From Geothrix oryzisoli (lineage in GTDB: Bacteria; Acidobacteriota; Holophagae; Holophagales; Holophagaceae), in assembly GCF_022808865.1 (NCBI RefSeq), contig NZ_JAKZLB010000001.1, positions 62,001-126,000 on the forward strand: DNA of 64,000 nt, written 5' to 3'. The position numbers and the translations under genes are program-made. Under the pieces are notes generated by a model. It made no database searches, was not told the DNA's origin, and saw only the letters and a program-made list of their open reading frames with translations. Shown here in pieces: positions 1 to 64,000 of this stretch (position 1 is the stretch's first letter; each line of letters opens with the position of its first letter).

Positions 1-615
1 CTTGTTGGCGAACGCCACGAAGGCATCCTGGATCTCGTCCAGATCCTTGTAGTGGTCCAGGTGCTCCCGGTCGATGTTGGTGATGGTGGCCAGGGTGGGG
101 TTCAGCATGAGGAAGCTGCCGTCGCTCTCGTCGGCCTCGGCCACCAGGACGGGGCCCTTGCCCAGCTTGGCATTGCTGCCGAGGATGCCCAGCTTGCCGC
201 CGATGACGATGGTGGGGTCCAGGCCGCCGTGGCTGAGCACCTGGGCCACCATGCTGGTGGTGGTGGTCTTCCCGTGGGAGCCCGCCACGGCCACGCCGTA
301 TTTCATGCGCATCAGCTCCGCCAGCATCTCGCCCCGGGGGATCACCGGCACCTTGGCGGCGTGGGCGGCCACGACCTCGGGGTTGTCGCCCTTCACGGCC
401 GAACTGATGACCACCACCTGGGCGCCTTCGATGGCCCGGCCGTCGTGGCCCAGGTGCACGGTGATGCCCAGGCTGCGGAGGCGCTGGGTCACGGCGCTTT
501 CCTTGAGATCGGAGCCGGAGACCTTGTGACCCAGGTTGGCGAGCACCTCGGCGATGCCCGACATCCCGATGCCGCCGATGCCCACGAAATGGATGTGCTG
601 GATCTTGCCGAACAC
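1..615 (-). CDS. murC: UDP-N-acetylmuramate--L-alanine ligase, N-terminal 205 residues (cut by window edge)
   Basis: MurC adds L-alanine to UDP-MurNAc using ATP, the first step of peptide-stem assembly in cytoplasmic peptidoglycan synthesis. The protein begins with the nucleotide-binding Rossmann strand [17 protein letters not shown] (residues about 8-24) and later shows the ATP-binding P-loop [10 protein letters not shown] near residue 110, then EADESDGSF and the [10 protein letters not shown] signature of Mur ligases. The start is taken as GTG at 615 because the homologous segment begins right there and GGGGGA sits a few bases upstream; the upstream ATG at 629 is in another frame. The gene runs off the left end, so about half is missing. 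It is divergent from the secreted-protein gene at 713, so it may head a leftward unit. Family identification is firm. Confidence 0.95.
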
Positions 616-712
616 CTTGAGTCCCCCATCTTTAGGAATTGCCAGAATACTCCAGCCGCTGGCATGGCTCTGGCTTGATAATGGCGTTCCACTGGAACCC
701 CGGGGGTGTGCG

Positions 713-1585
713 ATGAGATCCCGAAGCCCGCAATGCCACGTCGCGACCGTCTTTTCGGCCCTGCTGCTGGCTGGGGCCGTCTGTAGCGCTGCGCCACAAC
801 AGGAGCGGAGCCGTCGCGAATCGCCACAGCCCATGCGCGCCCCCGTCGACCGGCCGGCGCCGGACGCGTCCCGCCCCGTCCCGTCCGGACCCGTGTCGAG
901 GCCGGACATGATCGACCGGTCGTCGAACCGTCCGGGGCCCCGCACCCGTCAGGTGGACCCCCGTCCGACGGCCCTGGCGCCCCCGATCAACCGCGTGAGC
1001 CTGTACCCGGGCACTCGCGTGGTGGTGCCGCCCGCCTGGAACCGCTGCACCGTCTATCCCACGGGGCTCTACTGGCGTCAGCGGGACCTCATGGCCGAGA
1101 TCCAGTGGCTTTCGCGCCGGGGATTCATCCCGGTGACGCCGCTGGGCGACTCCGTGGACGCCCTGACCGACTATGTCCAGATGCCTGCCGGCTGGCGCGC
1201 CTACGGCGTCTCGGTTCCCGTGGGAGGCACGGTCCAGATCGAAGTCCAGCACGCCAAACTGGGCTGGTTCCGGCTCATGCTGGTGGACAAGTGGGGCCAT
1301 CCCGGGCCCGGCATGTTGCAGGCTGCCATAGCGCCCCAGCCGATCCTTGTGACCTACAAGAACCCCAACAAGGAGGCCACCGCCGTCTACGTCATCGTGG
1401 ACGACCCGGCCTGGTGGTCCGATGCGAAGAACCCCTACACCCTGGTCATCCGCCGGGACTGGGATCCGGCCAAGGTGGACCTGAGCCAGGTGAAGATGGT
1501 GGCCGGCCTGTGGGGGGCCAGCCCCAGCGTCAGCGCCGAATTCCGGGGACCCAGCCTGACCGGGCCGGCGGTGTTTCCTCACTAG
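713..1585 (+). CDS. Secreted protein of unknown function, proline/arginine-rich N-terminus
   Basis: A 290-residue protein with a signal peptide (hydrophobic stretch [10 protein letters not shown], likely cleavage after SAA near residue 26). A disordered Pro/Arg/Ser-rich linker follows to about residue 100, then a compact domain with many aromatic residues ([49 protein letters not shown]). The C-terminal part reads like a beta-sandwich, but I do not recognise a named family. The ATG at 713 is preferred over upstream in-frame starts because the signal peptide begins there and GGGGG lies just upstream. It is convergent with the lipid kinase gene and separated from it by a strong hairpin. Its stop codon lies inside a perfect 19-bp tandem duplication. 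Probably periplasmic or extracellular. Confidence 0.72.
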
Positions 1586-1605
1586 AGCGGTGTTTCCTCA
1601 CTAGA
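1568..1605. repeat. Perfect 19-bp tandem duplication across a stop codon
   Basis: The 19-bp unit GCGGTGTTTCCTCACTAGA occurs twice head to tail, at 1568-1586 and 1587-1605. The first copy contains the last codons and the TAG stop of the secreted-protein gene; the second lies in the 3' untranslated region and repeats the stop. It looks like a recent replication-slippage duplication with no effect on the protein. Confidence 0.9.
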
Positions 1606-1618
1606 TAGGGCCTCCAGC

Positions 1619-1650
1619 GAAGGAACGGCCCCGGGCGGGGCCGTTCCTTC
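1619..1650. terminator. Bidirectional hairpin terminator between convergent genes
   Basis: A perfect 14-bp stem (1619-1632 with 1637-1650) closes a GGGC tetraloop. The stem is GC-rich inside with A/T-rich ends (GAAGGAAC / GTTCCTTC), so either strand ends in a short pyrimidine run. It sits between the convergent secreted-protein and lipid-kinase genes. Confidence 0.8.
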
Positions 1651-1662
1651 GCATGGCTGCGC

Positions 1663-2610
1663 CTACTGCCAGGGACACGCCCCGGTCACCTGCATCCGGA
1701 AGGCCCGCGCATCGATGGTGAGGTCGGCGCGATCGCGCTCGGCCACGGGCTCCCCGTCGAGGTGCCAGGGCAGGGGGCGCTCCAGGCGCAGGGTGGCGCG
1801 GCGCAGGCGTCCTTCGTGGCGGAGGGGGGTATGGCCGCCCTCCCGGAACAAGGTGGGCGCTTCCGCCAGCAGGTCGAACCACGAGGGCCGGGCCAGGGTG
1901 GCCCACTGGAGGCAGCCGTCCGTGGGGTCCGCGCCCGGAGCGATCCAAAGGCCGCTGCCGTAGGTGGGCAGGTTGGCGAAGCAGAGGCTCCAGGCATGCT
2001 CCGGCAGCGCCGCTTCAGGGACCTTGAAGGCCTGCCGGAGGCGGTCGAGCCGCCCCGTGGGCTCAGGCATGGGCGCCAGTTCCGCGTCCCAGGCCAGGCC
2101 CGTCCCGGTCCAGGTGCGCCAGAGCTGCCAGCAGGCGCGGGCGTAGGTAAGGAAGCCGCGGCCGGCCATGCCGTCGAAGCGGTGGGCCACCGCGGCCTCG
2201 AAACCTGTGCCGCAGACATTCAGGAAGGGGGCCCCGTCGAGGCGGGGCAGGTCCATGCGCAGCTCCCGGCCATCCAGCAGGCGCTGCAGCGCGCCCAAAG
2301 GCTCCAGCGGCGTCCGGAGCCCCCGCACCAGGCCGTTGCCGCTGCCGCCGGGGATGGCGCCGAGGGGCACGGGGCACCCGCGATCGATCAGCGCCCTGGC
2401 CGCGTGGTGGATCGTGCCGTCCCCGCCCCAGACGATCAGGGGACCCTCCGCCCGCCGGGCCTGGTCGATGGCAGGTGCGAAGTCCCAGGGCGGGCCGAAG
2501 GGGATGGGCTCCACGCGCTCCCGGAGTTCCTTCGGCAGGGGCCGCAGCAGGGCGTCCGGATCCTTGGGGGTGGTGCCCGAGGCGGGGTTGAAGAGGATGG
2601 GCAGCCTCAT
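1663..2610 (-). CDS. Diacylglycerol/sphingosine kinase-family lipid kinase (YegS/BmrU-like)
   Basis: A 315-residue soluble kinase of the DAGK catalytic-domain family, which phosphorylates a lipid hydroxyl with a nucleoside triphosphate at the inner face of the membrane. The N-terminal half shows FNPASG (7-12), the nucleotide-binding GGDGT (62-66) and IPGGSGNG (86-93); the C-terminal beta-rich half ends with the WHLDGEPV motif typical of the family. The exact lipid substrate cannot be read from sequence. Its ATG overlaps the stop of the upstream pseudouridine synthase gene (ATGA), so the two are probably translationally coupled. Length is normal for the family. Confidence 0.88.
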   Translation of the reverse strand: MRLPILFNPASGTTPKDPDALLRPLPKELRERVEPIPFGPPWDFAPAIDQARRAEGPLIVWGGDGTIHHAARALIDRGCPVPLGAIPGGSGNGLVRGLRTPLEPLGALQRLLDGRELRMDLPRLDGAPFLNVCGTGFEAAVAHRFDGMAGRGFLTYARACWQLWRTWTGTGLAWDAELAPMPEPTGRLDRLRQAFKVPEAALPEHAWSLCFANLPTYGSGLWIAPGADPTDGCLQWATLARPSWFDLLAEAPTLFREGGHTPLRHEGRLRRATLRLERPLPWHLDGEPVAERDRADLTIDARAFRMQVTGACPWQ

Positions 2611-3476
2611 GGCCGGAATCTCGCGGGGGGGGCCTCCAGCCTCAGGTCCTCGCCCGTGACGGGGTGCTTCAGACCCAGTCGCCAGGCGTGGAGCCAGAGA
2701 CGGTCGGAGGGCGCGCCGCCATAGAGGGCGTCGCCGAGGATGGGCCGGCCCAGGTGGGCGAGGTGCACGCGGATCTGGTGCGTGCGGCCGGTGTGGATGC
2801 GGGCCACGAGGTAGTGGCCGGGGGTGAGGCCGGCCGTTTCTTCGTCGGTGGCGGGCCGGAAATCCGTGCGGGCGGACTTGGGCTCCAGGAGGTCGCCCTC
2901 GCAGCCGAAGCGGCCGGGATCGGCGCCGCGGATCCGGCCGATGGGGGCCTCCACGGTGCAGGCGGCCAGGGGCTCGGAGACCCTGGCGAGGTAGAGCTTC
3001 TCAAGGTCCCGGCCCGCAAAGGCCTCCGCCAGCCCTTTGTTCGCTTTCGGGTCCTTGGCCAGCACCAGCAGGCCCGAGGTGCCCTGATCCAGCCGATGGT
3101 GCAGGAAGAGCTTCAGGTCCGGACGCTGGGTCTTCAGCAGGGCCAGCAGGTCATGGCGGTCCGTGGCCCAGGTGCCCTGGGTGGCGATCCCCGCGGGCTT
3201 GTCCACCGCCAGGAGCCAGGCGTCCTCGAAGACGATGGGAATGGCCGTCGTCGGCACGGGCGGCAAGTCGGGATCGTAGGCCACGCGGACCTCGAGCCCC
3301 GGCTTCACGAGCTTGCCGGCCACCTTCAACCGCTTGCGGTCCACCTGCACGCCGCCCAGCTTCAGGGCCTCCCGGGCCGCCCGGCGGGACAGGTCCGTGC
3401 GCTTGGCGATGAGCTGGTCCAGACGCAGCTCCGCGTCCTCGGGGTCCACGGTGAAGGTCCATTTTTTCAGCGCCAT
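2607..3476 (-). CDS. RluA-family pseudouridine synthase (RluC/RluD-like)
   Basis: A 289-residue enzyme converting uridine to pseudouridine in structured RNA, most often 23S rRNA in this family. An S4-like RNA-binding domain (about 15-65: LRLDQLIAKRTDLSRRAARE) precedes the catalytic domain with the diagnostic HRLDQGTSG (127-135; Asp130 is the expected nucleophile) and the GRTHQIRVHLAHLGRPILGD block near the end. The start is placed at the ATG at 3476, after CTGGGGA, because the S4 domain begins there; an in-frame ATG at 3545 adds 23 unconvincing residues. The target uridine cannot be assigned. Overlaps the lipid kinase by ATGA. Confidence 0.9.
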   Translation of the reverse strand: MALKKWTFTVDPEDAELRLDQLIAKRTDLSRRAAREALKLGGVQVDRKRLKVAGKLVKPGLEVRVAYDPDLPPVPTTAIPIVFEDAWLLAVDKPAGIATQGTWATDRHDLLALLKTQRPDLKLFLHHRLDQGTSGLLVLAKDPKANKGLAEAFAGRDLEKLYLARVSEPLAACTVEAPIGRIRGADPGRFGCEGDLLEPKSARTDFRPATDEETAGLTPGHYLVARIHTGRTHQIRVHLAHLGRPILGDALYGGAPSDRLWLHAWRLGLKHPVTGEDLRLEAPPARFRP

Positions 3477-3565
3477 GTCCCCAGGGTAGCCGCTGCGCCG
3501 GATTGCCTCAAAAAGCGAGGCGATTTCGGGGGATGAGTTTGGCATGCTGAAGGCGGAGGTTCCCC

Positions 3566-6500
3566 ATGATCCGAATGCTCCGTGCCGGGCTGCTGATGGC
3601 CCTGGCTGTGCTGGCCACGGCTGCCGACATCCCGATGTCCGGCTTTACCTTGAAGCCCGGCTCCACGGGCCAGGCCCGAGGGCTCCGCCTGCAGGCCGCC
3701 GCGGAAGGTTCAGAGGCCGTGCTGGCCTCGGCCCCCGTGACGCTGAAGGTGGGCGAGCTGTACCGACTGAGCGCCACCATCCGCGCCGAAGGCGTGAAGG
3801 CCGACGCGCTGGCCCGGTATCCCACGGCCCTGGGCGCCTGCCTGTCCATGGAGAGCTTCCCCTTCACCAACGCCTCGCAGAGCGTGGCCGGCACCTCCGA
3901 GCGCAAGGTCTCCGTCCTGTTCCTGGCCACCGCCCCCGCGGATCGCGTGCAGCTGCACCTGGGCCGCAATGGGAAGGCCACGGGCGCCGCCATCTTCAGC
4001 GGCGTGAGACTGGAGAAGGTCGAGGACGTCACCGCCTTCATCCCCATGCAGACGGTGCGCTGGGCGGGCAAGGGCTTCCGCTACGAGATGGGCGGCTGGA
4101 CCTTCCTGCACATCGAGGGCACGCCCTATGCCCGGGGCCGCCAGCACGGTGAGCTCATGGCCGAGGAGATCGTGCGCTACATGACCAAGCTCGGCGTGTT
4201 GAAGAATGCCGCCGACCCCGTCCAGGGCTGGGCCGACCAGCGCCAGATGGCGGACGCCCTCTTCTTCCGCAAGTACGACGTGGAGTATCTCGAGGAGATG
4301 AAGGGGATCGCCGATGGCGCCGCGAAGGCTGGAGTGGTGTTCAAGGGCCGCCCGGTGGATCTGCTGGACATCGTCACGCTGAACAGCGCCGTGGACATGA
4401 GCCAGCTGCGCGAAGGCCTGGCGCATGCCTCGAACCCCCTCGCCGGGCGCACCTTCATGACCGGCGACGAGGAGATGGAACAGGGCGGGAAGGGCGACCA
4501 CTGCTCCTCCTTCGTGGCCACCAAGGGCGCCACCCGGTCCGGCCGCTTCATCTTCACGCAGATGTTCATGTGGAACGGCTATACGGGCACCGAGTGGAAC
4601 GTGATGCTGGACATCGTTCCCGAGAAGGGCCAGCGCCTGGTGATGCAGACCTTCGCCGGCGGCATCCACAGCGGCACTGACTGGTACCTCAACGCCTCGG
4701 GCCTGGTGATGGGCGAGACCACGGTGGGCCAGACGCCCTTCAACGCCGACGGCACACCCCAGAGCAACCGCATCCGCAAGGCGGCCCAGTATGCCCATGG
4801 CATCGACGAGGCCGCCGCCATCCTCTTCAAGCAGAACAACGGCCTCTACACCAACGACTGGACCATGGCCGACACCAAGACGGACGAAGGCGCCTGCTTC
4901 CTGCTGGGCACCGAGAAGACCCGGCTGTGGCGCACCGGCACCAGGGACAAGGCCGCCGACACACCCGGGAACCACCGGGACTTCATCTGGGCCAACAACA
5001 ACAACCGCGACCTTGAGGTGCGCGGGGAGTATGTGGCCAACCCCGACAATGCGCCCGCGGACCTGGCCTTCAACACCTGGAACCGCGACATCGCCTTCCA
5101 GGAGGCGTTCAAGACCTACGGGAAGGGCGGCTTCGACATCGACGCCTCCACCCGCCTGATGGCCAGCAGCCCCATCAATCGCCCCCACGCCTGCGATGCC
5201 AAGCTGACCACCTCGGAAATGGCCGAGAAGCTCGTCTTCATCGCCCATCAGGGCAAGACGACCCAGCGTGAGAAGCTGGTCGGCGGCCGCTGGATCGCGG
5301 ATCTGCCGGGCGCCACGCCCCACCTGACCTACGGGTACACGGCGTTCAGCCCCATCTGGGTGACGGGCAAGCTCCAGGCCGCCCGGGTGGCCTGGAAAGA
5401 AGAGAAGCAGGCGAAGGCGGCGCCCTCGCCTGAGGTGGCTTCGGTGAAGGAGGCCTACAGCTTCGACCCGAAGGGGCTCTGGACCGGGACGGTCAGGCCC
5501 GCGTCGGATGCGGACAACTGGTTCGTCAGCGGCTCCGCGGCCTACTGGCAGCAGCTGAAGCACCTGCCGGCCACGCCGGCGAAGGCCTTCGAGGCGCAGG
5601 GCGCCGCGCTGGCCGACCTGACCACCCGCCACCTCTGGCTGGGTGCCACGGAAGGGGCCAAGGCCCCGCTGGCGACGGTCACGGACTACGACCGTTACGG
5701 CGCCTACCAGATTCCCCGCCTCCGGGGCGTCTTCGCCCTGCACCAGCTGCGCCTGCAGCTGGGCAATGGGGCCTTCGCCAAGGCCATGGGGGCCGTCCAC
5801 GGCCGCTTCGCCGGGAAGGCCGCCTCCACCGCCGAGATCCTGAAGGCCCTGTCCGAAGGGGCCGGGCAGGATGTGGCGCCCATTCTGAAGCCATGGCTGG
5901 AGCGGGCCGATCTGCCCCGGCCGGGCTTCAAGGCCCGGGTGGAGAAGGTCGGCGAGGCCTACCAGGTGAAGGTCGAAGTCGACCAGACCGGCGTGGCCTA
6001 TCCCTTCGTGGCCTTCGCCAGCCTGGAAACCGAAAAGGGAGCTCGGCTGGAGCGGATGGCCGTGCCGGGCCCCCGGGCCGTGTTCAGCTTCCGGAGCGAG
6101 TCGAAGCCCACGCGGATCGTCTTCAACGCTGGCCACGACCTGCCCATGCCCCGCGTCAACTTCTGGGTTCCGGGCAATGTGCTGGACGATTGGAGCGCCA
6201 CCCTCCTGGTCTTCGGCACCGCCCGCGAGGTGGAGGCCCAGCGCACCCTCGCGCTGAACTATCGCGAAGCCCTGGCCGACAACATGACCGAGGTGCTGCT
6301 GCCCGTGAAACCCGATGCCGAGGTGAGCGACGCCGACCTGACCGCCCACGATCTGGTGCTCTTCGGTGGCCCGGCTGAGAACGGGATCGCCGCGCGCCTC
6401 CAGGCTGAGGGCAGGCTGCCCTTCGAGGCCGGCCCGGGCTGGTTCGTGTGGCAGGGCCGCACCTACGGCCGCCCCGACGACGGCCTCCTGGCTGCCTTCC

Positions 6501-6682
6501 CCAATCCCTGGAACCCCAGGCGCATGCTGGTGTTCGTCGTCGCCAACAGCCGCGTCCAGCAGTGGGCCATGACGAAGGCCGTGCCCCGGGGCCTGCCCGG
6601 CTGGACGATCTATCGGGGCAGCGAGGTCAAGGACAAGGGGCAGGCCGCAGCCGAAGGCATGGTGGCCGACCTCAAACCCTGA
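3566..6682 (+). CDS. Exported C45-family/phospholipase B-like hydrolase with an M1-peptidase-like C-terminal half
   Basis: A 1038-residue exported protein. A signal peptide (MIRMLRAGLLMALAVLATAA) is followed by an Ig- or CBM-like region to about residue 165. The next part looks like C45 autoproteolytic acyltransferases and phospholipase B-like Ntn hydrolases: YARGRQHGELMAEEI, then GDHCSSF with Cys313 as the candidate N-terminal nucleophile exposed by self-cleavage, then NASGLVMGETT and TDEGACFLLG. The last 400 residues resemble the C-terminal helical and beta domains of M1 aminopeptidases (YQIPRLRGVFALHQL; NFWVPGNVLDDWSATLLVFG), but no HExxH zinc motif is visible. The start is firm (AGGCGGAGG upstream plus signal peptide). 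It probably hydrolyses an amide or ester bond in the periplasm or outside. The substrate is unknown and the C-terminal assignment is tentative. Confidence 0.75.
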   Translation: MIRMLRAGLLMALAVLATAADIPMSGFTLKPGSTGQARGLRLQAAAEGSEAVLASAPVTLKVGELYRLSATIRAEGVKADALARYPTALGACLSMESFPFTNASQSVAGTSERKVSVLFLATAPADRVQLHLGRNGKATGAAIFSGVRLEKVEDVTAFIPMQTVRWAGKGFRYEMGGWTFLHIEGTPYARGRQHGELMAEEIVRYMTKLGVLKNAADPVQGWADQRQMADALFFRKYDVEYLEEMKGIADGAAKAGVVFKGRPVDLLDIVTLNSAVDMSQLREGLAHASNPLAGRTFMTGDEEMEQGGKGDHCSSFVATKGATRSGRFIFTQMFMWNGYTGTEWNVMLDIVPEKGQRLVMQTFAGGIHSGTDWYLNASGLVMGETTVGQTPFNADGTPQSNRIRKAAQYAHGIDEAAAILFKQNNGLYTNDWTMADTKTDEGACFLLGTEKTRLWRTGTRDKAADTPGNHRDFIWANNNNRDLEVRGEYVANPDNAPADLAFNTWNRDIAFQEAFKTYGKGGFDIDASTRLMASSPINRPHACDAKLTTSEMAEKLVFIAHQGKTTQREKLVGGRWIADLPGATPHLTYGYTAFSPIWVTGKLQAARVAWKEEKQAKAAPSPEVASVKEAYSFDPKGLWTGTVRPASDADNWFVSGSAAYWQQLKHLPATPAKAFEAQGAALADLTTRHLWLGATEGAKAPLATVTDYDRYGAYQIPRLRGVFALHQLRLQLGNGAFAKAMGAVHGRFAGKAASTAEILKALSEGAGQDVAPILKPWLERADLPRPGFKARVEKVGEAYQVKVEVDQTGVAYPFVAFASLETEKGARLERMAVPGPRAVFSFRSESKPTRIVFNAGHDLPMPRVNFWVPGNVLDDWSATLLVFGTAREVEAQRTLALNYREALADNMTEVLLPVKPDAEVSDADLTAHDLVLFGGPAENGIAARLQAEGRLPFEAGPGWFVWQGRTYGRPDDGLLAAFPNPWNPRRMLVFVVANSRVQQWAMTKAVPRGLPGWTIYRGSEVKDKGQAAAEGMVADLKP

Positions 6683-6722
6683 GAAGGTGCCGGGGTCATG
6701 GGCTAACCTGGACGGACAGCCC

Positions 6723-8114
6723 ATGACCAACCTCTCCGACCTCATCCAGCGCCTGGCCGATTGGCTGTTCATGCCATGGATCCTGATCGTGCTGATGGGG
6801 GGCGGCGTCTTCCTGACGCTGCGGCTGGGATGGGTGCAGCTGCGCCGGTTCCGGGAGGCCCTCGGCGCGATGGTCGCCGAGCAGTCGAGGACGGCCGGTG
6901 GGCCCCTGACGCCCTTCCAGGCCTTCATGACGGCCCTGGGGGCCTCCATCGGCACCGGCAACATCGCCGGGGTGGCCACGGCCATCATCTCGGGCGGGCC
7001 GGGCGCGCTCTTCTGGATCTGGTGCTTCGGCTTCTTCGCCACCGCGATCAAGTTCTGCGAGGCGGTGCTCGGCCTCCACTTCCGCGTGGTCCACGGCGAC
7101 TCCGTCCGGAGCGGGCCCATGTACTACCTGCGCGACGGGTTGAAGTCCCCGGCGCTCGCGTGGACCTTCGCCCTGGCCTCCTGCCTGGCGGCCCTCACGA
7201 CGGCCCCCTTCTCGCAGCCGAACTCCATCGGGGTGGCCATGGCGCAGGTGTTTCCCGGTGGGGAAGTGAGCCTCCCCTGGCTGGGCGGCGTGTCACGGAC
7301 CGCCCTCTTCACGGGGCTGGCCGTGTGCGTCCTCACCTGGGCGGTGGTCATCGGCGGGATCAAAACCATCGGCCGGGTGGCGGAAAAGCTCGCCCCGCTC
7401 AAGGTCGGCCTCTACCTCCTCGGCGGCCTGATCGTCCTCCTCACGCACCTCCCGGCGCTGCCGGGCGTGCTGGCCACGGTGTTCCGGGAGGCCTTCTCCT
7501 TCCGGGCCGCGGGCGGCACGGCAGCGGGCCTGGGTGTCGTCATCGCCATGCGGTACGGCGTGGCGCGGGGCGTGTATGCCAACGAGGCGGGCTACGGCTC
7601 GGCGGCCATGGCCTACGGCACGGCCCGGAGCGACCGCCCCGACCGGCAGGGGCTCAACGCCGTCATGGAGACCTTCATCATCTCCTGTGTGACCTCGTCC
7701 ATCAGCGCGCTGACGATCCTCGTGAGCGGCGTGGCCCAGCGGTCCATCGCGGCCATCCGGGCGGGCGGCGCGGGCCTGACCAGCACGGCCGCCGTGGCGG
7801 CCGCCTTCAACACCTCGATGCCCACCCTGGGCGGGTGGATCGTCGCCTTCTGCTCGTTCCTCTTCGGCTACACGACCCTCATCGGGTGGGCCTTCTTCGG
7901 CGAGCAGGCGATGGAATACCTGTTCCGCGGCCGGGGGACGAAGGCCTACCGCTGGGTCTACTGCCTGCTGATCCCCTTCGGAGCCATCGCCAAGCCCTCC
8001 GCCGTCTGGGCCTGGGGTGACCTCATGAGCGTGGTGCAGGTCTTCCCGAACATGATCGGTCTGGTGGGCCTGGTGGGTCTCGCGGCCCGTTACGCCACGT
8101 CGAAGGAGGCCTGA
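6723..8114 (+). CDS. Alanine/glycine:cation symporter (AGCS family)
   Basis: A 463-residue inner-membrane transporter importing alanine, glycine or a related amino acid with Na+ or H+. The N-terminus (LADWLFMPWILIVLMGGGVF, then LRLGWVQLRRF) and the signature ALGASIGTGNIAGVATAI match the AlsT/DagA group, as do TAPFSQPNSIG and YANEAGYGSAAMA. About ten to eleven hydrophobic segments are visible. The ATG at 6723 aligns with the usual N-terminus; a GTG at 6687 would add twelve residues and has its SD too close. It follows the C45-like hydrolase by 40 bp on the same strand. If that enzyme releases amino acids outside the cytoplasm, this could import them (inference). Confidence 0.92.
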   Translation: MTNLSDLIQRLADWLFMPWILIVLMGGGVFLTLRLGWVQLRRFREALGAMVAEQSRTAGGPLTPFQAFMTALGASIGTGNIAGVATAIISGGPGALFWIWCFGFFATAIKFCEAVLGLHFRVVHGDSVRSGPMYYLRDGLKSPALAWTFALASCLAALTTAPFSQPNSIGVAMAQVFPGGEVSLPWLGGVSRTALFTGLAVCVLTWAVVIGGIKTIGRVAEKLAPLKVGLYLLGGLIVLLTHLPALPGVLATVFREAFSFRAAGGTAAGLGVVIAMRYGVARGVYANEAGYGSAAMAYGTARSDRPDRQGLNAVMETFIISCVTSSISALTILVSGVAQRSIAAIRAGGAGLTSTAAVAAAFNTSMPTLGGWIVAFCSFLFGYTTLIGWAFFGEQAMEYLFRGRGTKAYRWVYCLLIPFGAIAKPSAVWAWGDLMSVVQVFPNMIGLVGLVGLAARYATSKEA

Positions 8115-8142
8115 AGCGCGGGGTCGCCCGTCGGGACCGGGC

Positions 8143-8574
8143 TCAGATCGAGTAGCCCTGGCTGTCCACTTCCAGCGCCTGGTGCCGGTCGGCGAGGTCG
8201 GCCAGCGTGGTGCCCCGGAGGACCACCCGGGCGGCCTCGGTGCTGCGGGACCAGAGCTCGCGGATGGCGCGGGCGCCGGAAGTCGCATCGGCGGGCAGGC
8301 CGCCGGTGGTGAAGCGGCCTTCAAGGGCCTCCAGCACCTCCAGGGCCGTGATGTGGCTGGGGTGGCGTGTCAGCTCGCAGCCGCCATTGGGGCCGCGCTG
8401 CACCTTGACCAGGCCGGCGGCCTTGAGGTTCCCCAGGAGCACGCGGAGGAACTTGACCGGGAGCGCCTGACGCTCGGCGATGTCCGCCATCAGGACCGGG
8501 CCCCGGCCCGCATGGAGGGCCAGTTCCACCATGAGCAGCAGCCCGTAGCGCCCTTTGGCTGAACCCTTCAACAT
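8143..8574 (-). CDS. Rrf2-family transcriptional regulator (CymR-like, no IscR cluster cysteines)
   Basis: A 143-residue winged-helix repressor of the Rrf2 family. The N-terminal DNA-binding part shows KGRYGLLLMVELA, IAERQALPVKFLRVLL and the wing GLVKVQRGPNGGCELTR, all typical. The region where IscR carries three Fe-S-ligating cysteines has none; the only cysteine is in the wing. It is transcribed divergently from cysK across a 127-bp gap that holds the cysK promoter with an inverted repeat. In Firmicutes the Rrf2 protein CymR represses cysteine biosynthesis together with CysK, so a similar cysteine-sensing role is a reasonable inference. SD GGGGAGG precedes the ATG. Convergent with the symporter gene. 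Confidence 0.87.
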   Translation of the reverse strand: MLKGSAKGRYGLLLMVELALHAGRGPVLMADIAERQALPVKFLRVLLGNLKAAGLVKVQRGPNGGCELTRHPSHITALEVLEALEGRFTTGGLPADATSGARAIRELWSRSTEAARVVLRGTTLADLADRHQALEVDSQGYSI

Positions 8575-8634
8575 GCGGCCTCCCCGGACAGTCTAGCGGT
8601 CGTCTGAAATGCATAATAAAAATAATTAACAAAC

Positions 8635-8662
8635 TTGACAATATGGGTTTCCCTCCCATACT
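8635..8662 (+). promoter_or_regulatory. cysK promoter with overlapping inverted repeat
   Basis: A consensus -35 TTGACA (8635-8640) and a -10-like CATACT (8657-8662) are separated by 16 bp. The spacer and -10 contain an inverted repeat, TATGGG (8642-8647) and CCCATA (8655-8660) with a 7-bp gap, well placed for a repressor to block polymerase. The 25 bp upstream are strikingly AT-rich for this genome and could act as an UP element. The adjacent divergent Rrf2 gene is the obvious candidate regulator (inference). Confidence 0.65.
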
Positions 8663-8701
8663 TCTCCATTCCGGGCCGCGCCCGAACTCGAAGGAGCCCC
8701 C

Positions 8702-9667
8702 ATGAGCAAGTCGGCCCGCCCCACCGACCGCCCCAACCGCGTCGAGCACGCGTACGAACTGGTGGGCTACACCCCCGTCGTGCGCCTGAACCGCGTGGTG
8801 CCCAAGGGCTCGGCCAAGGTCTATGTGAAGCTGGAAAGCGCCAATCCCGGCGGCAGCGTGAAGGACCGCATCGCCCTGAGCATGATCCAGGATGCCGAGG
8901 CCCGCGGCGCGCTGAAGCCCGGCATGACGCTGCTGGAGGCCACCAGCGGCAACACCGGCATCGGCCTCGCCTTCGTGGCCGCGGCCAAGGGCTACAAGAT
9001 CACGCTGGTGATGCCCGACACCATGACGCAGGAGCGCCGCTCCTTGCTGAAGGCCTATGGTGCGGAGCTGCTGCTGACGCCCGGCTCCGGGGGCATGAAG
9101 GCCGCCGTGGACAAGGCCCAGGAACTGGCGGATGGCGATCCGTCCTACTTCCTGGTGCGCCAGTTCGAGAATCCCGCCAACCCCGCCGTTCATCGCCGCA
9201 CCACGGCCCTGGAGATCCTGGAGCAGGTGCCGGAGCTGGATGCCTTCGTCGCGGGCGTGGGCACCGGCGGCACCGTGACCGGCGTGGGCGAGGTGCTGGC
9301 GGAGAAGAAGCCCGGCACCCTCGTGGTGGCCGTGGAGCCCGAGACCTCGCCCCTGCTGAGCGAAGGGAAGGCCGGCCCGCACAAGCTCCAGGGCCTGGGG
9401 CCGAACTTCGTGCCGGGCATCCTCAACAAGAAGGCCTTCCAGCGCGTCCGCCCCGTGGGCTATGACGATGCCATCGCCATCACCCGCCGCCTGGCCCGGG
9501 AGGAGGGCCTGCTGACGGGCATCAGCACCGGCGCCATCGTCTTCGCGGCGCTGGAGGTGGCCAAGGAGCTGGGTGAGGGCAAGACCGTGGTGGCCGTGCT
9601 CTGCGACACCGGCGAGCGCTACCTGACGCACCCGCTGTTCGCGGAGATCGATGGGCCGGCGCTCTGA
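8702..9667 (+). CDS. cysK: Cysteine synthase A (O-acetylserine sulfhydrylase)
   Basis: A PLP enzyme making L-cysteine from O-acetyl-L-serine and sulfide, 321 residues as usual. The PLP lysine is Lys54 in NPGGSVKDR; the substrate-binding loop TSGNTG is at 81-86; the phosphate-binding GTGGT and the later GISTGA block are present, with Thr where GISSGA is more common. SD GAAGGAG precedes the ATG. The gene has its own strong promoter and is divergent from an Rrf2 regulator. Its stop overlaps the start of a DUF4395 membrane protein (TGATG), implying joint expression. A cystathionine-beta-synthase-like role is less likely, since no CBS domains are attached. Confidence 0.95.
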
Positions 9668-10164
9668 TGGGTCGACCGGCGTTCCGCCCGGGCCCGAGCT
9701 GCCCCATCTCCCGGGACCTCACGGACGAGACGGCCGGCCGTTTCGCCGCCTTCCTGTCGCTGGCGGTGCTGGCCCTGGCCGCGGGGTTCGGCCTAGGCTG
9801 GGCGGTTCTGCTGCTGGCCGCCGACTTCGCCCTGCGCGCCCTGGGGCGCCCGGCCCTCAGTCCGGTGGCGCGCGCGGCGGGCCTCCTGCGCCGCCGGGCT
9901 GGACTGGCCGAACGGAAGATCAATGCCGGACCCAAGCGCTTCGCAGCCTCGGTGGGGTTCCTGTTCTCCCTGGGGATCGGCCTGGCGCTGCTGGCCGGAC
10001 AGCGGGGTCTGGGCCTCGGCCTGGCCGCGGTCCTCGGGGTCTGCGCGGGGCTGGAAGCCTTCTTCGGCTTCTGTCTGGCCTGCCAGGTCCATCCCTGGCT
10101 GCCCTGGGTCCACACCGCCACCGTCCGGCCCCTCTCCGGCGGAGTCGACGAACCGGCGCGCTGA
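9667..10164 (+). CDS. DUF4395-family membrane protein
   Basis: A 165-residue integral membrane protein with about four hydrophobic helices. The N-terminal CPISRDLTDETAGRFAAF, a central ALSPVARAAGLL block and the C-terminal FGFCLACQVHPWL with paired cysteines (CLAC) fit the DUF4395 family. Members of that family often sit near sulfur- or thiol-handling genes such as rhodaneses and thioredoxins; the function is unproven. Here it is translationally coupled to cysK through a TGATG overlap, which supports a sulfur-metabolism or thiol-redox link. The conserved Cys pair might be redox active (inference). Confidence 0.75.
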   Translation: MGRPAFRPGPSCPISRDLTDETAGRFAAFLSLAVLALAAGFGLGWAVLLLAADFALRALGRPALSPVARAAGLLRRRAGLAERKINAGPKRFAASVGFLFSLGIGLALLAGQRGLGLGLAAVLGVCAGLEAFFGFCLACQVHPWLPWVHTATVRPLSGGVDEPAR

Positions 10165-10209
10165 GCGGCGCCCCGTCCTATCCTTGAGGCTGCCACCGAG
10201 GTGCCCAAC

Positions 10210-10839
10210 ATGCGGTTCGCAGCCTTCCCGCTCGTCCTGATCCTGCTTCCTGTGCAGGCCGCCCCCGGGGAGGCCAGGAAGGCCACGGCCTTCGAGCGGG
10301 CGGTGGTCCAGGAGATGAGCGACGCCCGCGTCCAGCCGAAGGCCTACGCGAAGCACCTGCGCGAGCTGCGGCCATATTTCGAGGGCACGCTCTGGAACCG
10401 GCCAGGGCGCGTGCCGTTGCGGACGGAGGAGGGCGTTGCGGCCCTGGACGAGGCCATCGCCTTCCTGGAATCCACGCGGCCCGTGGGCCCCTTGCGCTTC
10501 AACGAGGGCCTCGCCCTGGCGGCCCGGCTGCATGCGCAGGACATCGGGCCCAGGGGCAGCCTCGAGCACACGGGCTCCGACGGCAGCCGCCTCTCGGGCC
10601 GCCTCAACCGGCTGGGCCGCTGGCAGGGGCTCGTCGCGGAGAACATCAGTACGGGAGAGGAGGACGCCCGCCAGGTGGTGATCCAGCTCCTGATCGACGA
10701 CGGTGTGGCCAGCCGCGGCCACCGGAAGAACCTCTTCAACCCGGACCTCCACCAGGCTGGTGCCGGCGCGGCGCCCCATCGGGAGTACCGCACCGTGACG
10801 GTGATCGATTATGCCGATGGGTTCGTGGCGGGGCGGTAG
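10210..10839 (+). CDS. Secreted CAP (SCP/PR-1)-domain protein
   Basis: A 209-residue protein with signal peptide MRFAAFPLVLILLPVQAAPG, then a CAP domain. Family hallmarks are LRFNEGLALAARLHAQDI, GSLEHTGSDGS, GLVAENIS and HRKNLFNPDL; the His/Glu pairs in these blocks form the usual CAP cavity. Bacterial CAP proteins are extracytoplasmic and mostly of unknown biochemical role. The start is set at ATG 10210 because GAGG is correctly spaced and the signal peptide begins there; a GTG nine bases upstream is the alternative. It ends 10 bp before the next gene on the same strand. Confidence 0.83.
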   Translation: MRFAAFPLVLILLPVQAAPGEARKATAFERAVVQEMSDARVQPKAYAKHLRELRPYFEGTLWNRPGRVPLRTEEGVAALDEAIAFLESTRPVGPLRFNEGLALAARLHAQDIGPRGSLEHTGSDGSRLSGRLNRLGRWQGLVAENISTGEEDARQVVIQLLIDDGVASRGHRKNLFNPDLHQAGAGAAPHREYRTVTVIDYADGFVAGR

Positions 10840-10849
10840 GGCAGGGGAG

Positions 10850-11659
10850 ATGGGCCGGCCCCCGGACGCGCAGGCGCAGGGCGGCCGGTGGCGCGGGCCG
10901 CTTCTGGCCGGGCTCCTGGGCGCTTCGCTGCTGGCGGGGCCTCCCTTCTCCACCGATGATCCGGAGCCGGTGGAGTACCACCACATGGAGCTGTACCTGA
11001 GCTGGCTGGGCCTCCGGACGCCCGGCGGCGCCACGGGCAGCCTGCCCCTGGTGGAGTTCAACGACGGCATCCTGCCCGAAACGCAGTTCCACATCGTGGC
11101 CCCCTTGGCCTACGCCAAGCCCGCGGGTGGGCCCGTGACGCGGGGGTACGGGGATACCGAGATCGGACTCAAGGTCCGGGTCCTGCGCGAAACGGACATG
11201 CGGCCCCAGGTGGGCGTCTTCCCCCTGGTGGAGGTTCCCACGGGAGCGGCTGACCGGGGGCTGGGCGCGGGGCACACCCAGGTGTACCTCCCGATCTGGC
11301 TCCAGAAGAGCTGGGGTTCCTGGACCAGCTACGGCGGGTACGGCTGGTGGCGGAACCCGGGGGACGGCCGGCGCAACTGGCACTACCTCGGGTGGCTGCT
11401 CCAGCGCGATCTGTCGGGCTGGGCCACCGTGGGCGGAGAGGTGTTCCGGCGCTCCCCGGCCACCTTGGGTGGACGGGCCTCCGAGGGGTTCAACCTCGGG
11501 GCCATCTTCAACCTGTCGGAGCGGGACCACCTCCTGGTCAGCGCCGGCCGGAACCTGTCGGGCGACCGGGAGACCCACCTCTACCTCGGCTATCAGGTGA
11601 CCCTCGACCTGGAAGGCGCACGCCTCCGCCCCTCCCAGAGCAGGGGCGGTCAGCCCTGA
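10850..11659 (+). CDS. Predicted outer-membrane beta-barrel protein (MetA-pathway/transporter-like)
   Basis: A 269-residue protein with an N-terminal hydrophobic segment (LLAGLLGASLLAGPPFST) and a body of alternating-hydrophobicity strands rich in Tyr, Trp and Gly (YHHMELYLSW, TSYGGYGWWRN, HLYLGYQVTL). The opening GPPFSTDDPEPVEYHHMELYL and the later GYGDTEIGLKVRVL and GVFPLVEVPTG segments resemble the Phenol_MetA_deg-type barrel family often annotated as putative transporters. Thus it is probably an outer-membrane pore or porin-like protein; the substrate is unknown. It lies directly upstream of the Mla-type transporter genes on the same strand, so an outer-membrane partner role is conceivable. 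The start is uncertain; ATG 10811 is an in-frame alternative that would overlap the previous gene. Confidence 0.62.
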   Translation: MGRPPDAQAQGGRWRGPLLAGLLGASLLAGPPFSTDDPEPVEYHHMELYLSWLGLRTPGGATGSLPLVEFNDGILPETQFHIVAPLAYAKPAGGPVTRGYGDTEIGLKVRVLRETDMRPQVGVFPLVEVPTGAADRGLGAGHTQVYLPIWLQKSWGSWTSYGGYGWWRNPGDGRRNWHYLGWLLQRDLSGWATVGGEVFRRSPATLGGRASEGFNLGAIFNLSERDHLLVSAGRNLSGDRETHLYLGYQVTLDLEGARLRPSQSRGGQP

Positions 11660-11697
11660 ACGGCTTTCTGCTAGCCTGGGAGCCATCCCTCGGGTGA

Positions 11698-12486
11698 ATG
11701 ATGGCTTTCCTTGCGCGGCTGGGAGCGCCGGTGCGCGGCTTCCTGGAGTTCCTGGGCGACCAGGCACACCTGGTGTGGCGGACCCTGCGTTCCGGGCTGG
11801 CGCTCCGATCCGGCCAGCTGGCGGTGGTGGGCGGGCAGACGAAGCTCCAGATCCGCTTCACGGGCCTCGACGCCGGGGTGCTCGTGATGGGCACGGCCCT
11901 GCTGCTCGGGGCGGTGACACTCATCCAGGCCTTCAGCCAGCTCTCGGGCCTGGGCGCGGAGAACTACATCGGCACGCTCATGGTGCTCATCATCCTGCGG
12001 GAGCTGGGCCCGCTGCTGACGGCCGTGCTGGTCATCGGCCGCAGCGCCACGGCGATCGCCGCGGAACTGGGGGCCATGCAGCTCAACGGCGAAGTCGACG
12101 CTCTCGCCGTCCACGGGGTGGATCCCTACCGGTATCTGCTGCTGCCCCGCTGGCTGGGGGTGCTGGTGTCGGTCTTCGCCCTGGTGGTGTTCTTCGACGC
12201 CGCGGCCCTGGGCGGCGGCTTCCTGGTGGCCCGCCTGAAGTACGGCGTCACCTGGGGCTTCTTCATGGAATCGGTGCGACAGGCACTGTCAAACCGGGAT
12301 TTCGCGGCGACCCTGCTGAAAGTGGTCTTCATCTCCGGCGCCATCACCTTCCACGCCTGCCACTTCGGGCTCCGCGTCCAGCGCAGCCAGACCGAGATCC
12401 CGCAAGCCGTCACCAGGACCGTGGTATCGGCCCTGGTGGCCGTGTTCGTCATCGACGGCCTCATCGCCGCACTCCTCTACTTCTGA
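11698..12486 (+). CDS. mlaE: MlaE/YrbE-family ABC transporter permease
   Basis: A 262-residue inner-membrane permease of the MCE (Mla) lipid transport system, which moves phospholipids between inner and outer membranes. The diagnostic block LRELGPLLTAVLVIGRSATAIAAELG appears here as RELGPLLTAVLVIGRS followed by AIAAELGAM, and about five membrane helices are visible. It overlaps the ATPase gene by one base (TGATG), and MlaD follows, giving the order E-F-D. The direction of lipid transport cannot be told from sequence. No mlaB or mlaC homologue is seen nearby; these could be absent or elsewhere. Confidence 0.9.
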   Translation: MMAFLARLGAPVRGFLEFLGDQAHLVWRTLRSGLALRSGQLAVVGGQTKLQIRFTGLDAGVLVMGTALLLGAVTLIQAFSQLSGLGAENYIGTLMVLIILRELGPLLTAVLVIGRSATAIAAELGAMQLNGEVDALAVHGVDPYRYLLLPRWLGVLVSVFALVVFFDAAALGGGFLVARLKYGVTWGFFMESVRQALSNRDFAATLLKVVFISGAITFHACHFGLRVQRSQTEIPQAVTRTVVSALVAVFVIDGLIAALLYF

Positions 12487-13151
12487 TGATCCAGGCCCGG
12501 GGCGTCACCTGCGAAGCGCCCGATGGGCGATGCCTGCTGGAGCGGATGGATCTGCAGGTGCCGGAGGGCGGGAACCTCCTGGTGACGGGCCCCAGCGGCT
12601 CCGGGAAGAGCCGCCTGCTGAGGGTGCTTGCGGGGACGGAAAGGCCCCGGAGTGGAGCACTCCGGATTGCGGGCATTGCCGTCTGGCCTGGTGACGGAGC
12701 CCTCCCGCTGGCCGGGCGCGTGCGCCTGGGCTTCGCCTTCGCCGCGGGCGGATTGCTGTCGAACCTCAGCCTGGAGGACAACGTGGCCCTGCCCCTGCGC
12801 TTCCTGGGCCTGGGAAAGCCCGAAGTCGCCCGGCGGACCGCGGACGCCCTGGCGCGGCTCGATCTCGAGGCCGTGGCGGGGCTCCGTCCCCATGCCGTGA
12901 GCGGCGCGGCCCGCAAGCACACGAACCTGGCCCGCGTTCTGGCCCTCGAGCCGCAGCTGGTCCTGCTGGACGATCCCCTGGACGGCCTCGACACTGTGGA
13001 CCGGGCCGTGGCGCTGGAGCTGATCCGGGCCTGGGCCGGGAACTCTGGCCGCACGCTCGTGGTGGCCGCGGAGGACGCCCAGGCCTTTCCCTGGCTGGCG
13101 TCGAACTCCATCCAGCTGGCCCTGGCGGCCACATCTCCGGAGCCAAGATGA
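12486..13151 (+). CDS. MlaF-like ABC ATPase with degenerate catalytic motifs
   Basis: A 221-residue ABC ATPase placed between MlaE and MlaD genes, so the expected energising subunit of the lipid transporter. Walker A is intact (GPSGSGKS). Other motifs deviate: the Q-loop Gln position reads FAAGG, the signature reads VSGAARKH instead of LSGG(Q/M), Walker B ends LLDDP rather than LLDEP, and the H-switch position reads AAED rather than SHD. Known active MlaF proteins keep these residues, so hydrolysis may be slow or unusual (inference). The C-terminus is short. ATGA and TGATG overlaps bind it tightly into the operon. Family assignment by context and fold is good. Confidence 0.82.
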   Translation: MIQARGVTCEAPDGRCLLERMDLQVPEGGNLLVTGPSGSGKSRLLRVLAGTERPRSGALRIAGIAVWPGDGALPLAGRVRLGFAFAAGGLLSNLSLEDNVALPLRFLGLGKPEVARRTADALARLDLEAVAGLRPHAVSGAARKHTNLARVLALEPQLVLLDDPLDGLDTVDRAVALELIRAWAGNSGRTLVVAAEDAQAFPWLASNSIQLALAATSPEPR

Positions 13152-14113
13152 ACTTCGAGAAGCAGGATGCCCGCCTCGGGCTCTTCGTCATCCTGGCCCT
13201 GGCCCTCTTTGCCGGCGTGCTGGCCTACAAGAACGCCCGTGCCGTGACGGAGAAATCGTATCCGCTGGTGGTCCGTCTGGATCAGATGGAAGGACTGGTG
13301 CCCGGTACCGACGTGCAGCTGAAGGGCTATCGGGTGGGCGCCGTGGAGCGGGTGGACATGCGCCAGGAAGGCTCGGACTACGACTTCCTGGCCACCCTGG
13401 CCGTGCGCGCGGACATCCGGCTGTGGCGAGGCACCCGCGCGGTGGTGGCGCCCAAGGGGGTGGGCAGCGTGATGCTCGACCTGCGCCTGCCCCCGCCCGG
13501 GGAACGCCTGGTGCTGCTGGCGCCAGGCGAGCAGATCCCAGGGGAGGAGGGCGTATCCCTGGGCGGTGTGCTGGAGCGTGCCGACCGCCTGCTGGCGAAC
13601 CTGAATGCCTCTCTCGACACCGTGCGTGAGCGCCTCCGGCAGAAGGGGCTGGGGGACCTGCTGGAGCACCCCTCCGTGGCCCAGGCCCTGCGCTCCCTGG
13701 ATGCCACCCTGCGCGAGTTCCAGGCCCTGGCCCGGGAGGGGCGGGGCCTGGCCTCCCATGCGGACCGCAGCATGGGGGAGGCCGACAAGGCCCTGGAGGA
13801 CCTGGAGCGGAGCCTGGCCGTGACCCGGGGACTCCTGGAGAAGCGGGCCCCGGAGCTGGACCAGATCCTGATGAGCCTGGCCTCGGCCCTCCAGCAGTCG
13901 GACGCGCTGCTGACGCGGTTCCGGGCGGAGGACCAGCCCGAGCTGGAGGCCAGCCTCAAGGCGCTGCGGCGGTCCCTGGATTCCGCGGAGGAACTGCTGC
14001 AACTGCTGAAACAGAAGCCCAGCCGGGTCATCTGGGGCACCCCTGGTCAAGCTGAGCGGGAGAAGGCCCGGAAGGCACTGGAGGCGGCCAAGGCTGTACC
14101 GCCACCGAAGTAG
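13148..14113 (+). CDS. MlaD/MCE-domain substrate-binding protein
   Basis: A 321-residue membrane-anchored protein: a short cytoplasmic tail, one N-terminal helix (LGLFVILALALFAGVLAY), then an MCE domain (about 35-120) with PLVVRLDQMEGLVPGTDVQLKGYRVGAV, a hallmark of the family. The rest is long, charged and largely helical (about 140-300), predicted coiled coil, able to build a periplasmic needle or bridge. With MlaE and the ATPase it forms a phospholipid trafficking complex. It overlaps the ATPase gene by ATGA. The single MCE domain matches MlaD rather than PqiB/YebT. The coiled-coil length suggests a tunnel toward the outer membrane (inference). Confidence 0.87.
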   Translation: MNFEKQDARLGLFVILALALFAGVLAYKNARAVTEKSYPLVVRLDQMEGLVPGTDVQLKGYRVGAVERVDMRQEGSDYDFLATLAVRADIRLWRGTRAVVAPKGVGSVMLDLRLPPPGERLVLLAPGEQIPGEEGVSLGGVLERADRLLANLNASLDTVRERLRQKGLGDLLEHPSVAQALRSLDATLREFQALAREGRGLASHADRSMGEADKALEDLERSLAVTRGLLEKRAPELDQILMSLASALQQSDALLTRFRAEDQPELEASLKALRRSLDSAEELLQLLKQKPSRVIWGTPGQAEREKARKALEAAKAVPPPK

Positions 14114-14311
14114 CTGGGGCCTCGGCGCATAGGTGGCGGGACCGGCTGGTTCGAATTTTGCGACCTTGTTTCAGGCTCAACTGGGCCCATCCTGGGGGTC
14201 TCTTTCCAGGGGGCCCCGTGGCTTGCGGGACCCTTGTGGGTGTCCTACACGCGCTTCCCGTCGGAGGCCGGTCCTTCGTTTGGGACAGCGCCTGATCCAG
14301 CAGGAGGATCC

Positions 14312-14866
14312 ATGGGCAGCATCGCAACCATCCACAACGGCGTGAATGTGGATGCCCTCAACACCACCGTCTCGATGGTGAAGGCCAATCCCGCCCTCGC
14401 CAAGTTCACCTTCCGGTCCAAGGCCAAATGGATCAACGGAGCCCACTCCCAGAGCACCTTCGATTCGCTCTACGGGGCAGGCATGGAGCACAAGCGGAGC
14501 ACGCCGATGTTCCTCGAAGCGGACGAGCCCGAGGCCCTCCTGGGGACCGACTTGGCGCCCAATGCCGGGGAGGCGGCGCTCCACGCCCTCAGCGCCTGCC
14601 TGAGCGTGACCTACGCCTATAACGCCACGGCGATGGGCCTGGACATCAGCAGCCTGAGCTTCGACATGGAGACCGACTCGGATCTCCAGGGCTTCCTGGA
14701 ACTGGACAAGAACATCCGGCCCGGTCTGTCCCAGATCCGGGTGAAGGTGAACCTCGCCTGCAGCGGCACCCCGGCCCAGATCCAGGAACTCCACGATCGG
14801 GTGATCCGCACCTCGCCGCTCTACGACACCTTCAAGAATCCCGTGGACATCAAGATGAGCCACTGA
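14312..14866 (+). CDS. OsmC-family protein
   Basis: A 184-residue OsmC-superfamily protein; members reduce organic hydroperoxides or bind small electrophiles using a reactive cysteine. The expected peroxidatic cysteine is Cys96 in HALSACLSVTYAYNA. At the position of the second (resolving) cysteine, usually in a CP-(V/I)-S context, this protein has RTSPLYD, so a classical Ohr/OsmC peroxidase cycle is doubtful. SD AGGAGG precedes the ATG. The gene stands alone: about 200 bp from mlaD with no clear signal, and followed by a GC-rich hairpin. It is cytoplasmic. The family call is firm, the activity is not. Confidence 0.87.
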   Translation: MGSIATIHNGVNVDALNTTVSMVKANPALAKFTFRSKAKWINGAHSQSTFDSLYGAGMEHKRSTPMFLEADEPEALLGTDLAPNAGEAALHALSACLSVTYAYNATAMGLDISSLSFDMETDSDLQGFLELDKNIRPGLSQIRVKVNLACSGTPAQIQELHDRVIRTSPLYDTFKNPVDIKMSH

Positions 14867-14900
14867 GGGCTCAGTCCACTGCAGGTGCAGGTCTGTTCTG

Positions 14901-14935
14901 AGCGGGGCGGTGTGGCCTGGGCCAGCCGCCCCGCT
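14901..14935 (+). terminator. GC-rich hairpin downstream of the OsmC gene
   Basis: AGCGGGGCGG (14901-14910) pairs with CCGCCCCGCT (14926-14935) in a perfect 10-bp stem with a 15-base loop. There is no U-tract after it, so it may be a weak or factor-assisted terminator or an mRNA 3'-end stabiliser. Confidence 0.45.
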
Positions 14936-15093
14936 GCGATGTACGGGATCCCTCCGGGCGATGGAGGTGGATCCGGATCGAACGGAAGACGAGGGGCAGC
15001 GGCCCTGAAGCGGGCACTCGCGTCCTCGGGAGCAGGAGACGAACAACTCCAGAACGCCGACCGGAGGGCTGGGTTGAGCATTGATTACCTTTG

Positions 15094-15109
15094 TGTGATC
15101 AATATCACA
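15094..15109. promoter_or_regulatory. Perfect CRP/FNR-family palindrome (TGTGA-N6-TCACA)
   Basis: The sequence TGTGATCAATATCACA is an exact match to the CRP consensus half-sites TGTGA and TCACA with a 6-bp spacer. It lies about 106 bp upstream of the histidine-kinase start in an AT-rich pocket. The position suits activation or repression by a CRP/FNR-type regulator, whose identity cannot be read here. Confidence 0.65.
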
Positions 15110-15214
15110 AGCCCGATTCCGCGATCGTTGAATCGAGTTATGAAATTCAATGCAATGGCTGGAGAACCTGGACAACTCCGCGATTCTCCCTTCGAAAACG
15201 AGATCTGGCCCTGA

Positions 15215-18200
15215 ATGGATCGCCTCCCGGGAGTGTGGTTGTTGACCGGTCCCCCGCTCATGCAGAAGGTCGCCCGCCGCACCATCCTCGGGCTTGGCCT
15301 GACCATCTGCACTGTGGGCCTTCTGGCGCTGCTCGGCTTCGTCCTGGAAACCCGGTATCTCGCCGCCATCAGCCAGGGCATGGTGCCCATGTCCCCCACG
15401 GCGGCGGTTCTGGTGCTGGTGCTGGGGGGAGCGTTGCTGCTGGAGAGGGTCTGGCCAGGCTCTGCGCTGCTGCGGCGCGTGGCCAGGGGCCTGGTTCTGG
15501 CTGGACTGTGCCTTGGCCTGGCGGTGGTGGCCTGGCGCCTGCTGGGGCTTGTACCCGTTCTCGGGCGCTGGGCGATTCCCGGACGGCCTGCGTCGCTCCT
15601 CACGGGGCTGGCCATTTCCTTCTCCGCGTCATCAATGCTCGTGCGCCGGCGGATGCGGCAGGTCGCCTCGCTCCTGGCCCAGGTCCCCCTGGTGATCGGC
15701 ACGGTGGTGCTGATCAGCTATGCGGCCGGAGCGCCGCTGTTGTACGAGTCGGGCCTCGCACCCATGTCCCTGCCTTCGGCCTTCTGCTCCGTCGGTTTCG
15801 GTCTCGCGTTGATGCTCGCGGCCGGGTGCGATACCTGGCCTCTGGCCGTGTTCGGTTTTGTGCCGGGGCATGGGCGCGGCCCCCGGCCCCTCTGGTTCAC
15901 CACAGGCCCCCTGGCGCTGTTCCTGCTGCTCGGCGTGCTGGTCCTCAGCGGCGGTTCATTCTTCCTCCGGGCCCAGCTCAAGGCGACCCGCACGCAGGTG
16001 CACACGGAGCTGTCGACCATCGCGGAGTTCAAGGCCCATCAGATCGAGGCCTGGATGGCGGAACGCCGCGCCGTCGCCGATCGGGTGGCACGGGGGAACC
16101 TGATCCAGGGGGCGTTCCGGCGGTTCCTGGCCGAAGCGCCCGGGGCGCCGCCCGAAGCGCAGCTGCGGGCCTCGATGGAGGATCTGCAACGCGGGACCTA
16201 CCGGCGGGTGGTGTTGTTCGACCGGCTGGGCCGGGTCCGGATCTCGGTGCCCAGTGGAGAGGCCTTCAGCGATGAAGACAGGGATGCCTCCGAACTCCAG
16301 GCGGCTCTGCGATCCAAGGAGGTCATGATCCGCGACCTCCATCAGCATCCGGGCAAGCCGGATATCCACCTCAGCCTGTGGATACCGATCGGGGCGAGCT
16401 CAGAGCCCGGCTCCCTGGCCGAGGGGACCCTGCTGCTGGTCATGGACCCCCGGACATTTCTCTATCCGTTGGTCACGTCCTGGCCCACGGCCAGCCCCAG
16501 CGCCGAGACGCTGCTGGTGCGCCGGGGGGGTGACGAGATCCTCTACCTGAGTGAATTCCGGCACAGGGCCCAGCCGGCCCTGAGTCTCCGTCTGCCACTG
16601 AAGGCCGACCCCAGCATGCCCTCGGCCCTGGCGGCGCGTGGCCAAGAGGGCCTGGTGGCGGGTCTGGACTATCGCGGAGAACCCGTTCTGGCGGCCATCC
16701 ATCAGATCCGGGCCATGCCCTGGGGCATGGTGACGAAGGTGGATGAGGCCGAGGTTTACGGCCCTCTGCGCCGGCGGATCTGGCTCGGGGGGATCGGGCT
16801 CATCGGCATTGTGGTCATCGTCGCCGCCGGGCTGGGCTTGATGGTGCGGCATCACGATGCCGAGATGGTCCGCAGGCAGCTGAACCTCTCCCAGCGCTTC
16901 GAAGGGCTGATGCGCCAAGCCAACGACATCATCCTGCTGATGGACGGGGAAGGGCGGATCCGGGAGGCGAACGCCCGGGCCGTGGAGCACTACGGCTATT
17001 CCCTCGCGGAGCTCCAGAGCATGAGTGCGATGGACCTGCGCGTGACCGAGACTCATGCCGAGGGCGTTTCCCAGTTCGCCAGGATGAAGGCCCTGGGGGC
17101 GACCCGCTTCGAGACGGTGCATCGCCGCAAGGACGGCAGCACCTTCTCGGCGGAAGTCAGTGCCAAGGTGGTGGACCTGGGGGACGAGCAGATCGTCGTC
17201 AGCTTCATCCGGGATGTCACGGAGCGCCTGGCCCAGCAGCGGGAACTCCAGCGCATGACCCAGCTCTATGCCGCCCTCAGCCAGGTGAACCAGGCCATCG
17301 TGTGGACGAGCTCCCGCGAAGATCTGTTCGCGAGGCTCTGCGAAGCCCTCGTGAAGCACGGACGGTTCCGGATGGCCTGGGTCGGCCTGGATGATCCGGT
17401 CACGCACCAGGTGGCCCGGGCCGCCCAGTGTGGTGACATGGCGGGCTACCTGGACACTCTTGACGTGCGCAGCGATGATACGCCCATCGGCCACGGCCCC
17501 ATGGGCACCGCGATCCGGGAGGGCAGCCACTGCGTCTTCAACGATTACCTGGGCCTGCCGGATTCGGGGGCCTGGCGGGAGGCCGCCATCCGGTCGGGCT
17601 TCGCCTCCGCCGCGGCCTTCCCCATCCGCGAGGGAGGGCAGGTGATCGGCGCCCTGGCCGTCTATGCCGGGGAGAAATATTTCTTCGGGGTCCATGAGGC
17701 CGAGCTGCTCGCCGAGGCGGCCATGGATGTGTCCTACGCCCTGGACCATCTGGCGGGCGAGGCCCGCCGCCGCGAGGCCGAGGCCGCGCTGAAGAAGAGC
17801 GAGCGCCTGCTGAGGGAGGCCCAGGAGGCGGGTGGCGTCGGGACTTATACCTGGGACATCGGGAAGGACGAGTGGACGAGCAGCCCCTACCTCGACCGGA
17901 TCTTCGGCATCGGACCTGACTATCCCCGGACCCTGGCCGGCTGGACCGATCTCGTCCCCCCGGGCCCCCGCGAGCAGCTCGCAGGCTATGTCGCCGGGAT
18001 CATCGAACGCCGCGAGCGTTTCGACCTCGCGTACCCCATCGTCCGCCCATCCGATGGCGCCTCCCGATGGGTGCATGGCCGGGGGGAGCTGCACTGGGAT
18101 CCGGAAGGCCGGCCAGCGGAGCTGGTCGGCGTCATCCAGGACATCACCGAGCAGAAGGAAGATGAGCAGGCCCTCCGGAAGATCTCGGTGGCCATGGAGC

Positions 18201-19651
18201 AGAGCCCGCTCAGCGTGGTGATCACGGATCCCAGGGGGACCATCGAGTATGTGAACCCCAGGTTCACCCAGGTGACCGGCTACTCCGCCGAGGAGGCCAT
18301 CGGCCAGAATCCCCGCCTCCTGAAGTCGCCCGGAACACCCTCGGATGTCTACACGCAGATGTGGAGCACTCTGGCACGGGGCGAAGTCTGGGTGGGCGAA
18401 TTCGCAAACCTCACGAAGGAGGGCCGGACCTTCCTGGAGCGGGCGACCATCGCCCCGGTCCGGGACGAAGCCGGTACGCTGACCAACTACATCGCACTCA
18501 AGGAAGACATCACAGAACAGAGGCGGGTCGAGGCTGAGCGGAGGCAGCTGGAGGCCCAGCTCTACCAATCCCAGAAGCTGGAGAGCCTGGGGAGCCTGGC
18601 GGGCGGGGTGGCCCACGACATGAACAACGTGCTGGGCGCCATCCTCGGGACGGCCTCGATCCTCCATGAGCGGAGCGACCCGTCGGACCGCTCGGCAAGG
18701 TCCCTCGAGACGATCATGAGCGCCTGCCTGCGGGGCCGGGACGTCGTGAAAAGCCTCCTCTATTTCGCCCACAAGGACATCCAGGAAGAGCGGCCGGTCG
18801 ACCTGAACGGCCTCATCCAGGAGATGAGCGAGCTCCTGAGCCACACCGTCTTGAAGAACATCCACCTCGACGTGCATCTCCAGGAAGGGCTGGGGCTCAT
18901 CCGGGGAGATGCCGGCGCCCTCAGCCACGCGCTCATGAACCTGTGTGTCAATGCCTGCGACGCGATGCCCGACGGGGGAACCCTCCGCCTCCAGACCGCC
19001 CGGACCCCCGAGGGCGGGATAAGTCTCAGGGTGCAGGATACGGGCGAGGGCATCGCCCCTGACGTCCTCGCCAAGTGCATGGAGCCGTTCTTCACGACCA
19101 AGCCCAAGGGGAAGGGCACGGGCCTGGGGCTGTCGATGGTGTACGGCACCATGAAGGCCCACGAGGGGTCCCTGGAACTGCATAGCCAAGTGGGGCAGGG
19201 GACGGAGGCGGTCCTGACCTTCCCGGCGTCGCGGGTGGGAGGCGTGCCTCCCGAGCCGGGCCCAGCCGCTCCACCGGCAATGGGCCCAGGAGGCCAGAAG
19301 ATCCTGCTGGTGGATGACGATGACCTGTTCCGTGAAGCCTTGATGCAGGGTCTGGAGCTGCTGGGGCACCAGCCCACCCAGGCGTCGGAGGGACAGGAGG
19401 CCCTGCGCCTCCTGGAAGAGGGGTTGCCGACGGACCTGGTGATCCTCGACATGAACATGCCCGGGATGAGCGGCGCCCAGGTCCTGCCGCGGCTCCTGGC
19501 CCTGCGGCCCGGCACCCCCATCCTCGTGGCCACGGGTTACAGCAGCGACCTCGTCGCCCCCCACATGGACGGACGGCCGCTGGTGCACAGCCTGAGGAAG
19601 CCGTTCAGCCTGAAGGAACTCCAGGCCAAGCTGGCCGAACTCCTCCCCTGA
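15215..19651 (+). CDS. Hybrid sensor histidine kinase (8 TM, extracytoplasmic sensor, PAS-GAF-PAS-PAS, HisKA, HATPase, receiver)
   Basis: A 1478-residue membrane-bound hybrid kinase. About six N-terminal helices (roughly 20-215) are followed by a seventh (about 230-252), a large extracytoplasmic region (about 253-525, dCACHE-like), and an eighth helix (about 525-545). The cytoplasmic part has PAS (about 560-680), GAF (about 680-850), two more PAS domains (about 855-985 and 987-1105), and HisKA with His1134 in GGVAHDMNNV. The ATPase domain has NLCVNACDAM, DTGEGI and GKGTGLGLSMVYG. The C-terminal receiver has Asp1412 in VILDMNMPG and Lys in LRKPF. It probably senses an external ligand plus an internal redox or gas signal (inference). 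No dedicated response regulator adjoins it. The start is uncertain: ATG 15260 is an alternative and neither has a good SD. Confidence 0.9.
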   Translation: MDRLPGVWLLTGPPLMQKVARRTILGLGLTICTVGLLALLGFVLETRYLAAISQGMVPMSPTAAVLVLVLGGALLLERVWPGSALLRRVARGLVLAGLCLGLAVVAWRLLGLVPVLGRWAIPGRPASLLTGLAISFSASSMLVRRRMRQVASLLAQVPLVIGTVVLISYAAGAPLLYESGLAPMSLPSAFCSVGFGLALMLAAGCDTWPLAVFGFVPGHGRGPRPLWFTTGPLALFLLLGVLVLSGGSFFLRAQLKATRTQVHTELSTIAEFKAHQIEAWMAERRAVADRVARGNLIQGAFRRFLAEAPGAPPEAQLRASMEDLQRGTYRRVVLFDRLGRVRISVPSGEAFSDEDRDASELQAALRSKEVMIRDLHQHPGKPDIHLSLWIPIGASSEPGSLAEGTLLLVMDPRTFLYPLVTSWPTASPSAETLLVRRGGDEILYLSEFRHRAQPALSLRLPLKADPSMPSALAARGQEGLVAGLDYRGEPVLAAIHQIRAMPWGMVTKVDEAEVYGPLRRRIWLGGIGLIGIVVIVAAGLGLMVRHHDAEMVRRQLNLSQRFEGLMRQANDIILLMDGEGRIREANARAVEHYGYSLAELQSMSAMDLRVTETHAEGVSQFARMKALGATRFETVHRRKDGSTFSAEVSAKVVDLGDEQIVVSFIRDVTERLAQQRELQRMTQLYAALSQVNQAIVWTSSREDLFARLCEALVKHGRFRMAWVGLDDPVTHQVARAAQCGDMAGYLDTLDVRSDDTPIGHGPMGTAIREGSHCVFNDYLGLPDSGAWREAAIRSGFASAAAFPIREGGQVIGALAVYAGEKYFFGVHEAELLAEAAMDVSYALDHLAGEARRREAEAALKKSERLLREAQEAGGVGTYTWDIGKDEWTSSPYLDRIFGIGPDYPRTLAGWTDLVPPGPREQLAGYVAGIIERRERFDLAYPIVRPSDGASRWVHGRGELHWDPEGRPAELVGVIQDITEQKEDEQALRKISVAMEQSPLSVVITDPRGTIEYVNPRFTQVTGYSAEEAIGQNPRLLKSPGTPSDVYTQMWSTLARGEVWVGEFANLTKEGRTFLERATIAPVRDEAGTLTNYIALKEDITEQRRVEAERRQLEAQLYQSQKLESLGSLAGGVAHDMNNVLGAILGTASILHERSDPSDRSARSLETIMSACLRGRDVVKSLLYFAHKDIQEERPVDLNGLIQEMSELLSHTVLKNIHLDVHLQEGLGLIRGDAGALSHALMNLCVNACDAMPDGGTLRLQTARTPEGGISLRVQDTGEGIAPDVLAKCMEPFFTTKPKGKGTGLGLSMVYGTMKAHEGSLELHSQVGQGTEAVLTFPASRVGGVPPEPGPAAPPAMGPGGQKILLVDDDDLFREALMQGLELLGHQPTQASEGQEALRLLEEGLPTDLVILDMNMPGMSGAQVLPRLLALRPGTPILVATGYSSDLVAPHMDGRPLVHSLRKPFSLKELQAKLAELLP

Positions 19652-19720
19652 GGCGCAGCCTCTGGTGTCTTGCAGCCAGGTCCGGGGAGTGTCCGTCCAA
19701 ATGCCCGCCTGGGGTCTGGA

Positions 19721-20014
19721 TCACATCCGATCCAGCCCGTCCTTGCCCGCCATCACGTTCCACACCAGCAGTTCGTAGTTGGCGAGGCCGGCCTTGTGGA
19801 AGGGATCGCCGTCGCGGAGGGTGTCCAGGTCCGCCAGGGGGTTCTCGTCCTGCACCCGCACCAGCCAGGCGCCGCCGAAACGGGGATCCAGGGGGCCCGA
19901 GGCCAGGAGGATGCCCTGCGCCTTCAGGGTGTTGAGATAGGCGCGGTGGGCCTCGGTGACAGCCTCGACCTCGACGAGGGGACGGCGGTAGCGGACGAGG
20001 ATGAGGGCGTACAT
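19721..20014 (-). CDS. YciI-family protein
   Basis: A 97-residue small ferredoxin-like-fold protein of the YciI family. It shows the N-terminal YALILVRYRRP strand, HRAYLNTLKAQGILLASGPLDPRFGGAWLV, and the family Asp-Pro-Phe motif in RDGDPFHKAGLANYELLVWNV. Members contain a conserved His/Asp pair thought to be catalytic, but functions are mostly unknown. It lies 23 bp downstream of the carbamate kinase gene on the same strand, so the two are probably co-transcribed. No other metabolic genes share the unit. Confidence 0.85.
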   Translation of the reverse strand: MYALILVRYRRPLVEVEAVTEAHRAYLNTLKAQGILLASGPLDPRFGGAWLVRVQDENPLADLDTLRDGDPFHKAGLANYELLVWNVMAGKDGLDRM

Positions 20015-20037
20015 CGGGAGCTTCCTCCGGGGAGCCC

Positions 20038-20985
20038 TCAGTCTCGCACGATGCGGGTGCCCACGGTGGCGGGGTCCTCGGTGGCCAGGGCTTCGGCGGT
20101 GGTGATGAGCACTTCGTGGCCGCCGCCCTCCAGGTAGGCCAGGGCGCTCTCGATCTTGGGGCCCATGCTGCCGGCCGGGAACTGGCCCTCGGCCAGGTGC
20201 CTCCGGGCCTCGGTGGCGGTGATCCGGTCCATCCAGCGCTGGGTGGGCTTGCCGAAGTCCAGCGCCACCTTGGCGACGCCGGTCAGGATGATGAAGAGGT
20301 CCGCTCCAAGCTGGGCCGCCAGCAGGGCGCTGAGGCGGTCCTTGTCGATGACGGCCTCCACGCCCACCAGCAGCCCGCTGGCATCGCGGATCACGGGGAT
20401 GCCGCCGCCGCCGCCGGCGATGACGGAACTGCCGGACTGGAGCAGGGTCTTGATGGCGTCCAGCTGGACGATCTCGATCGGCCTGGGCGAGGGCACCACC
20501 TTGCGCCAGCCGCGGCCCGAGTCCTCCTTCATCTTCCAGCGCTTGGAGCGCATCAGCTCCAGGGCCCGGAACTCGGGGTAGAAGGGGCCCACGGGTTTGG
20601 TCGGATCCTGGAAGCCCTTGTCCTCCTTGTCCACCACCACCTCGGTGAGCACGGAGGTCACCGGCGCGTCGAGCTTCATGAAGCGCAGCCGGTTGATGAG
20701 CATGCGCTCCAGCATGTAGCCCATGGAGCCCTGGGTCATGGCGCCGCAGATGTCCAGGCTGTAGGGCGGGATCTGGCCCGATCCGGCCTCCTGCTGGATG
20801 AGCAGGTTGCCCACCTGGGGCCCGTTGCCATGCACCACGCAGAGCGCATAACCCTCTGCCACCACCCGCGCCAGCATCTCCGCGGTCTCCCGGGCGTTCT
20901 CCAGCTGCTCCTCCTGCAGCCCGCGCTCCTTCTCTTTAAGAAGGGCGTTTCCACCGATGGCCAGGAGTGCGATCTTTCGGGTCAT
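20038..20985 (-). CDS. arcC: Carbamate kinase
   Basis: A 315-residue cytoplasmic enzyme of the amino-acid-kinase fold that interconverts carbamoyl phosphate + ADP and carbamate + ATP, typically yielding ATP from arginine or citrulline fermentation. Diagnostic segments are ALLAIGGNALL (6-16), VHGNGPQVGNLL, SLDICGAMTQGSMGYM, VIAGGGGGIPV and AVIDKDRLSALLA, and the C-terminal FPAGSMGPKIESAL. Length matches the family. No arcA (deiminase) or arcB (transcarbamylase) gene is in the window; those may be elsewhere or carbamoyl phosphate may come from another pathway. It has its own promoter (21007-21034) and a YciI gene downstream. Confidence 0.94.
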   Translation of the reverse strand: MTRKIALLAIGGNALLKEKERGLQEEQLENARETAEMLARVVAEGYALCVVHGNGPQVGNLLIQQEAGSGQIPPYSLDICGAMTQGSMGYMLERMLINRLRFMKLDAPVTSVLTEVVVDKEDKGFQDPTKPVGPFYPEFRALELMRSKRWKMKEDSGRGWRKVVPSPRPIEIVQLDAIKTLLQSGSSVIAGGGGGIPVIRDASGLLVGVEAVIDKDRLSALLAAQLGADLFIILTGVAKVALDFGKPTQRWMDRITATEARRHLAEGQFPAGSMGPKIESALAYLEGGGHEVLITTAEALATEDPATVGTRIVRD

Positions 20986-21006
20986 GCAGATCCCCGGGAA
21001 ACGAGG

Positions 21007-21034
21007 ATTCTACAGGGCCCGGCAGGTGGATCAA
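21007..21034 (-). promoter_or_regulatory. Predicted sigma-70 promoter of arcC
   Basis: Read on the minus strand, TTGATC (21034-21029) and TAGAAT (21012-21007) are separated by 16 bp, with the arcC start at 20985, about 21 bases downstream of the -10. The hexamers match the consensus at 4 of 6 and 5 of 6 positions. Confidence 0.6.
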
Positions 21035-21117
21035 AGGACGGGCGTCACAGAGCCGGCTCCATCCAGAGTTTCCTTGCCAAGGCCCCATCGGCTTTTGCAC
21101 ACTGTCAAACGATCCCC

Positions 21118-22908
21118 ATGCGCTCCGCGATCCCCCTCACCCTGCTCCTCTGGCTGGCCCTGCCCGCGGCAGTCTCGTGGGCCCAGACCCCCGAAGAGCC
21201 TGGACAGGAGGGGAGCTGGCTGCTGCAGGGGCACCGGTTCTGGTCGGGTTCGAAGGAGGCCCCCAGGGACCGGATCCAGGCCGCGGCCTGCTATCGGAGG
21301 GCCGCCGAAGCCGGAGATGCGGAGGCCATGGCCCATCTGGGGCGGATGCACTTCCGGGGAGAAGGCATCCCGAAAGATCCGGCCGAGGCTCTGAAGTGGC
21401 TCAAGGCCAGCGCGGGGAAAGGCAACGCCCGGGGGCTCTACCATCTGGCGGAGCTGTACCAGAACGGCTTCGGCGTGCCGGTGAACCACACGCAGTACGC
21501 CACCCTGCTTCGGGCCGCAGCGTTGAAAGGGTGCCCTGATGCCATGGCGGAACTGGGGCAGTGCCATTCTTTCGGTCTGGGGGTGGACTGGAATCCCAGG
21601 GAGGCGGAGGCCTGGTTTGCCAAGGCCGCCGAGCAGCCCGTGGCCCGGTTCTATCCGATGACCCTGGCGTGGATGCACGAGCGGGGCCTGGGATTCCCGA
21701 AGGACGCGAACGCCGCCTTCCGGTACGGGCAGCAGGCCGCCGCGGCGGGTTACTCGGACGCCCCGAGGTACATGGGGCATCTCTGCCTCGATGGCATCGG
21801 AGTATCCAGAGATCCGCAAGCGGCCCTGGGCTGGCTGACCCAAGCGGATGCCCTCGGTGACCCCCATGCGCTCGTGGAGCTGGCGGGCATGCTGATGAAC
21901 GGCACGGGCGTGCCCAAGGATCCCAGACGCGCGGTGGGCCTCTATCGCCAGGCAGCGGGCATGGGCTCCGCCGCGGCCATGTATCTTCTGGGGAACTGCC
22001 GCCAGCGGGGGCTGGGCGGTCCGGTGGATCCGGCCGAGGCCGTCCTGTGGTACGGGAGAGCCGCCGAGCGCGAGTTTCCGCCCGCCTTCTCCAACCTCGC
22101 CTGGCTCTACCACAAAGGCGAGGGGGTGACCCAGGACGACAAGCGGGCCGTGGCCTGGTTGAGGCAGGGCGCCGAGAAGGGTTCCCCGTCCGCCATCTAC
22201 CTGCTCGGATGGTTTTCCCAGAACGGATGGGGCGTGGAGAAGGATGTTCCCAGAGCCGTGAGCTACTACCACCAGGCCGGCGAGCGGGGGTGGTCGCAGG
22301 CCTGGCTGCAGCTGGGGTTCTGCTACAAATCGAATGACGGCATCGAGAGGGATCTCTCCAAGTCGCTGGCGTTCTTCCGCAAGGCGGCGGATCTGGGGGA
22401 CACCACGGCCCTGCACCAAGTCGGCTGGGCCTATGAATTTGGCGAGGGCGTGCCCGTGAATCTGACGGAGGCCATCCGGTGCTACCAGGTGGCTGCGGAC
22501 CAGGGCAGTGGCGCCTCCATGAACCAGCTCGGCTGGTTCCATGAGCATGGGCTGATCGTTCCCAAGAGCCCGGAACTCGCCCTCGGCTGGTATCTCAAGG
22601 CGGGCGCCAAGGGGAGCACCAGCAGCTGGTGGAACGCCGGGCTGATCTACGAATCGGGGGAAGAGACGAACCTCCGGGATCCCGCCAAGGCGAAGCACGC
22701 CTTTGCGGAGGGGGCGACCCTTGGACATGCCGGGTGCATGCAGAAGCTCGGCGAGTATGCGGAGCGCGGAGTCGGCGGCCCCCGCGACATCGATCAGGCC
22801 CTCGCCTGGTACCGGAAGGCCATGGACAAGGGCCATGCCGAGGCCCGGGCGGCCTACCTGCGCCTGACGATGCCACCGCCGCCCGAGCCCGAGCCCGACG
22901 AGGAGTGA
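21118..22908 (+). CDS. Exported Sel1-repeat (SLR) protein
   Basis: A 596-residue protein with a signal peptide (LTLLLWLALPAAVSWAQ) and then about fourteen Sel1-like repeats filling the rest. Repeat hallmarks recur: (E/D)AMAHLGRMHFRGEGIPKD, AMAELGQCHSFGLGVDWN, AMYLLGNCRQRGLGGPVD, ALHQVGWAYEFGEGVPVN. Such alpha-solenoids serve as binding scaffolds, often in signalling or envelope assembly; no catalytic domain is present. The C-terminus is Pro/Glu-rich. It lies downstream of the divergent arcC and is convergent with a GNAT gene; no operon partner. No strong SD is seen, so the start rests on the signal peptide. Confidence 0.86.
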   Translation: MRSAIPLTLLLWLALPAAVSWAQTPEEPGQEGSWLLQGHRFWSGSKEAPRDRIQAAACYRRAAEAGDAEAMAHLGRMHFRGEGIPKDPAEALKWLKASAGKGNARGLYHLAELYQNGFGVPVNHTQYATLLRAAALKGCPDAMAELGQCHSFGLGVDWNPREAEAWFAKAAEQPVARFYPMTLAWMHERGLGFPKDANAAFRYGQQAAAAGYSDAPRYMGHLCLDGIGVSRDPQAALGWLTQADALGDPHALVELAGMLMNGTGVPKDPRRAVGLYRQAAGMGSAAAMYLLGNCRQRGLGGPVDPAEAVLWYGRAAEREFPPAFSNLAWLYHKGEGVTQDDKRAVAWLRQGAEKGSPSAIYLLGWFSQNGWGVEKDVPRAVSYYHQAGERGWSQAWLQLGFCYKSNDGIERDLSKSLAFFRKAADLGDTTALHQVGWAYEFGEGVPVNLTEAIRCYQVAADQGSGASMNQLGWFHEHGLIVPKSPELALGWYLKAGAKGSTSSWWNAGLIYESGEETNLRDPAKAKHAFAEGATLGHAGCMQKLGEYAERGVGGPRDIDQALAWYRKAMDKGHAEARAAYLRLTMPPPPEPEPDEE

Positions 22909-22950
22909 CCGGCTCCCGTGCCGGGCGGCGCGGGCTGGACGATGTCGCTG

Positions 22951-23484
22951 TTACCGATCGCGGGTCGGGAGGGCCTGCACCAGCATCCGGTCGCGGTCCA
23001 CCTGTTCGCCCACGCGGAAGGTGGCCTCGCCGGCATCGGTGAAGCCGGCCTTGGCGTAGAACCGGATGGCCCGGGGGTTCTGCTCCCAGACCTGAAGCCA
23101 GACCCCGTCGTGGCCTGCTGCCCGGGCGTGAGCCAGGGCCGCGGCCATCAGCGCCTGGGCCGCACCCCGGCCGTGGAGGGAGCCATCCACGTAGAACCTG
23201 GCGACTTCGAGCGGTCTGACGAAGTGGAAAGAGCCGGTCCCCTGCTCCGGGCCACCGGCGCGGAGCAGGGCGTAGCCCATGAGGTCGCCATCCTTCTCCA
23301 GCACCAGCATGAGACAGGCCGGGTCGGCCAGCTCGGCGGCCTGTTGGCGGAGCCCGAACGTCTTGGCGAGGTGCAGGTTCAGGTTCACTTCGGGGATCAG
23401 GCCCGCGTAGGTGCTGCGCCAGAGTCGCTCGCCCAGGGCCGCCAGGGCCGGGGCATCGGGTGGGAGGGCAGGCCGGATCCGCAT
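22951..23484 (-). CDS. GNAT-family N-acetyltransferase
   Basis: A 177-residue acetyltransferase of the GNAT fold, using acetyl-CoA to acetylate an unknown amine. Visible motifs are the N-terminal [15 protein letters not shown], motif D/A with [22 protein letters not shown] (the (R/Q)xxGx(G/A) pyrophosphate loop is HGRGAA) and the C-terminal [22 protein letters not shown]. The length is typical. It ends 42 bp from the convergent Sel1 gene and is divergent from glyQ. Substrate could be a metabolite, antibiotic or protein N-terminus; no context clue separates these. Confidence 0.86.
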
Positions 23485-23493
23485 CCCGCCAGC

Positions 23494-23522
23494 TTATCAA
23501 GCGGCCGAGAACCCGCTAGAAT
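23494..23522 (+). promoter_or_regulatory. Predicted sigma-70 promoter of glyQS
   Basis: TTATCA (23494-23499) and TAGAAT (23517-23522) are separated by 17 bp. The glyQ ATG lies 20 bases downstream of the -10, so the leader would be very short. No T-box or other riboregulator fits in this space. Confidence 0.6.
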
Positions 23523-23542
23523 ACTCGTTTTGGCGAGTCCCC

Positions 23543-24457
23543 ATGCATATCCAGGAACTGATCCTCCGCCTGCAGCGGTTCTGGGCCGACCGGGGCTGCC
23601 TCATCGGCCAGCCCTACGATCTGGAAAAGGGCGCGGGGACCATGAACCCGCTGACCTTCTTCGGCGCCCTGGGGAGCCGCCCCTGGAACGTGGCCTATGT
23701 GGAGCCTTCGCGCCGCCCGGCGGATGGCCGCTACGGCGAGAACCCCTTCCGCGTCTACAAGCACCTCCAGTTCCAGGTGATCCTCAAGCCCAGCCCCGCC
23801 AAGGTCCAGGATCTGTACATCGAGAGCCTTGAGGCCCTGGGCATCGACCTCTCGAAGCACGACCTCCGCTTCGAGGAGGACAACTGGGAGTCTCCTTCGC
23901 TCGGCGCCTGGGGCGTGGGCTGGCAGGTGGTGCTGGACGGCATGGAGATCAGCCAGTTCACCTACTTCCAGCAGGTGGGCGGCCTGGACTGCCGGCCCGT
24001 GAGCGCCGAGCTGACCTATGGCATCGAACGCATCTGCATGTTCCTGGGCGGCTACGACAACATCTTCGACCTCGTGCATGGCGAGGTGAAGACCGACGAC
24101 GGCGTGTTCCCCGTGACCTACGGCCAGATGCGCCAGCGCGAGGAGTTCGAGCTGAGCGCCTACAGCTTCGAGCACGCCGACCTGGACCTGCACCGCCACC
24201 TCTTCGATGCCTTCGAGAAGGAGGGCTGGCACCTCCTGAACGACCTGGGGCACTTCCTCAGCGCCTACGAGCAGGCGCTCAAGATGAGCCACACCTTCAA
24301 TGTGCTGGATGCCCGCGGCGCCGTGAGCACCACCGAGCGCCCCGGCATCATCAAGCGCGTGCGCGACCTGGCCTGCGGGTGCGCCAAGGCATATCTGGAG
24401 CACCAGGAGGGCGCCGCCGCAGCTGCCGAGACCGCCGGGAAGGGAGGTGCGAAGTGA
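23543..24457 (+). CDS. glyQ: Glycyl-tRNA synthetase alpha subunit
   Basis: The catalytic subunit (304 residues) of the heterotetrameric alpha2-beta2 glycyl-tRNA synthetase that charges tRNA-Gly. Class-II features are clear: [24 protein letters not shown] near the N-terminus, the motif-2-like region with [42 protein letters not shown], and motif 3 [11 protein letters not shown]. The ATG at 23543 aligns with the canonical [14 protein letters not shown] start. A short Ala/Gly-rich tail ends the protein. glyS follows with a 4-base GTGA overlap. Separate alpha and beta subunits are the bacterial type, as opposed to single-chain GlyRS. Confidence 0.96.
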
Positions 24458-26526
24458 GCGCCACGAAGACCTTCCTGCTCGAGCTGCACTGCGAGGAGAT
24501 CCCGGCGCGCTTCCTGCAGCCGCTGGCGGACGAGTTCTCGACGGCCTTGTCGGCCTGGATCCAGGGGCAGGGCTTGGCCGCCGCCAGCCTTGAATCGTTC
24601 TATTCCCCGCGGAAGCTGGCCTGGCGTGGTATCGGCCTGCCGGGCTCCCAGCCCGACCAGACCGATACCCAGGTGGGCCCGCCTCAGCGCATGTGCGTGG
24701 GCGAGGACGGCCAGCCCACCATCCAGGGCCTGAAGTTCGCGGAAAAGTGGGGCGTGGCCTTCAGCGCCGTGCGCTTCGAGCAGCCGGCGGGCAAGAAGGA
24801 ACCCTGCGCGGTGGTGACGATCACGAAGCAGGGCCGCCCCACGGTGGATCTCCTGGCCGAGGCCCTGCCCGGGCTCATCGCCGGATTGCACGTGCCCAAG
24901 GCCATGCGCTGGGGGAGCTCGGAGTTCGAGTTCGTGCGCCCCATCCGCAACATCCTGTGCCTCTTCGGCGATCAGGTCGTGCCCATCACGGTGGACGGCG
25001 TCGCCGCCACGGACAGCACCTGGGGCCACCGCCTGTACCATCGCCAGCATCCCGGGCCGGTGAGGATCCCCACGCCGGAGTCCTACGAGTCAGCGCTGGA
25101 AACCGCTGGCGTCGTGGTCAGCGTGGAGGCCCGCCGGACGCGCATCGCCCAGCAGCTGGAAACGCTCGCCGCCGAGGCGAAGGGCCGCGTCGTCGCCGAT
25201 GCGGAGCTGCTGGACACCCTGGCTGAGATCGTGGAGTTCCCCAAGATCGTTCGGGGTGACTTCCCGGTGGACTTCCTGGAACTGCCCAAGGAGGTGCTGG
25301 TCACCAGCCTCCGGGAGCACCAGAAGAGCTTCTGCATCGAGGGGCCGGGCGGCGCGCTGCTGCCCCACTTCCTCACCGCCGCGAACCGTACGGATGATCC
25401 CGCCGGGTTCGTGAAGGCTGGCAACGAGTGGGTGCTCAAGGCGCGGCTCTACGACGCCCGGTTCTTCTTCGCGGAGGACCGGAAGCACCCCCTGTCCGAC
25501 CGGCTGGAGAAGCTCAAGGCCCTTACCTTCCAGCGGGAGCTGGGGAGCTATCACGACAAGACGGGGCGGGTGGTGGCCCTCACCAAGGCCCTTGCCACGA
25601 AGCTGTCCAAGGACGATGAGCACATCGACCGCGCCCTCGAGGCGGCCCGCATGGCCAAGTGCGACCTGCGCACGCTGATGGTGGGCGAGTTCCCCGAGCT
25701 GCAGGGGGTCATGGGCGGCGAGTATCTCAAGCACGAAGGCGCCCACGAGGAAGTCTGGATGGCCGTGAAGGAGCACTACCGGCCCATCGGCGCCGACGAT
25801 GCCGTCCCATCGACGCCCATGGGCTGCCTCCTGTCGCTCTGCGACAAGCTCGACACCGTGGCGGGCTGCTTCGCCGTGGGCCTCATCCCCAGCGGCTCCA
25901 AGGATCCCCTCGCGCTGCGCCGCGCGGGCCAGGGCATCGTGCGCATCCTGTGGGAGCGCGGCTGGGCCTTCACGCCCGCGGACCTCATCGCCGCCGGCCT
26001 CCGGGTCGTGGGGACCCGGGCCACGAAGCCGGCCCCCGAAACCACCGAAGCCCTGCTGACCTTCTTTAAGGATCGCGTGGCCTACCAGCTGGAGCAGGCC
26101 GGGTATGCCGGCTCGGTCCGCCGTTCCGCCCTGGCCGCCGGCTGGGAGGACCTGGCGGACCTCAAGGCCCGCTGCGAGGCCCTCTCCGCCTTCGCCGAGG
26201 ATGTCCGCTTCGCCTCCCTGGCCCAGAGCGCCAAGCGCATCGGGAACATCCTGAAGGACGAACTCGCCAGCGGCGACTTCGACAGTGCCTTGCTGACGCA
26301 GGGTGAAGAGAAGGTGCTGGCGGAGCATCTCGGCCGGCTGGAAGCCACCGCAGACCAGAAGGCCCTGCTCGGTGCCTTGGCCGAGTTGGCGGAACCCCTC
26401 GAAGCCTTCTTCAACGCCGTCATGGTGAAGTGCGACGATCCGGCGCTCCGGGCCGCGCGGCTCAGCCTCCTGCACCGGCTCCGCCAGGCCTTCCTGCGCG
26501 TGGCGGACTTCAGCCTCTGGCAATAG
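24454..26526 (+). CDS. glyS: Glycyl-tRNA synthetase beta subunit
   Basis: The 690-residue beta subunit binds tRNA-Gly and completes the alpha2-beta2 synthetase. The family start [17 protein letters not shown] is at once recognisable; [65 protein letters not shown] and the C-terminal anticodon-binding DALR-like segment also match. The GTG start at 24454 overlaps the glyQ stop (GTGA) and has GGGAGG upstream. Length is normal. It shares the glyQ promoter. Confidence 0.96.
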
Positions 26527-26633
26527 GCCGGGGCCCTGCCGGGCCTGATGCGATCCTCAGGGTCCCTGGCTAGAATCGAGACCATCAGCCCATTCACAGA
26601 TCAGGCCGATCTCCACGGATGGGCGGAGGGCCC

Positions 26634-28403
26634 ATGCAGCCGACCAACCTGATCCGCATCGCGTTGCTTCTTCCCGTGCTGGCCATCGGGGCCAGGCTGG
26701 AGGCGGCCCGCAAGGAGACCTGGGTGGAGGTGAAGTCGCCCCACTTCCTCGCCTATTCCGATGCCGGCGAGAGGGAGGCGCGGAAGGCCCTGAAGGGCTT
26801 CGAGGCCATCCGCAGCGTCTTCGGGACGATCTTCCCGGGCATCCGGGTGGACGCCCCCAAGCCCCTGGTGGTCCTGGTCCTGGAGGACGAGGCCTCCATG
26901 AAGCGGTTCCTGCCGAAGGAATTCGAAGGCAAGGATCCCAAACGGTCCGCGGGGGTGTTCTTCCCGGGCCGGGAACGGAACTATGCGGTTCTCCGGCTGG
27001 ATGTCGACCACCAGATGGACCAGCCCTATTTCGTCCTGTTCCACGAGTACACGCACAGCATCGTCCACCAGAACTTCCCGGCCCTGCCCACCTGGCTGGA
27101 TGAGGGGCTCGCGGACTTCTACGGGGCCACCGAGATCCACTCGGAACGCGTCTACCTGGGGCGCGTGCCCGTGGGCCGCCTGGGGCAGATGCGCACCCAT
27201 GTCCATCTTCCCCTGGAGACGCTGTTCCGGGTGACCCATGACTCGCCCCATTACCGGGAAGGCGAGAAGACCGGGATCTTCTATGCCCAGAGCTGGGCGC
27301 TCGTCCATTACCTGTTCATGGATGCGGCCGCCCAGAAGGCCGGCCTCTTCAAAGCCTACCTGCAGGCCCTCACCCCGGGCCGGGAGGCCCTGGACGCCGC
27401 GCGGCAGGGGTTCGGGGACCTCGAGAAACTCCAGGCGAACCTGAGCCTCTACTCGAGGAAGGATGCCTACGGCTACTGGAACCTGCCCCTGGATGTGAAG
27501 CTGACGGACAAGGACTTCCGGACGCGCCCCATGAGGGAAGCCGAGTCGCTGCTGGTTCGCGCCGAGTTCCTGCAGCATTCCCGGCAGGAGAAGGAGGCGC
27601 AGCCGCTCCTGGCGCAGGTCCTCGCCCTGGAGCCCCAGAACCCCGGGGTCCATGTGGCGATCGGGCTCGCCCAGGCTGGCCGGGGGGAGATCCACCCGGC
27701 CCGACAGTCCTTTGAAACCGCCATGCACCTCGGAAGCGATGATTTCCGGGCGCCCTACGAACTGGCCATCAGTCTGCAGGGGGAGATGCGGGGCGGCGCG
27801 GACCGGGTTGATTCCAGCCGGATTCTGGAATTGCTGGAGTCGGCGTGCCGCCTGTGTCCCGATTTCCCCGCCGTCCATATGGCCCTGTGCCAGCAGTACG
27901 CCACCGCGCCCAGAGATCCCCAGCGGGCGCTGAAGGAAGGGCGGCTCGCGGTGGAACTGGAGCCCCAGGATCTGTCCCACCGGGCCAACCTGGGGATCGC
28001 CTGCATGAACCTCGGCCTGGAGGCCGAAGCCAAGGTGATGGGGAACCAGCTGAACCAGCTGGCCGCCAACCCGATGGAACGGAATCTGGCCGAGTCTTAC
28101 GCCGGGCTGCTGGCCCGGTTCCTGGAGGGGAGGCAGGCTCTGGCCCAGGCCGCGTCCACGCCGTCCCCTGCGGAGGAACCGCCGCTTCCGCGACCGGCGG
28201 CTGCGGTCAGGCTCCCGAAATTCAGCCTGCCTTCGTACCTGGCCGGCCTGGGGACGGAGGTCGTTCAGCTGGTCGGGCAGGACCGGATCGACGAGGCCAT
28301 CCGGAAGGTGGAGGCGGCCAAAGCCAAGGCCCGCTACGCCTATGACCGGAAGGCCCTCCAGAACCTGCTGGACATCCTCAGGGGCGCTGCGGGAGGCCGG
28401 TAG
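26634..28403 (+). CDS. Exported gluzincin-type metallopeptidase (DUF1570-like) with TPR-like C-terminus
   Basis: A 589-residue protein with a signal peptide (IRIALLLPVLAIGARLEA). The N-terminal half has a DUF1570-like peptidase region with zinc motif FHEYTHS (His137, Glu138, His141) and WLDEGLADFYG, whose Glu157 fits the third ligand of gluzincins. The second half is helical with TPR-like repeats (PLLAQVLALEPQNPGVHVAIGLAQAG; LKEGRLAVELEPQDLSHRANLG) and a Pro-rich linker around 520. It probably acts in the periplasm as a protease or peptide binder. The start is ATG 26634 because GGCGGAGGG lies just before it; an in-frame ATG at 26619 is less likely. A possible TAGAAT -10 lies at 26571-26576. 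Confidence 0.8.
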   Translation: MQPTNLIRIALLLPVLAIGARLEAARKETWVEVKSPHFLAYSDAGEREARKALKGFEAIRSVFGTIFPGIRVDAPKPLVVLVLEDEASMKRFLPKEFEGKDPKRSAGVFFPGRERNYAVLRLDVDHQMDQPYFVLFHEYTHSIVHQNFPALPTWLDEGLADFYGATEIHSERVYLGRVPVGRLGQMRTHVHLPLETLFRVTHDSPHYREGEKTGIFYAQSWALVHYLFMDAAAQKAGLFKAYLQALTPGREALDAARQGFGDLEKLQANLSLYSRKDAYGYWNLPLDVKLTDKDFRTRPMREAESLLVRAEFLQHSRQEKEAQPLLAQVLALEPQNPGVHVAIGLAQAGRGEIHPARQSFETAMHLGSDDFRAPYELAISLQGEMRGGADRVDSSRILELLESACRLCPDFPAVHMALCQQYATAPRDPQRALKEGRLAVELEPQDLSHRANLGIACMNLGLEAEAKVMGNQLNQLAANPMERNLAESYAGLLARFLEGRQALAQAASTPSPAEEPPLPRPAAAVRLPKFSLPSYLAGLGTEVVQLVGQDRIDEAIRKVEAAKAKARYAYDRKALQNLLDILRGAAGGR

Positions 28404-28493
28404 TCAGGGGCCATCCGGGTGTCCCGGAGCGGCTGGATGGGGCACACTGGAGAGAGCCCCCAGGACCCCTGGGCGGCCTCCGCCTGAGGCTCC

Positions 28494-30023
28494 ATGCACC
28501 ACGAACGCATCGCGATCATCGACTACGGCAGCCAGTACACCCGGCTCATCACCCGGCGGCTGCGGGAACTGGGTGCCTTCGGCCTGGTCTACAACTCCGG
28601 CACCACGGCGCAGGAGATCGCGGGGGCCGACCTCAAGGGCGTGATCCTGTCCGGCGGGCCCAACTCGGTGCTGGAACCCGGGGCGCCGGATCTGGATCCG
28701 GCCATCCTGGGCCTCGGCGTGCCCATCCTCGGCATCTGCTACGGCCAGCAGCTGCTGGCCCGGAACCTGGGCGGCCAGCTCCATCGCTCCGCCAGCCGGG
28801 AGTACGGCAAGGCGGAGATCCAGGCCATGCCCGAGGCGTCCATGCTCTTCGAAGGCCTGCCCCACGCCCAGCAGGTGTGGATGAGCCACGGCGACCATGT
28901 GGAGGTGGCCCCGGCGGGCTTCACGGTCACTGCGAAGACCCCCAGCGTGCCCGTGGCGGCGATGGAGGACCCCAAGCGGGGGATCTACTGCCTCCAGTTC
29001 CACCCGGAAGTCACCCACAGCACCCAGGGCACGCCCCTGCTGCTGAACTTCCTCAAGCACTGCGGCATGGCCCTGGACTGGAATGCCGGCAATTTCATCG
29101 AAGAGAAGGTGAAGGTCATCCGGGGGCAGGTGGGGCAGGGCACGGTGGTGCTGGGGCTCAGCGGCGGCGTGGATTCCAGCGTGGCGGCCCTGCTCCTGCA
29201 CAAGGCCATCGGCAAGCAGCTCACCTGCGTGTTCGTGGACCATGGCCTCATGCGCAAGGATGAGATGAAGCAGGTGCAGGCCTACTTCGAGCCCTTCGAG
29301 CTCAATGTCATCTGGGTGGACGCCTCGGACGAGTTCCTGGGGGCCTTGGCCGGCGTGACCGATCCCGAGCAGAAGCGGAAGATCATCGGCGGGAAGTTCA
29401 TCGAGGTCTTCGAGCGCGAAGCCGGCAAGGTGAAGGCCGACTTCCTGGGCCAGGGCACCACCTACCCGGATGTGATCGAATCCAGCGGCATCGGCGGCGC
29501 CATCCTGGTGAAGTCCCACCACAACGTGGGCGGCCTGCCGGAGCGCATGAAACTCAAGCTGGTGGAGCCCCTGCGCGAGCTGTTCAAGGATGAAGTCCGC
29601 GCCACCGGCCTGGCCCTGGGCCTCCCCGAGGAGATGAACCAGCGGCACCCCTTTCCGGGCCCCGGCTTGGCGGTGCGCCTCCCTGGCGCCATCACCCGGG
29701 AGCGGGCGACCATCCTGCAGAACGCCGATGCGATCTTCCTCCAGGAGCTGCGGGAGAGCGGCTGGTACGGCCGCACCAGCCAGGCCTTCGCGGTGCTGCT
29801 GCCGGTGCAGACCGTGGGCATCATGGGCGATGAGCGCACCTTCGAGTGGATGTGCGCCCTGCGGGCCGTCACCAGCGAGGACTTCATGACCGCGGACTGG
29901 GCCCGGCTCCCCCACGAGCTGATGGACCGGATCGCCCAGCGCATCGTCCGCGAGGTGAAGGGGATCAACCGCGTGGTCTACGACATCACCTCGAAACCGC
30001 CCGCCACGATCGAGTACGAGTAG
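28494..30023 (+). CDS. guaA: GMP synthase (glutamine-hydrolysing)
   Basis: A 509-residue two-domain enzyme that aminates XMP to GMP with glutamine and ATP. The class-I amidotransferase domain has IIDYGSQYTRLI, nucleophile Cys82 in GICYGQQ and the His/Glu pair in QFHPEVTH. The ATP-pyrophosphatase domain has the P-loop SGGVDSS (from residue 223). The dimerisation domain contains RHPFPGPGLAVRLPG and ends RVVYDITSKPPATIEYE, the canonical C-terminus. Its stop overlaps the GTG of a small TPR-like gene by one base. No purine riboswitch was seen upstream. Confidence 0.97.
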   Translation: MHHERIAIIDYGSQYTRLITRRLRELGAFGLVYNSGTTAQEIAGADLKGVILSGGPNSVLEPGAPDLDPAILGLGVPILGICYGQQLLARNLGGQLHRSASREYGKAEIQAMPEASMLFEGLPHAQQVWMSHGDHVEVAPAGFTVTAKTPSVPVAAMEDPKRGIYCLQFHPEVTHSTQGTPLLLNFLKHCGMALDWNAGNFIEEKVKVIRGQVGQGTVVLGLSGGVDSSVAALLLHKAIGKQLTCVFVDHGLMRKDEMKQVQAYFEPFELNVIWVDASDEFLGALAGVTDPEQKRKIIGGKFIEVFEREAGKVKADFLGQGTTYPDVIESSGIGGAILVKSHHNVGGLPERMKLKLVEPLRELFKDEVRATGLALGLPEEMNQRHPFPGPGLAVRLPGAITRERATILQNADAIFLQELRESGWYGRTSQAFAVLLPVQTVGIMGDERTFEWMCALRAVTSEDFMTADWARLPHELMDRIAQRIVREVKGINRVVYDITSKPPATIEYE

Positions 30024-30469
30024 TGGCGAAGCGACAGGAACCCGTCCGCAAGTCGGTGAAGGATGTGCTGGAGGACCTGCTGGCGGGGCACCGCGAGGCG
30101 GCTTTCAGCGGGCCGGAAGCCGCCCTGAAGTACCTGCGCCGCACCTTCGAGGGGCAGGCCAGCCTGCCGAACGCGGTGAAGGCGGCGGCCTACGACCTGA
30201 TGGCGGAAGCCCAGGCCCAGTGCGGGCTGTGGGAGGAATGCGCCGCTTCCGTGGCCTCGGCCCTCGGCTACCTGGGGGACCTGGAGGCCGCCTTCCCCCA
30301 TGAGTACCGGCGGATGCTGGGGGGCCTGACCTGCTTTGAGCGGGGCATTCAGGCCCAGAGTGAGCTGGGGGACTTCCACGCGGCGCTGGAGCTCTGCGAG
30401 CGGGCCCTCGCCCTGGATCTCGGGGCGCACTACGCCGCGAAGCGCGATTCGCTGGAGTGGGCCCGGTAG
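30023..30469 (+). CDS. Small helical (TPR-like) protein of unknown function
   Basis: A 148-residue cytoplasmic protein, mostly helical, beginning AKRQEPVRKSVKDVLEDLLAGH with a GTG start that overlaps the guaA stop (TAGTG). Its middle and end look like two to three TPR-type helical hairpins (AAYDLMAEAQAQCGLWEECAASVASALGYL; GIQAQSELGDFHAALELCERALALD). No enzyme motif is visible. Translational coupling to guaA suggests co-expression, but a functional link is unproven. The coding frame shows the strong third-position GC bias of its neighbours, supporting a real gene. Confidence 0.65.
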   Translation: MAKRQEPVRKSVKDVLEDLLAGHREAAFSGPEAALKYLRRTFEGQASLPNAVKAAAYDLMAEAQAQCGLWEECAASVASALGYLGDLEAAFPHEYRRMLGGLTCFERGIQAQSELGDFHAALELCERALALDLGAHYAAKRDSLEWAR

Positions 30470-30595
30470 GTTTCCGCAGCGGTGGCCCGACGGGGGTTCC
30501 GCAAGGAAACTTCATGGTTTTTTCCGCTCATGCGATGATCGACTGCGACAATCATCCGACCAGCGTTCCGTTGAACATCGATCCAGGAAAGGTCC

Positions 30596-31678
30596 ATGGG
30601 CGAGGAAATCCAGGTGGTGCCGCAGCAGGTCAGCATCCTGATCGTGGATGACCTGCCCATCATCCGTCTTTCCCTCGAGCGGATCCTCACGAAGGCCGGC
30701 TACCGCTGCCGGGTGGCGGAGGATGTGCCCGGGGCCCTCAAGGCGCTGGATGCGGAGCCTTCGGACCTGGTGCTCAGCGACATCCAGATGCCGGGGGCCT
30801 CGGGGCTCGACCTGGTGAAGGCCCTGCAGCCTCGCATCCCCGACATCTCTGTGGTGATGGTGAGCTCCACGGAGGCGGCGGAGACCGCCATCGAGTGCCT
30901 TCAGCAGGGTGCCTTCGGCTACGTCCTGAAGCCCTTCCAGCCCCGGGAGATCCTGGTGCAGGTGAACGCCGCTCTGCGGCGGCGCATGCTGGAGATCGCC
31001 TTCCGGGACCGGGAGGCCCAGCTCGCCCGGAAGGTTCGCGAGCAGACCGAGCAGATCCGCTCCTCCCGGGAGGAGGTCGCCCTCCGGCTCATCTCTGCCA
31101 GCGAGCACAGGGACCACGAGACCGGCACGCATGTCCGCCGCATTGGCCTCTACGCGGCGGAGATGGGGCGGCTGCTGGGCTGGGACGAGGATGCCATCGA
31201 GACCATCCGAGCCGCTGCGCCGATGCACGACATCGGGAAGGTCGGGGTTCCGGATGCCATCCTCCAGAAGCCCGGCGCCCTCACGGAAGAGGAATGGGTG
31301 ACCATGAAGCGGCACACCTCCATGGGCGCCACCATCCTCAAGGGCTCGAAGGTCCCCTTCATCCAGATGGGGGCGCGCATCGCCTTCGGGCACCACGAGA
31401 AGTGGGATGGCTCGGGCTACCCGAAGGGCCTCAAGGGCGTGGCCATTCCCATCGAGGCCCGCATCACCACGCTGGTGGATGTCTTCGACGCGGCCAGCAG
31501 CCGTCGCCACTACAAGGATTCGTGGCCAGAGGACCAGGTGGTGGAACTCATCAAGAAGGGCCGGGGTGTCCATTTCGATCCCGACCTGGTGGACCTCTTC
31601 CTGGGCAGCCTGGATCGCTTTGCGGCGATCCTCGCCGCGAACCCTGATGAGGAACGCGACGAGGATCCTGGAATCTAG
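30596..31678 (+). CDS. Response regulator with HD-GYP domain (predicted c-di-GMP phosphodiesterase)
   Basis: A 360-residue RpfG-like regulator. The receiver domain (about 12-128) has the acidic pair in LIVDDLP, phosphoacceptor Asp62 in VLSDIQMPG and Lys in LKPFQP. A short coiled-coil linker (about 130-165) leads to the HD-GYP domain with MHDIGKVGVPD (His211, Asp212) and FGHHEKWDGSGYPKGLKG (about 264-281), the full catalytic signature for c-di-GMP hydrolysis. SD AGGAAAGG precedes the ATG. No cognate kinase gene adjoins. It overlaps the end of the NrfD gene by 4 bp on the opposite strand. It likely lowers c-di-GMP in response to phosphorylation. Confidence 0.93.
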   Translation: MGEEIQVVPQQVSILIVDDLPIIRLSLERILTKAGYRCRVAEDVPGALKALDAEPSDLVLSDIQMPGASGLDLVKALQPRIPDISVVMVSSTEAAETAIECLQQGAFGYVLKPFQPREILVQVNAALRRRMLEIAFRDREAQLARKVREQTEQIRSSREEVALRLISASEHRDHETGTHVRRIGLYAAEMGRLLGWDEDAIETIRAAAPMHDIGKVGVPDAILQKPGALTEEEWVTMKRHTSMGATILKGSKVPFIQMGARIAFGHHEKWDGSGYPKGLKGVAIPIEARITTLVDVFDAASSRRHYKDSWPEDQVVELIKKGRGVHFDPDLVDLFLGSLDRFAAILAANPDEERDEDPGI

Positions 31679-32928
31679 ATCTGCTGCGGCGGGGCCTCCG
31701 CCGAGGTTCGCCCCTTGGTGATGGTGAACTCACCCAGCATCATGGGGACGGCGGCCTTCAGCATGAGGGTGAAGACCAGGAAGCCGATGGCGAAGATGCC
31801 CGCGGCCACGGCGATCTCGGTGAAGGAGGGGCGGTAGACGTAGATGTCCCCCAGCACGTCGGGCGTGAGGCCCGGGATGATGAGGCCCATGCCCTTCTCG
31901 ATGTAGACGCTGGCATAGATCAGTACGCAGCCGATGTTCAGCGTCACCCAGTTGGTGCGGGTGCGCGGCACGAGGAAGAGGATGAAGGCCGCCAGGCCGC
32001 AGAGGATGGAGGCCCAGGCGTAGGGCACCAGCGTGGTGTGGCCCTTGAGCCCGAACAGCAGGTACTGGAAATACACCATGTGCTCGGTGCCGGAGTAGAG
32101 CTCCTTGAAGGCCTCCGCCGCGGTGAGGAAGAGGTTGAACCCCATGGTGTAGGCCATCAGCTCGGCCACCTTGAAGATGGCTTCGTCCTTGATGCTGAGG
32201 CGGGTGGTCTTCCGCAGCACCTGGAGCAGGATGAGCAGGATGGCGGGGCCCGAGCAGAAGGCCGAGGCCAGGAACCGCGGCGCGAGGATGGCGGAGTTCC
32301 AGAAGGGCCGGGCGGCCAGGCCGTTGTAGAGGTAGGCGGTGACGGTGTGGATGCTCACGGCCATGGGGATGGAGAGCAGCACCAGGGGCAGCACCAGCTT
32401 CTTCACGTAGTGCCGTTCCGTGTAGGCGCAGAAGAGCAGGTAGGTGACGACGAACCAGTTCAGCAGCAGGTACAGGTTCAGCACGATCACGTCCCAGGCC
32501 AGCATGGACTGGGGCCAGTTCAGGCGGCCCACGAGCGGGATGATGTGCCAGAAGCGGTCGGGGCGGCCGATGTCCACCATGACGAAGCCCAGGCACATGA
32601 CGAGGGCGCTGATGGCCAGCATCTCGCCCAGGATGGTGATCTCCTTGATGGGCTCCCAGTCGTAGATGTAGGCCGGGATGACCAGCATGATGGCCGCGGC
32701 GGCCACGCCGACGAGGAAGGTGAAGTTGCCGATGTAGAAGCCCCAGGAGACCTGGTCCCGCATCTTCGTGACGATGAGGCCATCCTTCAACTGGCCGATG
32801 TAGGCTCCGGCTCCGATGGCGATGAGGAGCAGGAGGAAGCCGACCCAGGCGTAGTAGAGGCGGCCGCCCTTGGTGACCAGGCGGAGGGTGTCGGAGAAGA
32901 ATCCCGAAAAGTTTCTAAGCGTGAACAT
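31675..32928 (-). CDS. NrfD/PsrC-family integral membrane quinone-interacting subunit
   Basis: A 417-residue polytopic protein with about ten helices, of the NrfD/PsrC/DsrP family, which exchanges electrons between the (mena)quinone pool and a periplasmic iron-sulfur partner. Visible features are the N-terminal YYAWVGFLLLLIAIGAGAYIGQL, VSWGFYIGNFTFLVG, VDIGRPDRFWHIIPLVGRLNWPQSMLAWDV (typical of DsrP-like members) and repeated Trp/Tyr-rich segments. It is the last gene of a three-gene leftward unit after the tetraheme cytochrome and the Fe-S protein. No molybdopterin or nitrite-reductase catalytic gene is adjacent, so it resembles quinol:cytochrome modules such as Geobacter CbcSTU. Confidence 0.9.
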   Translation of the reverse strand: MFTLRNFSGFFSDTLRLVTKGGRLYYAWVGFLLLLIAIGAGAYIGQLKDGLIVTKMRDQVSWGFYIGNFTFLVGVAAAAIMLVIPAYIYDWEPIKEITILGEMLAISALVMCLGFVMVDIGRPDRFWHIIPLVGRLNWPQSMLAWDVIVLNLYLLLNWFVVTYLLFCAYTERHYVKKLVLPLVLLSIPMAVSIHTVTAYLYNGLAARPFWNSAILAPRFLASAFCSGPAILLILLQVLRKTTRLSIKDEAIFKVAELMAYTMGFNLFLTAAEAFKELYSGTEHMVYFQYLLFGLKGHTTLVPYAWASILCGLAAFILFLVPRTRTNWVTLNIGCVLIYASVYIEKGMGLIIPGLTPDVLGDIYVYRPSFTEIAVAAGIFAIGFLVFTLMLKAAVPMMLGEFTITKGRTSAEAPPQQI

Positions 32929-32932
32929 GGCC

Positions 32933-33865
32933 TCACACCCCGTAGAAGTAGAAGAAGTTGGGTTGGGTGTTCAGGTCTTCCTTGAACTTGAAGACGCGCT
33001 TGTTCTCGAGGACGTAGCGGATCTCGCTGTCCTTGTCGAGGAGGTTCCCGAACTTGCGGGAGCCCGTGGGGCAGATCTCCACGCAGGCCGGGTACTGGCC
33101 GTTGCGGGTGCGCTGGATGCAGAAGGTGCACTTCTCCACCACGCCCTTGGGCCGCGGCCGGTTGCCGAGGTAGTGGGTGTTGGGATTCACCTGGTCTGCG
33201 GGCAGATGCGGTTCGCCCCAGTTGAAGTGGCGCGCGCCGTAGGGGCAGGCGGCCATGCAGTAGCGGCACCCGATGCACCAGTTATAGTCCACGACCACGA
33301 TGCCGTCCTTCTCGCGCCAGGTGGCGCCCACGGGGCAGACCTTGGTGCAGGGCGGCTTCTTGCACTGCTGGCACTGGACCGGCATGTAGAAGTGACCCTC
33401 CTGGGGCACCTCCTCGGGGTTGTAGTACTGGTCCGCGTGCTGGAGGTTGACGCCCTCCTCCTTGTCCATCTGGAGGACGCGGATCCACTGGACTTCGGGT
33501 TCCCGCGACTGGTTGTTCTCCTTCACGCAGGCATGGACACAGCGGCGGCAGCCGATGCAGCGGCTGAGGTCCAGTGCGTAGCCGAAGATCACGCCGGGAA
33601 TGGCCGGAGTGTTGGCGACCTTCACCTCCTTGCCGTACTTCGCCTTGTATTCCTTCTCCAGGCGATCGATGACGGAGAGCACCTCCTCCTTCGACAGCTC
33701 CTTGAAGTTGTGCTGGAGGAACTCCTCTTTGCTGAGCGTGCCGCAGCCGGTGAGGGCGGCGGCCATGGCGGCCGTGGCGGCGCCGAGGAATTCCCGACGG
33801 CTGCCGCCGACCGAGGCGGGAGGCTCACAGCCCCCAATGGGGCATTCGGGCTTGTGGTCCGTCAT
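32933..33865 (-). CDS. Tat-exported 4x[4Fe-4S] ferredoxin subunit (DsrO/NrfC/CbcT-like)
   Basis: A 310-residue periplasmic iron-sulfur protein. The N-terminus carries a Tat motif (GSRREFLGAATAAMAAAL) followed by a lipobox-like LTGC, so it may be a Tat-exported lipoprotein. Sixteen ligand cysteines form four clusters: CIGCRRCVHAC, CQQCKKPPCTKVC, CIGCRYCMAAC, and CTFC plus CVEIC further on. It relays electrons between the NrfD quinone subunit and the tetraheme cytochrome. Between the signal and first cluster is a charged helical insert (LSKEEVLSVIDRLEKEYKAKY). It starts inside the end of the cytochrome gene (ATGA), and the NrfD gene follows after 4 bp. Confidence 0.92.
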   Translation of the reverse strand: MTDHKPECPIGGCEPPASVGGSRREFLGAATAAMAAALTGCGTLSKEEFLQHNFKELSKEEVLSVIDRLEKEYKAKYGKEVKVANTPAIPGVIFGYALDLSRCIGCRRCVHACVKENNQSREPEVQWIRVLQMDKEEGVNLQHADQYYNPEEVPQEGHFYMPVQCQQCKKPPCTKVCPVGATWREKDGIVVVDYNWCIGCRYCMAACPYGARHFNWGEPHLPADQVNPNTHYLGNRPRPKGVVEKCTFCIQRTRNGQYPACVEICPTGSRKFGNLLDKDSEIRYVLENKRVFKFKEDLNTQPNFFYFYGV

Positions 33866-34434
33866 CGGGCACCCCCTTTCCGGGTCTGGATCTGTTCGGG
33901 AGGAGCGGGTGGCGGCATCGGCTTCAGAGGCTGGAACCGCGGGGTATGCGGGTTGTGGCAGTTGACGCAGAGCAGGTACTGCTTGGGCCCGTTCCAGCTG
34001 CCGGTGCGCTTGCCATGCACGCCCACCCGCCAGTCACGGAGCTTGTCGCCGTGGCACTGCCCGCACAGCAGGTAGGAGGAGGTGAACGGGATCTTCTCGC
34101 CGCTGGCCAAGTGGAGGCTGTCCCGGTTGTTGGCGTCATGGCAGTCCAGGCACCAGCGGCTCGCCGGCCCGTGATGCAGGACGATGTCCGTGTGCATGTC
34201 GGTCAATTCGCGGCGCTTGAGGTTGGGCTTCATGCTCTTGCCGTCATGGCAGGAGCTGCAGGGGAAGATGCCTTCGCTGAAGGGGGGCTTGGGCACCTGG
34301 ATGCCCTCGGGCGCGCCGGACGCATCCGTCGTGGTTCCAGGGTGCGGCTTGGCGGCGGGCGGGTCCGCGAAGGCCACCGGTCCCAGGAGGATCAGCAGGC
34401 CTGCCGCCAGCGTGGACAGAGTCGGGAAGCGCAT
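33862..34434 (-). CDS. Periplasmic tetraheme cytochrome c
   Basis: A 190-residue exported protein with signal peptide (LSTLAAGLLILLGPVAFA) and four CxxCH heme-binding motifs: CSSCH, CLDCH, CGQCH and CVNCH. Extra histidines (MHTDIVLHHG, GVHGK) could give bis-His ligation. It is the likely electron outlet or inlet of the Fe-S/NrfD module encoded downstream and overlaps the Fe-S gene by ATGA. The preferred ATG is 34434 (AGGAA upstream, signal peptide right after); an in-frame ATG at 34515 would overlap the DUF2339 gene. The arrangement matches the tetraheme + Fe-S + NrfD order of Geobacter Cbc4-type complexes as I recall them. Confidence 0.9.
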   Translation of the reverse strand: MRFPTLSTLAAGLLILLGPVAFADPPAAKPHPGTTTDASGAPEGIQVPKPPFSEGIFPCSSCHDGKSMKPNLKRRELTDMHTDIVLHHGPASRWCLDCHDANNRDSLHLASGEKIPFTSSYLLCGQCHGDKLRDWRVGVHGKRTGSWNGPKQYLLCVNCHNPHTPRFQPLKPMPPPAPPEQIQTRKGGAR

Positions 34435-34511
34435 GAGAGGTTCCTTTCGTGCAGCTGGGCCGCAGGGCGGCGGTGGAATCGGACGGGGGTCGGCCTGCCG
34501 GAGCGGCGGTG

Positions 34512-36311
34512 TCATGGGGCATCCTCGCTGTCTTCGTCCACACCCGGGGTGGCAGGGTTTCTCAGGAGGCGCGGCGCGAGGATGAGCGTCGCTCCGAAGC
34601 CCATGAAGGCCAGGAAGAGGGTCAGGGGACGCCCCACGGTCATGTCCTCGAACAGGAACTTGAGGGTGGTGACGGCCAGGAGGGGATAGACCATCCAGCG
34701 CAGTTCCAGAACGGGCAGCCGGCGCCCCAGCCAGGCCAGGGTGATGGCGAGGGCGGACAGCACCAGGGTGCGGGCCAGGGCCAGGCCGCCAGGGTCGGGT
34801 GTTCGACCGCCGCAGCAGGCCCAGATCGCAAGCGCGCCAAGGCCTGCCACCGCCAGACCCCCCATCACCAGCACCGCCGGCCGCATCAGGACGGTGACGG
34901 GATCCGGCGGCCGGCGGGCCAGGAAGTACGCCACCGTCGCCAACAGGGCGATCAGGCTGGCCAGCCCCGCCCCGGTCACCGGGGCGGTGGGTCCGGCGGG
35001 GTCCATGAACACGTGGAAGGCCCAGGCACCCAACCCGGAGGCCACGGCGGAGGTCGTGAGGTACAGGCCACTCTGCCAGACCAGCACCTTCCTGCGCAGG
35101 CGGAGCGCCGCCACCATGGCCACCAGGCCGAGGAGCCCGGCGAGGGTGGCGAAGGCGGGCAGCGGGAGGACGAAGGGACCGCCCAGCAGGAGGAAGACCA
35201 GGGCCAGGAAGGTGAAGAAGTTGAAGTTGGCCCGGGTCTCCTCCTGGTCGTCCACGAACGGGAACGCTGCGGCGTAGCAGCCGATGCCGGCCAGCGAGAT
35301 GCCCGCGCCGAGGATGCCCGTGCCGGCCCCGGTGGCCAGGGAGACGCGCACGGCGCCTCCGAATCCCACCAGCAGGACCAGGGCCGTCTGGATGACCTCG
35401 AAGGCGTTCACCACCCGGCGTCGCTGGAGCATCCTGACGGCGAAGCTGCCGATGTAGATCGCGGCCAGGGCGAGAGCGAGGAACAGGGCCCGGTTCAGCG
35501 ACAGCCCACGGTAGATGCCCTGGGGGCCGCCTGGCCAGGTCGCGAGGAGGGTGAGGATCAGCACACCCAGATCTGCCGCCAGGGCGGTGGGCCAGCGGAG
35601 GCCATGCCAGCGCCGACCATAGGTGAGCCACAGGGCCCCGGCCCCCAGGGCGAGGAAGGCCGCGGCGAAGGGCTCGATGGCCCGCTGGACCATCATCACG
35701 ATGAAGCCCGAGCCCAGCGCCGCCAAGGTGGCCAGCCAGAGGATGGCCTGGAGGTCGCGGCGCCAGGCCACGGCGGCATGCACCCCGGCGATGCCGACCA
35801 GGAGGAGGGCCGCCAGTCCTGGCGTCAGGATGCCGAGGCGGGTGGAGGACTCCACGATGAGCGGGTAGGCGATCAGCAGGGAGGCGAGGGTCCGGAACGC
35901 GGCATCCAGAGGCCTCCGGGCTCGGTCCCCCAGGAAGGCCCAGGTGGCGGCGTAGGCCAGTCCGAAGCCCACGCCCACCCCAGGGGGCAGGGTTCCCGCA
36001 TCCACTAGGGTGCGGATGAGGTAGGCGCCACCGAGAATGAGACAGACTCGGCCGATGAGGCCCAGGATGCGGGTGGGGCTCGGGAGGGCGGGGTCGAGGA
36101 GGGGGCCGTCTTCTCCGCGAGGCCCGTTCTCGGGAACTGGCGTCTGGGGGGACGGGGTGAGGGTCGGCGCCCCCCGGAGGGCCGCCTCCAGCGCCTGGAC
36201 CCTGGCTTCCAGGGTGTGAACCAGCTCCGCCAGCGCGGCGAGGCGGGATTCCACCCCGGCCGGCGGATCGCCTGGCGGGGCCTTCAGGGGTGGAACCTGA
36301 GCGGTGGACAT
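34512..36311 (-). CDS. DUF2339-like polytopic membrane protein
   Basis: A 599-residue protein. A cytoplasmic or periplasmic N-terminal coiled coil (VESRLAALAELVHTLEARVQALEAAL, about 20-45) is followed by a Pro-rich linker and about fifteen to eighteen hydrophobic helices to the end. The layout, with WLGRRLPVLELRWMVYPLLAVTTLKFLFEDM near the C-terminus, fits the DUF2339 family of unknown function. It sits 77 bp upstream of the cytochrome/Fe-S/NrfD genes on the same strand and may be in their transcript. A transport, glycan or electron-transfer accessory role cannot be told apart. A GGAGG-like SD precedes the ATG. Confidence 0.7.
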   Translation of the reverse strand: MSTAQVPPLKAPPGDPPAGVESRLAALAELVHTLEARVQALEAALRGAPTLTPSPQTPVPENGPRGEDGPLLDPALPSPTRILGLIGRVCLILGGAYLIRTLVDAGTLPPGVGVGFGLAYAATWAFLGDRARRPLDAAFRTLASLLIAYPLIVESSTRLGILTPGLAALLLVGIAGVHAAVAWRRDLQAILWLATLAALGSGFIVMMVQRAIEPFAAAFLALGAGALWLTYGRRWHGLRWPTALAADLGVLILTLLATWPGGPQGIYRGLSLNRALFLALALAAIYIGSFAVRMLQRRRVVNAFEVIQTALVLLVGFGGAVRVSLATGAGTGILGAGISLAGIGCYAAAFPFVDDQEETRANFNFFTFLALVFLLLGGPFVLPLPAFATLAGLLGLVAMVAALRLRRKVLVWQSGLYLTTSAVASGLGAWAFHVFMDPAGPTAPVTGAGLASLIALLATVAYFLARRPPDPVTVLMRPAVLVMGGLAVAGLGALAIWACCGGRTPDPGGLALARTLVLSALAITLAWLGRRLPVLELRWMVYPLLAVTTLKFLFEDMTVGRPLTLFLAFMGFGATLILAPRLLRNPATPGVDEDSEDAP

Positions 36312-36600
36312 CGACCTTCCTCCGGGGAGGTGGGACCGAATATGAATAGGGGTTGGTTGGACCCCATGCTGGCCCGGCCGCGCGGGGCGTCAAGCAGGAT
36401 CAATGCATTCCAAGTGGTTCATAAAGAAAACAATGAATGGTGTTATCACATGGCTAATCGTGTTTTCCGGCGCAGTTGCCGGAGGACATGGGAAGAAACA
36501 GATCACTGCAAGTGTCGGGACCTCCCACCTTGGTGGAAGAGCATGTGCCCGCCATCACAGGGGAGCCGGGCCTCCGTTAACCTGGGGAAGGGAGCCCCCC
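36312..36600. other. 289-bp divergent intergenic region (DUF2339 / histidine phosphatase)
   Basis: It contains an AT-rich core (about 36400-36470), unusual for this genome, that probably holds divergent promoters, though no -35/-10 pair is convincing. A short perfect hairpin TCCGGC/GCCGGA lies at 36466-36483. No tRNA, small gene or riboswitch was recognised. Confidence 0.5.
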
Positions 36601-37131
36601 ATGACTGGTGTTCGATCCGGATTTCTCTTCGCCTGGCTGCTCCTCTCCGCAGCGGGCCTCATCGCCCAGGACACGACGGTGGTCCTGCTGAGGCACGCCG
36701 AGCGCCAGTCGATCTTCGACGGAGACTCGCCTCTGGCTGAAGCCGGCCGGCGCAGAGCCGACGCCCTGGTGCCGCTGCTGGCGGGCTTCCACCCCACCGC
36801 GCTGTACACCTCGGAGCTGCAGCGCACCCGGCAGACCTTGGCCCCCACCGCTGCGAAGCTCGGCCTGGTTCCCCTCGTGCGGCCGAAGGAGGGCAGCGCC
36901 GCCCTGGCCGCGGAGATCCTCCGGAATCAGCGAGGACGGACCGTCGTCGTCGTCTGGCACCACGATCTGATGAAGAAGGTCGTCCGCGCCCTGGGTGTGA
37001 AGGGGCCCGTGCCCTACTGGTCCCTGGACATCTACGACCGGCTCTGGATCGTGACCATCCCCGCCCAGGGGGAGGCCCGCCTGGTGGAGCAGAAGCAGCA
37101 GCTAGCGCCAGCTCTGGCCACGGCGTCCTGA
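36601..37131 (+). CDS. Exported histidine-phosphatase-family protein (SixA/PGAM-like)
   Basis: A 176-residue protein with a signal peptide (FLFAWLLLSAAGLIAQ) and a histidine-phosphatase fold. The RHG-type motif reads VVLLRHAERQ, with the phosphorylated His in RHA; DGDSPLAEAGRRRADAL, TSELQRTRQTLAPTA and VVVVWHHDLMKKVV supply the other catalytic Arg and His residues. Small size is SixA-like, but a signal peptide points to a periplasmic phosphatase acting on phosphometabolites. The ATG at 36601 is chosen for its GGGAAGGGAG SD and signal peptide. It overlaps the convergent flavoprotein gene by 30 bp. Confidence 0.83.
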   Translation: MTGVRSGFLFAWLLLSAAGLIAQDTTVVLLRHAERQSIFDGDSPLAEAGRRRADALVPLLAGFHPTALYTSELQRTRQTLAPTAAKLGLVPLVRPKEGSAALAAEILRNQRGRTVVVVWHHDLMKKVVRALGVKGPVPYWSLDIYDRLWIVTIPAQGEARLVEQKQQLAPALATAS

Positions 37132-38709
37132 GGCCGCCAGCACTTCCTCCGCGGCCCGGAGGCCGTGATCCTGGGCCTCCTCGAAGAGGGCGAGGCCGCT
37201 GAGTTCCGTATGGGCGAAGTGGATGCGGCCGAAGGGGTCGGCGAGGGCCCGAAAGGCGGGATCCCACAGCAGACCCGGCGCGGGGCGCACCATGGCGTGC
37301 CCCCAGCGCATCACGTCCAGGCGCGCCACCAGGCCTTCCAGGTCCGGGTGGGCGACGCGCAGATCGTCCATGACCATGCGCGCGCAGGTGGGCCAGTCCA
37401 GGGAGCGCAGGCGCGTCCGCTCCAGGTCGCAGTCCGGGCCCGCGAAGGGGCGGTACCAGGTCCACACGGTGGGGCCGTAGTCCTGCAGGCTCTGGTGGGT
37501 GGCCGCCACATAGCCCAGGGCCTCGCTGTCCCGCAGGACGTTGTCCCAGGCCAGGGGGAAGGTGGGCTCCTTGGGGCGCGCCCGGAGCGTCAGATTGGCC
37601 ACCATCCAGGGGGCGTTGCGGATGCGGGCCGCCGCCGGCCGCGCCGCGGCCAGGCCTTCGACGACATGCTTCGCCACATGTTGCGGGCCTGCGAAGATCA
37701 CGCGCTGGGCCTTCCAGCCGACGCGCACCTGGTTCACCGCATCCCAGGCCGTGACCATGAGCCCGTCCTTGGCCTCGTGGATGGCGGTGGCCATCACCCC
37801 GCAGCGCAGACGGTCGCCGCAGGCCCGGCGCAGATGGTTGATGAGGAAGCCATTGCCTTCGGGCCAGGTGAGCAGGGGCCGCGAGTCCTCGCCCGGTCCC
37901 TGCTTGCGGGCCGCGAAGTAGAAGAGGCCCGCCCAGGCGCTGGTGGTGTCCAGCCGGGAGCCGTAGTCATCCCGGCAGGCGTAGTCCAGCAGCCAGCGCA
38001 GGCGGGGGGAGGAGAACCCGCGCGCGTCGAGCCAGGCGGCGAAGGAGAGGCCGTCCAGGGCCACGGCCTCGGGTGCATCCGAGCAGCGGGACCGTGGAAT
38101 GCTGAAGGCGGGACGGCCTTTGGCGTCGCGGAACGCGGCCCACTGGTCCACCTCCCGGAAGAAGGCGTGATACTGCCGCTCATCCTCGGGGCTGGCCCCG
38201 GCCCGCAGGTAGAGTCCCTCCCACCACTGGCCGAAGGCGAAGATCCGTTCCTCGGGCGCGCGCACGGTGGCTTCCTCGGCGAAGACGGGATCCCCCTTGG
38301 CGTCGAAGCCGTGGAGGACGCCACATTCGTCCAGCAGGCGCAGGACGGCGTGGTTGCCGCGGTCCGGCACGGGCAGGTAGTGGGCGGCCCAGGGGAAGGC
38401 GCTCACGTGGTTGCGGTCCGAGCGGGAGGTGCCGCCGGGTTCCCGCTCGAGTTCCAGCACGCGGAAGTCGTCCAGCCCGCCGCCCGCCAGCCGCCAGGCG
38501 GCGCTGAGACCCGCCGCGCCGCCCCCGATCACGAGCGCGGACACGGGCTCGAAGTGCTCCGGCTCGGGGAAGGTGCCTCCGCGCAGCCAGTGCCCGAGTG
38601 GCAGGTCCGGCCCGATGATCTCGCCGGGAAAGGGGAACTCCGGCTTCCGGCGGCAGGCCAGGGAGACCGCAGAGAGGGCACCCGCGGCGAGGAAGTCGCG
38701 GCGCTTCAT
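37102..38709 (-). CDS. Tat-exported FAD-dependent amine-oxidase-like oxidoreductase
   Basis: A 535-residue flavoprotein. The N-terminus has a Tat-like motif (MKRRDFLAAGALSAVSLAC, also with a possible lipobox Cys), then the dinucleotide-binding signature ALVIGGGAAGLSAAWRLAGGG with the FAD ribose-binding LELEREPGGTSRS. The C-terminal FAD contact region includes HFAHTELSG. This is the monoamine/polyamine-oxidase or phytoene-desaturase-like superfamily; the substrate is not defined. It is the last gene of a leftward operon, 10 bp after an aminopropyltransferase, so oxidation of a polyamine or related amine outside the cytoplasm is an attractive but unproven idea. Confidence 0.82.
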   Translation of the reverse strand: MKRRDFLAAGALSAVSLACRRKPEFPFPGEIIGPDLPLGHWLRGGTFPEPEHFEPVSALVIGGGAAGLSAAWRLAGGGLDDFRVLELEREPGGTSRSDRNHVSAFPWAAHYLPVPDRGNHAVLRLLDECGVLHGFDAKGDPVFAEEATVRAPEERIFAFGQWWEGLYLRAGASPEDERQYHAFFREVDQWAAFRDAKGRPAFSIPRSRCSDAPEAVALDGLSFAAWLDARGFSSPRLRWLLDYACRDDYGSRLDTTSAWAGLFYFAARKQGPGEDSRPLLTWPEGNGFLINHLRRACGDRLRCGVMATAIHEAKDGLMVTAWDAVNQVRVGWKAQRVIFAGPQHVAKHVVEGLAAARPAAARIRNAPWMVANLTLRARPKEPTFPLAWDNVLRDSEALGYVAATHQSLQDYGPTVWTWYRPFAGPDCDLERTRLRSLDWPTCARMVMDDLRVAHPDLEGLVARLDVMRWGHAMVRPAPGLLWDPAFRALADPFGRIHFAHTELSGLALFEEAQDHGLRAAEEVLAASGRRGQSWR

Positions 38710-38719
38710 GGCCGTGGAC

Positions 38720-40255
38720 TCACGACCACCGCCGCCACTCCCGGGCGTAGAGGTGGACGAGCACCTGGTTGTCCAGGCGGTTCACTTCGGTGGGCACGCG
38801 ATCCATGTCCCGGGGGAAGGCGAACATGGCGGCGGTGGCCTCGTCCGACAGGTGCCGCAGGCCGGGCAGCACGTGGGTGGGGATCCCGAAATCGCGCTTC
38901 GAGGCCAGGGCGAAGCCCCAGACGCCGAAGGAGGGCACCGCCAGGTGGTAGGGATGCACCTTCAGGCCGGCTGCCTCCATGGTGGCGGCGATGCACCAGA
39001 AGGACTCCCGGGCCATCAGCGGAGAGGTGCTCTGCACGGCGACCATGGCATCGTCGGCGAGGCGGCGTTGCAGCAGCCGGTAGAAGCGCGAGGTGTAGAG
39101 CTTCCCCAGCGCATAGGTGTTGGGATCCGGGAAGTCCACCAGGGCGATGTCAAAGGGCGGGCCTGTCGTCTCCTGGAGCCAGACCATGGCATCCGCATTG
39201 ACCACCTTCACGCGGGGGTCGTCCAGGGAGGCGCCGTTGAGCTGGCGCACCATGGGCTGTTGCCGTGCCATGTCGGTCATGGCGGGATCCAGGTCCACCA
39301 GCACGATCTCCTGGACCGAAGGGTGCTTCAGCACCTCGCGCACGGCGAGGCCGTCGCCGCCGCCGCAGATGAGCACGCGCCTGGCTTCGGGCCTGAGGGC
39401 GAACGCGGGGTGGACCAGGGCCTCGTGGTAGCGGTATTCATCGGCGGATGAGAACTGCAGGTTCCCGTTGAGGAAGAGCTGGAAGCTGCCCCGGCCCCGG
39501 GTGAGCACGATGCGCTGGTAGGCGCTGTCCTTGGCGTAGACGATCTCGTCCGCGAAGACCTCCTCTTCCAGGACCAGTGTGAACCTCCCGGCGAACACCA
39601 GTCCCACGGCCAGCAGGGCCATGATGGCCAGGCAGCGCAGGCGGATCAGCCGGGTGGGGCCCAGCTGGGAGACCAGCAGGTAGGTGGACCACAGGCCCAC
39701 GGCGGCGTTCAGCAGGCCGAAGAGGAGGCTCGTGCGCACCAGGCCGAGCTTGGGCATGAAGAGCAGCGGGAAGAGCAGGGAGGCGAAGAGGGCGCCCACG
39801 TAGTCGAGGGTGAGCACACCCGCGATCAGGTCCTTGAAGCGCACCTGGTCCTTGAGGATGCGCATGAGGATGGGGATCTCCAGCCCCACCAGGGTGCCCA
39901 CGGCCATCACCACGCCGTAGAGCACGACCCGGAAGGCATGGGTGTGGGCGAAGGCCTGGAACAGGATGGGGGCCGAGAACCCGCCCACCAGCGCCACCGC
40001 CAGCTCCAGATCCACGAAGCGCCGCGCCAGCCCCCGCTGGAGGAACTTCGACAGGTAGGAACCCAGCCCCATGGCGCTGAGGTAGACGCCGATCACCGTG
40101 GAGAACTGCGTGACCGAATCTCCCAGCAGGTAGCTCGAGAGCGTCCCCGCCACCAGCTCGTAGATCAGCCCGCAGCTGGCGATGAGCAGCACGCTGATGA
40201 ACAGCAGGGGTGCCTTGAGGGTCGATGGCGGCGCCTCAGGGCCGGGCTCACCCAT
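38720..40255 (-). CDS. Membrane-anchored polyamine aminopropyltransferase (spermidine-synthase-like)
   Basis: A 511-residue fusion of an N-terminal integral-membrane half (about seven helices, residues 15-230, including LIYELVAGTLSSYLLGDSVTQF) with a C-terminal spermidine-synthase domain. The latter has YQRIVLTRG, LFLNGNLQFSSADEYRYHEALVHPAF, the nucleotide-binding ICGGGDGLAVREVLKHP, LVDLDPAMTDMAR and FDIALVDFPDPNTYALGKLYT. These are canonical for aminopropyltransferases, which transfer aminopropyl from decarboxylated SAM to a diamine. The true acceptor of membrane-anchored forms is not settled. The gene overlaps the DUF350 gene by 8 bp and belongs to a DUF4178/DUF350 operon. Confidence 0.9.
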   Translation of the reverse strand: MGEPGPEAPPSTLKAPLLFISVLLIASCGLIYELVAGTLSSYLLGDSVTQFSTVIGVYLSAMGLGSYLSKFLQRGLARRFVDLELAVALVGGFSAPILFQAFAHTHAFRVVLYGVVMAVGTLVGLEIPILMRILKDQVRFKDLIAGVLTLDYVGALFASLLFPLLFMPKLGLVRTSLLFGLLNAAVGLWSTYLLVSQLGPTRLIRLRCLAIMALLAVGLVFAGRFTLVLEEEVFADEIVYAKDSAYQRIVLTRGRGSFQLFLNGNLQFSSADEYRYHEALVHPAFALRPEARRVLICGGGDGLAVREVLKHPSVQEIVLVDLDPAMTDMARQQPMVRQLNGASLDDPRVKVVNADAMVWLQETTGPPFDIALVDFPDPNTYALGKLYTSRFYRLLQRRLADDAMVAVQSTSPLMARESFWCIAATMEAAGLKVHPYHLAVPSFGVWGFALASKRDFGIPTHVLPGLRHLSDEATAAMFAFPRDMDRVPTEVNRLDNQVLVHLYAREWRRWS

Positions 40256-40466
40256 GGATCGCGGCGGCGATGATGAGGCTGATGCCCAGGATGAGGCTGC
40301 CGAGGACGATGCCGAGGGCCACGTTCTGGTCGTCCTCCATCTCCTTGCGGAGGGAGAAGGGCAGGATCTTCACGAGCACGAGCCAGACCACGCCGAGGAT
40401 GACGAGGCCCAGGACGGAGAAGATGGCGGCGACGAGAAGCTGGTGGAGCAGCTGGTCCGTGAACAT
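40248..40466 (-). CDS. DUF350-family small membrane protein
   Basis: A 72-residue protein with two hydrophobic helices (LVAAIFSVLGLVILGVVWLV and VALGIVLGSLILGISLIIAA) separated by a charged loop. The second half, DDQNVALGIVLGSLILGISL, matches the DUF350 repeat, normally present in two copies in about 130-residue proteins; here there is one. The ATG at 40466 overlaps the stop of the upstream 59-residue gene (TGATG); a GTG one codon earlier is possible. In E. coli the DUF350 protein YjfL is encoded beside a glutathionylspermidine-synthase-like gene, so a polyamine link is recurrent. Confidence 0.82.
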   Translation of the reverse strand: MFTDQLLHQLLVAAIFSVLGLVILGVVWLVLVKILPFSLRKEMEDDQNVALGIVLGSLILGISLIIAAAIHG

Positions 40467-40645
40467 CACTTGCCTCCGTGAAAGCCGTTGTTGTGCAGGA
40501 AGGTGCGGTAGGCGCCCGGGGTCTGGCGCACGCTGGGTGGCAGGTCGGCGCGGCGCCGGTTACCGAAGAATTCCCGGCCGAGGAAGCCGTTGGCCACCAT
40601 GAGGCTGAAGCCGCCGCCGAGGAAGAGCAGATAGAGGATGCGCAT
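40466..40645 (-). CDS. 59-residue membrane miniprotein inside the DUF4178-DUF350 operon
   Basis: A short open frame fills the space between the DUF4178 and DUF350 genes exactly: its ATG (40645) overlaps the DUF4178 stop and its TGA (40468-40466) overlaps the DUF350 ATG, both as TGATG. It begins with a hydrophobic helix (MRILYLLFLGGGFSLMVANG), followed by an Arg-rich stretch (FFGNRRRADLPPS), SVRQTPGAYRTF and a C-terminal HNNGFHGGK. I recognise no named family. The double overlap and the strong third-position GC bias argue for a real, co-translated gene. Likely inner-membrane with a soluble tail. Confidence 0.7.
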   Translation of the reverse strand: MRILYLLFLGGGFSLMVANGFLGREFFGNRRRADLPPSVRQTPGAYRTFLHNNGFHGGK

Positions 40646-42666
40646 CAGTCGTCACTCCCGGAGGCGGCCGCACTCGGCGCGTACATGCTCTCCTGCCAGC
40701 GCCGGCTTTCGAAGGCCGCCAGGCGGAACACCATGAGCAGGGGCACCAGGACGATGGCCAGCAGGGCGAGCCCCGGGTACAGCCAGCGCATGACGCCCTG
40801 GCGGAGCTGCACATCGATGGCCCTGACGGGCGGAACCTTCCCGTCCCACTGGGGTGCGAGGCGCAGCACGTAGGTGCCGGCGGGCACGGCGCTGAGGAAC
40901 ACCGTGTCGGTGCGGCCACCCTCGGACCAGGACTCGCCTCCATCCACGCCGTGGTACCAGCTCGATTCCACCAGGAAGAGCTCGGCCACCCCGGTGGTCT
41001 CGCTCACCAGGGCGCCCTCCACGCCCACCCAGCTGTTGTTGACGGGGGCACTGAGGGTGACCGCGAGGTTCTGGTGGCTGTCCTTGATCTCGATGGGGTC
41101 CGAGAAGAAGACCGGCTCCTGGGCCTCAGGTGCCGGCGTCGCGGGGCCCGCACCCCGACGCGCGGGCAGGCCGGGTCGGGCGGAGTCGCCAGGAATCTGC
41201 CGCAGGGCTGGAGTCAGGTCATAGAGATCCAACTGCCGCCGGAACAGCTCGGTGTTCCGGTGCGTGATGGACTCCGCCATCACCAGCAGCAGCAACAGGC
41301 CCAGGGCGCCCACCAGCCAGGGGGCGGCTTTCGCCAGGGCGACCTTGTGGGGGTTGGGCTGGAAGGAGGCGATGCCGGTGGGCGCGGCCGGCGCCCCCTC
41401 GAGGCGGAAGGCCGCCCAGACTTCCCCGGGTTCCAGGTAGGTCGAAAGGCTCCAGTTGACCTCGCCGCCCCCGCCCTGGTGGGCCTGGCGTTCCCGGGTG
41501 AGGCTGCGGGGCGGGGCCACGAACTCGGAGACCTCCACCCGCTCACCCTGTTCCACGGTCCAGTAGAACTCGCCCCACACACCTTCGACCACGGCCTCCA
41601 CATCCTGGAAGCGCCGCCAGTTGTGGCCCTGGGTCCAGAGGTTCTTCTGCCCGTCGCGGACCTGGGGAACCTCGCCCGGCGCCACGGCCACGGCCAGGCT
41701 CCAGTGGCCGTCGCTCTGCACCAGCCACTGGAAGCCGTGGCGGCTGTCCAGCAGCAGGTACTCGTTCCAGGGATAGGCCGTGCCTTCGATGGTGCAGCTT
41801 CGCCGCAGCTGCCCGATGCAGGTGACGGACTCGCCGCGCAGGGTGCCTGCGGCGCCCAGCGGGATCACCACATCCTGGCGCGGCTGCTTCAGGCTCTTGA
41901 GGAAGGCGAGCTTGCCGCCCTCGGCCGAGAGCAGGCTGCCGCAGCTGGGACACCCCACGCGCAGGGTCTGGTCCGGCGCCCGGAGCGCCAAGGCCCCACC
42001 GCATTTGGGACAGTTGAGGCTCTGGGCGCCCGCTTTCGGGGGCTTCCTCGTGCCGCCCTGGATGCCGAGGTCGGCCAGGGACACCTCCCGGCCCAGGAAG
42101 AAGAGGGGGGGATCCTCGCCGTAGTCCAGGGTGGCGAAGGCGCCGCTGCGGCCGGACAGGTCCGCGTAGCGGTAGGTGGCGCCCGGTTCCACGGCCCAGG
42201 GGATCTCGCCCTCGGCGCTGTGGAAGGCGGCCTCGCTGACCTCGCCCACCGTCCAGAGGCCGTCGGGACCCAGGTCCGCGAGCCCGCCGGCCTGCAGGTC
42301 CGCGGGGGCGGGCAGCACGCCGTGGGGCGTCTGGGTGAAGGTCAGGTAGAAGCGGCCCTGGGCTTCCGCCAGCCAGCCCCAGCGCCCATCGTCCAGGGCC
42401 AGGTACCACTCGTCCCAGACGCCGCCCAGCGGATGCTTGAGCTGCACGCGGCCGGCCAGCGTGAAGGTGCGTCCCGTGTAGTGGCCCGTGGCGCCCAGGC
42501 CCAGCGGCGAGCCTGTGTCCACCAGGTCGGCCACCTTGCCGATGAGTTCGGGATCGCGGTCCCGCCGGGCGGCCAGGGCCTTGCAATAGGAGCAGACGGC
42601 CACCATGGTCCCGGGCCGGAAGCTCAGGGAGGCACCGCAGCTGGGGCAGGAGGCGAGGGGGCTCAT
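40645..42666 (-). CDS. DUF4178-domain protein with zinc ribbons and C-terminal membrane helices
   Basis: A 673-residue protein. It opens with a zinc-ribbon (CPSCGASLSFRPG...CSYC), followed by a DUF4178-like beta domain (YTGRTFTLAGRVQLKHPLGGVWDEWYLAL, DDGRWGWLAEAQGRFYL). A second ribbon (CPKCGGALALRAP...CPSCGSLL) precedes a second copy of the domain (SCTIEGTAYPWNEYLLLDSRHGFQWLVQSDGHW). Two membrane helices flank a periplasmic beta-sandwich near the end (PWLVGALGLLLLLVMAES; WLYPGLALLAIVLVPLLMVF). Function is unknown. It heads a run of overlapping genes including DUF350 and an aminopropyltransferase; this pairing recurs in other bacteria as far as I recall. Confidence 0.83.
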   Translation of the reverse strand: MSPLASCPSCGASLSFRPGTMVAVCSYCKALAARRDRDPELIGKVADLVDTGSPLGLGATGHYTGRTFTLAGRVQLKHPLGGVWDEWYLALDDGRWGWLAEAQGRFYLTFTQTPHGVLPAPADLQAGGLADLGPDGLWTVGEVSEAAFHSAEGEIPWAVEPGATYRYADLSGRSGAFATLDYGEDPPLFFLGREVSLADLGIQGGTRKPPKAGAQSLNCPKCGGALALRAPDQTLRVGCPSCGSLLSAEGGKLAFLKSLKQPRQDVVIPLGAAGTLRGESVTCIGQLRRSCTIEGTAYPWNEYLLLDSRHGFQWLVQSDGHWSLAVAVAPGEVPQVRDGQKNLWTQGHNWRRFQDVEAVVEGVWGEFYWTVEQGERVEVSEFVAPPRSLTRERQAHQGGGGEVNWSLSTYLEPGEVWAAFRLEGAPAAPTGIASFQPNPHKVALAKAAPWLVGALGLLLLLVMAESITHRNTELFRRQLDLYDLTPALRQIPGDSARPGLPARRGAGPATPAPEAQEPVFFSDPIEIKDSHQNLAVTLSAPVNNSWVGVEGALVSETTGVAELFLVESSWYHGVDGGESWSEGGRTDTVFLSAVPAGTYVLRLAPQWDGKVPPVRAIDVQLRQGVMRWLYPGLALLAIVLVPLLMVFRLAAFESRRWQESMYAPSAAASGSDD

Positions 42667-42692
42667 GGGGTCCCGGTGATTATGCAGGTCGG

Positions 42693-43850
42693 TCAGAGGC
42701 AGGGGAAGATGCGGCCCAGTCCATCCCGGAAGGTTTTTTCCGGAGTGAGGAGGCTCAGCACCAGGTGGCCGTCGCCCGGAAGGTCGAAGAATGAGCCGGG
42801 ATGCACCAGGACACCGGTCCGTTCGAGCAGGCGCAGGGCGCAGGCCCCATCCTCGTCCACGGCGGGCCGGCGGAGCAGAACGGACCAGCCGCCCTCCACA
42901 GGCAGCCGGGACAGGTGGGGATGGGCGGTCAAGGTCGCGTCCAGGGCGGCGAGGTTGGCCCGCAGGCGGATCTGCACCTGCTGGCGGATCCCGGGGGCCA
43001 GGGCCAGCAGGGTCGGGGCGGCGGCCTGTACGGGAGCGGACACGGACAGGTACTGGTCGGCCAGGAAGGCCAGGGCCTCCAGGCCTTCCGCCGCGCCGGG
43101 CCCGCGGACGGCGATCCAGCCGAGCTTGAGCTGGGGCAGGGCCGCCACCTTGCTGAGGCCCGAGAGCAGGAGGACCGGGCAGGGCGGGTCGGGATCCAGG
43201 AGGGCCGTGGCCAGGCGGTCGGCGGGTGGTTCCAGGGCGTAGTCCGCGAAGACCTCGTCCACCAGGAGGGCCAGGCCGAGCCTCGCACAGAGATCCGTGA
43301 GCGCGGACCATTCCGCCCTGGACAGGAAGTGGCCGGTGGGATTGTTGGGATTCACCACCACGATGGCCCGGGTCCGGGGGCCCGCCGCCGCTTCGAGCGC
43401 GCCGAGATCCAGATGCCAGCGGTCATGGAAGTACGAAGGTACCGGGCGGGCGTGCAGGCCCTCCAGCCGGGCCAGCCAGTCGAAGAGGGGATAGCTGGGA
43501 CTGGGAACGAGCACGTCGTCGCCGGGATCGCCCAGCAGCTTGAACAGCAGACCGTAACCCTCGCTGGTGGAGGCCGTGAGCAGCAGCTCCCCGGCCTGCA
43601 GGCTGTGCCCGTGGTGGGCCGCGATGGCCTCGCGGGCGATCTGCGAGCCCTGGGGGTCGGGATCGTAGCCCAGCACGGCGGGGGCCGACAGGGCCGCGCG
43701 GAGGTCCGCCTCGGGGTAGGCGAATCCGCAGCGGGTGGGATTGGATCCCGTCAGATCGAGGACCGGCCGACCTTCCGAGCGCAGTTGCGACAGCCGAGCC
43801 GACAGGGCGTTCGGCTCGAAGCTGGGCGGAAGGCGGGCGGACAGGCGCAT
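42693..43850 (-). CDS. PLP-dependent fold-type I aminotransferase (class I/II)
   Basis: A 385-residue aminotransferase. Features are LTGSNPTRCGFAYPE at the N-terminus, TASTSEGYGLLFKLLGDPGDDVLVPSPSYPLFDWLA, the cofactor-binding VVVNPNNPTGHFLS, the DEVFADY Asp/Tyr pair, and the Schiff-base lysine in LSGLSKVAALPQLKLGWI. The C-terminal GSFFDLPGDGHLVLSLL is also typical. The substrate is unknown; alanine-, aspartate- or methionine-type enzymes are equally possible. It ends 26 bp before the DUF4178 gene on the same strand, so it may head or precede that operon. Divergent from elbB. Confidence 0.88.
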   Translation of the reverse strand: MRLSARLPPSFEPNALSARLSQLRSEGRPVLDLTGSNPTRCGFAYPEADLRAALSAPAVLGYDPDPQGSQIAREAIAAHHGHSLQAGELLLTASTSEGYGLLFKLLGDPGDDVLVPSPSYPLFDWLARLEGLHARPVPSYFHDRWHLDLGALEAAAGPRTRAIVVVNPNNPTGHFLSRAEWSALTDLCARLGLALLVDEVFADYALEPPADRLATALLDPDPPCPVLLLSGLSKVAALPQLKLGWIAVRGPGAAEGLEALAFLADQYLSVSAPVQAAAPTLLALAPGIRQQVQIRLRANLAALDATLTAHPHLSRLPVEGGWSVLLRRPAVDEDGACALRLLERTGVLVHPGSFFDLPGDGHLVLSLLTPEKTFRDGLGRIFPCL

Positions 43851-43925
43851 GGGACCAGGGTAGACGAATTGCCTGGGGGCCCTGTTCCCGGGGTGGATAA
43901 TCGACCCATCCATCAGGAGGCTCCC

Positions 43926-44603
43926 ATGGCGAAGACCCCCAAGGTCGCGGTGCTGCTGGCCGGTTGCGGCCACCTGGACGGCGCAGAGGTGCGGGAGGCG
44001 GTGCTCACGCTCCTGGCCCTGGATCAGCATGGGGCGGCCTTCCAGTGCATCGCGCCCAATGCCGATCAGCACCACGTGATCAACCACGCCACGGGCCAGC
44101 CCGTGCCGGGGGGGCGGCGCAACATCCTGGAGGAATCGAGCCGCATCGCCCGGGTGGGCCAGTGCCTGGACCTGGCGGAGGCGAAGGCCGCGGACTTCGA
44201 TGCCCTCGTGATGCCCGGCGGCTACGGGGTGGCCAAGAACCACTGCACCTTCGCCTTCAAGGGCGCCCAGGGCGAGGTGCGGCCCGACGTGGCGACCTTC
44301 GTGCGGGCCTTCTTCGAGGCCAGGAAGCCCGTGGGCGCCATCTGCATCGCCCCGGCCCTGGTCGCCCTGGCGCTCTCAGGGAAGGCGTCCGTCGACCTCA
44401 CGCTGGGGAACGACGCCGGCTGCGCCACCGCGGTCAACCAGCTGGGCCAGCACCACAAGGACACCCCGAACTCCCGGGAGATCGTGATCGACGAGGCCCA
44501 CAAGCTGGTCACCACGCCCGCCTACATGTTTGATGATGCGAGGCTGAGCGATGTGTGGGTGGGGATCGAGCGCTGCGTGGCCGAGATCCTGAAGCGCTGC
44601 TAG
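43926..44603 (+). CDS. elbB: ElbB-type glyoxalase (DJ-1/PfpI superfamily)
   Basis: A 225-residue class-I glutamine-amidotransferase-like protein. It matches the ElbB (YhbL) family: VAVLLAGCGHLDGAEVREAVL, QCIAPNADQHHVINHATG, FDALVMPGGYGVAKNHCTFAF and the nucleophile elbow KPVGAICIAPALVA with its cysteine. E. coli ElbB is reported to have glyoxalase activity and a loose isoprenoid connection. Cytoplasmic. SD AGGAGG precedes the ATG and a GATAAT -10-like hexamer lies at 43896-43901. The 3' end overlaps a convergent gene by 4 bp. Confidence 0.92.
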   Translation: MAKTPKVAVLLAGCGHLDGAEVREAVLTLLALDQHGAAFQCIAPNADQHHVINHATGQPVPGGRRNILEESSRIARVGQCLDLAEAKAADFDALVMPGGYGVAKNHCTFAFKGAQGEVRPDVATFVRAFFEARKPVGAICIAPALVALALSGKASVDLTLGNDAGCATAVNQLGQHHKDTPNSREIVIDEAHKLVTTPAYMFDDARLSDVWVGIERCVAEILKRC

Positions 44604-45301
44604 CCGAGTTCCCGCCGCGGGTGCACCATCCGCCGGAGGGCGGGTGTCGTGATCCTGCTGGCGGCGAGGATGCGGGCTTCCTCCTCCATGGCCCTGATCC
44701 AGGGCACCGCGTGACCCAGCGCCAGGCCGGAGTCCGGCAGGGCCAGGCTGCGATCCAGGGCGCGCAGCACCTGGTCGGCCACGGGGCCCGTCTCGCGCCA
44801 GCGGGAGGCGGCCAGGGCCTCGGTCTGGGCAGGGCGCAAGGGTGGCTGGATGAGGGCCACCAGGGCTTCCATCCCCAGCTTCGGGTTCTGGAGGAAGGCG
44901 GCCAGTACGCCGCTGTCGGGGGCCCGCCACACGAGGGACCACAAGGGCCGGGGCGCGTGCAGCGCGAGGCTGCGGCGCTCACCTGTGGTCATGACGCTCC
45001 AGAGCTGCTGGAGTTTCTCGATGGCCTGCTGGCGAGCCTGGGGATGGGCGGCCGCATCCACCGCCACTGTGGCCAGGGCCCGCCAGGGCAGGCGCCCCAT
45101 GAGCGAGGACCGCAGGTGGGCCGTGGCCTTGGGGTGCTGGGCGATCCAGCGCAGCAGCAGGGGCCGCTTCCGCAGCTCAGGCAGTTCCGCCGCCGCTTCC
45201 AGCCAGCCCCGGGGCGGTTCCGGATGCCGCAGCATCCGCAGGAACCGCGACCAGGGGATCTCAGGCGGCAGGGCCCAGGGGGCGGGGGAGGTGCGGGGCA
45301 T
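44600..45301 (-). CDS. Alpha-helical repeat protein of unknown function
   Basis: A 233-residue soluble protein, almost entirely helical with Leu/Ala/Arg/Trp-rich segments such as LRKRPLLLRWIAQHPKATAHLRSSLMG, WRALATVAVDAAAHPQARQQAIEKLQQLW and LWSLVWRAPDSGVLAAFLQNPKLGMEALVALI. The pattern, helix pairs of about 35 residues with HP or NP turns, resembles HEAT/armadillo-like solenoids. No catalytic motif or signal peptide was seen. It is convergent with elbB (4-bp overlap) and divergent from the DUF2520 gene. A protein- or nucleic-acid-binding scaffold is likely, nothing more specific. Confidence 0.7.
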   Translation of the reverse strand: MPRTSPAPWALPPEIPWSRFLRMLRHPEPPRGWLEAAAELPELRKRPLLLRWIAQHPKATAHLRSSLMGRLPWRALATVAVDAAAHPQARQQAIEKLQQLWSVMTTGERRSLALHAPRPLWSLVWRAPDSGVLAAFLQNPKLGMEALVALIQPPLRPAQTEALAASRWRETGPVADQVLRALDRSLALPDSGLALGHAVPWIRAMEEEARILAASRITTPALRRMVHPRRELG

Positions 45302-45388
45302 GGGGAGAGTTTAGGGGAATCGAGTCGGGTGTCCGGAGTCCGGACTGAAGGCTGAGGCCTGGGGACCGTTTTGCGCCACACTGTCCCC

Positions 45389-46024
45389 ATGACTCCCGAG
45401 TTCACCATCCTGGGGCGGGGCCGCGCCGGTCGGGCCCTGGCGGCGGCCTGGGGGGCGCGGGTGGCGCTGCTGGATCACGGCGCCCGGCCGGACGGGCTGG
45501 TCCTTCTCGCGGTGCCGGATCGCGCGATCGCCGAGGTGGCCCAGGCCTTTCCCGGCCGCTGTGTGCATCTGGCCGGGAGCCTGCACCTGCCGGGAGTGCC
45601 CTGCGCCCACCCGCTCACCAGCTTCGACGGCGAGGCGAGGGACTGGGCGGGCACGCCCCTGGCCATCACCGGGGCCGTGCCGGACCTCCTGCGGCGGGCC
45701 TTCGGCGACCTGGGCTTCGCGGCCTTCGACCTGCCTGCGGACCTGAAGCCGCTCTACCACGCGGCGGCCGTGCTCACCTCGGGCCACGCGGCCTCGCTCT
45801 GGCTGGGGGCGGACGCTCTGCTGCGCGCCCGGGGCGTGGCCCTGCCGGGCCGGGGCCTGCTGCCGCTGGCCGAGGCCACCCTGCGCAACGTGACCGCCCT
45901 CGGTGCCGCCGGGCGCACCGGACCCTTCGTCAGGGGCGACGAGGCCACCATCGCCCGGGATGCGGAGGCCCTCCCGGAACCGTGGCGCGGGATCTTCCTT
46001 AGACTGGGGCGAAGCCTCGACTGA
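45389..46024 (+). CDS. Rossmann-like DUF2520-domain protein
   Basis: A 211-residue protein with a shortened N-terminal NAD(P)-binding Rossmann motif (TILGRGRAGRALAAAWG, GxGxxG) and a helical 6-phosphogluconate-dehydrogenase-like C-terminal half: AHPLTSFDGEA, GDLGFAAFDLPADLKPLYHAAAVLTSGHAASLW. This matches DUF2520 proteins related to ketopantoate reductase and NADP oxidoreductases. The substrate is unknown. The ATG at 45389 is used because GRGRAG sits at the expected distance; an in-frame TTG upstream is less likely. Downstream are an EamA permease and miaE, closely spaced, perhaps one transcript. Confidence 0.8.
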   Translation: MTPEFTILGRGRAGRALAAAWGARVALLDHGARPDGLVLLAVPDRAIAEVAQAFPGRCVHLAGSLHLPGVPCAHPLTSFDGEARDWAGTPLAITGAVPDLLRRAFGDLGFAAFDLPADLKPLYHAAAVLTSGHAASLWLGADALLRARGVALPGRGLLPLAEATLRNVTALGAAGRTGPFVRGDEATIARDAEALPEPWRGIFLRLGRSLD

Positions 46025-46046
46025 ATCCACGAAACCGCGGAGCGCC

Positions 46047-46895
46047 ATGTCCCTGCTGCTCATCGTCTCCATCATCTGGGCCCTGTCCTTCGGCCTCACG
46101 GCCCAGGTGAGCGACCTGGGGGCGCCTTTCGTGACGGCCGTGCGGACCCTCCTCGCGGCCCTGGTGTTCCTCCCGTTTCTGGACGCGAGGGGGTTGTCGC
46201 GGAGGCAGGTGCTCGCCTTCGCGGGCATCGGGGCCCTCCAGTTCGGCCTCATGTACCTCCTGTACATCGCCTCGTTCCGCTGGCTGCAGTCCTCCGAAGT
46301 GGCCCTGTTCACCATCTTCACGCCCCTGTTCGTGACGCTCGCGGCCGATGTCCTGCGTCGGCGGCTCTCCTGGCTGTTCCTGCTCACGGCGGCCCTGGCG
46401 GTGCTGGGGACGGGCATCTGCGTGGGGTCCGGCCTGGGCCGGAAGGGGATCCTGCTGGGCTTCCTGCTGATGCAGGGGGCGAACCTGTGCTTCGCCCTGG
46501 GCCAGGTGCTCTACCGGAAGCTGGCACCGGCCTCAGGCAAGCGGGACCGGGACCTCATGGGCCTTCTGTATCTGGGTGCCTCCGCGGTGGCTGTGGCCAT
46601 GGCCGCGCCATCCATCCCGTGGGCCAAGGTGCAGGCCATGAGCCTGCGGCAGGTGGGCGTGCTGGTCTACCTGGGTGCGGTGGCCTCGGGGCTGGGCTTC
46701 TTCCTCTTCAACGCCGGGGCACGCCGGACGGACATCGGCACCCTGGCCGTCTTCAACAACATGAAGATCCCGCTGGCGATCCTCGCTTCGGGCCTGGTGT
46801 TCCGCGAAGCCGTGGACTGGCCGAGACTGGCCGCCGGCGGGGCGGTCCTCGCCTGCGCCCTCGGGTTGAATGGTCTCTCTGGAGTTCGGCCATGA
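46047..46895 (+). CDS. EamA/DMT-superfamily transporter
   Basis: A 282-residue permease with about ten helices in two EamA repeats (about 1-125 and 130-280). Recognisable parts are LLIVSIIWALSFGLTAQVSDLG at the N-terminus, SFRWLQSSEVALFTIFTPLFV ending the first repeat, and AGARRTDIGTLAVFNNMKIPLAIL in the second. These proteins export metabolites or amino acids; the substrate is unknown. It starts 22 bp after the DUF2520 gene and overlaps miaE by 4 bp (ATGA), so the three genes look co-transcribed. Confidence 0.9.
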   Translation: MSLLLIVSIIWALSFGLTAQVSDLGAPFVTAVRTLLAALVFLPFLDARGLSRRQVLAFAGIGALQFGLMYLLYIASFRWLQSSEVALFTIFTPLFVTLAADVLRRRLSWLFLLTAALAVLGTGICVGSGLGRKGILLGFLLMQGANLCFALGQVLYRKLAPASGKRDRDLMGLLYLGASAVAVAMAAPSIPWAKVQAMSLRQVGVLVYLGAVASGLGFFLFNAGARRTDIGTLAVFNNMKIPLAILASGLVFREAVDWPRLAAGGAVLACALGLNGLSGVRP

Positions 46896-47488
46896 CCACC
46901 TTCACGCCGCCGCTGGCCCTCCGGGCCGAAACCCCCGCCGCCTGGGCTGAGGCGGCCCTGGCAGATCCGGAGGCCCTGCTGTCCGACCATGCCCACTGCG
47001 AGAAGAAGGCGGCGCTCACGGCCATGAACCTGGCTCGGCACCTGGGCGACCAGGCCCACGCCTCCAGACTGCTGACCCGCCTGGCGGACGAGGAGCTGGA
47101 CCACTACCGCCGGGTTCTGGAGGGGATCCAGGACTTCGGCTGGACCCTGCGGCCCGACCGGGGGAACGCCTACGCCCAGGGGCTCCACCAGCTGGTGTCG
47201 AAGGGCCTGCTGGATCAGCTGCTCATCGCCGCCCTCATCGAGGCCCGCAGCTGCGAGCGGCTCTGGTTGCTGGAACGCGCCGCCGCCGGCCATCCGGCCC
47301 TGGGAGCCGCCCCCTGGCTGGCCTTCCTGCTGGAGCTGGAGCGCTGCGAGGCGGGCCACGCCCACGCCTACCTGAGCCTGGCCGAGGACCGGTTCGGCCG
47401 GGAAGTGGCCCGGAAGCGCCTGGACTGGTGGTTGGACCGGGAGGCGGAGACGATCCTGGCCCTGCCGTGGAGATCTGCGGTCCACTAG
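46892..47488 (+). CDS. miaE: tRNA-(ms2io6A37)-hydroxylase-like MiaE diiron protein
   Basis: A 198-residue ferritin-like diiron protein. MiaE hydroxylates the isopentenyl side chain of ms2i6A at tRNA position 37 with O2. Iron-ligand helices are visible as HAHCEKKAALTAMNLARHLGD, LADEELDHYRRVLEGI, ARSCERLWLLERAA and LERCEAGHAHAYLSLAEDRFG, giving the Glu/His ligand set (ExxH pairs). Length fits the family. It overlaps the EamA gene (ATGA). An O2-requiring enzyme suggests at least transient oxygen exposure of the organism. The N-terminal residues are poorly conserved. Confidence 0.87.
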   Translation: MTTFTPPLALRAETPAAWAEAALADPEALLSDHAHCEKKAALTAMNLARHLGDQAHASRLLTRLADEELDHYRRVLEGIQDFGWTLRPDRGNAYAQGLHQLVSKGLLDQLLIAALIEARSCERLWLLERAAAGHPALGAAPWLAFLLELERCEAGHAHAYLSLAEDRFGREVARKRLDWWLDREAETILALPWRSAVH

Positions 47489-47547
47489 GTCTCTTAACCA
47501 GAGGTAAGCCCAACCGTGGCATCCTGGAGCGTCCCCCGAGGCACGCT

Positions 47548-48249
47548 ATGTCCACAGTTCCCGACCATGGTCTCAAAGAGATGGTGCCGGTCTTCGGACC
47601 CGACGCGCTCGGGGCCCATGCCGGCGCGAGCTTCCACCAGGCGCTGGCGCGGCTCAGCGAGGGCGGCGACCTCAAGGCCCGGCTGTTGCTGTCGGCCCTC
47701 TCCCACTTCGCGGCCAAGGGCTACGACGGCGTGCAGGTGAAGGAGGTGGCCGAGGAGGCGGGGGTCTCGAAGCCCACCCTCTACTACCACTTCGGCAGCA
47801 AGGAAGGTCTCTTCCGCCAGCTCTGCCTCGTTTCGCTCTCGGCCATGGCCGTGCGCATCCAGGCCCTGGTCGAGCCGTTCCTGGCGGCCCCCATCCGGGG
47901 CGCCAAGGCCATCGACGAGGCCTGTGTGAGGCTGGTCCAGGCCTACCTGGACCTGCTCCTGGAAAGCCAGGAATTCACGGGCTTCATCCTGCGTTCCATT
48001 GCGGTGCCCTCTCCGGATTCCGGCTTTCGCGACCTCATGCCCCTCGTGGAGAAGGGCCTGAGCCCCCTGGGGCTCTTCATGAACCATGTGTTCGGCACCG
48101 GCCTGGAGCAGGCGCGCAAGGAGGTGCTGCTGTTCACCTCCCTGGTGGGTGCGCTCATCGAGGAGAAACTCCGGGATCCGCAGTACCAGATCTCCAGCGA
48201 GGAAGTGCGGTGGGTGGCCAACCGCTGGCTCCACGGCGTGCAGGGCTGA
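47548..48249 (+). CDS. TetR-family transcriptional regulator
   Basis: A 233-residue repressor. The helix-turn-helix domain lies at about 45-90 rather than at the very N-terminus: ARLLLSALSHFAAKGYDGVQVKEVAEEAGVSKPTLYYHFGSKEGLFRQL, a textbook TetR signature. The C-terminal ligand domain is all helical, with QAYLDLLLESQEFTGFILRSI. An N-terminal extension of about 40 residues precedes the DNA-binding part; translation from GTG/ATG further downstream cannot be excluded. It lies 21 bp upstream of the M61 peptidase gene, which may be its target or merely its neighbour. Confidence 0.89.
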   Translation: MSTVPDHGLKEMVPVFGPDALGAHAGASFHQALARLSEGGDLKARLLLSALSHFAAKGYDGVQVKEVAEEAGVSKPTLYYHFGSKEGLFRQLCLVSLSAMAVRIQALVEPFLAAPIRGAKAIDEACVRLVQAYLDLLLESQEFTGFILRSIAVPSPDSGFRDLMPLVEKGLSPLGLFMNHVFGTGLEQARKEVLLFTSLVGALIEEKLRDPQYQISSEEVRWVANRWLHGVQG

Positions 48250-48269
48250 GCGATCTGAGGAAGGACATC

Positions 48270-50069
48270 ATGGCCAAGCCCGCCCCGATCCGGGCCATCC
48301 TCCGTCCGCTGGATCTGTTCCAGCACCTCTTCGAGGTGGAGTTGACGCTTCCCACCGAGGCCCTGGCTTCCGGGGCGGTGGTGGCGATGCCGGCCTGGAC
48401 GCCGGGCTCGTACCTCGTGCGGGATTACGCGCGGTTCGTGGACCGGGTGCGCCTGCAGGAGGGCCGGAGGGAACGCCCCCTGGAGAAGCTGGACAAGCAG
48501 CGCTGGCAGCTGCCGGCCTCGAAGGGCGACCTCACGCTCCGCTACCGCGTGTACGGGAACGACCTCACCGTGCGCACCAACCATGTGGATGCCACCCACG
48601 CCCAGATCATTCCCGCCGCCACCTTCCTCTACCTGGAGGGCCAGCTGGACCGGCCGGTGGAAGTGCGCTTCGAGGGTTTTCCAAGCGACTGGAAGGTGGC
48701 CACGGCCCTGCCCCGGAAGCAGGGCGCCCACTTCGCGAAGGACTTCGACACGCTGGTGGATTCCCCCTTCGAGCTGGGTGCGTTCCGGACCCGCAGCTTC
48801 GAAGCGGGAGGTACCACCTTCGAGCTGGTGTTCACGGGTCGCCACAACGGCGAGGAAGGCCGCATGGCCGAAGCCACCCGGAAGATCGTCGAGGCCGCGG
48901 GCGCCATCTTCGGCGGCTTCCCCTTCAATCGGTATGTCTTCTTCTTCACTTTCACGCCCAAGCTGCGCGGAGGGCTGGAACATAAAGACTGCACCAGCCT
49001 CATTGCGGACAGTCATGCTTTCGACCGGGTCGAGGGCTACTACGCCCTGTACCAGCTGGTGGCCCACGAGTTCTTCCATGCCTGGAACGTGAAGCGGCTC
49101 CACGACCCCATCCTCGGGCCCTTCGACTACAGCCGGGAGAACCCGACGAAGATGCTCTGGTTCCACGAGGGGCTCACCTCGTACATGGAGCATGTGATCG
49201 TGCTGCGGGCCGGCGTGGTGCCCTGGGCCCACACCTCGAAGGAGCTGGCCAAGTGCTGGAGCGAGCAGGTGCAGCGCCCGGGGCGGCTCGAGCAGAGCCT
49301 GGAGGAATCCAGCTGGGATGCCTGGATCCGCTTCTACAAGCAGCACGAGTTCAGCCCGAACAGTTCCGTCAGCTACTACGACAAGGGCGAGATGGCAGCC
49401 TGGCTCATGGATGCCACCCTCCGCGAGGGGAGCCGGGGGAAGGCAGGCCTGGCGGACCTCTTCGCGCGGCTCTGGACGCGCCACGGCGAAGCCGGCCTGA
49501 CGGACGCGGATGTGCGGCGGGCGTTCCAGGAACTCTCGGGAAAGGATCCCGCGCCCTTCTGGGATGCCTACATCTCCGGTCGGGCCGAGCTGGATGCCAC
49601 ACCCCTGCGCCAAGCCTTCGGCCTGGCCATGGAGGCCCGGGCCCCCTGGGAGGCCCTCTCCGCCGAGGAGGCCAAGGACCCCGCGGCGCAGCGTCGCGCA
49701 CGCGCCTGGACGGGCCTCGTGCTGGCTTCCAACGGACCCACCATCCAGAACGTCATCCCCGGGAGCCCCGCGGCCAGGGCAGGCCTCAGCTTCGGCATGG
49801 AGCTCCTCGCCGTGGACGGATGGCGCACCACCACTGCGGCGGAAGCCCAGCGCAGCCTTGCGGAGCCGGGTCCCGGCGCGAAGGTGAGGGTGCTGGCGGC
49901 CGACCGGGGACGGGTCTTCGAGGTCGACCTGCCGGTGGTCGAGAGCCCCGAGCGCACCTTCCGGCTGGTGCCTGAAGCGCAGGCCGGACCCACGCAGCGG
50001 GCCGCCTTCGCGACCTCCTATGGCCAGTCCCATCCCTCGGCACCCGTGAAGCGGGGCGTGCGCCGGTGA
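48270..50069 (+). CDS. M61-family glycyl aminopeptidase with C-terminal PDZ domain
   Basis: A 599-residue peptidase of family M61, which removes N-terminal glycine (and some other) residues. The N-terminal beta domain has VVAMPAWTPGSYLVRDYARFV. The catalytic domain has the zinc motif VAHEFFHAWNVKRL (His266, Glu267, His270) and WFHEGLTSYMEHVI with the third ligand. Later GEMAAWLMDATLRE and the C-terminal PDZ-like segment (GPTIQNVIPGSPAARAGLSFGMELLAVDG) complete the family architecture. No signal peptide is seen, so it is probably cytoplasmic. SD GAGGAAGGA precedes the ATG. It overlaps the next gene by GTGA. Confidence 0.92.
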   Translation: MAKPAPIRAILRPLDLFQHLFEVELTLPTEALASGAVVAMPAWTPGSYLVRDYARFVDRVRLQEGRRERPLEKLDKQRWQLPASKGDLTLRYRVYGNDLTVRTNHVDATHAQIIPAATFLYLEGQLDRPVEVRFEGFPSDWKVATALPRKQGAHFAKDFDTLVDSPFELGAFRTRSFEAGGTTFELVFTGRHNGEEGRMAEATRKIVEAAGAIFGGFPFNRYVFFFTFTPKLRGGLEHKDCTSLIADSHAFDRVEGYYALYQLVAHEFFHAWNVKRLHDPILGPFDYSRENPTKMLWFHEGLTSYMEHVIVLRAGVVPWAHTSKELAKCWSEQVQRPGRLEQSLEESSWDAWIRFYKQHEFSPNSSVSYYDKGEMAAWLMDATLREGSRGKAGLADLFARLWTRHGEAGLTDADVRRAFQELSGKDPAPFWDAYISGRAELDATPLRQAFGLAMEARAPWEALSAEEAKDPAAQRRARAWTGLVLASNGPTIQNVIPGSPAARAGLSFGMELLAVDGWRTTTAAEAQRSLAEPGPGAKVRVLAADRGRVFEVDLPVVESPERTFRLVPEAQAGPTQRAAFATSYGQSHPSAPVKRGVRR

Positions 50070-50737
50070 GGATCGCCGCGATCCTCGCCGCCCACGACGA
50101 GGCCGACCACATCGGACCGGTGCTCGCGGGTCTGGGGCCCTTCGGTCTCCACCGCATCCTGGTGGTGGACGATGGCTCCTCCGATGCCACGGGCGCCACA
50201 GCCGCCGCCCATGGCGCCGAGGTGCTGCGCCTGGAGTCTGGGGAGGGCGGCGGCAAAGGCCAGGCCATGCGTGCGGGCATCGCCCGGCTGCGCTCCGACG
50301 ACTTCGATTTCTACTTGTTCCTGGATGCCGACGGCCAGCATGACCCGGCCGACTTCCAGCGGTTCCTGGACCACCTCGCCTTGCATCCGGACACCGACTT
50401 CCTGATCGGGTCGCGGCTGCTGGATCGGGCCAAGATCCCCCCCAAGCGCTGGCGGACCAACGCGCTGGGCACCTGGACCCTGGGCCGCATTGCGGGGGTG
50501 ACCTGGGAGGACAGCCAGAGCGGCTTCCGCCTGATCCGGAAGAAGGTGCTGGACCGGCTGGAGCTTCGCGCCACCGGCTTCGCCATCGAAATGGAAATCG
50601 CCATGAAGGCTGCGGACTGGCGGCTGCGCTGGGCGCATGTGCCCATCCGGGCCATCTACCAGCCAGGTCCGGCGAGAAGCCATTTCAGGGGTGTGATGGA
50701 TACCTGGCTCATCGCCTGGGAATCCCTGAAGTGCTAG
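50066..50737 (+). CDS. Family-2 glycosyltransferase (DPM1-like)
   Basis: A 223-residue GT-A-fold glycosyltransferase. Features are the N-terminal IAAILAAHDEADHIGPVL, LVVDDGSSDAT (nucleotide-binding Asp pair), GGGKGQAMRAGIARL and the metal-binding YLFLDADGQHDP. DSQSGFRLIRKKVLD and GFAIEMEIAMKAADWRLRWAHVPI are like those of dolichyl-phosphate mannose synthase-type enzymes. No membrane helix is attached. It probably transfers a sugar onto a lipid carrier. The GTG start overlaps the M61 gene stop (GTGA). Followed by a run of hairpins. Confidence 0.88.
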   Translation: MRIAAILAAHDEADHIGPVLAGLGPFGLHRILVVDDGSSDATGATAAAHGAEVLRLESGEGGGKGQAMRAGIARLRSDDFDFYLFLDADGQHDPADFQRFLDHLALHPDTDFLIGSRLLDRAKIPPKRWRTNALGTWTLGRIAGVTWEDSQSGFRLIRKKVLDRLELRATGFAIEMEIAMKAADWRLRWAHVPIRAIYQPGPARSHFRGVMDTWLIAWESLKC

Positions 50738-50892
50738 CGGGCTTCAGCCCGGTCAGGCCTTGTCGTTTGACGCTGCCCCGCAGCGCCAAACGCGGTCCTG
50801 ATCCGGGTTGACCTGACTGATCGCCTGGGGACCACTCAAGGGTCGAGGTGTCCGGGCCACCGGCGCCCTGGCGCTGCGGCACAGCGCCAGGG
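50738..50892. repeat. Cluster of three palindromic hairpins in a convergent gap
   Basis: Three stem-loops lie in 155 bp. CGGGCT/AGCCCG is at 50738-50751 (likely terminator-like). CGTTTG-a-CGCTGC / GCAGCG-c-CAAACG is at 50764-50792 (12-bp stem, one mismatch). CCCTGGCGCTG / CAGCGCCAGGG is at 50866-50892 (11 bp, 5-base loop). The second and third share a related core (CGCTGC... GCAGCGCCA versus CGCTGCGGCACAGCGCCA), so they may be copies of a REP-like element. The gap (50738-50941) has no coding potential I can see. Confidence 0.6.
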
Positions 50893-50941
50893 TCGCTCCC
50901 GATCGGCGTGGCGCCTCCTGGGGATGGGGCTGCCTGCAGGC

Positions 50942-52990
50942 TCAGCGCGCGGTGGCCGAAGTGACCGCCGCGTGGCCCTGCACCTGCACCACCGGCAGGG
51001 CCGGGGCTCCACTTGCAGGAGTGACGGCCCGCAGCAGCGCCTGGATCCGGGTCTGCATCTCTTTGTCCTCCACCTTGCCCACCCGGGCCAGATACAAGGT
51101 GAACAGCTCGGAGCCATCGACCGGAGCTGTCCCGGGCTTCAGGAAGGCGGGATGCACCGCTGCGATCCGGCTGGCGCCGTCCTCTTCGAAGGTGCGCTGG
51201 GTGTAGGGATGCCGCTGCTTGGCGATCTCCTTCCAACGCTTCTGGTCGTTCTCCGGCATGCCGGAGGTGGGATGGATGTGCTTGAGCACGACGAAGTAGT
51301 TGTCCTCCTCGTCCTCGGAAATGCTCACCCGGCGCAGGTCCCAGGCGACGTCCTGCCCCTTCCGCGAGAAGCCCATGTTCAGGATGAGGAAGTCCTTGGG
51401 CGACAGGGCCACCTGGGAGGCATCCAGGTCCAGCTTCGCCCAGAGGGCCTGGAGATGCAGGGATTTGCCCTCCTTGAAGGAGAACGCCATGGTGCGGAGG
51501 GGGGCGGGAAGCTGATCCCGGTGCTGGAGATACTCCACCCAGTCGCTGAGTTTGCCGCCGTAGGGCACGTAGGTGTAATCCAGGAACTTGGCCATGTCAT
51601 AGAGCCAGGAATTCAGCGATGAGGAATTCGTGAACTTGACGGCCATGACCACCCCCGAGGGGACGAGGGTGGTGTAGGTGATGACCGAGCCATCATCGTA
51701 GGGCGTGAACCAGAGGGCCTCCTGCCAGGCGCGGCCGAAGCGGTCCGTGTGGGGCTTGACCTGGTAGGGCTGGCCGAAGGAGGTCACGCGGATGTCCTGC
51801 CCGCCGACGGTTCGCTGGACCTGGACGCCCTTGAGCAGCAGGTCCATGGTGACCTTCGGCTTGGTGAGGAGGTCGCCGAGGGCGACTCCATCCGGACGGC
51901 GCATCTTGAAGAGGTACACACCGTTCGCCTCGGCGTACCAGAGGCGGCCGTTCTTGGGGATCTCGTTGCTCTTGTACTCCAGGCCGGACAGGCTCCAGGT
52001 CTTGGTGGTCTTGTCGCGGAAGATGACTTCGGGATCGCCGCTGCTCGGGATGTCCGCGATGGCCGCTTCGCTGGCCTCGCCACCCGGGAACAGGTCGGCT
52101 CCGAGGCTGGTGAACAGGTCATCCATGGCCTGCGTGTTGAACGCATCCGCCCGGGCCGCAAGCTCCTTGCGGAGTTCGGTGTAGGGACGGGGCAGGGGGA
52201 GGTTGAAGGCCCGGTCGAGCGCCTTCGACTTTTCCGGCAGCAGGGCGAAGGCGAAGGTGAACTTGTTGAAGAACGCTGCGGTGTTGGCCTTCACAGCCTT
52301 CAGTTCCTCGGTCGGCAGGGAGTAGCAGATGTTGTCCTTCTTCCCCTGGACCAGGCCCACCACGCGGCCCTGGGGGTCCACCAGCGGACCGCCGGAGTTG
52401 CCGGGGTTCACGCCCGCACTGCTCTTCAGGAGGTTCCAGGCGCCACGCAGAGGCTCCGGCAGCGTGCCGATCACCTCTCCCGGGCGGATGACCAGACCCT
52501 CCCCGTAGGCGTTCCCCACCGTGAATACGGTCTCGCCGGCCTGGAATCCGTTGCGGAGTTCCAGCCACCGGTCGAAGGTCCGTCCTTTGACGGTGAACTT
52601 GATCATGTCCCGCTGCTCGTCGAGTGCGACGACCTGGTCCACTTCCCAGACATTCTGCTTGGCGTCACGGATGTAGCAGGTCTGATAGCCCATGGAGGCG
52701 TGAACCGGCTGGAAGACGTGGTGCGCGGTCACGAGCTCCGTCTTCGAGACCGCGAAGGCGGTGCCGATCGAGATGTAGCGGTCATTGCGGATGTTGAAGG
52801 GCACCAGATCCCAGGGCAGCTCCTTCTCGTAGGAGACCGGATCCTTGTCGGGATCGGGGCGGAGCACCACCACCTCGAAGCTCGATTCGGTGACCCGGGC
52901 CTTGACGGCCGGGGCGAGGGCAGTCTCCTGGGCCCTGAGGGCGGGGAGGCAAACCAGGACCGGGAAAAGGAGGGCGGCGAGGTATCTCAT
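50942..52990 (-). CDS. Exported trypsin-like (S1) serine protease with long C-terminal region
   Basis: A 682-residue protein with a signal peptide (YLAALLFPVLVCLPALRAQ). A chymotrypsin-fold protease domain occupies about 60-260: catalytic His90 in ELVTAHHVF, Asp128 in DEQRDMIKF and Ser199 in GVNPGNSGGPLVD. The remaining 420 residues (about 265-682) are beta-rich with no named domain that I recognise (WSLSGLEYKSNEIPKNGRLWYAE; RDMIKF-type motifs absent). Unlike DegP, no PDZ domain is evident. It is probably periplasmic or secreted. The start is ATG 52990, where the signal peptide begins; 53017 is an upstream in-frame alternative. Confidence 0.83.
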   Translation of the reverse strand: MRYLAALLFPVLVCLPALRAQETALAPAVKARVTESSFEVVVLRPDPDKDPVSYEKELPWDLVPFNIRNDRYISIGTAFAVSKTELVTAHHVFQPVHASMGYQTCYIRDAKQNVWEVDQVVALDEQRDMIKFTVKGRTFDRWLELRNGFQAGETVFTVGNAYGEGLVIRPGEVIGTLPEPLRGAWNLLKSSAGVNPGNSGGPLVDPQGRVVGLVQGKKDNICYSLPTEELKAVKANTAAFFNKFTFAFALLPEKSKALDRAFNLPLPRPYTELRKELAARADAFNTQAMDDLFTSLGADLFPGGEASEAAIADIPSSGDPEVIFRDKTTKTWSLSGLEYKSNEIPKNGRLWYAEANGVYLFKMRRPDGVALGDLLTKPKVTMDLLLKGVQVQRTVGGQDIRVTSFGQPYQVKPHTDRFGRAWQEALWFTPYDDGSVITYTTLVPSGVVMAVKFTNSSSLNSWLYDMAKFLDYTYVPYGGKLSDWVEYLQHRDQLPAPLRTMAFSFKEGKSLHLQALWAKLDLDASQVALSPKDFLILNMGFSRKGQDVAWDLRRVSISEDEEDNYFVVLKHIHPTSGMPENDQKRWKEIAKQRHPYTQRTFEEDGASRIAAVHPAFLKPGTAPVDGSELFTLYLARVGKVEDKEMQTRIQALLRAVTPASGAPALPVVQVQGHAAVTSATAR

Positions 52991-53195
52991 GGGGCATCCG
53001 TGAATGATGGGGGACAAACCTTCATCCAGCCTGAGGGCGTGGCACCTATGCTTACTGGCCTTGAATGTCCGCAGTGTATCTCAAATGGGCCCCGGTGAAT
53101 TCGCGGTACCTTGGATCCATGGACATGGACGATTCTGGAACAACTCAACCTTCGCTCCGGCCGGCGGAAGGCCCCGGATTCCCTCTGGTGATCCG

Positions 53196-54005
53196 GTGAA
53201 CCCTCTGGATTGGGATCTGGGCAACGTGCCACCGGGCGTGGCCTGGGGCGGCATCGATGAAGCGGGCCGGGGCGCCTGGGCGGGCCCCGTGGTGGCGGCC
53301 TGCGCGGTGCTGGACACGGACACCGTCCGCCGGTGGCGGCATGTGCTGATCGGCGTCCGGGACAGCAAGCAGCTGACGCCCGAGAAGCGCGAGGTCCTGG
53401 CGGCGGAACTGAAGGCCATCCTGCCGGCCTACGGCATTGCGGAGGTGGAGGCCATGGCCATCGACCGGGAGAACATTCTCGAGGCCACCATGATGGCCAT
53501 GCGGCAGTCCGTGAAGGAATTGTCCCTGAGACCCCGCATCCTGTTCATCGATGGCAACCGCGGACCGAGAACCGGCCTGCCGGAGCGCCTGGTGGTGGAT
53601 GGCGACGCCATCAGCTGCGCCATCGGGGCGGCCAGCATCCTGGCCAAGGCCCACCGGGACGCCCTCATGATCGCCCTGGAGGAGCAGCAGCCCGGCTACG
53701 GATTCGGCCAGCACAAGGGCTATGGCACGGCCCTGCACCGGGCCCGCATCGCGGAACTGGGGGTGTCCCCCGTCCACCGCATCAGCTATGCGCCGGTGGC
53801 CGCGCTCCAGCGCGTGGATGAGGACCTGCGGGACGCCCTGCATCACAGCCTCGATCGCTGCGCCAGCGTGGTGGAACTGCAGGCCTGGGTGGTGAGCGAC
53901 CTTCGGCCGGCCTACGGCCGCCTGAAGCTGGTGTGGGTGGAGACCCTGCGCCGCCGCTATGCGGATCGGCTGGCCCAGTTCGCCAGCGCGGAAGGCCTCG
54001 AATGA
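53196..54005 (+). CDS. rnhB: Ribonuclease HII
   Basis: RNase HII cleaves RNA in RNA:DNA hybrids and removes single ribonucleotides from DNA. Catalytic signatures are visible: GIDEAGRGAWAGPVVAA (Asp-Glu pair), RDSKQLTPEKRE, ILFIDGNRGPRTG and DAISCAIGAASILAKAHRDALM, then YGFGQHKGYGTALHRARIAELGVSPVHRISY. A C-terminal extension of about 55 helical residues follows, making 269 residues with the chosen GTG at 53196. That start is uncertain, since its SD is poor; an in-frame ATG at 53085 would add 37 residues. It overlaps mutT by ATGA. Confidence 0.9.
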   Translation: MNPLDWDLGNVPPGVAWGGIDEAGRGAWAGPVVAACAVLDTDTVRRWRHVLIGVRDSKQLTPEKREVLAAELKAILPAYGIAEVEAMAIDRENILEATMMAMRQSVKELSLRPRILFIDGNRGPRTGLPERLVVDGDAISCAIGAASILAKAHRDALMIALEEQQPGYGFGQHKGYGTALHRARIAELGVSPVHRISYAPVAALQRVDEDLRDALHHSLDRCASVVELQAWVVSDLRPAYGRLKLVWVETLRRRYADRLAQFASAEGLE

Positions 54006-54364
54006 CCGAGGTCGCGCTGGCCCTGATCTGCCGGGACGGGCGCTGCTTCCTCCAGCGCAGGGCAGCCTCGAATCCGGTGATGCCGGGTCTCTGGGAATTC
54101 CCGGGGGGCAAGGTGGAGGCTCTGGAGACGCCCCTCGACGCGCTGCGCCGGGAGCTTCGGGAGGAAGTCGGGGTGGTGTTCGAAGCGGCCACCGAATTGC
54201 CGGTCATCGAGGGTCCCGTACGCCTTCATCCGTTCCTGGTCGAAGGGCCGGACCGGCCGCGCACGGACCTGGCCTGGGGCTGGTTCACCCCGGGGGAGAT
54301 GGCGCACCTGCCCATTCCGCCGGCCAACGGTGAGCTCATCCGCTGGTTGGCCACGGCCCGCTGA
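54002..54364 (+). CDS. mutT: Nudix hydrolase, MutT-like 8-oxo-(d)GTP diphosphatase
   Basis: A 120-residue Nudix protein. MutT removes 8-oxo-dGTP from the nucleotide pool, hydrolysing it to the monophosphate. The N-terminus VALALICRDGRCFLQRRA and LWEFPGGKVEALETPLDALRRELREEVGVV contain the complete Nudix box (GX5EX7REUXEEXGU). The conserved Trp and Phe near residue 31 (LWEFPGG) favour MutT/CTP-pyrophosphohydrolase subgroup. It is translationally coupled to rnhB, giving a small genome-maintenance pair. A related NTP diphosphatase is possible. Confidence 0.87.
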   Translation: MTEVALALICRDGRCFLQRRAASNPVMPGLWEFPGGKVEALETPLDALRRELREEVGVVFEAATELPVIEGPVRLHPFLVEGPDRPRTDLAWGWFTPGEMAHLPIPPANGELIRWLATAR

Positions 54365-54420
54365 CTGGGGGCCACGACCCGATCTGATAGGCTGGACTTT
54401 TGCCCAGGCCCGGAGCTGTC

Positions 54421-55701
54421 ATGCCGCGATTCCTTGTTCGGACCTTCCTGTTCGCCCTCGCCGCGCTGGCCCTGCAGGCCCAGCAGACCGAGGTGGTGCT
54501 GAGCGCCTCCAGCAGCGCCAAGCTGGTCCTGGGTATGGCGCCGCCCAAGGTCTCCGGTATCGATGAAGCCCAGGTGGCCACGGAATTCACGGCCGTGCTC
54601 AAGCGCGACCTGGATGAGACGGGCGTCTTCGCCGTGCTCCAGGAGGGACTGCCCGCCGAAAGCGCCCCGGCCAAGGCCTGGAAGGAAGCCGGCGCCCAGT
54701 GGCTGCTGAGCGTCCGGCTCACGCGGGCCGCGGTGGGCGAGCTCCAGCTCGAGGCCTCGGCGCTCGACACGGCGGCGGAAAAGTCCGTCTTCACCAAGCC
54801 CTACAAGGCCGAGCGGATGGTGCCGCTCCGGCGCCTCGCCCATGCGCTCGCCGATGACCTCGTCGCCCGGCTCACCGGCGAGCGGGGGGTGGCTTCCAGC
54901 CGGGTGGTCTTCATCCGGCAGATGGCCCCGGGCGTGAAGGAGCTCTTCCAGATCGACCGCGACGGAGCGAACCTGGTCCAGCTCACCCGGCACGGCAGCC
55001 TCACCCTGTCGCCCTCCGTGGCCGCGGATGGCCGACTGGCCTATGTCACCTACAAGGGCGGAGCGCCCGAGATCTGGGGCCAGCGCCACCGGGATGGCGC
55101 CCACCAGAAGCTGTACCCCGCCAGTGGCTCAGGGGGCATGATCACCTCGCCCGCGTGGTCCCCGGATGGCCGCCGCCTGGCCTTCGTCCAGGGTGACCGC
55201 CGCGGCAACAGCGATATCATGGTGCTGGACCTGGAAACCGGACGCACACGCCGTCTGACCGACGGTAATGGCATCAATACTGAACCTAGCTGGAATCCCA
55301 ACGGCACTCAGATCGCCTTCACGTCAGATCGCGAGGGCGGGCCCCAGGTGTTCCTCATGCAGGACGATGGCTCGAATCTGCGCCGCTTGACCGGCGAAGG
55401 CACCTACAACGCCAGTCCGGCGTGGAGCCCCAACGGAGCGATGATCGCCTATGTGTCACGATTCGAGGGCAAGTTCGATCTTTTTATCTATAAATTGGGA
55501 GAAGGAAAGGCCTATCAGATCACCACGGGCGTGAGCACTTCGGAGTCGCCAGCCTGGTCTCCAGATGAGCGCCGGCTTGTATTCACGAGCAACCGGTTCG
55601 GCTCGATGCAGCTATTCACTACGGATCTTTCGGGTCGCCAGGTGGTCCGGATGACGGACCTTCCCGGCTGCCAAAGCCCCAAGTGGACCCGAGGCCGCTG
55701 A
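54421..55701 (+). CDS. tolB: TolB, Tol-Pal system periplasmic beta-propeller
   Basis: A 426-residue exported protein. Signal peptide FLVRTFLFALAALALQAQ leads to the N-terminal TolB_N-like domain (about 35-165, VATEFTAVLKRDLDETGVFAVL). A six-bladed WD40-like beta-propeller (PD40 repeats) follows: TSPAWSPDGRRLAFVQGDRRG, EPSWNPNGTQIAFTSDREGG, ASPAWSPNGAMIAYVSRF, ESPAWSPDERRLVFTSNRFG. TolB binds Pal and outer-membrane components and couples envelope constriction and integrity. pal and cpoB follow. tolQ, tolR and tolA are not in the window. Confidence 0.93.
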   Translation: MPRFLVRTFLFALAALALQAQQTEVVLSASSSAKLVLGMAPPKVSGIDEAQVATEFTAVLKRDLDETGVFAVLQEGLPAESAPAKAWKEAGAQWLLSVRLTRAAVGELQLEASALDTAAEKSVFTKPYKAERMVPLRRLAHALADDLVARLTGERGVASSRVVFIRQMAPGVKELFQIDRDGANLVQLTRHGSLTLSPSVAADGRLAYVTYKGGAPEIWGQRHRDGAHQKLYPASGSGGMITSPAWSPDGRRLAFVQGDRRGNSDIMVLDLETGRTRRLTDGNGINTEPSWNPNGTQIAFTSDREGGPQVFLMQDDGSNLRRLTGEGTYNASPAWSPNGAMIAYVSRFEGKFDLFIYKLGEGKAYQITTGVSTSESPAWSPDERRLVFTSNRFGSMQLFTTDLSGRQVVRMTDLPGCQSPKWTRGR

Positions 55702-55719
55702 AAAATAAATGACAATTTC

Positions 55720-55744
55720 CTGAGTACAGTCCTTCTATACTCAG
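55720..55744. promoter_or_regulatory. Palindrome over a likely -10 element upstream of pal
   Basis: CTGAGTA (55720-55726) and TACTCAG (55738-55744) form a perfect inverted repeat with an 11-bp gap. A TATACT hexamer (55736-55741), a good -10, lies across the right arm; no equally good -35 lies 16-18 bp upstream. It could be the pal promoter with an operator, or an attenuating hairpin after tolB. The function is unproven. Confidence 0.45.
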
Positions 55745-55767
55745 GCTCATCCAGGAGGAACAATCCC

Positions 55768-56487
55768 ATGAGATACGGAACCTACCTCGTCCCTGCCGCT
55801 ATCGTGCTCACGCTCGGCAGCCTCGCTTGCAAGCCCCCCAAGACGGCGGAGCAGATCAAGCAGGAGACCCAGGCGGCCTTCAATGAGGGCTACCAGGCGT
55901 TCAAGGACGGTAAGGCCCGCACGACCAACCCCTACCTGAGCGACAAGGAAAACCCGCACAAGCTGCAGGGTTGGTATGACGGCTGGGACAAGGCCAAGGC
56001 CGACAAGGATGCCGCCGACAAGGCCGCCGCCGACAAGGCTGCCGCCGACAAGGCCGCTGCTGACGAAGCCGCCCGCAAGGCCGCTGCCGACGAGGCTGCC
56101 CGCAAGGCCGCCGCCGCCGAGGCCGAGAAGGCTGCCGCCTTCAAGAAGGCTGCCGATGCCGCTCTCAAGACCATCCACTTCGACTTCGACAAGTCCGACA
56201 TCAAGGAAGGCGACCGCGCCCTCCTCCAGGGTATTGCCGACTTCATGAAGGCCTTCCCCGCCGCCAAGGTCGAGATCGAAGGCCACTGCGACGAGCGCGG
56301 CACCAACGAGTACAACCTGGCCCTCGGCAACCGCCGTGCCGCCGCCGCCCTGGCCTACCTGAAGACCCTGGGTGTGGATGAGGCCCGCTTCACCACCATC
56401 AGCTATGGCAAGGAGAAGCCCCTCTGCACCGAGGCCAAGGAGGCCTGCTGGAGCCAGAACCGCCGCGGCGAGTTCAAGCTCAAGTAA
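55768..56487 (+). CDS. pal: Peptidoglycan-associated lipoprotein (Pal)
   Basis: A 239-residue outer-membrane lipoprotein. The lipobox LGSLAC places the lipidated Cys at residue 21. A long Ala/Asp/Lys-rich helical spacer (about residues 70-130) carries repeats such as AAADKAAADK and AAADEAARK. The OmpA-like peptidoglycan-binding domain (about 132-239) has TIHFDFDKSDIKEGDRALL, EIEGHCDERGTNEYNLALGNRRA (the diaminopimelate-binding NX2LX2RA(N) type motif) and TISYGKEKP. It anchors the outer membrane to the cell wall and partners TolB. SD AGGAGG precedes the ATG. A strong terminator follows at 56505. Confidence 0.95.
   Translation: MRYGTYLVPAAIVLTLGSLACKPPKTAEQIKQETQAAFNEGYQAFKDGKARTTNPYLSDKENPHKLQGWYDGWDKAKADKDAADKAAADKAAADKAAADEAARKAAADEAARKAAAAEAEKAAAFKKAADAALKTIHFDFDKSDIKEGDRALLQGIADFMKAFPAAKVEIEGHCDERGTNEYNLALGNRRAAAALAYLKTLGVDEARFTTISYGKEKPLCTEAKEACWSQNRRGEFKLK
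55996..56106 (+). repeat. Tandem coding repeats in the Pal linker
   Basis: Four near-identical 15-base units (GCCGCCGACAAGGCC type, 56011-56070) are followed by two 27-base units (56053-56079 and 56080-56106, encoding AAADEAARK). All are multiples of three, so slippage would alter linker length without breaking frame. The region could vary in length between strains. Confidence 0.75.
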
Positions 56488-56504
56488 GCATTCCGCATTC
56501 CGTG

Positions 56505-56530
56505 AAGCGGGGGCTCCGGCCCCCGCTTTT
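56505..56530 (+). terminator. Intrinsic terminator after pal
   Basis: A perfect 10-bp stem AAGCGGGGGC (56505-56514) / GCCCCCGCTT (56519-56528) with a TCCG tetraloop is followed by TTTT and a T-rich tract (TTCGTTTAG). This is the classical form. cpoB would then depend on read-through or its own promoter. Confidence 0.85.
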
Positions 56531-56562
56531 CGTTTAGGATGGGAAGGAACTCCGGAGGTCCC

Positions 56563-57276
56563 ATGAATGCCCGCACGCTGCTCCTTCCGGCCCTGACCGC
56601 CCTCCTCACCCTCGGATGCAGTTCCGAAGACCAGCTTCGACGCGTGGAGCAGGAAGTGGGCGACCTCAAGCTCGAAGTCTTCAAGCTGCGCCAGCAGGCC
56701 GAAGACGGGAACCGGCGTGCCGAGGCCGAGCAGAAGGCCGCGCAGGAGGCCCGGGCCCAGGACCGCCGCTTCCAGGCAGATCTGCAGGAGAGCCTGCGCC
56801 AGGTCCAGGACACCACGCGGGTGCTGAACAACCGGCTGAACAGCCTGCCGCGGGCCGGGACGCGGCCGGCCGCCGAGGCGCCACCGGCGGCCCAGGCCTC
56901 CGAAGACGAGCGCGCCTTCAATGCCGCCGTGCTGGACTACAACCGCGGCAACTACCCCCTGGCGACCGAGGGCCTCGGCCAGTTCCTGAAGACCTATCCC
57001 CAGAGTGCGAAGCGCCCGGACGCCCTCTTCTTCCTGGGACTCTGCCACTACAACCTGGGGGCCTTCGACAAGGCCCAGGTGGCTTTCGATCGCATCATCA
57101 AGGATCACGCCGCTTCGCCCCAGTTCCTGCCCGCCAAGCTGAAGCGGGCCCAATGCCTCCTCAAGCAGGGCCTGAAGCCCGCGGCCGTGAAAGCCTTCCG
57201 GGAACTGGTGGACGGTTTCTCCGGCAGCGCCGAGGCCCGCACCGCCCAGCAGGAACTGAGCGATCTGGGGCTCTGA
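56563..57276 (+). CDS. cpoB: Tol-Pal cell-division coordinator CpoB/YbgF-like lipoprotein
   Basis: A 237-residue periplasmic protein. A lipobox-like LLTLGC puts a possible lipid anchor at Cys19; then comes a coiled-coil segment (about 25-90, RRVEQEVGDLKLEVFKLRQQAED) as in YbgF, an Ala/Pro linker, and a C-terminal TPR region (AFNAAVLDYNRGNYPLATEGLGQFLKTYPQS; ALFFLGLCHYNLGAFDKAQVAFDRIIKDH). CpoB links Tol-Pal with PBP1B in E. coli. SD CCGGAGG precedes the ATG. It directly follows pal and its terminator, the expected synteny. E. coli CpoB is a soluble protein, so the lipobox, if used, is a difference. Confidence 0.88.
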   Translation: MNARTLLLPALTALLTLGCSSEDQLRRVEQEVGDLKLEVFKLRQQAEDGNRRAEAEQKAAQEARAQDRRFQADLQESLRQVQDTTRVLNNRLNSLPRAGTRPAAEAPPAAQASEDERAFNAAVLDYNRGNYPLATEGLGQFLKTYPQSAKRPDALFFLGLCHYNLGAFDKAQVAFDRIIKDHAASPQFLPAKLKRAQCLLKQGLKPAAVKAFRELVDGFSGSAEARTAQQELSDLGL

Positions 57277-57278
57277 GC

Positions 57279-58262
57279 GTGACCCCGGAAATCTGGCGCG
57301 TACCCGTCCGCATCGACTTCGCGGGCGGCACCCTCGACCTGTGGCCCATCTACGCCATGATGGGCGGCTGCCTCACGGTGAATGCCGCCGTGGACCTGTG
57401 GATCGAATTGGAGGTCGTGCGCAGCGGCCCCGGGCACCGCATCACCAGCCGCGACCTGGGCCTCGACTCGGCCTTCGAGTCCTGGCCCGCGGAGGCGCCC
57501 CATGGCCTGTCCTGGGTGTGGCGCGTGCTGGACGGGTCGGGCGCGCCGCCGGCGGCCATCTCCATCCACAGCCCCGTGCCCCAAGGCTCAGGGCTGGGGG
57601 TCTCCTCCTGTCTGGGGGTGGGCCTGCTGGGCAGTGCGCTGGGCGAGGAGGCCGGTGAAGATCTTGCGCGCAAGGTTCCGATTCTGCGGGACATGGAAAG
57701 CAGGGAACTTCAAACCCCGGCGGGCTGGCAGGACTACTACCCGGCCGCCCTGGGCGGAGCGCTGGCCCTGCACTGGGACGGTCCCGACCCGCGCTGGGAG
57801 CGCCTGGAACCCCATCCGCGCCTGCTGGCGGATCTGGTGGTGTTCTACACGGGCAAGCCGCACCACTCCGGCATGACCAACTGGGAGGCCTACAAGCGGT
57901 TCATCGAGGGCGACCGCCAGACGCGGCAGGCCCTGTCCGACATCCGGGGAATCGCCCGGGAGATGGCGCGGGCGCTGCCGTCGGATCCTGCCGAAGTGGC
58001 GGTGCTGCTGGAGCGGGAAGGCCAGGCCCGGGTGCGGCTGTCACCGGCCGTGGAGACGGACGCCATGCGCGCGGTGCGGGACCGGGGCCACCGGGAGGGC
58101 TGGTACGCAGGCATGAAGCCCTGCGGGGCGGGCGGTGGCGGCTGCTGCCTGCTGGTGGTGAAGGATGGCTGTCGGGAGGCCGCCGAAGCCACCTTGCGGG
58201 CCATGGACCTGCCGCCCCTGGACCTGGGGATCACGCCGAAGGGGCTGCACAGGCTCGGGTGA
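57279..58262 (+). CDS. GHMP-family sugar kinase (HddA-like)
   Basis: A 327-residue cytoplasmic kinase of the GHMP superfamily. The ATP-binding motif II reads PVPQGSGLGVSS; the N-terminus RVPVRIDFAGGTLDLWPIYAM and the C-terminal GMKPCGAGGGGCCLLV (motif III) are present. The opening (RVPVRIDFAGGTLD) and overall length resemble D-glycero-D-manno-heptose-7-phosphate kinase or fucokinase-type enzymes, which feed heptose or nucleotide-sugar synthesis. The substrate is unproven. The GTG start lies 2 bp after cpoB, so coupling is likely. It overlaps the convergent mutY by 32 bp. Confidence 0.8.
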   Translation: MTPEIWRVPVRIDFAGGTLDLWPIYAMMGGCLTVNAAVDLWIELEVVRSGPGHRITSRDLGLDSAFESWPAEAPHGLSWVWRVLDGSGAPPAAISIHSPVPQGSGLGVSSCLGVGLLGSALGEEAGEDLARKVPILRDMESRELQTPAGWQDYYPAALGGALALHWDGPDPRWERLEPHPRLLADLVVFYTGKPHHSGMTNWEAYKRFIEGDRQTRQALSDIRGIAREMARALPSDPAEVAVLLEREGQARVRLSPAVETDAMRAVRDRGHREGWYAGMKPCGAGGGGCCLLVVKDGCREAAEATLRAMDLPPLDLGITPKGLHRLG

Positions 58263-59322
58263 GGACGGCGGGATCCGGGGCCTCCAGAGGCCGTTGTCCC
58301 GGGGTGGCGATGAGATCGCGCAGGCGCTGGTCCCGCTTGCCGAGCGGCAGGGCGGAGAGCTCGTCCCGGGGAATCCAGCGCAGGCCGTCCGCTGCCGTGA
58401 AGCGCGCTTCCACGCGAAGGAACAAGGGGCTCACGCTCTCGCGGCGGTGGGTGTAGACCTGGGTCCAGCCGGGCCAGGCGATGAGCGACGGTGCGCCGGG
58501 GGTTGCGGGGACCGTTTCCGCATCCAGCGTCGGCCAGCGCCAGAGGCCCGCCAGCAGGCCCTTGGCGGCGGGAGCCTGGAGCAGCAGGTGGCCCTCGGCT
58601 TCCAGAGCCAGCAGCCAGAGGGCCGAGGCCTTCGGCGGGGTCCGCCTGGCCACCGGCGGGATCTCCCCGGTGCGATCGGCCTGCCGCGCGCGGCAGCGGT
58701 CCGCCAGCGGGCAGCCCCCGCAGGCGGGCGTGGGGGCGCAGACCGTGGCTCCCAACTCCATGAGGGCCTGGGTCATGCGGGAGGGGCCATGGGCTTCCAG
58801 GGCGGGAACGAGCCAGCCGCGCAGCTCCGCGGCCCGGGCCTTGGGATCCCCTTCGATCAGCAGCAGCCGGGCAAGCACCCGGAAGGCGTTGCCATCCAGG
58901 GCCGGGGCCGGCCACTGGAAGGCGATGGAACCCACGGCGGCGCCGGTGTAGGGACCCAGCCCAGGAAGGTCCGTGAGGCCCTCCAGATCGCCGGGCCAGC
59001 CCTCGGCGGCGATGCGGCTGGCGGCGGCCTTCAGGAACCGGGCCCGCCGATAGTAGCCGAGGCCCTCCCAGGCCTTGTGGACCGTGTCCTCGTCGGCTTC
59101 CGCGAGGGCCCTGATCGTGGGGAACCGTGCCATCCAGCGGATGAAGTAGGGAACCACTGTGGCCACCTGGGTCTGCTGGAGCATCAACTCCGACACCAGC
59201 ACCGCGTAGGGGTCCGGGTGCGGCGCATCGAGGTCCGGGGCGCGCCAGGGCAGGTCCCTCCGCACGGCCTCGAACCAGGGGGCCAGGGGGGCGAGGAGGG
59301 CGGAAGCGGCAGGCCAGGGCAT
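58231..59322 (-). CDS. mutY: Adenine DNA glycosylase
   Basis: MutY removes adenine mispaired with 8-oxoguanine. The protein has 363 residues. The catalytic Glu45 is in VSELMLQQTQVATV, the helix-hairpin-helix is LPGLGPYTGAAVG (119-131) with Asp143 in PALDGNAFRV. The [4Fe-4S] cysteines are 195, 201, 204 and 210. The first spacing is CX5C, one residue shorter than the usual CX6C. The C-terminal Nudix-like 8-oxoG-recognition domain (about 225-363) is present, with GLWRWPTL. It and mutT share the GO repair logic. The gene is convergent with the GHMP kinase gene (32-bp overlap). Confidence 0.92.
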   Translation of the reverse strand: MPWPAASALLAPLAPWFEAVRRDLPWRAPDLDAPHPDPYAVLVSELMLQQTQVATVVPYFIRWMARFPTIRALAEADEDTVHKAWEGLGYYRRARFLKAAASRIAAEGWPGDLEGLTDLPGLGPYTGAAVGSIAFQWPAPALDGNAFRVLARLLLIEGDPKARAAELRGWLVPALEAHGPSRMTQALMELGATVCAPTPACGGCPLADRCRARQADRTGEIPPVARRTPPKASALWLLALEAEGHLLLQAPAAKGLLAGLWRWPTLDAETVPATPGAPSLIAWPGWTQVYTHRRESVSPLFLRVEARFTAADGLRWIPRDELSALPLGKRDQRLRDLIATPGQRPLEAPDPAVLTRACAAPSA

Positions 59323-59329
59323 GGATTGA

Positions 59330-59385
59330 AGCTATCAGCTATCGGTTGTCGGCTTTCAGTGGCCGATAGCTGACGGCAGACAGCA
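59330..59385. repeat. Heptanucleotide tandem repeat with inverted copies
   Basis: Four head-to-tail 7-mers occupy 59330-59357: AGCTATC, AGCTATC, GGTTGTC, GGCTTTC (consensus RGCTDTC). After a short gap come inverted versions GATAGCT, GACGGCA and GACAGCA (59365-59385). The two arms form an 11-bp hairpin (59335-59345 with 59363-59373). It sits between the mutY 5' end and the tRNA terminator. A related array lies between tpiA and pgk. Confidence 0.75.
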
Positions 59386-59413
59386 AAAGAGCGCCGGAAC
59401 CGGCGCTCTTTCT
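59386..59413 (-). terminator. Terminator of the secG/tRNA-Leu transcript
   Basis: AAAGAGCGCCGG (59386-59397) pairs with CCGGCGCTCTTT (59400-59411), a perfect 12-bp stem just downstream of tRNA-Leu on the minus strand. The minus-strand transcript ends in a CUCUUUU-like run. It looks able to act in both directions. Confidence 0.8.
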
Positions 59414-59415
59414 GT

Positions 59416-59501
59416 TGGTGCCCGCGAGCAGACTCGAACTGCTACGGCTTGTGGCCACCACCCCCTCAAGATGGCGTGTCTACCAATTTCACCACGCGGG
59501 C
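59416..59501 (-). tRNA. tRNA-Leu (anticodon GAG), CCA encoded
   Basis: Read on the minus strand from 59501: acceptor GCCCGCG pairs with CGCGGGC, D-arm GTGAAATTGGTAGACAC, and anticodon stem CCATC/GGTGG around loop TTGAGGG, giving anticodon GAG (Leu, CUC/CUU). A long class-II variable arm follows, then T-arm AGCAG-TTCGAGT-CTGCT and an encoded ACCA end. The class-II variable arm and TTCGAGT support Leu. It follows secG by 66 bp on the same strand. Confidence 0.96.
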
Positions 59502-59567
59502 ACGTGGAACAATCATCTTCACTCAAAGCGCGGACGCGGTCAATGCCTCGTTTCGCGCGAGGCGGAC

Positions 59568-59912
59568 CTACTTCTTCCCGGGAGTCGGCGCGTGCGCAGG
59601 AGCCGGTGCGGGAACGGGCGCGATCGGCGCCGGGGCGGTGGCCGCGGGCTTGTCGGAGATCTTCTCGAGGACCGAGCGGTTCCCGCGGATGATCAGGATT
59701 TCGATGAGCAGCGTGGTGCCCAGGAACCCGGCGGCGAGCCAGTAGGTGGCTTTGGAGAGGAAGGGCGTGGCGCCCTGGGCGCCGAAGGCGGAGTTCGCCC
59801 CGCCGCCGCCGAAGGAGGCGCCGAGGCCGCCCTTGGTGCCGGGCTGCAGCAGGATCGTCCCGATGAGCAGGACACCGAAGAGGATCAGAAGTGCGAGGGC
59901 GAGGCCATTCAT
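59568..59912 (-). CDS. secG: Preprotein translocase subunit SecG
   Basis: A 114-residue inner-membrane protein with two helices (LALALLILFGVLLIGTILLQ and ATYWLAAGFLGTTLLIEILII). Between them is the glycine-rich cytoplasmic loop GGLGASFGGGGANSAFGAQGA, the hallmark of SecG. A Pro/Ala-rich tail ends in Lys residues. SecG stimulates SecYEG translocation. It lies between aroF and tRNA-Leu on the minus strand; secG next to tpiA and tRNA-Leu is common in bacteria. SD GGAG precedes the ATG. Confidence 0.94.
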   Translation of the reverse strand: MNGLALALLILFGVLLIGTILLQPGTKGGLGASFGGGGANSAFGAQGATPFLSKATYWLAAGFLGTTLLIEILIIRGNRSVLEKISDKPAATAPAPIAPVPAPAPAHAPTPGKK

Positions 59913-59950
59913 GGAAACTCCGAACCACCTAGTCTGGCACGGGGATGGCG

Positions 59951-60982
59951 TTACATCCAGAGCCCAGTGAGGCTGGGCGCCTGCAGGGCCCGGTGCACGG
60001 CCTGGGCGCGCTCCACGAGGCGGATGAAATCCGAGGGCAGCAGGGCCTGGGGGCCATCACTCAGGGCCTTTTCGGGGTTGCAGTGGGTTTCCACCAGCAG
60101 CCCGTCTGCGCCCGCGGCCACTCCGGCCAGGCCACAGGGGATCACGAGGTCCCGGCGCCCCGTGGCGTGGCTGGGATCCACCATGACGGGCAGGTGGGTG
60201 AGGGCCTTGGCCGCGGGGACCACGCTCACATCCAGCGTGTTGCGGGCGTGATCGGACCAGGTGCGGATGCCCCGCTCGCAGAGCACCAGGTTGCGGTTGC
60301 CCTCGCCCAGCACATACTCCGCGGCATAGAGCCACTCCTCCAGGGTGGCCGAGGGGCCGCGCTTGAGGAGCACGGGCTTTCCGCAGCGGCCGGCCCGGCG
60401 CAGCAGGGCGAAGTTCTGCATGTTGCGGGCGCCGATCTGCACCATGTCGGCGCTGCGCTCCACATCATCGAAGGTTTCGACCTCCGTGGCCTCCGTGACG
60501 ATGCCGAGATCGAACTCGGCCCGGACCGCTTCCAGCAGCCGCAGGCCCTCCAATCCAAGTCCCTGGAAGGCGTAGGGGCTGGTGCGGGGCTTGAAGGCGC
60601 CGGCCCGCAGCAGCTTCACGCCGGCCTCGGCCACATAGCGGGCCACGGTGAAGAGCTGCTCGCGGCTCTCCACGCCGCAGGGGCCACCCACCAGGGCCAG
60701 CTCGGGGCCGCCGATCTTCACCCCACGCACCTCCACCACCGTGCGGCCCGTGACGGCATCGGCGCTGGCCAGTTTGTAGGGACTGGTGATGGGCACCACC
60801 CGCCGGACGCCTGCCATGGGTTCGATGCGATCCGGCTTCAGGGCCCGGGAGGCGTTCGGCGCCACGATGCTGAGGGCCTCGGGGGTCTCGTTCACCTGTC
60901 CGCGGATGCCGGCGCCTTCCAGCAAAGCCAAGACTTCGCCCACCTGGTCGCGGGTGGCGGTGGGTTCCATCAAAATGAGCAC
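59951..60982 (-). CDS. aroF: 3-deoxy-7-phosphoheptulonate (DAHP) synthase, type I-beta
   Basis: The first committed step of the shikimate pathway: PEP + erythrose-4-phosphate to DAHP. The protein (343 residues) has an N-terminal ferredoxin-like regulatory domain (about 1-70, MEPTATRDQVGEVLALLEGAG) as in the Thermotoga-type enzyme. The (beta/alpha)8 barrel follows with LVGGPCGVES (metal-binding Cys), GAFKPRTSPYAFQG, LCERGIRTW and VMVDPSHATGRRD. The GTG start at 60982 has AGGAG at good spacing. The regulatory domain suggests feedback by an aromatic amino acid. It precedes secG by 38 bp on the same strand. Confidence 0.94.
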   Translation of the reverse strand: MLILMEPTATRDQVGEVLALLEGAGIRGQVNETPEALSIVAPNASRALKPDRIEPMAGVRRVVPITSPYKLASADAVTGRTVVEVRGVKIGGPELALVGGPCGVESREQLFTVARYVAEAGVKLLRAGAFKPRTSPYAFQGLGLEGLRLLEAVRAEFDLGIVTEATEVETFDDVERSADMVQIGARNMQNFALLRRAGRCGKPVLLKRGPSATLEEWLYAAEYVLGEGNRNLVLCERGIRTWSDHARNTLDVSVVPAAKALTHLPVMVDPSHATGRRDLVIPCGLAGVAAGADGLLVETHCNPEKALSDGPQALLPSDFIRLVERAQAVHRALQAPSLTGLWM

Positions 60983-61173
60983 GCGGATCTCCTAGCGGGG
61001 GGAGAGGATCGGGCGAATGAGGGAGGGCGGTTTCCTGTCCCCGAGGTCTGAGCCCGGCAGGGCGAGGAGGATGAGCATGCGGCCTCACAAGGAATCCAGA
61101 TTCTACCGCCCGGGCGGACCCGCTGCCTGGACAGGAGGACGGGCGGCCCCCAGACTTGGGCGCGGAGGTCCCC

Positions 61174-61926
61174 ATGCGGCGCGCTCCCATCCTGCTCCTC
61201 GCACCCCTGATGCTGCTCCTGGCCTGCCAACGGCCAGAGGTGGAAGCCTTCCGGCAGCGTCCCACGCCGGTGACCGTGTCGGTGAGCCTGCCCACGGGTC
61301 TGGCGGATCGCGAGGGCTTCCAGAAGGAATACGCCTCGGCCCTGCGCGCCCGGTTGGCGACCCGCGTGGTGGTGGTGCCCGAGGGGGTGAAGCCGCCGGT
61401 GGGGGCGGTGGAGCTCCAGGTGGACATCCGGGACGTCTCCCCGGCGCCCGGCGAGCCCAGCCCCGCCGCGGTGGGCGTGGCCGTGGGCGCGACCGTGGGG
61501 GCCCTCAGCGCCGCCTCCGGCAACCGGGGCTGGAGTGTCATGGACGGTCTCTTCTGGGGTTTGTGGGCGGGCTCCCACGCCGCCATGGCCCAGGAGCACA
61601 CCCGGGATCGCCTGGGCTATCGACCCCAGGTGGTCCGGGCCCAGGTCCGGCTCCTGCAGCCCGGGAATCCAGAGCCGCTGTGGGTCGAGGCCATCGAGCC
61701 CTCCGAGGTGGTGGAGGCCATGGATCCGCTGCCGCCCGGAGCCCGGGACGACGATGGCCGCATCCGCGAGGAGGAGGCCAAGGGCTTCGCCCGCGTGGTG
61801 GTGCAGAAGCTGTCCACCGACTTCCGGTGGACGCGCTTCACCGAGCAGCGCTTCTATGAAGACCCCGCGGCCAAGCGGGACGAGGCGCCCCCTGCGAGAC
61901 CGGACCCGGAGCCGAAGAAGGACTGA
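61174..61926 (+). CDS. Predicted lipoprotein of unknown function
   Basis: A 250-residue protein with a lipoprotein signal (PILLLAPLMLLLAC, lipidated Cys at about residue 18). The mature part contains a beta-strand region (VTVSVSLPTGLADREGFQKEYASALRARLATRVVVV), a Gly/Ala-rich hydrophobic stretch (AAVGVAVGATVGALSAAS, about 94-111), and a C-terminal Pro/Lys/Asp-rich tail. I do not recognise a family. The ATG at 61174 is preferred over 61156 because the signal begins there, with GGAGG upstream. It overlaps the zinc-ribbon gene by one base (TGATG). Confidence 0.68.
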   Translation: MRRAPILLLAPLMLLLACQRPEVEAFRQRPTPVTVSVSLPTGLADREGFQKEYASALRARLATRVVVVPEGVKPPVGAVELQVDIRDVSPAPGEPSPAAVGVAVGATVGALSAASGNRGWSVMDGLFWGLWAGSHAAMAQEHTRDRLGYRPQVVRAQVRLLQPGNPEPLWVEAIEPSEVVEAMDPLPPGARDDDGRIREEEAKGFARVVVQKLSTDFRWTRFTEQRFYEDPAAKRDEAPPARPDPEPKKD

Positions 61927-62666
61927 TGGAAGCCCGAGCCCTCCGCTGTCCCGGCTGCGGCGCCCCGGTACCGCCGGATGCGTCGCAATGTCCCTACTGC
62001 CAGGCCCAGCTGGCCACCGTGGCCTGCCCCGCCTGTTTCGCGCTGGTGTCGTTGTCGGCCAGCCACTGCCCGGCCTGCGGCGCGGCCATGACCCCCCGGA
62101 CGCCCCTCGTGGCCGAGGAAGCCCCTTGTCCCGCCTGCGCCAAACCCCTGGCCGCCGATCGGGTGGGGGACCTCGACGCCCGGGTCTGCCTGGCGTGCGG
62201 CGGTCTGTGGATGGATCGGGCCGTGTTCGAGCAGCTGGGCGCCAGCAGGGAACGCCAGGGCGGCGTGCTGGGCGCGCTCCCGGCGCCCGCGGCCTCGCCC
62301 GTGGCGGCCCTGGAACCAGTGCAGTACCGTCCGTGTCCCGCCTGCGGAGCGCGCATGAACCGGGTGAACTACGCCCGGCGATCCGGCGTGGTGCTGGATG
62401 TCTGCAAGGCCCACGGCCTCTGGTTCGACCGGGATGAGCTGCGCCGGCTCCTGGCCTTCATCGCCGGCGGTGGCCTGGACCGCGCCCGGGAGCGGGACCT
62501 GGAGGATCTGAAGGAAGCCAAGCGGGCCGTGGTCCAGGTCCCCGAGCACCCGGCCTCCTCCTGGGAATTCCGCGAGCAGGGGGGCCTGTCGGAGCACTGG
62601 CTCTCGGCGGCGGGGCTGGTGGGCTTGGCCCTGGAGGTGGCCGACCACCTCCTGAGTCGCGACTGA
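61926..62666 (+). CDS. Zinc-ribbon protein with zf-TFIIB-like domain
   Basis: A 246-residue soluble protein rich in CxxC pairs: CPGCGAPVPPDASQCPYC, CPACFALVSLSASHCPAC, CPACAKPL...CLACGGLWMD and CPACGARMNRVNY...CKAHGLWFDRDEL. The first are rubredoxin-like ribbons; the last two match the TFIIB-type zinc finger family, whose second half reads CxxHGxWxDxxEL. The final 80 residues are helical. Function is unknown, perhaps nucleic-acid or protein binding. Translationally coupled to the upstream lipoprotein gene (TGATG). It ends one base before the convergent tpiA stop. Confidence 0.78.
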   Translation: MEARALRCPGCGAPVPPDASQCPYCQAQLATVACPACFALVSLSASHCPACGAAMTPRTPLVAEEAPCPACAKPLAADRVGDLDARVCLACGGLWMDRAVFEQLGASRERQGGVLGALPAPAASPVAALEPVQYRPCPACGARMNRVNYARRSGVVLDVCKAHGLWFDRDELRRLLAFIAGGGLDRARERDLEDLKEAKRAVVQVPEHPASSWEFREQGGLSEHWLSAAGLVGLALEVADHLLSRD

Positions 62667-63401
62667 TCAGCTTGCCTGCTTGACCAGGGTGGCGAACTTG
62701 GTGGGATCCAGGCTGGCGCCACCCACAAGGCCGCCGGCCACCTCGGGGATGTCCAGCAGCTCGGGGAAGTTCTCGGGGGTGATGCTGCCGCCGTAGAGGA
62801 TGGGCACGGGGCCGAAGCTCAGGTTCAGGAGCGTGCCGACTCGGCCTTTGATGAAGGCGTGGGCCTCCCGGATCTGCCCAGCTTCGGCGCGCAGGCCGGT
62901 GCCGATGGCCCAGACCGGCTCGTAGGCCACCCAGAGCGGCGTGGGACCCGTGCGGGCCAGGATGGAGAGCTGGCGGTCCAGGATTTCCAGCGTACGGCCC
63001 TGCTGCCGCTCCTCGAGGGTCTCGCCCACGCAGAGCAGGGGGAGGAGGTTCCAGTCCCGGGCGGCCTTCACCTTGGCGACCAGAGCCTCGTCGGTCTCCC
63101 CGAACAGCTGGCGGCGCTCGCTGTGGCCCAGGATCACCCCCGAGCAGCCCACATCGTGCAGCTGGGCCATGGAGATCTCGCCTGTGTAGGCGCCGCTCGG
63201 CTCGGCGTGGCCGTTCTGCCCGAACACCCGCACCTGGCGGCTGCGGAGGCTGTCGGCCACCGGGCGGATGAGGTGGAAGGGAGGCGCGATGGCCGCCGTC
63301 ACTGAGGGCGACGGGGCGTAGTCCGCCAGGAAGATCTCGCAGAAATCGCGAGCCTGGCCGGACAGGAAATTCATCTTCCAGTTGGCGACGACGAAGCGCA
63401 T
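62667..63401 (-). CDS. tpiA: Triosephosphate isomerase
   Basis: Interconverts DHAP and glyceraldehyde-3-phosphate in glycolysis and gluconeogenesis. The catalytic set is visible: Lys in VVANWKMN (about residue 10), His in VILGHSERRQLFGE, and Glu in VAYEPVWAIGTG; ILYGGSITPENF and LVGGASLDPTKF form the phosphate-binding ends. Length (244 residues) is normal. The start is ATG 63401; TTG 63407 is in frame but adds only two residues. It follows pgk on the same strand with a short heptamer-repeat gap between them. Confidence 0.96.
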   Translation of the reverse strand: MRFVVANWKMNFLSGQARDFCEIFLADYAPSPSVTAAIAPPFHLIRPVADSLRSRQVRVFGQNGHAEPSGAYTGEISMAQLHDVGCSGVILGHSERRQLFGETDEALVAKVKAARDWNLLPLLCVGETLEERQQGRTLEILDRQLSILARTGPTPLWVAYEPVWAIGTGLRAEAGQIREAHAFIKGRVGTLLNLSFGPVPILYGGSITPENFPELLDIPEVAGGLVGGASLDPTKFATLVKQAS

Positions 63402-63422
63402 GGGCAATGGCTCTCGACAATC

Positions 63423-63450
63423 AGCTGTCAGCTGTCGGCTGCCGGCTGGG
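63423..63450. repeat. Heptanucleotide tandem repeat between tpiA and pgk
   Basis: Four 7-mers in tandem: AGCTGTC (63423-63429), AGCTGTC (63430-63436), GGCTGCC (63437-63443) and GGCTGGG (63444-63450). The unit fits the same degenerate consensus as the array at 59330-59357. It lies in the 68-bp space between the genes. Confidence 0.7.
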
Positions 63451-63469
63451 GTGGATGGGTGGAAGCAGT

Positions 63470-64000
63470 CTAGCGGGAAAGGGCCGCCACGCCGGGAAGT
63501 TCGAGGCCGCTGAGGAACTCCAGGCTGGCGCCGCCGCCCGTGGAGACGTGGCTCATGCGGGAGGCCACGCCGGCCTTGTTCACGGCGGCCACGCTGTCGC
63601 CGCCGCCCACCAGCACGAAGGCGCCCTTGTCGGCCGCTTCGGCCAGTTCCTCGGCCATGCTCAGGGTTCCGGCCGCATAGGAGGCCATCTCGAAGACCCC
63701 CATGGGACCGTTCCAGAGCAGGGTCATTGCGGCGCGGATCTCAGCGGCATAGGCGGCCACGGTCTCGGGGCCGATGTCCAGGGCCATGCGGTCCGCCGGG
63801 ATGTTCTCGTCCACGGTGATGGCGCAGTCCGCGTCCTCCTTGAACTGGTCGGCCGCCACGTGGTCCAGGGGCAGCAGCAGCCGCGTGCCCTTGGCCTTGG
63901 CCTGCTTCAGCAGGTCCAGGGCCAGGTCCAGCTTGTCCTCCTCGCAGAGGCTCTTGCCGATCTGGAAGCCCTGGGCCTTGAGGAAGGTGAAGCTCATGGC
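63470..64000 (-). CDS. pgk: Phosphoglycerate kinase, C-terminal 176 residues (cut by window edge)
   Basis: Phosphoglycerate kinase transfers phosphate between 1,3-bisphosphoglycerate and ADP in glycolysis. Only the C-terminal, nucleotide-binding domain is in the window: [78 protein letters not shown] and [15 protein letters not shown], all conserved. The rest lies beyond the right edge. It is followed by tpiA, the usual arrangement, after a 68-bp gap. Confidence 0.96.

Follow-up and report, generated by a model that had tools for sequence, protein, structure and literature searches.

Results

A second MlaE-type operon in Geothrix oryzisoli

The window, as we refer to the whole 64,000-nucleotide stretch of Geothrix oryzisoli DNA analysed here, carries an operon of three overlapping genes on the forward strand. 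The first of these, E' (11698-12486), encodes the second MlaE-type permease of the genome, with a score of 202.4 bits against PF02405 (cut-off 22.5). The last, D' (13148-14113), encodes an MlaD-type MCE-domain protein of 321 residues with a long C-terminal part, scoring 39.7 bits against PF02470 (cut-off 25.1). Between them lies F' (12486-13151), whose 221-residue translation is free of internal stops and resembles MlaF without its C-terminal extension; we regard it as a probable pseudo-NBD. The stop codon of E' overlaps the start of F' in TGATG (12484-12488), and the stop codon of F' overlaps the start of D' in ATGA (13148-13151). F' is thus translationally coupled to both flanking genes, and it is as intact between MlaE and MlaD as an earlier note on this DNA had described it.

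The genome (3.23 Mb, seven contigs) holds one further MlaE, which adjoins a normal MlaF with the motifs FQ, LSGGMK, FDEP and THD, and two MCE proteins in total. MlaC (PF05494) found no match in this genome, despite its two MlaEFD-type operons. There is no third close MlaF in the genome, the next best match to the canonical one being 38% identical, no second NBD gene in the E'F'D' operon and no orphan close MlaF elsewhere in the genome. Two tandem ABC-like stretches at G000:C1:995424-996985 contain in-frame stops (one TGA in one, one TGA and one TAG in the other) and are possibly a decayed ABC gene pair, judging from their sequence.

Upstream of the operon, a CAP-domain protein is encoded on the same strand (10201-10839). 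Usually preceded by cysK, this gene stands directly upstream of E'F'D' in most Geothrix loci (L047-L083); such common neighbourhood does not imply membership of the system, and we consider the protein a possible partner. Some Geothrix loci only, including the window (10811-11659), encode a 282-residue protein between the CAP gene and E', for which Pfam and NCBIfam gave no match.

F' has an ABC fold and altered catalytic motifs

An alignment to the canonical MlaF of this genome gave the motif columns of F'. Walker A is intact (GPSGSGKS, residues 35-42, 12588-12611, forward strand as for all F' positions given here). At the Q-loop position, Ala86 (FAFAAGG, 12741-12743) replaces Gln; the signature LSGGMx has become VSGAAR (residues 138-143, 12897-12914); in Walker B (LLDDP, residues 160-164, 12963-12977), the catalytic Glu is replaced by Asp163; and at the H-switch, His has given way to Glu196 (VAAED, 13071-13073), a Glu found in 42 of 42 Geothrix copies. 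This alignment bears out what the earlier note had read from the letters, an intact Walker A beside four altered motifs, and F', in which Q-loop Gln, SGG, Glu and His are each substituted, is not a catalytically complete MlaF ATPase.

F' nevertheless matches the ABC NBD family PF00005 with 69.5 bits (cut-off 25). Against the NCBIfam MlaF model it reaches 82.2 bits at a cut-off of 441, so that the protein is aptly described as standing in the MlaF position, not as MlaF; its NCBIfam matches are many and generic to ABC proteins, none of them above cut-off. The AlphaFold model of F' has a pLDDT of 92.8, and its structural matches reach Z scores of up to 26.9 (VIA), with MlaF (6xgz) at 24.8 over 212 residues and an rmsd of 2.4. 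MlaF is not the top match, and many NBD families score alike, indicating that fold alone does not single out MlaF. Past canonical position 229, the median number of residues is 0 in F' and 20 in 116 other MlaE-adjacent ATPases of the phylum, counted on sequences trimmed to the length of their reference.

The loss of motifs is shared across the clade

Of the 77 Holophagaceae genomes, 56 proved to have this permease in a class-wide search with E', 42 of them among the 47 Geothrix genomes and 14 among the 30 others. All 56 also carry F', at 42 Geothrix loci and at nine plus five loci of other Holophagaceae. Contig ends split F' in G034 and both E' and F' in G029. The five Geothrix genomes without F', all of them fragmented drafts, lack E' as well.

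None of the 56 F' orthologues retains the Gln, a complete SGG or the His (seven are gapped at the His position), and the Glu is kept in eight; all four elements are lost together in 48. Walker A Lys is kept in 39 of the 55 copies with data and lost in 16; it is present in 37 of 41 Geothrix copies and in two of 14 from outside the genus, where Walker A reads, for example, TSFPHESS, VTSGGDAT or LGSAAASL. Four Geothrix copies have Arg in place of this Lys; Walker A in three of these is GAGGTGRG, GAVGTGRG and GADGMGRG. Elsewhere in the protein, all 42 Geothrix copies keep the Walker B Asp, 37 of the 42 keep the D-loop Asp and six have retained the catalytic Glu. One orthologue comparison covered 43 of 44 orthologues, leaving out the partial L045.

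How far F' can diverge is illustrated by the copy of genome G051 (L180 825-1493, reverse strand), which lacks Walker A and has no Pfam match at E-values up to 10. Its model (pLDDT 92.2) is still that of an ABC NBD, and MlaF (6xbd) is in its Foldseek list with an E-value of 3.7e-15, so an NBD fold is predicted even here. Since such a protein escapes Pfam, the annotation of MCE operons can miss an NBD subunit, and genes of this kind may go by the name 'hypothetical'.

When we searched 396 genomes of the phylum with E', 34 had a close relative (at least 44% identity), only two of which, G140 and G229, lie outside the class. In both, F' has lost signature, Glu and His, and a Gln occupies the Q-loop position or one adjacent to it; Walker A is kept in G140 and lost in G229. 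An MlaE tree of 66 rows unites E' in one clade with support 100/100, with G140 and G229 inside. The stem of this clade is long, and the tree program warns of long branches, so that the tree does not settle its placement among other MlaE proteins. The second MlaE copies L255-L263, found at class level, had suggested themselves by identity as possible intact ancestors; they do not group with E'.

Taken as a chance event, a sequencing error or a pseudogene, the residue loss is ruled out, because Gln, SGG and His are missing from all 42 Geothrix orthologues examined, and the orthologues are intact. A recent local event is rejected too, as the E'F' clade is represented in several genera and in two genomes from other classes.

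Other MlaE-adjacent ATPases keep their motifs

Among the 116 other MlaE-adjacent ATPases of the phylum, Walker A Lys, Q-loop Gln and SGG are each present in all 116, His in 114 and Glu in 101; 99 are fully intact and the remaining 17 have one change each. These controls are mostly the best-scoring MlaE matches, supplemented by MlaE copies from further searches, so that divergent MlaE loci are under-sampled; they exclude L154 (cut), L171, L201, L202 and L271 (no ATPase read) and nine loci fetched later. Reading by eye showed normal ATPase motifs at L275-L281, seven of the MlaE loci that come next in closeness to E'. We therefore reject the idea that the altered residues are the norm of the phylum. 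Likewise, the objection foreseen in the earlier note, that they might be usual among active ATPases of this clade, does not apply, given that the canonical MlaF of the same genomes has FQ, LSGGM, FDEP and THD.

Single changes occur among the controls in their own right. In 14 of the 116 (families f10 and f65; L148, L149, L200, L208, L209, L214, L216, L220, L221, L223, L232, L235, L249 and L250), the Walker B Glu is replaced by Ser (YDSP) and no other motif is altered; a single MlaE match was seen in 12 of the 14 genomes, while G151 and G289 have more. Walker B of L229 reads YDAP, and the H-switch His is replaced by Gln in L226 (TQD) and by Asn in L241 (TND), each in an otherwise normal MlaF.

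The predicted permease-docking surface of F' is conserved

The most conserved part of F' is the putative MlaE-docking segment GGLLSNLSLEDNVALPLRFLG (residues 88-108, 12747-12809). In E. coli, the coupling helix of MlaE is reported to touch MlaF at R52, L96, Y108, E112 and R157, with E127 and Q128 as contacts on the MlaE side (PMC7784689). A phmmer alignment places the MlaF residues at F' positions 46, 90, 102, a gap and 150. Leu90 is found in 56 of 56 orthologues, Leu102 in 55 of 56, and a Lys or Arg at residue 46 in 51 of 55; Arg150 (12933-12935), the counterpart of R157, is invariant (56 of 56). Averaged over docking columns, conservation is 0.992 in F' versus 0.805 in the controls; these columns were picked after viewing the alignment, unlike the contact positions taken from the paper.

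On the permease side, the coupling-helix region of E' is MQLNGEVDALAVHGVDP (residues 127-143, 12076-12126), in which the canonical Glu-Gln has become Gly-Glu. The Gly is found in 39 of 40 and the Glu in 40 of 40 Geothrix permeases, and in seven and nine, respectively, of nine others. The loop after TM4 is altered as well; we place it between TM4 and TM5 by inference from the topology given in PMC7790496. Together, the kept contact positions of F' and the changed coupling helix of E' indicate that the dock has been kept and re-tuned, and the engine has not.

F' evolves fast under purifying selection

Across the 15 pairs of six Geothrix genomes that have both systems, identity is 88.5% for the canonical E and 89.9% for the canonical F; in the second system it is 86.8% for E', 75.0% for D' and 60.5% for F', which amounts to a roughly threefold divergence of F' over its permease. 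We estimated dN/dS for 774 of 780 pairs from 40 loci. In the 19 closest pairs among those listed (F' dS up to 0.30), F' gives 0.13-0.47, E' 0.04-0.17 and D' 0.09-0.25; the canonical F, in 45 pairs, gives 0.05-0.18. All are simple Nei-Gojobori estimates on GC-rich genes. Judged by these values, F' is relaxed yet under purifying selection and is the least constrained of the three proteins, in support of the earlier proposal that the gene is selected.

Discussion

Based on these results, we consider it likely, with a probability of about two in three, that F' is a pseudo-NBD acting as a scaffold of an MCE lipid transporter, without productive ATP hydrolysis. In E. coli, K47A or E170Q in MlaF is reported to abolish complementation on its own (PMC7367683). 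The E170Q protein is nonetheless described as keeping about 20% of its ATPase activity, so activity can survive the loss of a single motif (PMC7784689). In F', three or four catalytic elements are lost within one chain. An ABC site is built from two chains, one contributing Walker A, Walker B and the His and the other contributing the signature, and pairing F' with a normal MlaF would thus give no complete site either; both considerations favour a scaffold. Besides the residual activity of E170Q and the ATP-binding residues and Glu196 kept in Geothrix, what counts against a pseudo-NBD are the six Geothrix copies that keep the Glu, and the Gln in or next to the Q-loop position in G140 and G229.

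The main rival is a switch, or a very slow ATPase, in which Geothrix F' would bind Mg-ATP through Walker A and Asp162, dimerise and shift the conformation of E', binding being fully lost only in the other genera. With Walker A Lys in 37 of 41 Geothrix copies, Walker B Asp in all 42 and the D-loop Asp in most, persisting Mg-ATP binding is conceivable and may matter in this genus. The six retained Glu residues point the same way, as does Glu196, whose invariance suggests selection for some function close to the site. However, all 56 orthologues lack the signature needed to close the ATP sandwich, along with Gln and His, and even Geothrix has four copies with Arg for the Walker A Lys; we thus regard a switch as rather unlikely. 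The earlier note had offered weak hydrolysis as one of three options, and this remains conceivable for Geothrix, where Walker A and Walker B Asp persist, and is hardly tenable for relatives with a Walker A such as LGSAAASL.

Its second option, pairing with another ATPase, fares less well. The genome does encode a canonical MlaF at another site, which could supply the ATPase in a heterodimer with F' on E', and heterodimers with one degenerate site are described as common among ABC exporters (PMC7756269). Yet every defect of F' lies in the same chain, which would leave both composite sites faulty, the coupling-helix residues of E' are unlike the canonical ones, no extra close MlaF was found in the genome, and F' lacks the C-terminal extension reported to aid MlaF dimerisation in E. 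coli (PMC7367683), all of which makes such a complex improbable. Least credible of all is that F' is decaying and kept merely through its operon position and translational coupling. It does evolve faster than E' and D', is the least constrained of the three and has lost motifs repeatedly, but the listed orthologues contain no stops or frameshifts, dN/dS is below 1 in all 19 closest pairs, the docking segment is conserved residue for residue, and among the 56 E'-bearing Holophagaceae genomes E' was never found without F'.

The remaining option, that the transporter works passively, fits best, because relatives have lost Walker A too and the conserved surface is the permease dock and not the nucleotide site. 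As a scaffold, F' would keep its ABC fold and dock on E' at its coupling helix, thereby keeping the E' dimer, and so also the MCE ring of D', in shape, productive hydrolysis having been abandoned. That would make E'F'D' a second MCE conduit for lipids alongside the normal MlaEFD, and probably a passive or otherwise driven one, with lipid passing down its gradient via E' and the D' tunnel or moved by a drive other than ATP. Passive flow through the D' tunnel would be the simplest drive, since MlaEFD systems without MlaC have been proposed to bridge the envelope (PMC10665443).

PqiABC and Let systems are MCE transporters without a recognisable ATPase, in which the membrane part is PqiA or LetA, not MlaE, and which have no NBD-fold subunit. 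E'F'D' would share with them MCE transport without a working ATPase, and differs in retaining an MlaE-type permease and an NBD-fold subunit. In having such a permease, an NBD and an MCE protein in one operon, it resembles MlaFEDB of E. coli and the minimal MlaEFD described for Veillonella parvula (PMC10665443), and its genome lacks an MlaC match, as in MlaEFD-only systems. It is set apart from both by the missing ATPase motifs and MlaF C-terminal extension, by its changed coupling helix and by the normal MlaEFD at its side. Degenerate-site ABC exporters such as TM287/288, TmrAB, MRP1 and TAP have likewise lost a Walker B Glu in a folded, conserved NBD, although one site is reported to remain active in them (PMC7756269). 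In E'F'D', by contrast, the operon encodes a single NBD, and this one is devoid of Walker B Glu, His, Gln and signature all at once; in relatives, Walker A has gone as well. Judged by titles and the beginnings of abstracts, we found no description in the open-licence literature of a pseudo-NBD in an Mla or MCE system, nor of Mla in Geothrix. Nor did that literature yield an account of such a system with a sole NBD stripped of its motifs; degenerate sites themselves are already known from heterodimeric exporters.

Both the energy source of MCE transporters and the direction of their lipid transport are disputed. That E' is kept at normal stringency while F' erodes amounts to a natural experiment separating the NBD as a dock from the NBD as a motor, and the pairing of a powered with a probably unpowered system in one culturable genus makes direct comparison feasible. 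It is an even call whether this clade of MlaE-type systems in the Acidobacteriota represents a motor-less ABC transporter, whose ATPase has turned into a pure docking subunit and whose permease runs without ATP. If so, E'F'D' would mark an intermediate stage in the evolution of MCE systems free of an ATPase, maintained beside a normal, powered copy in the same cell.
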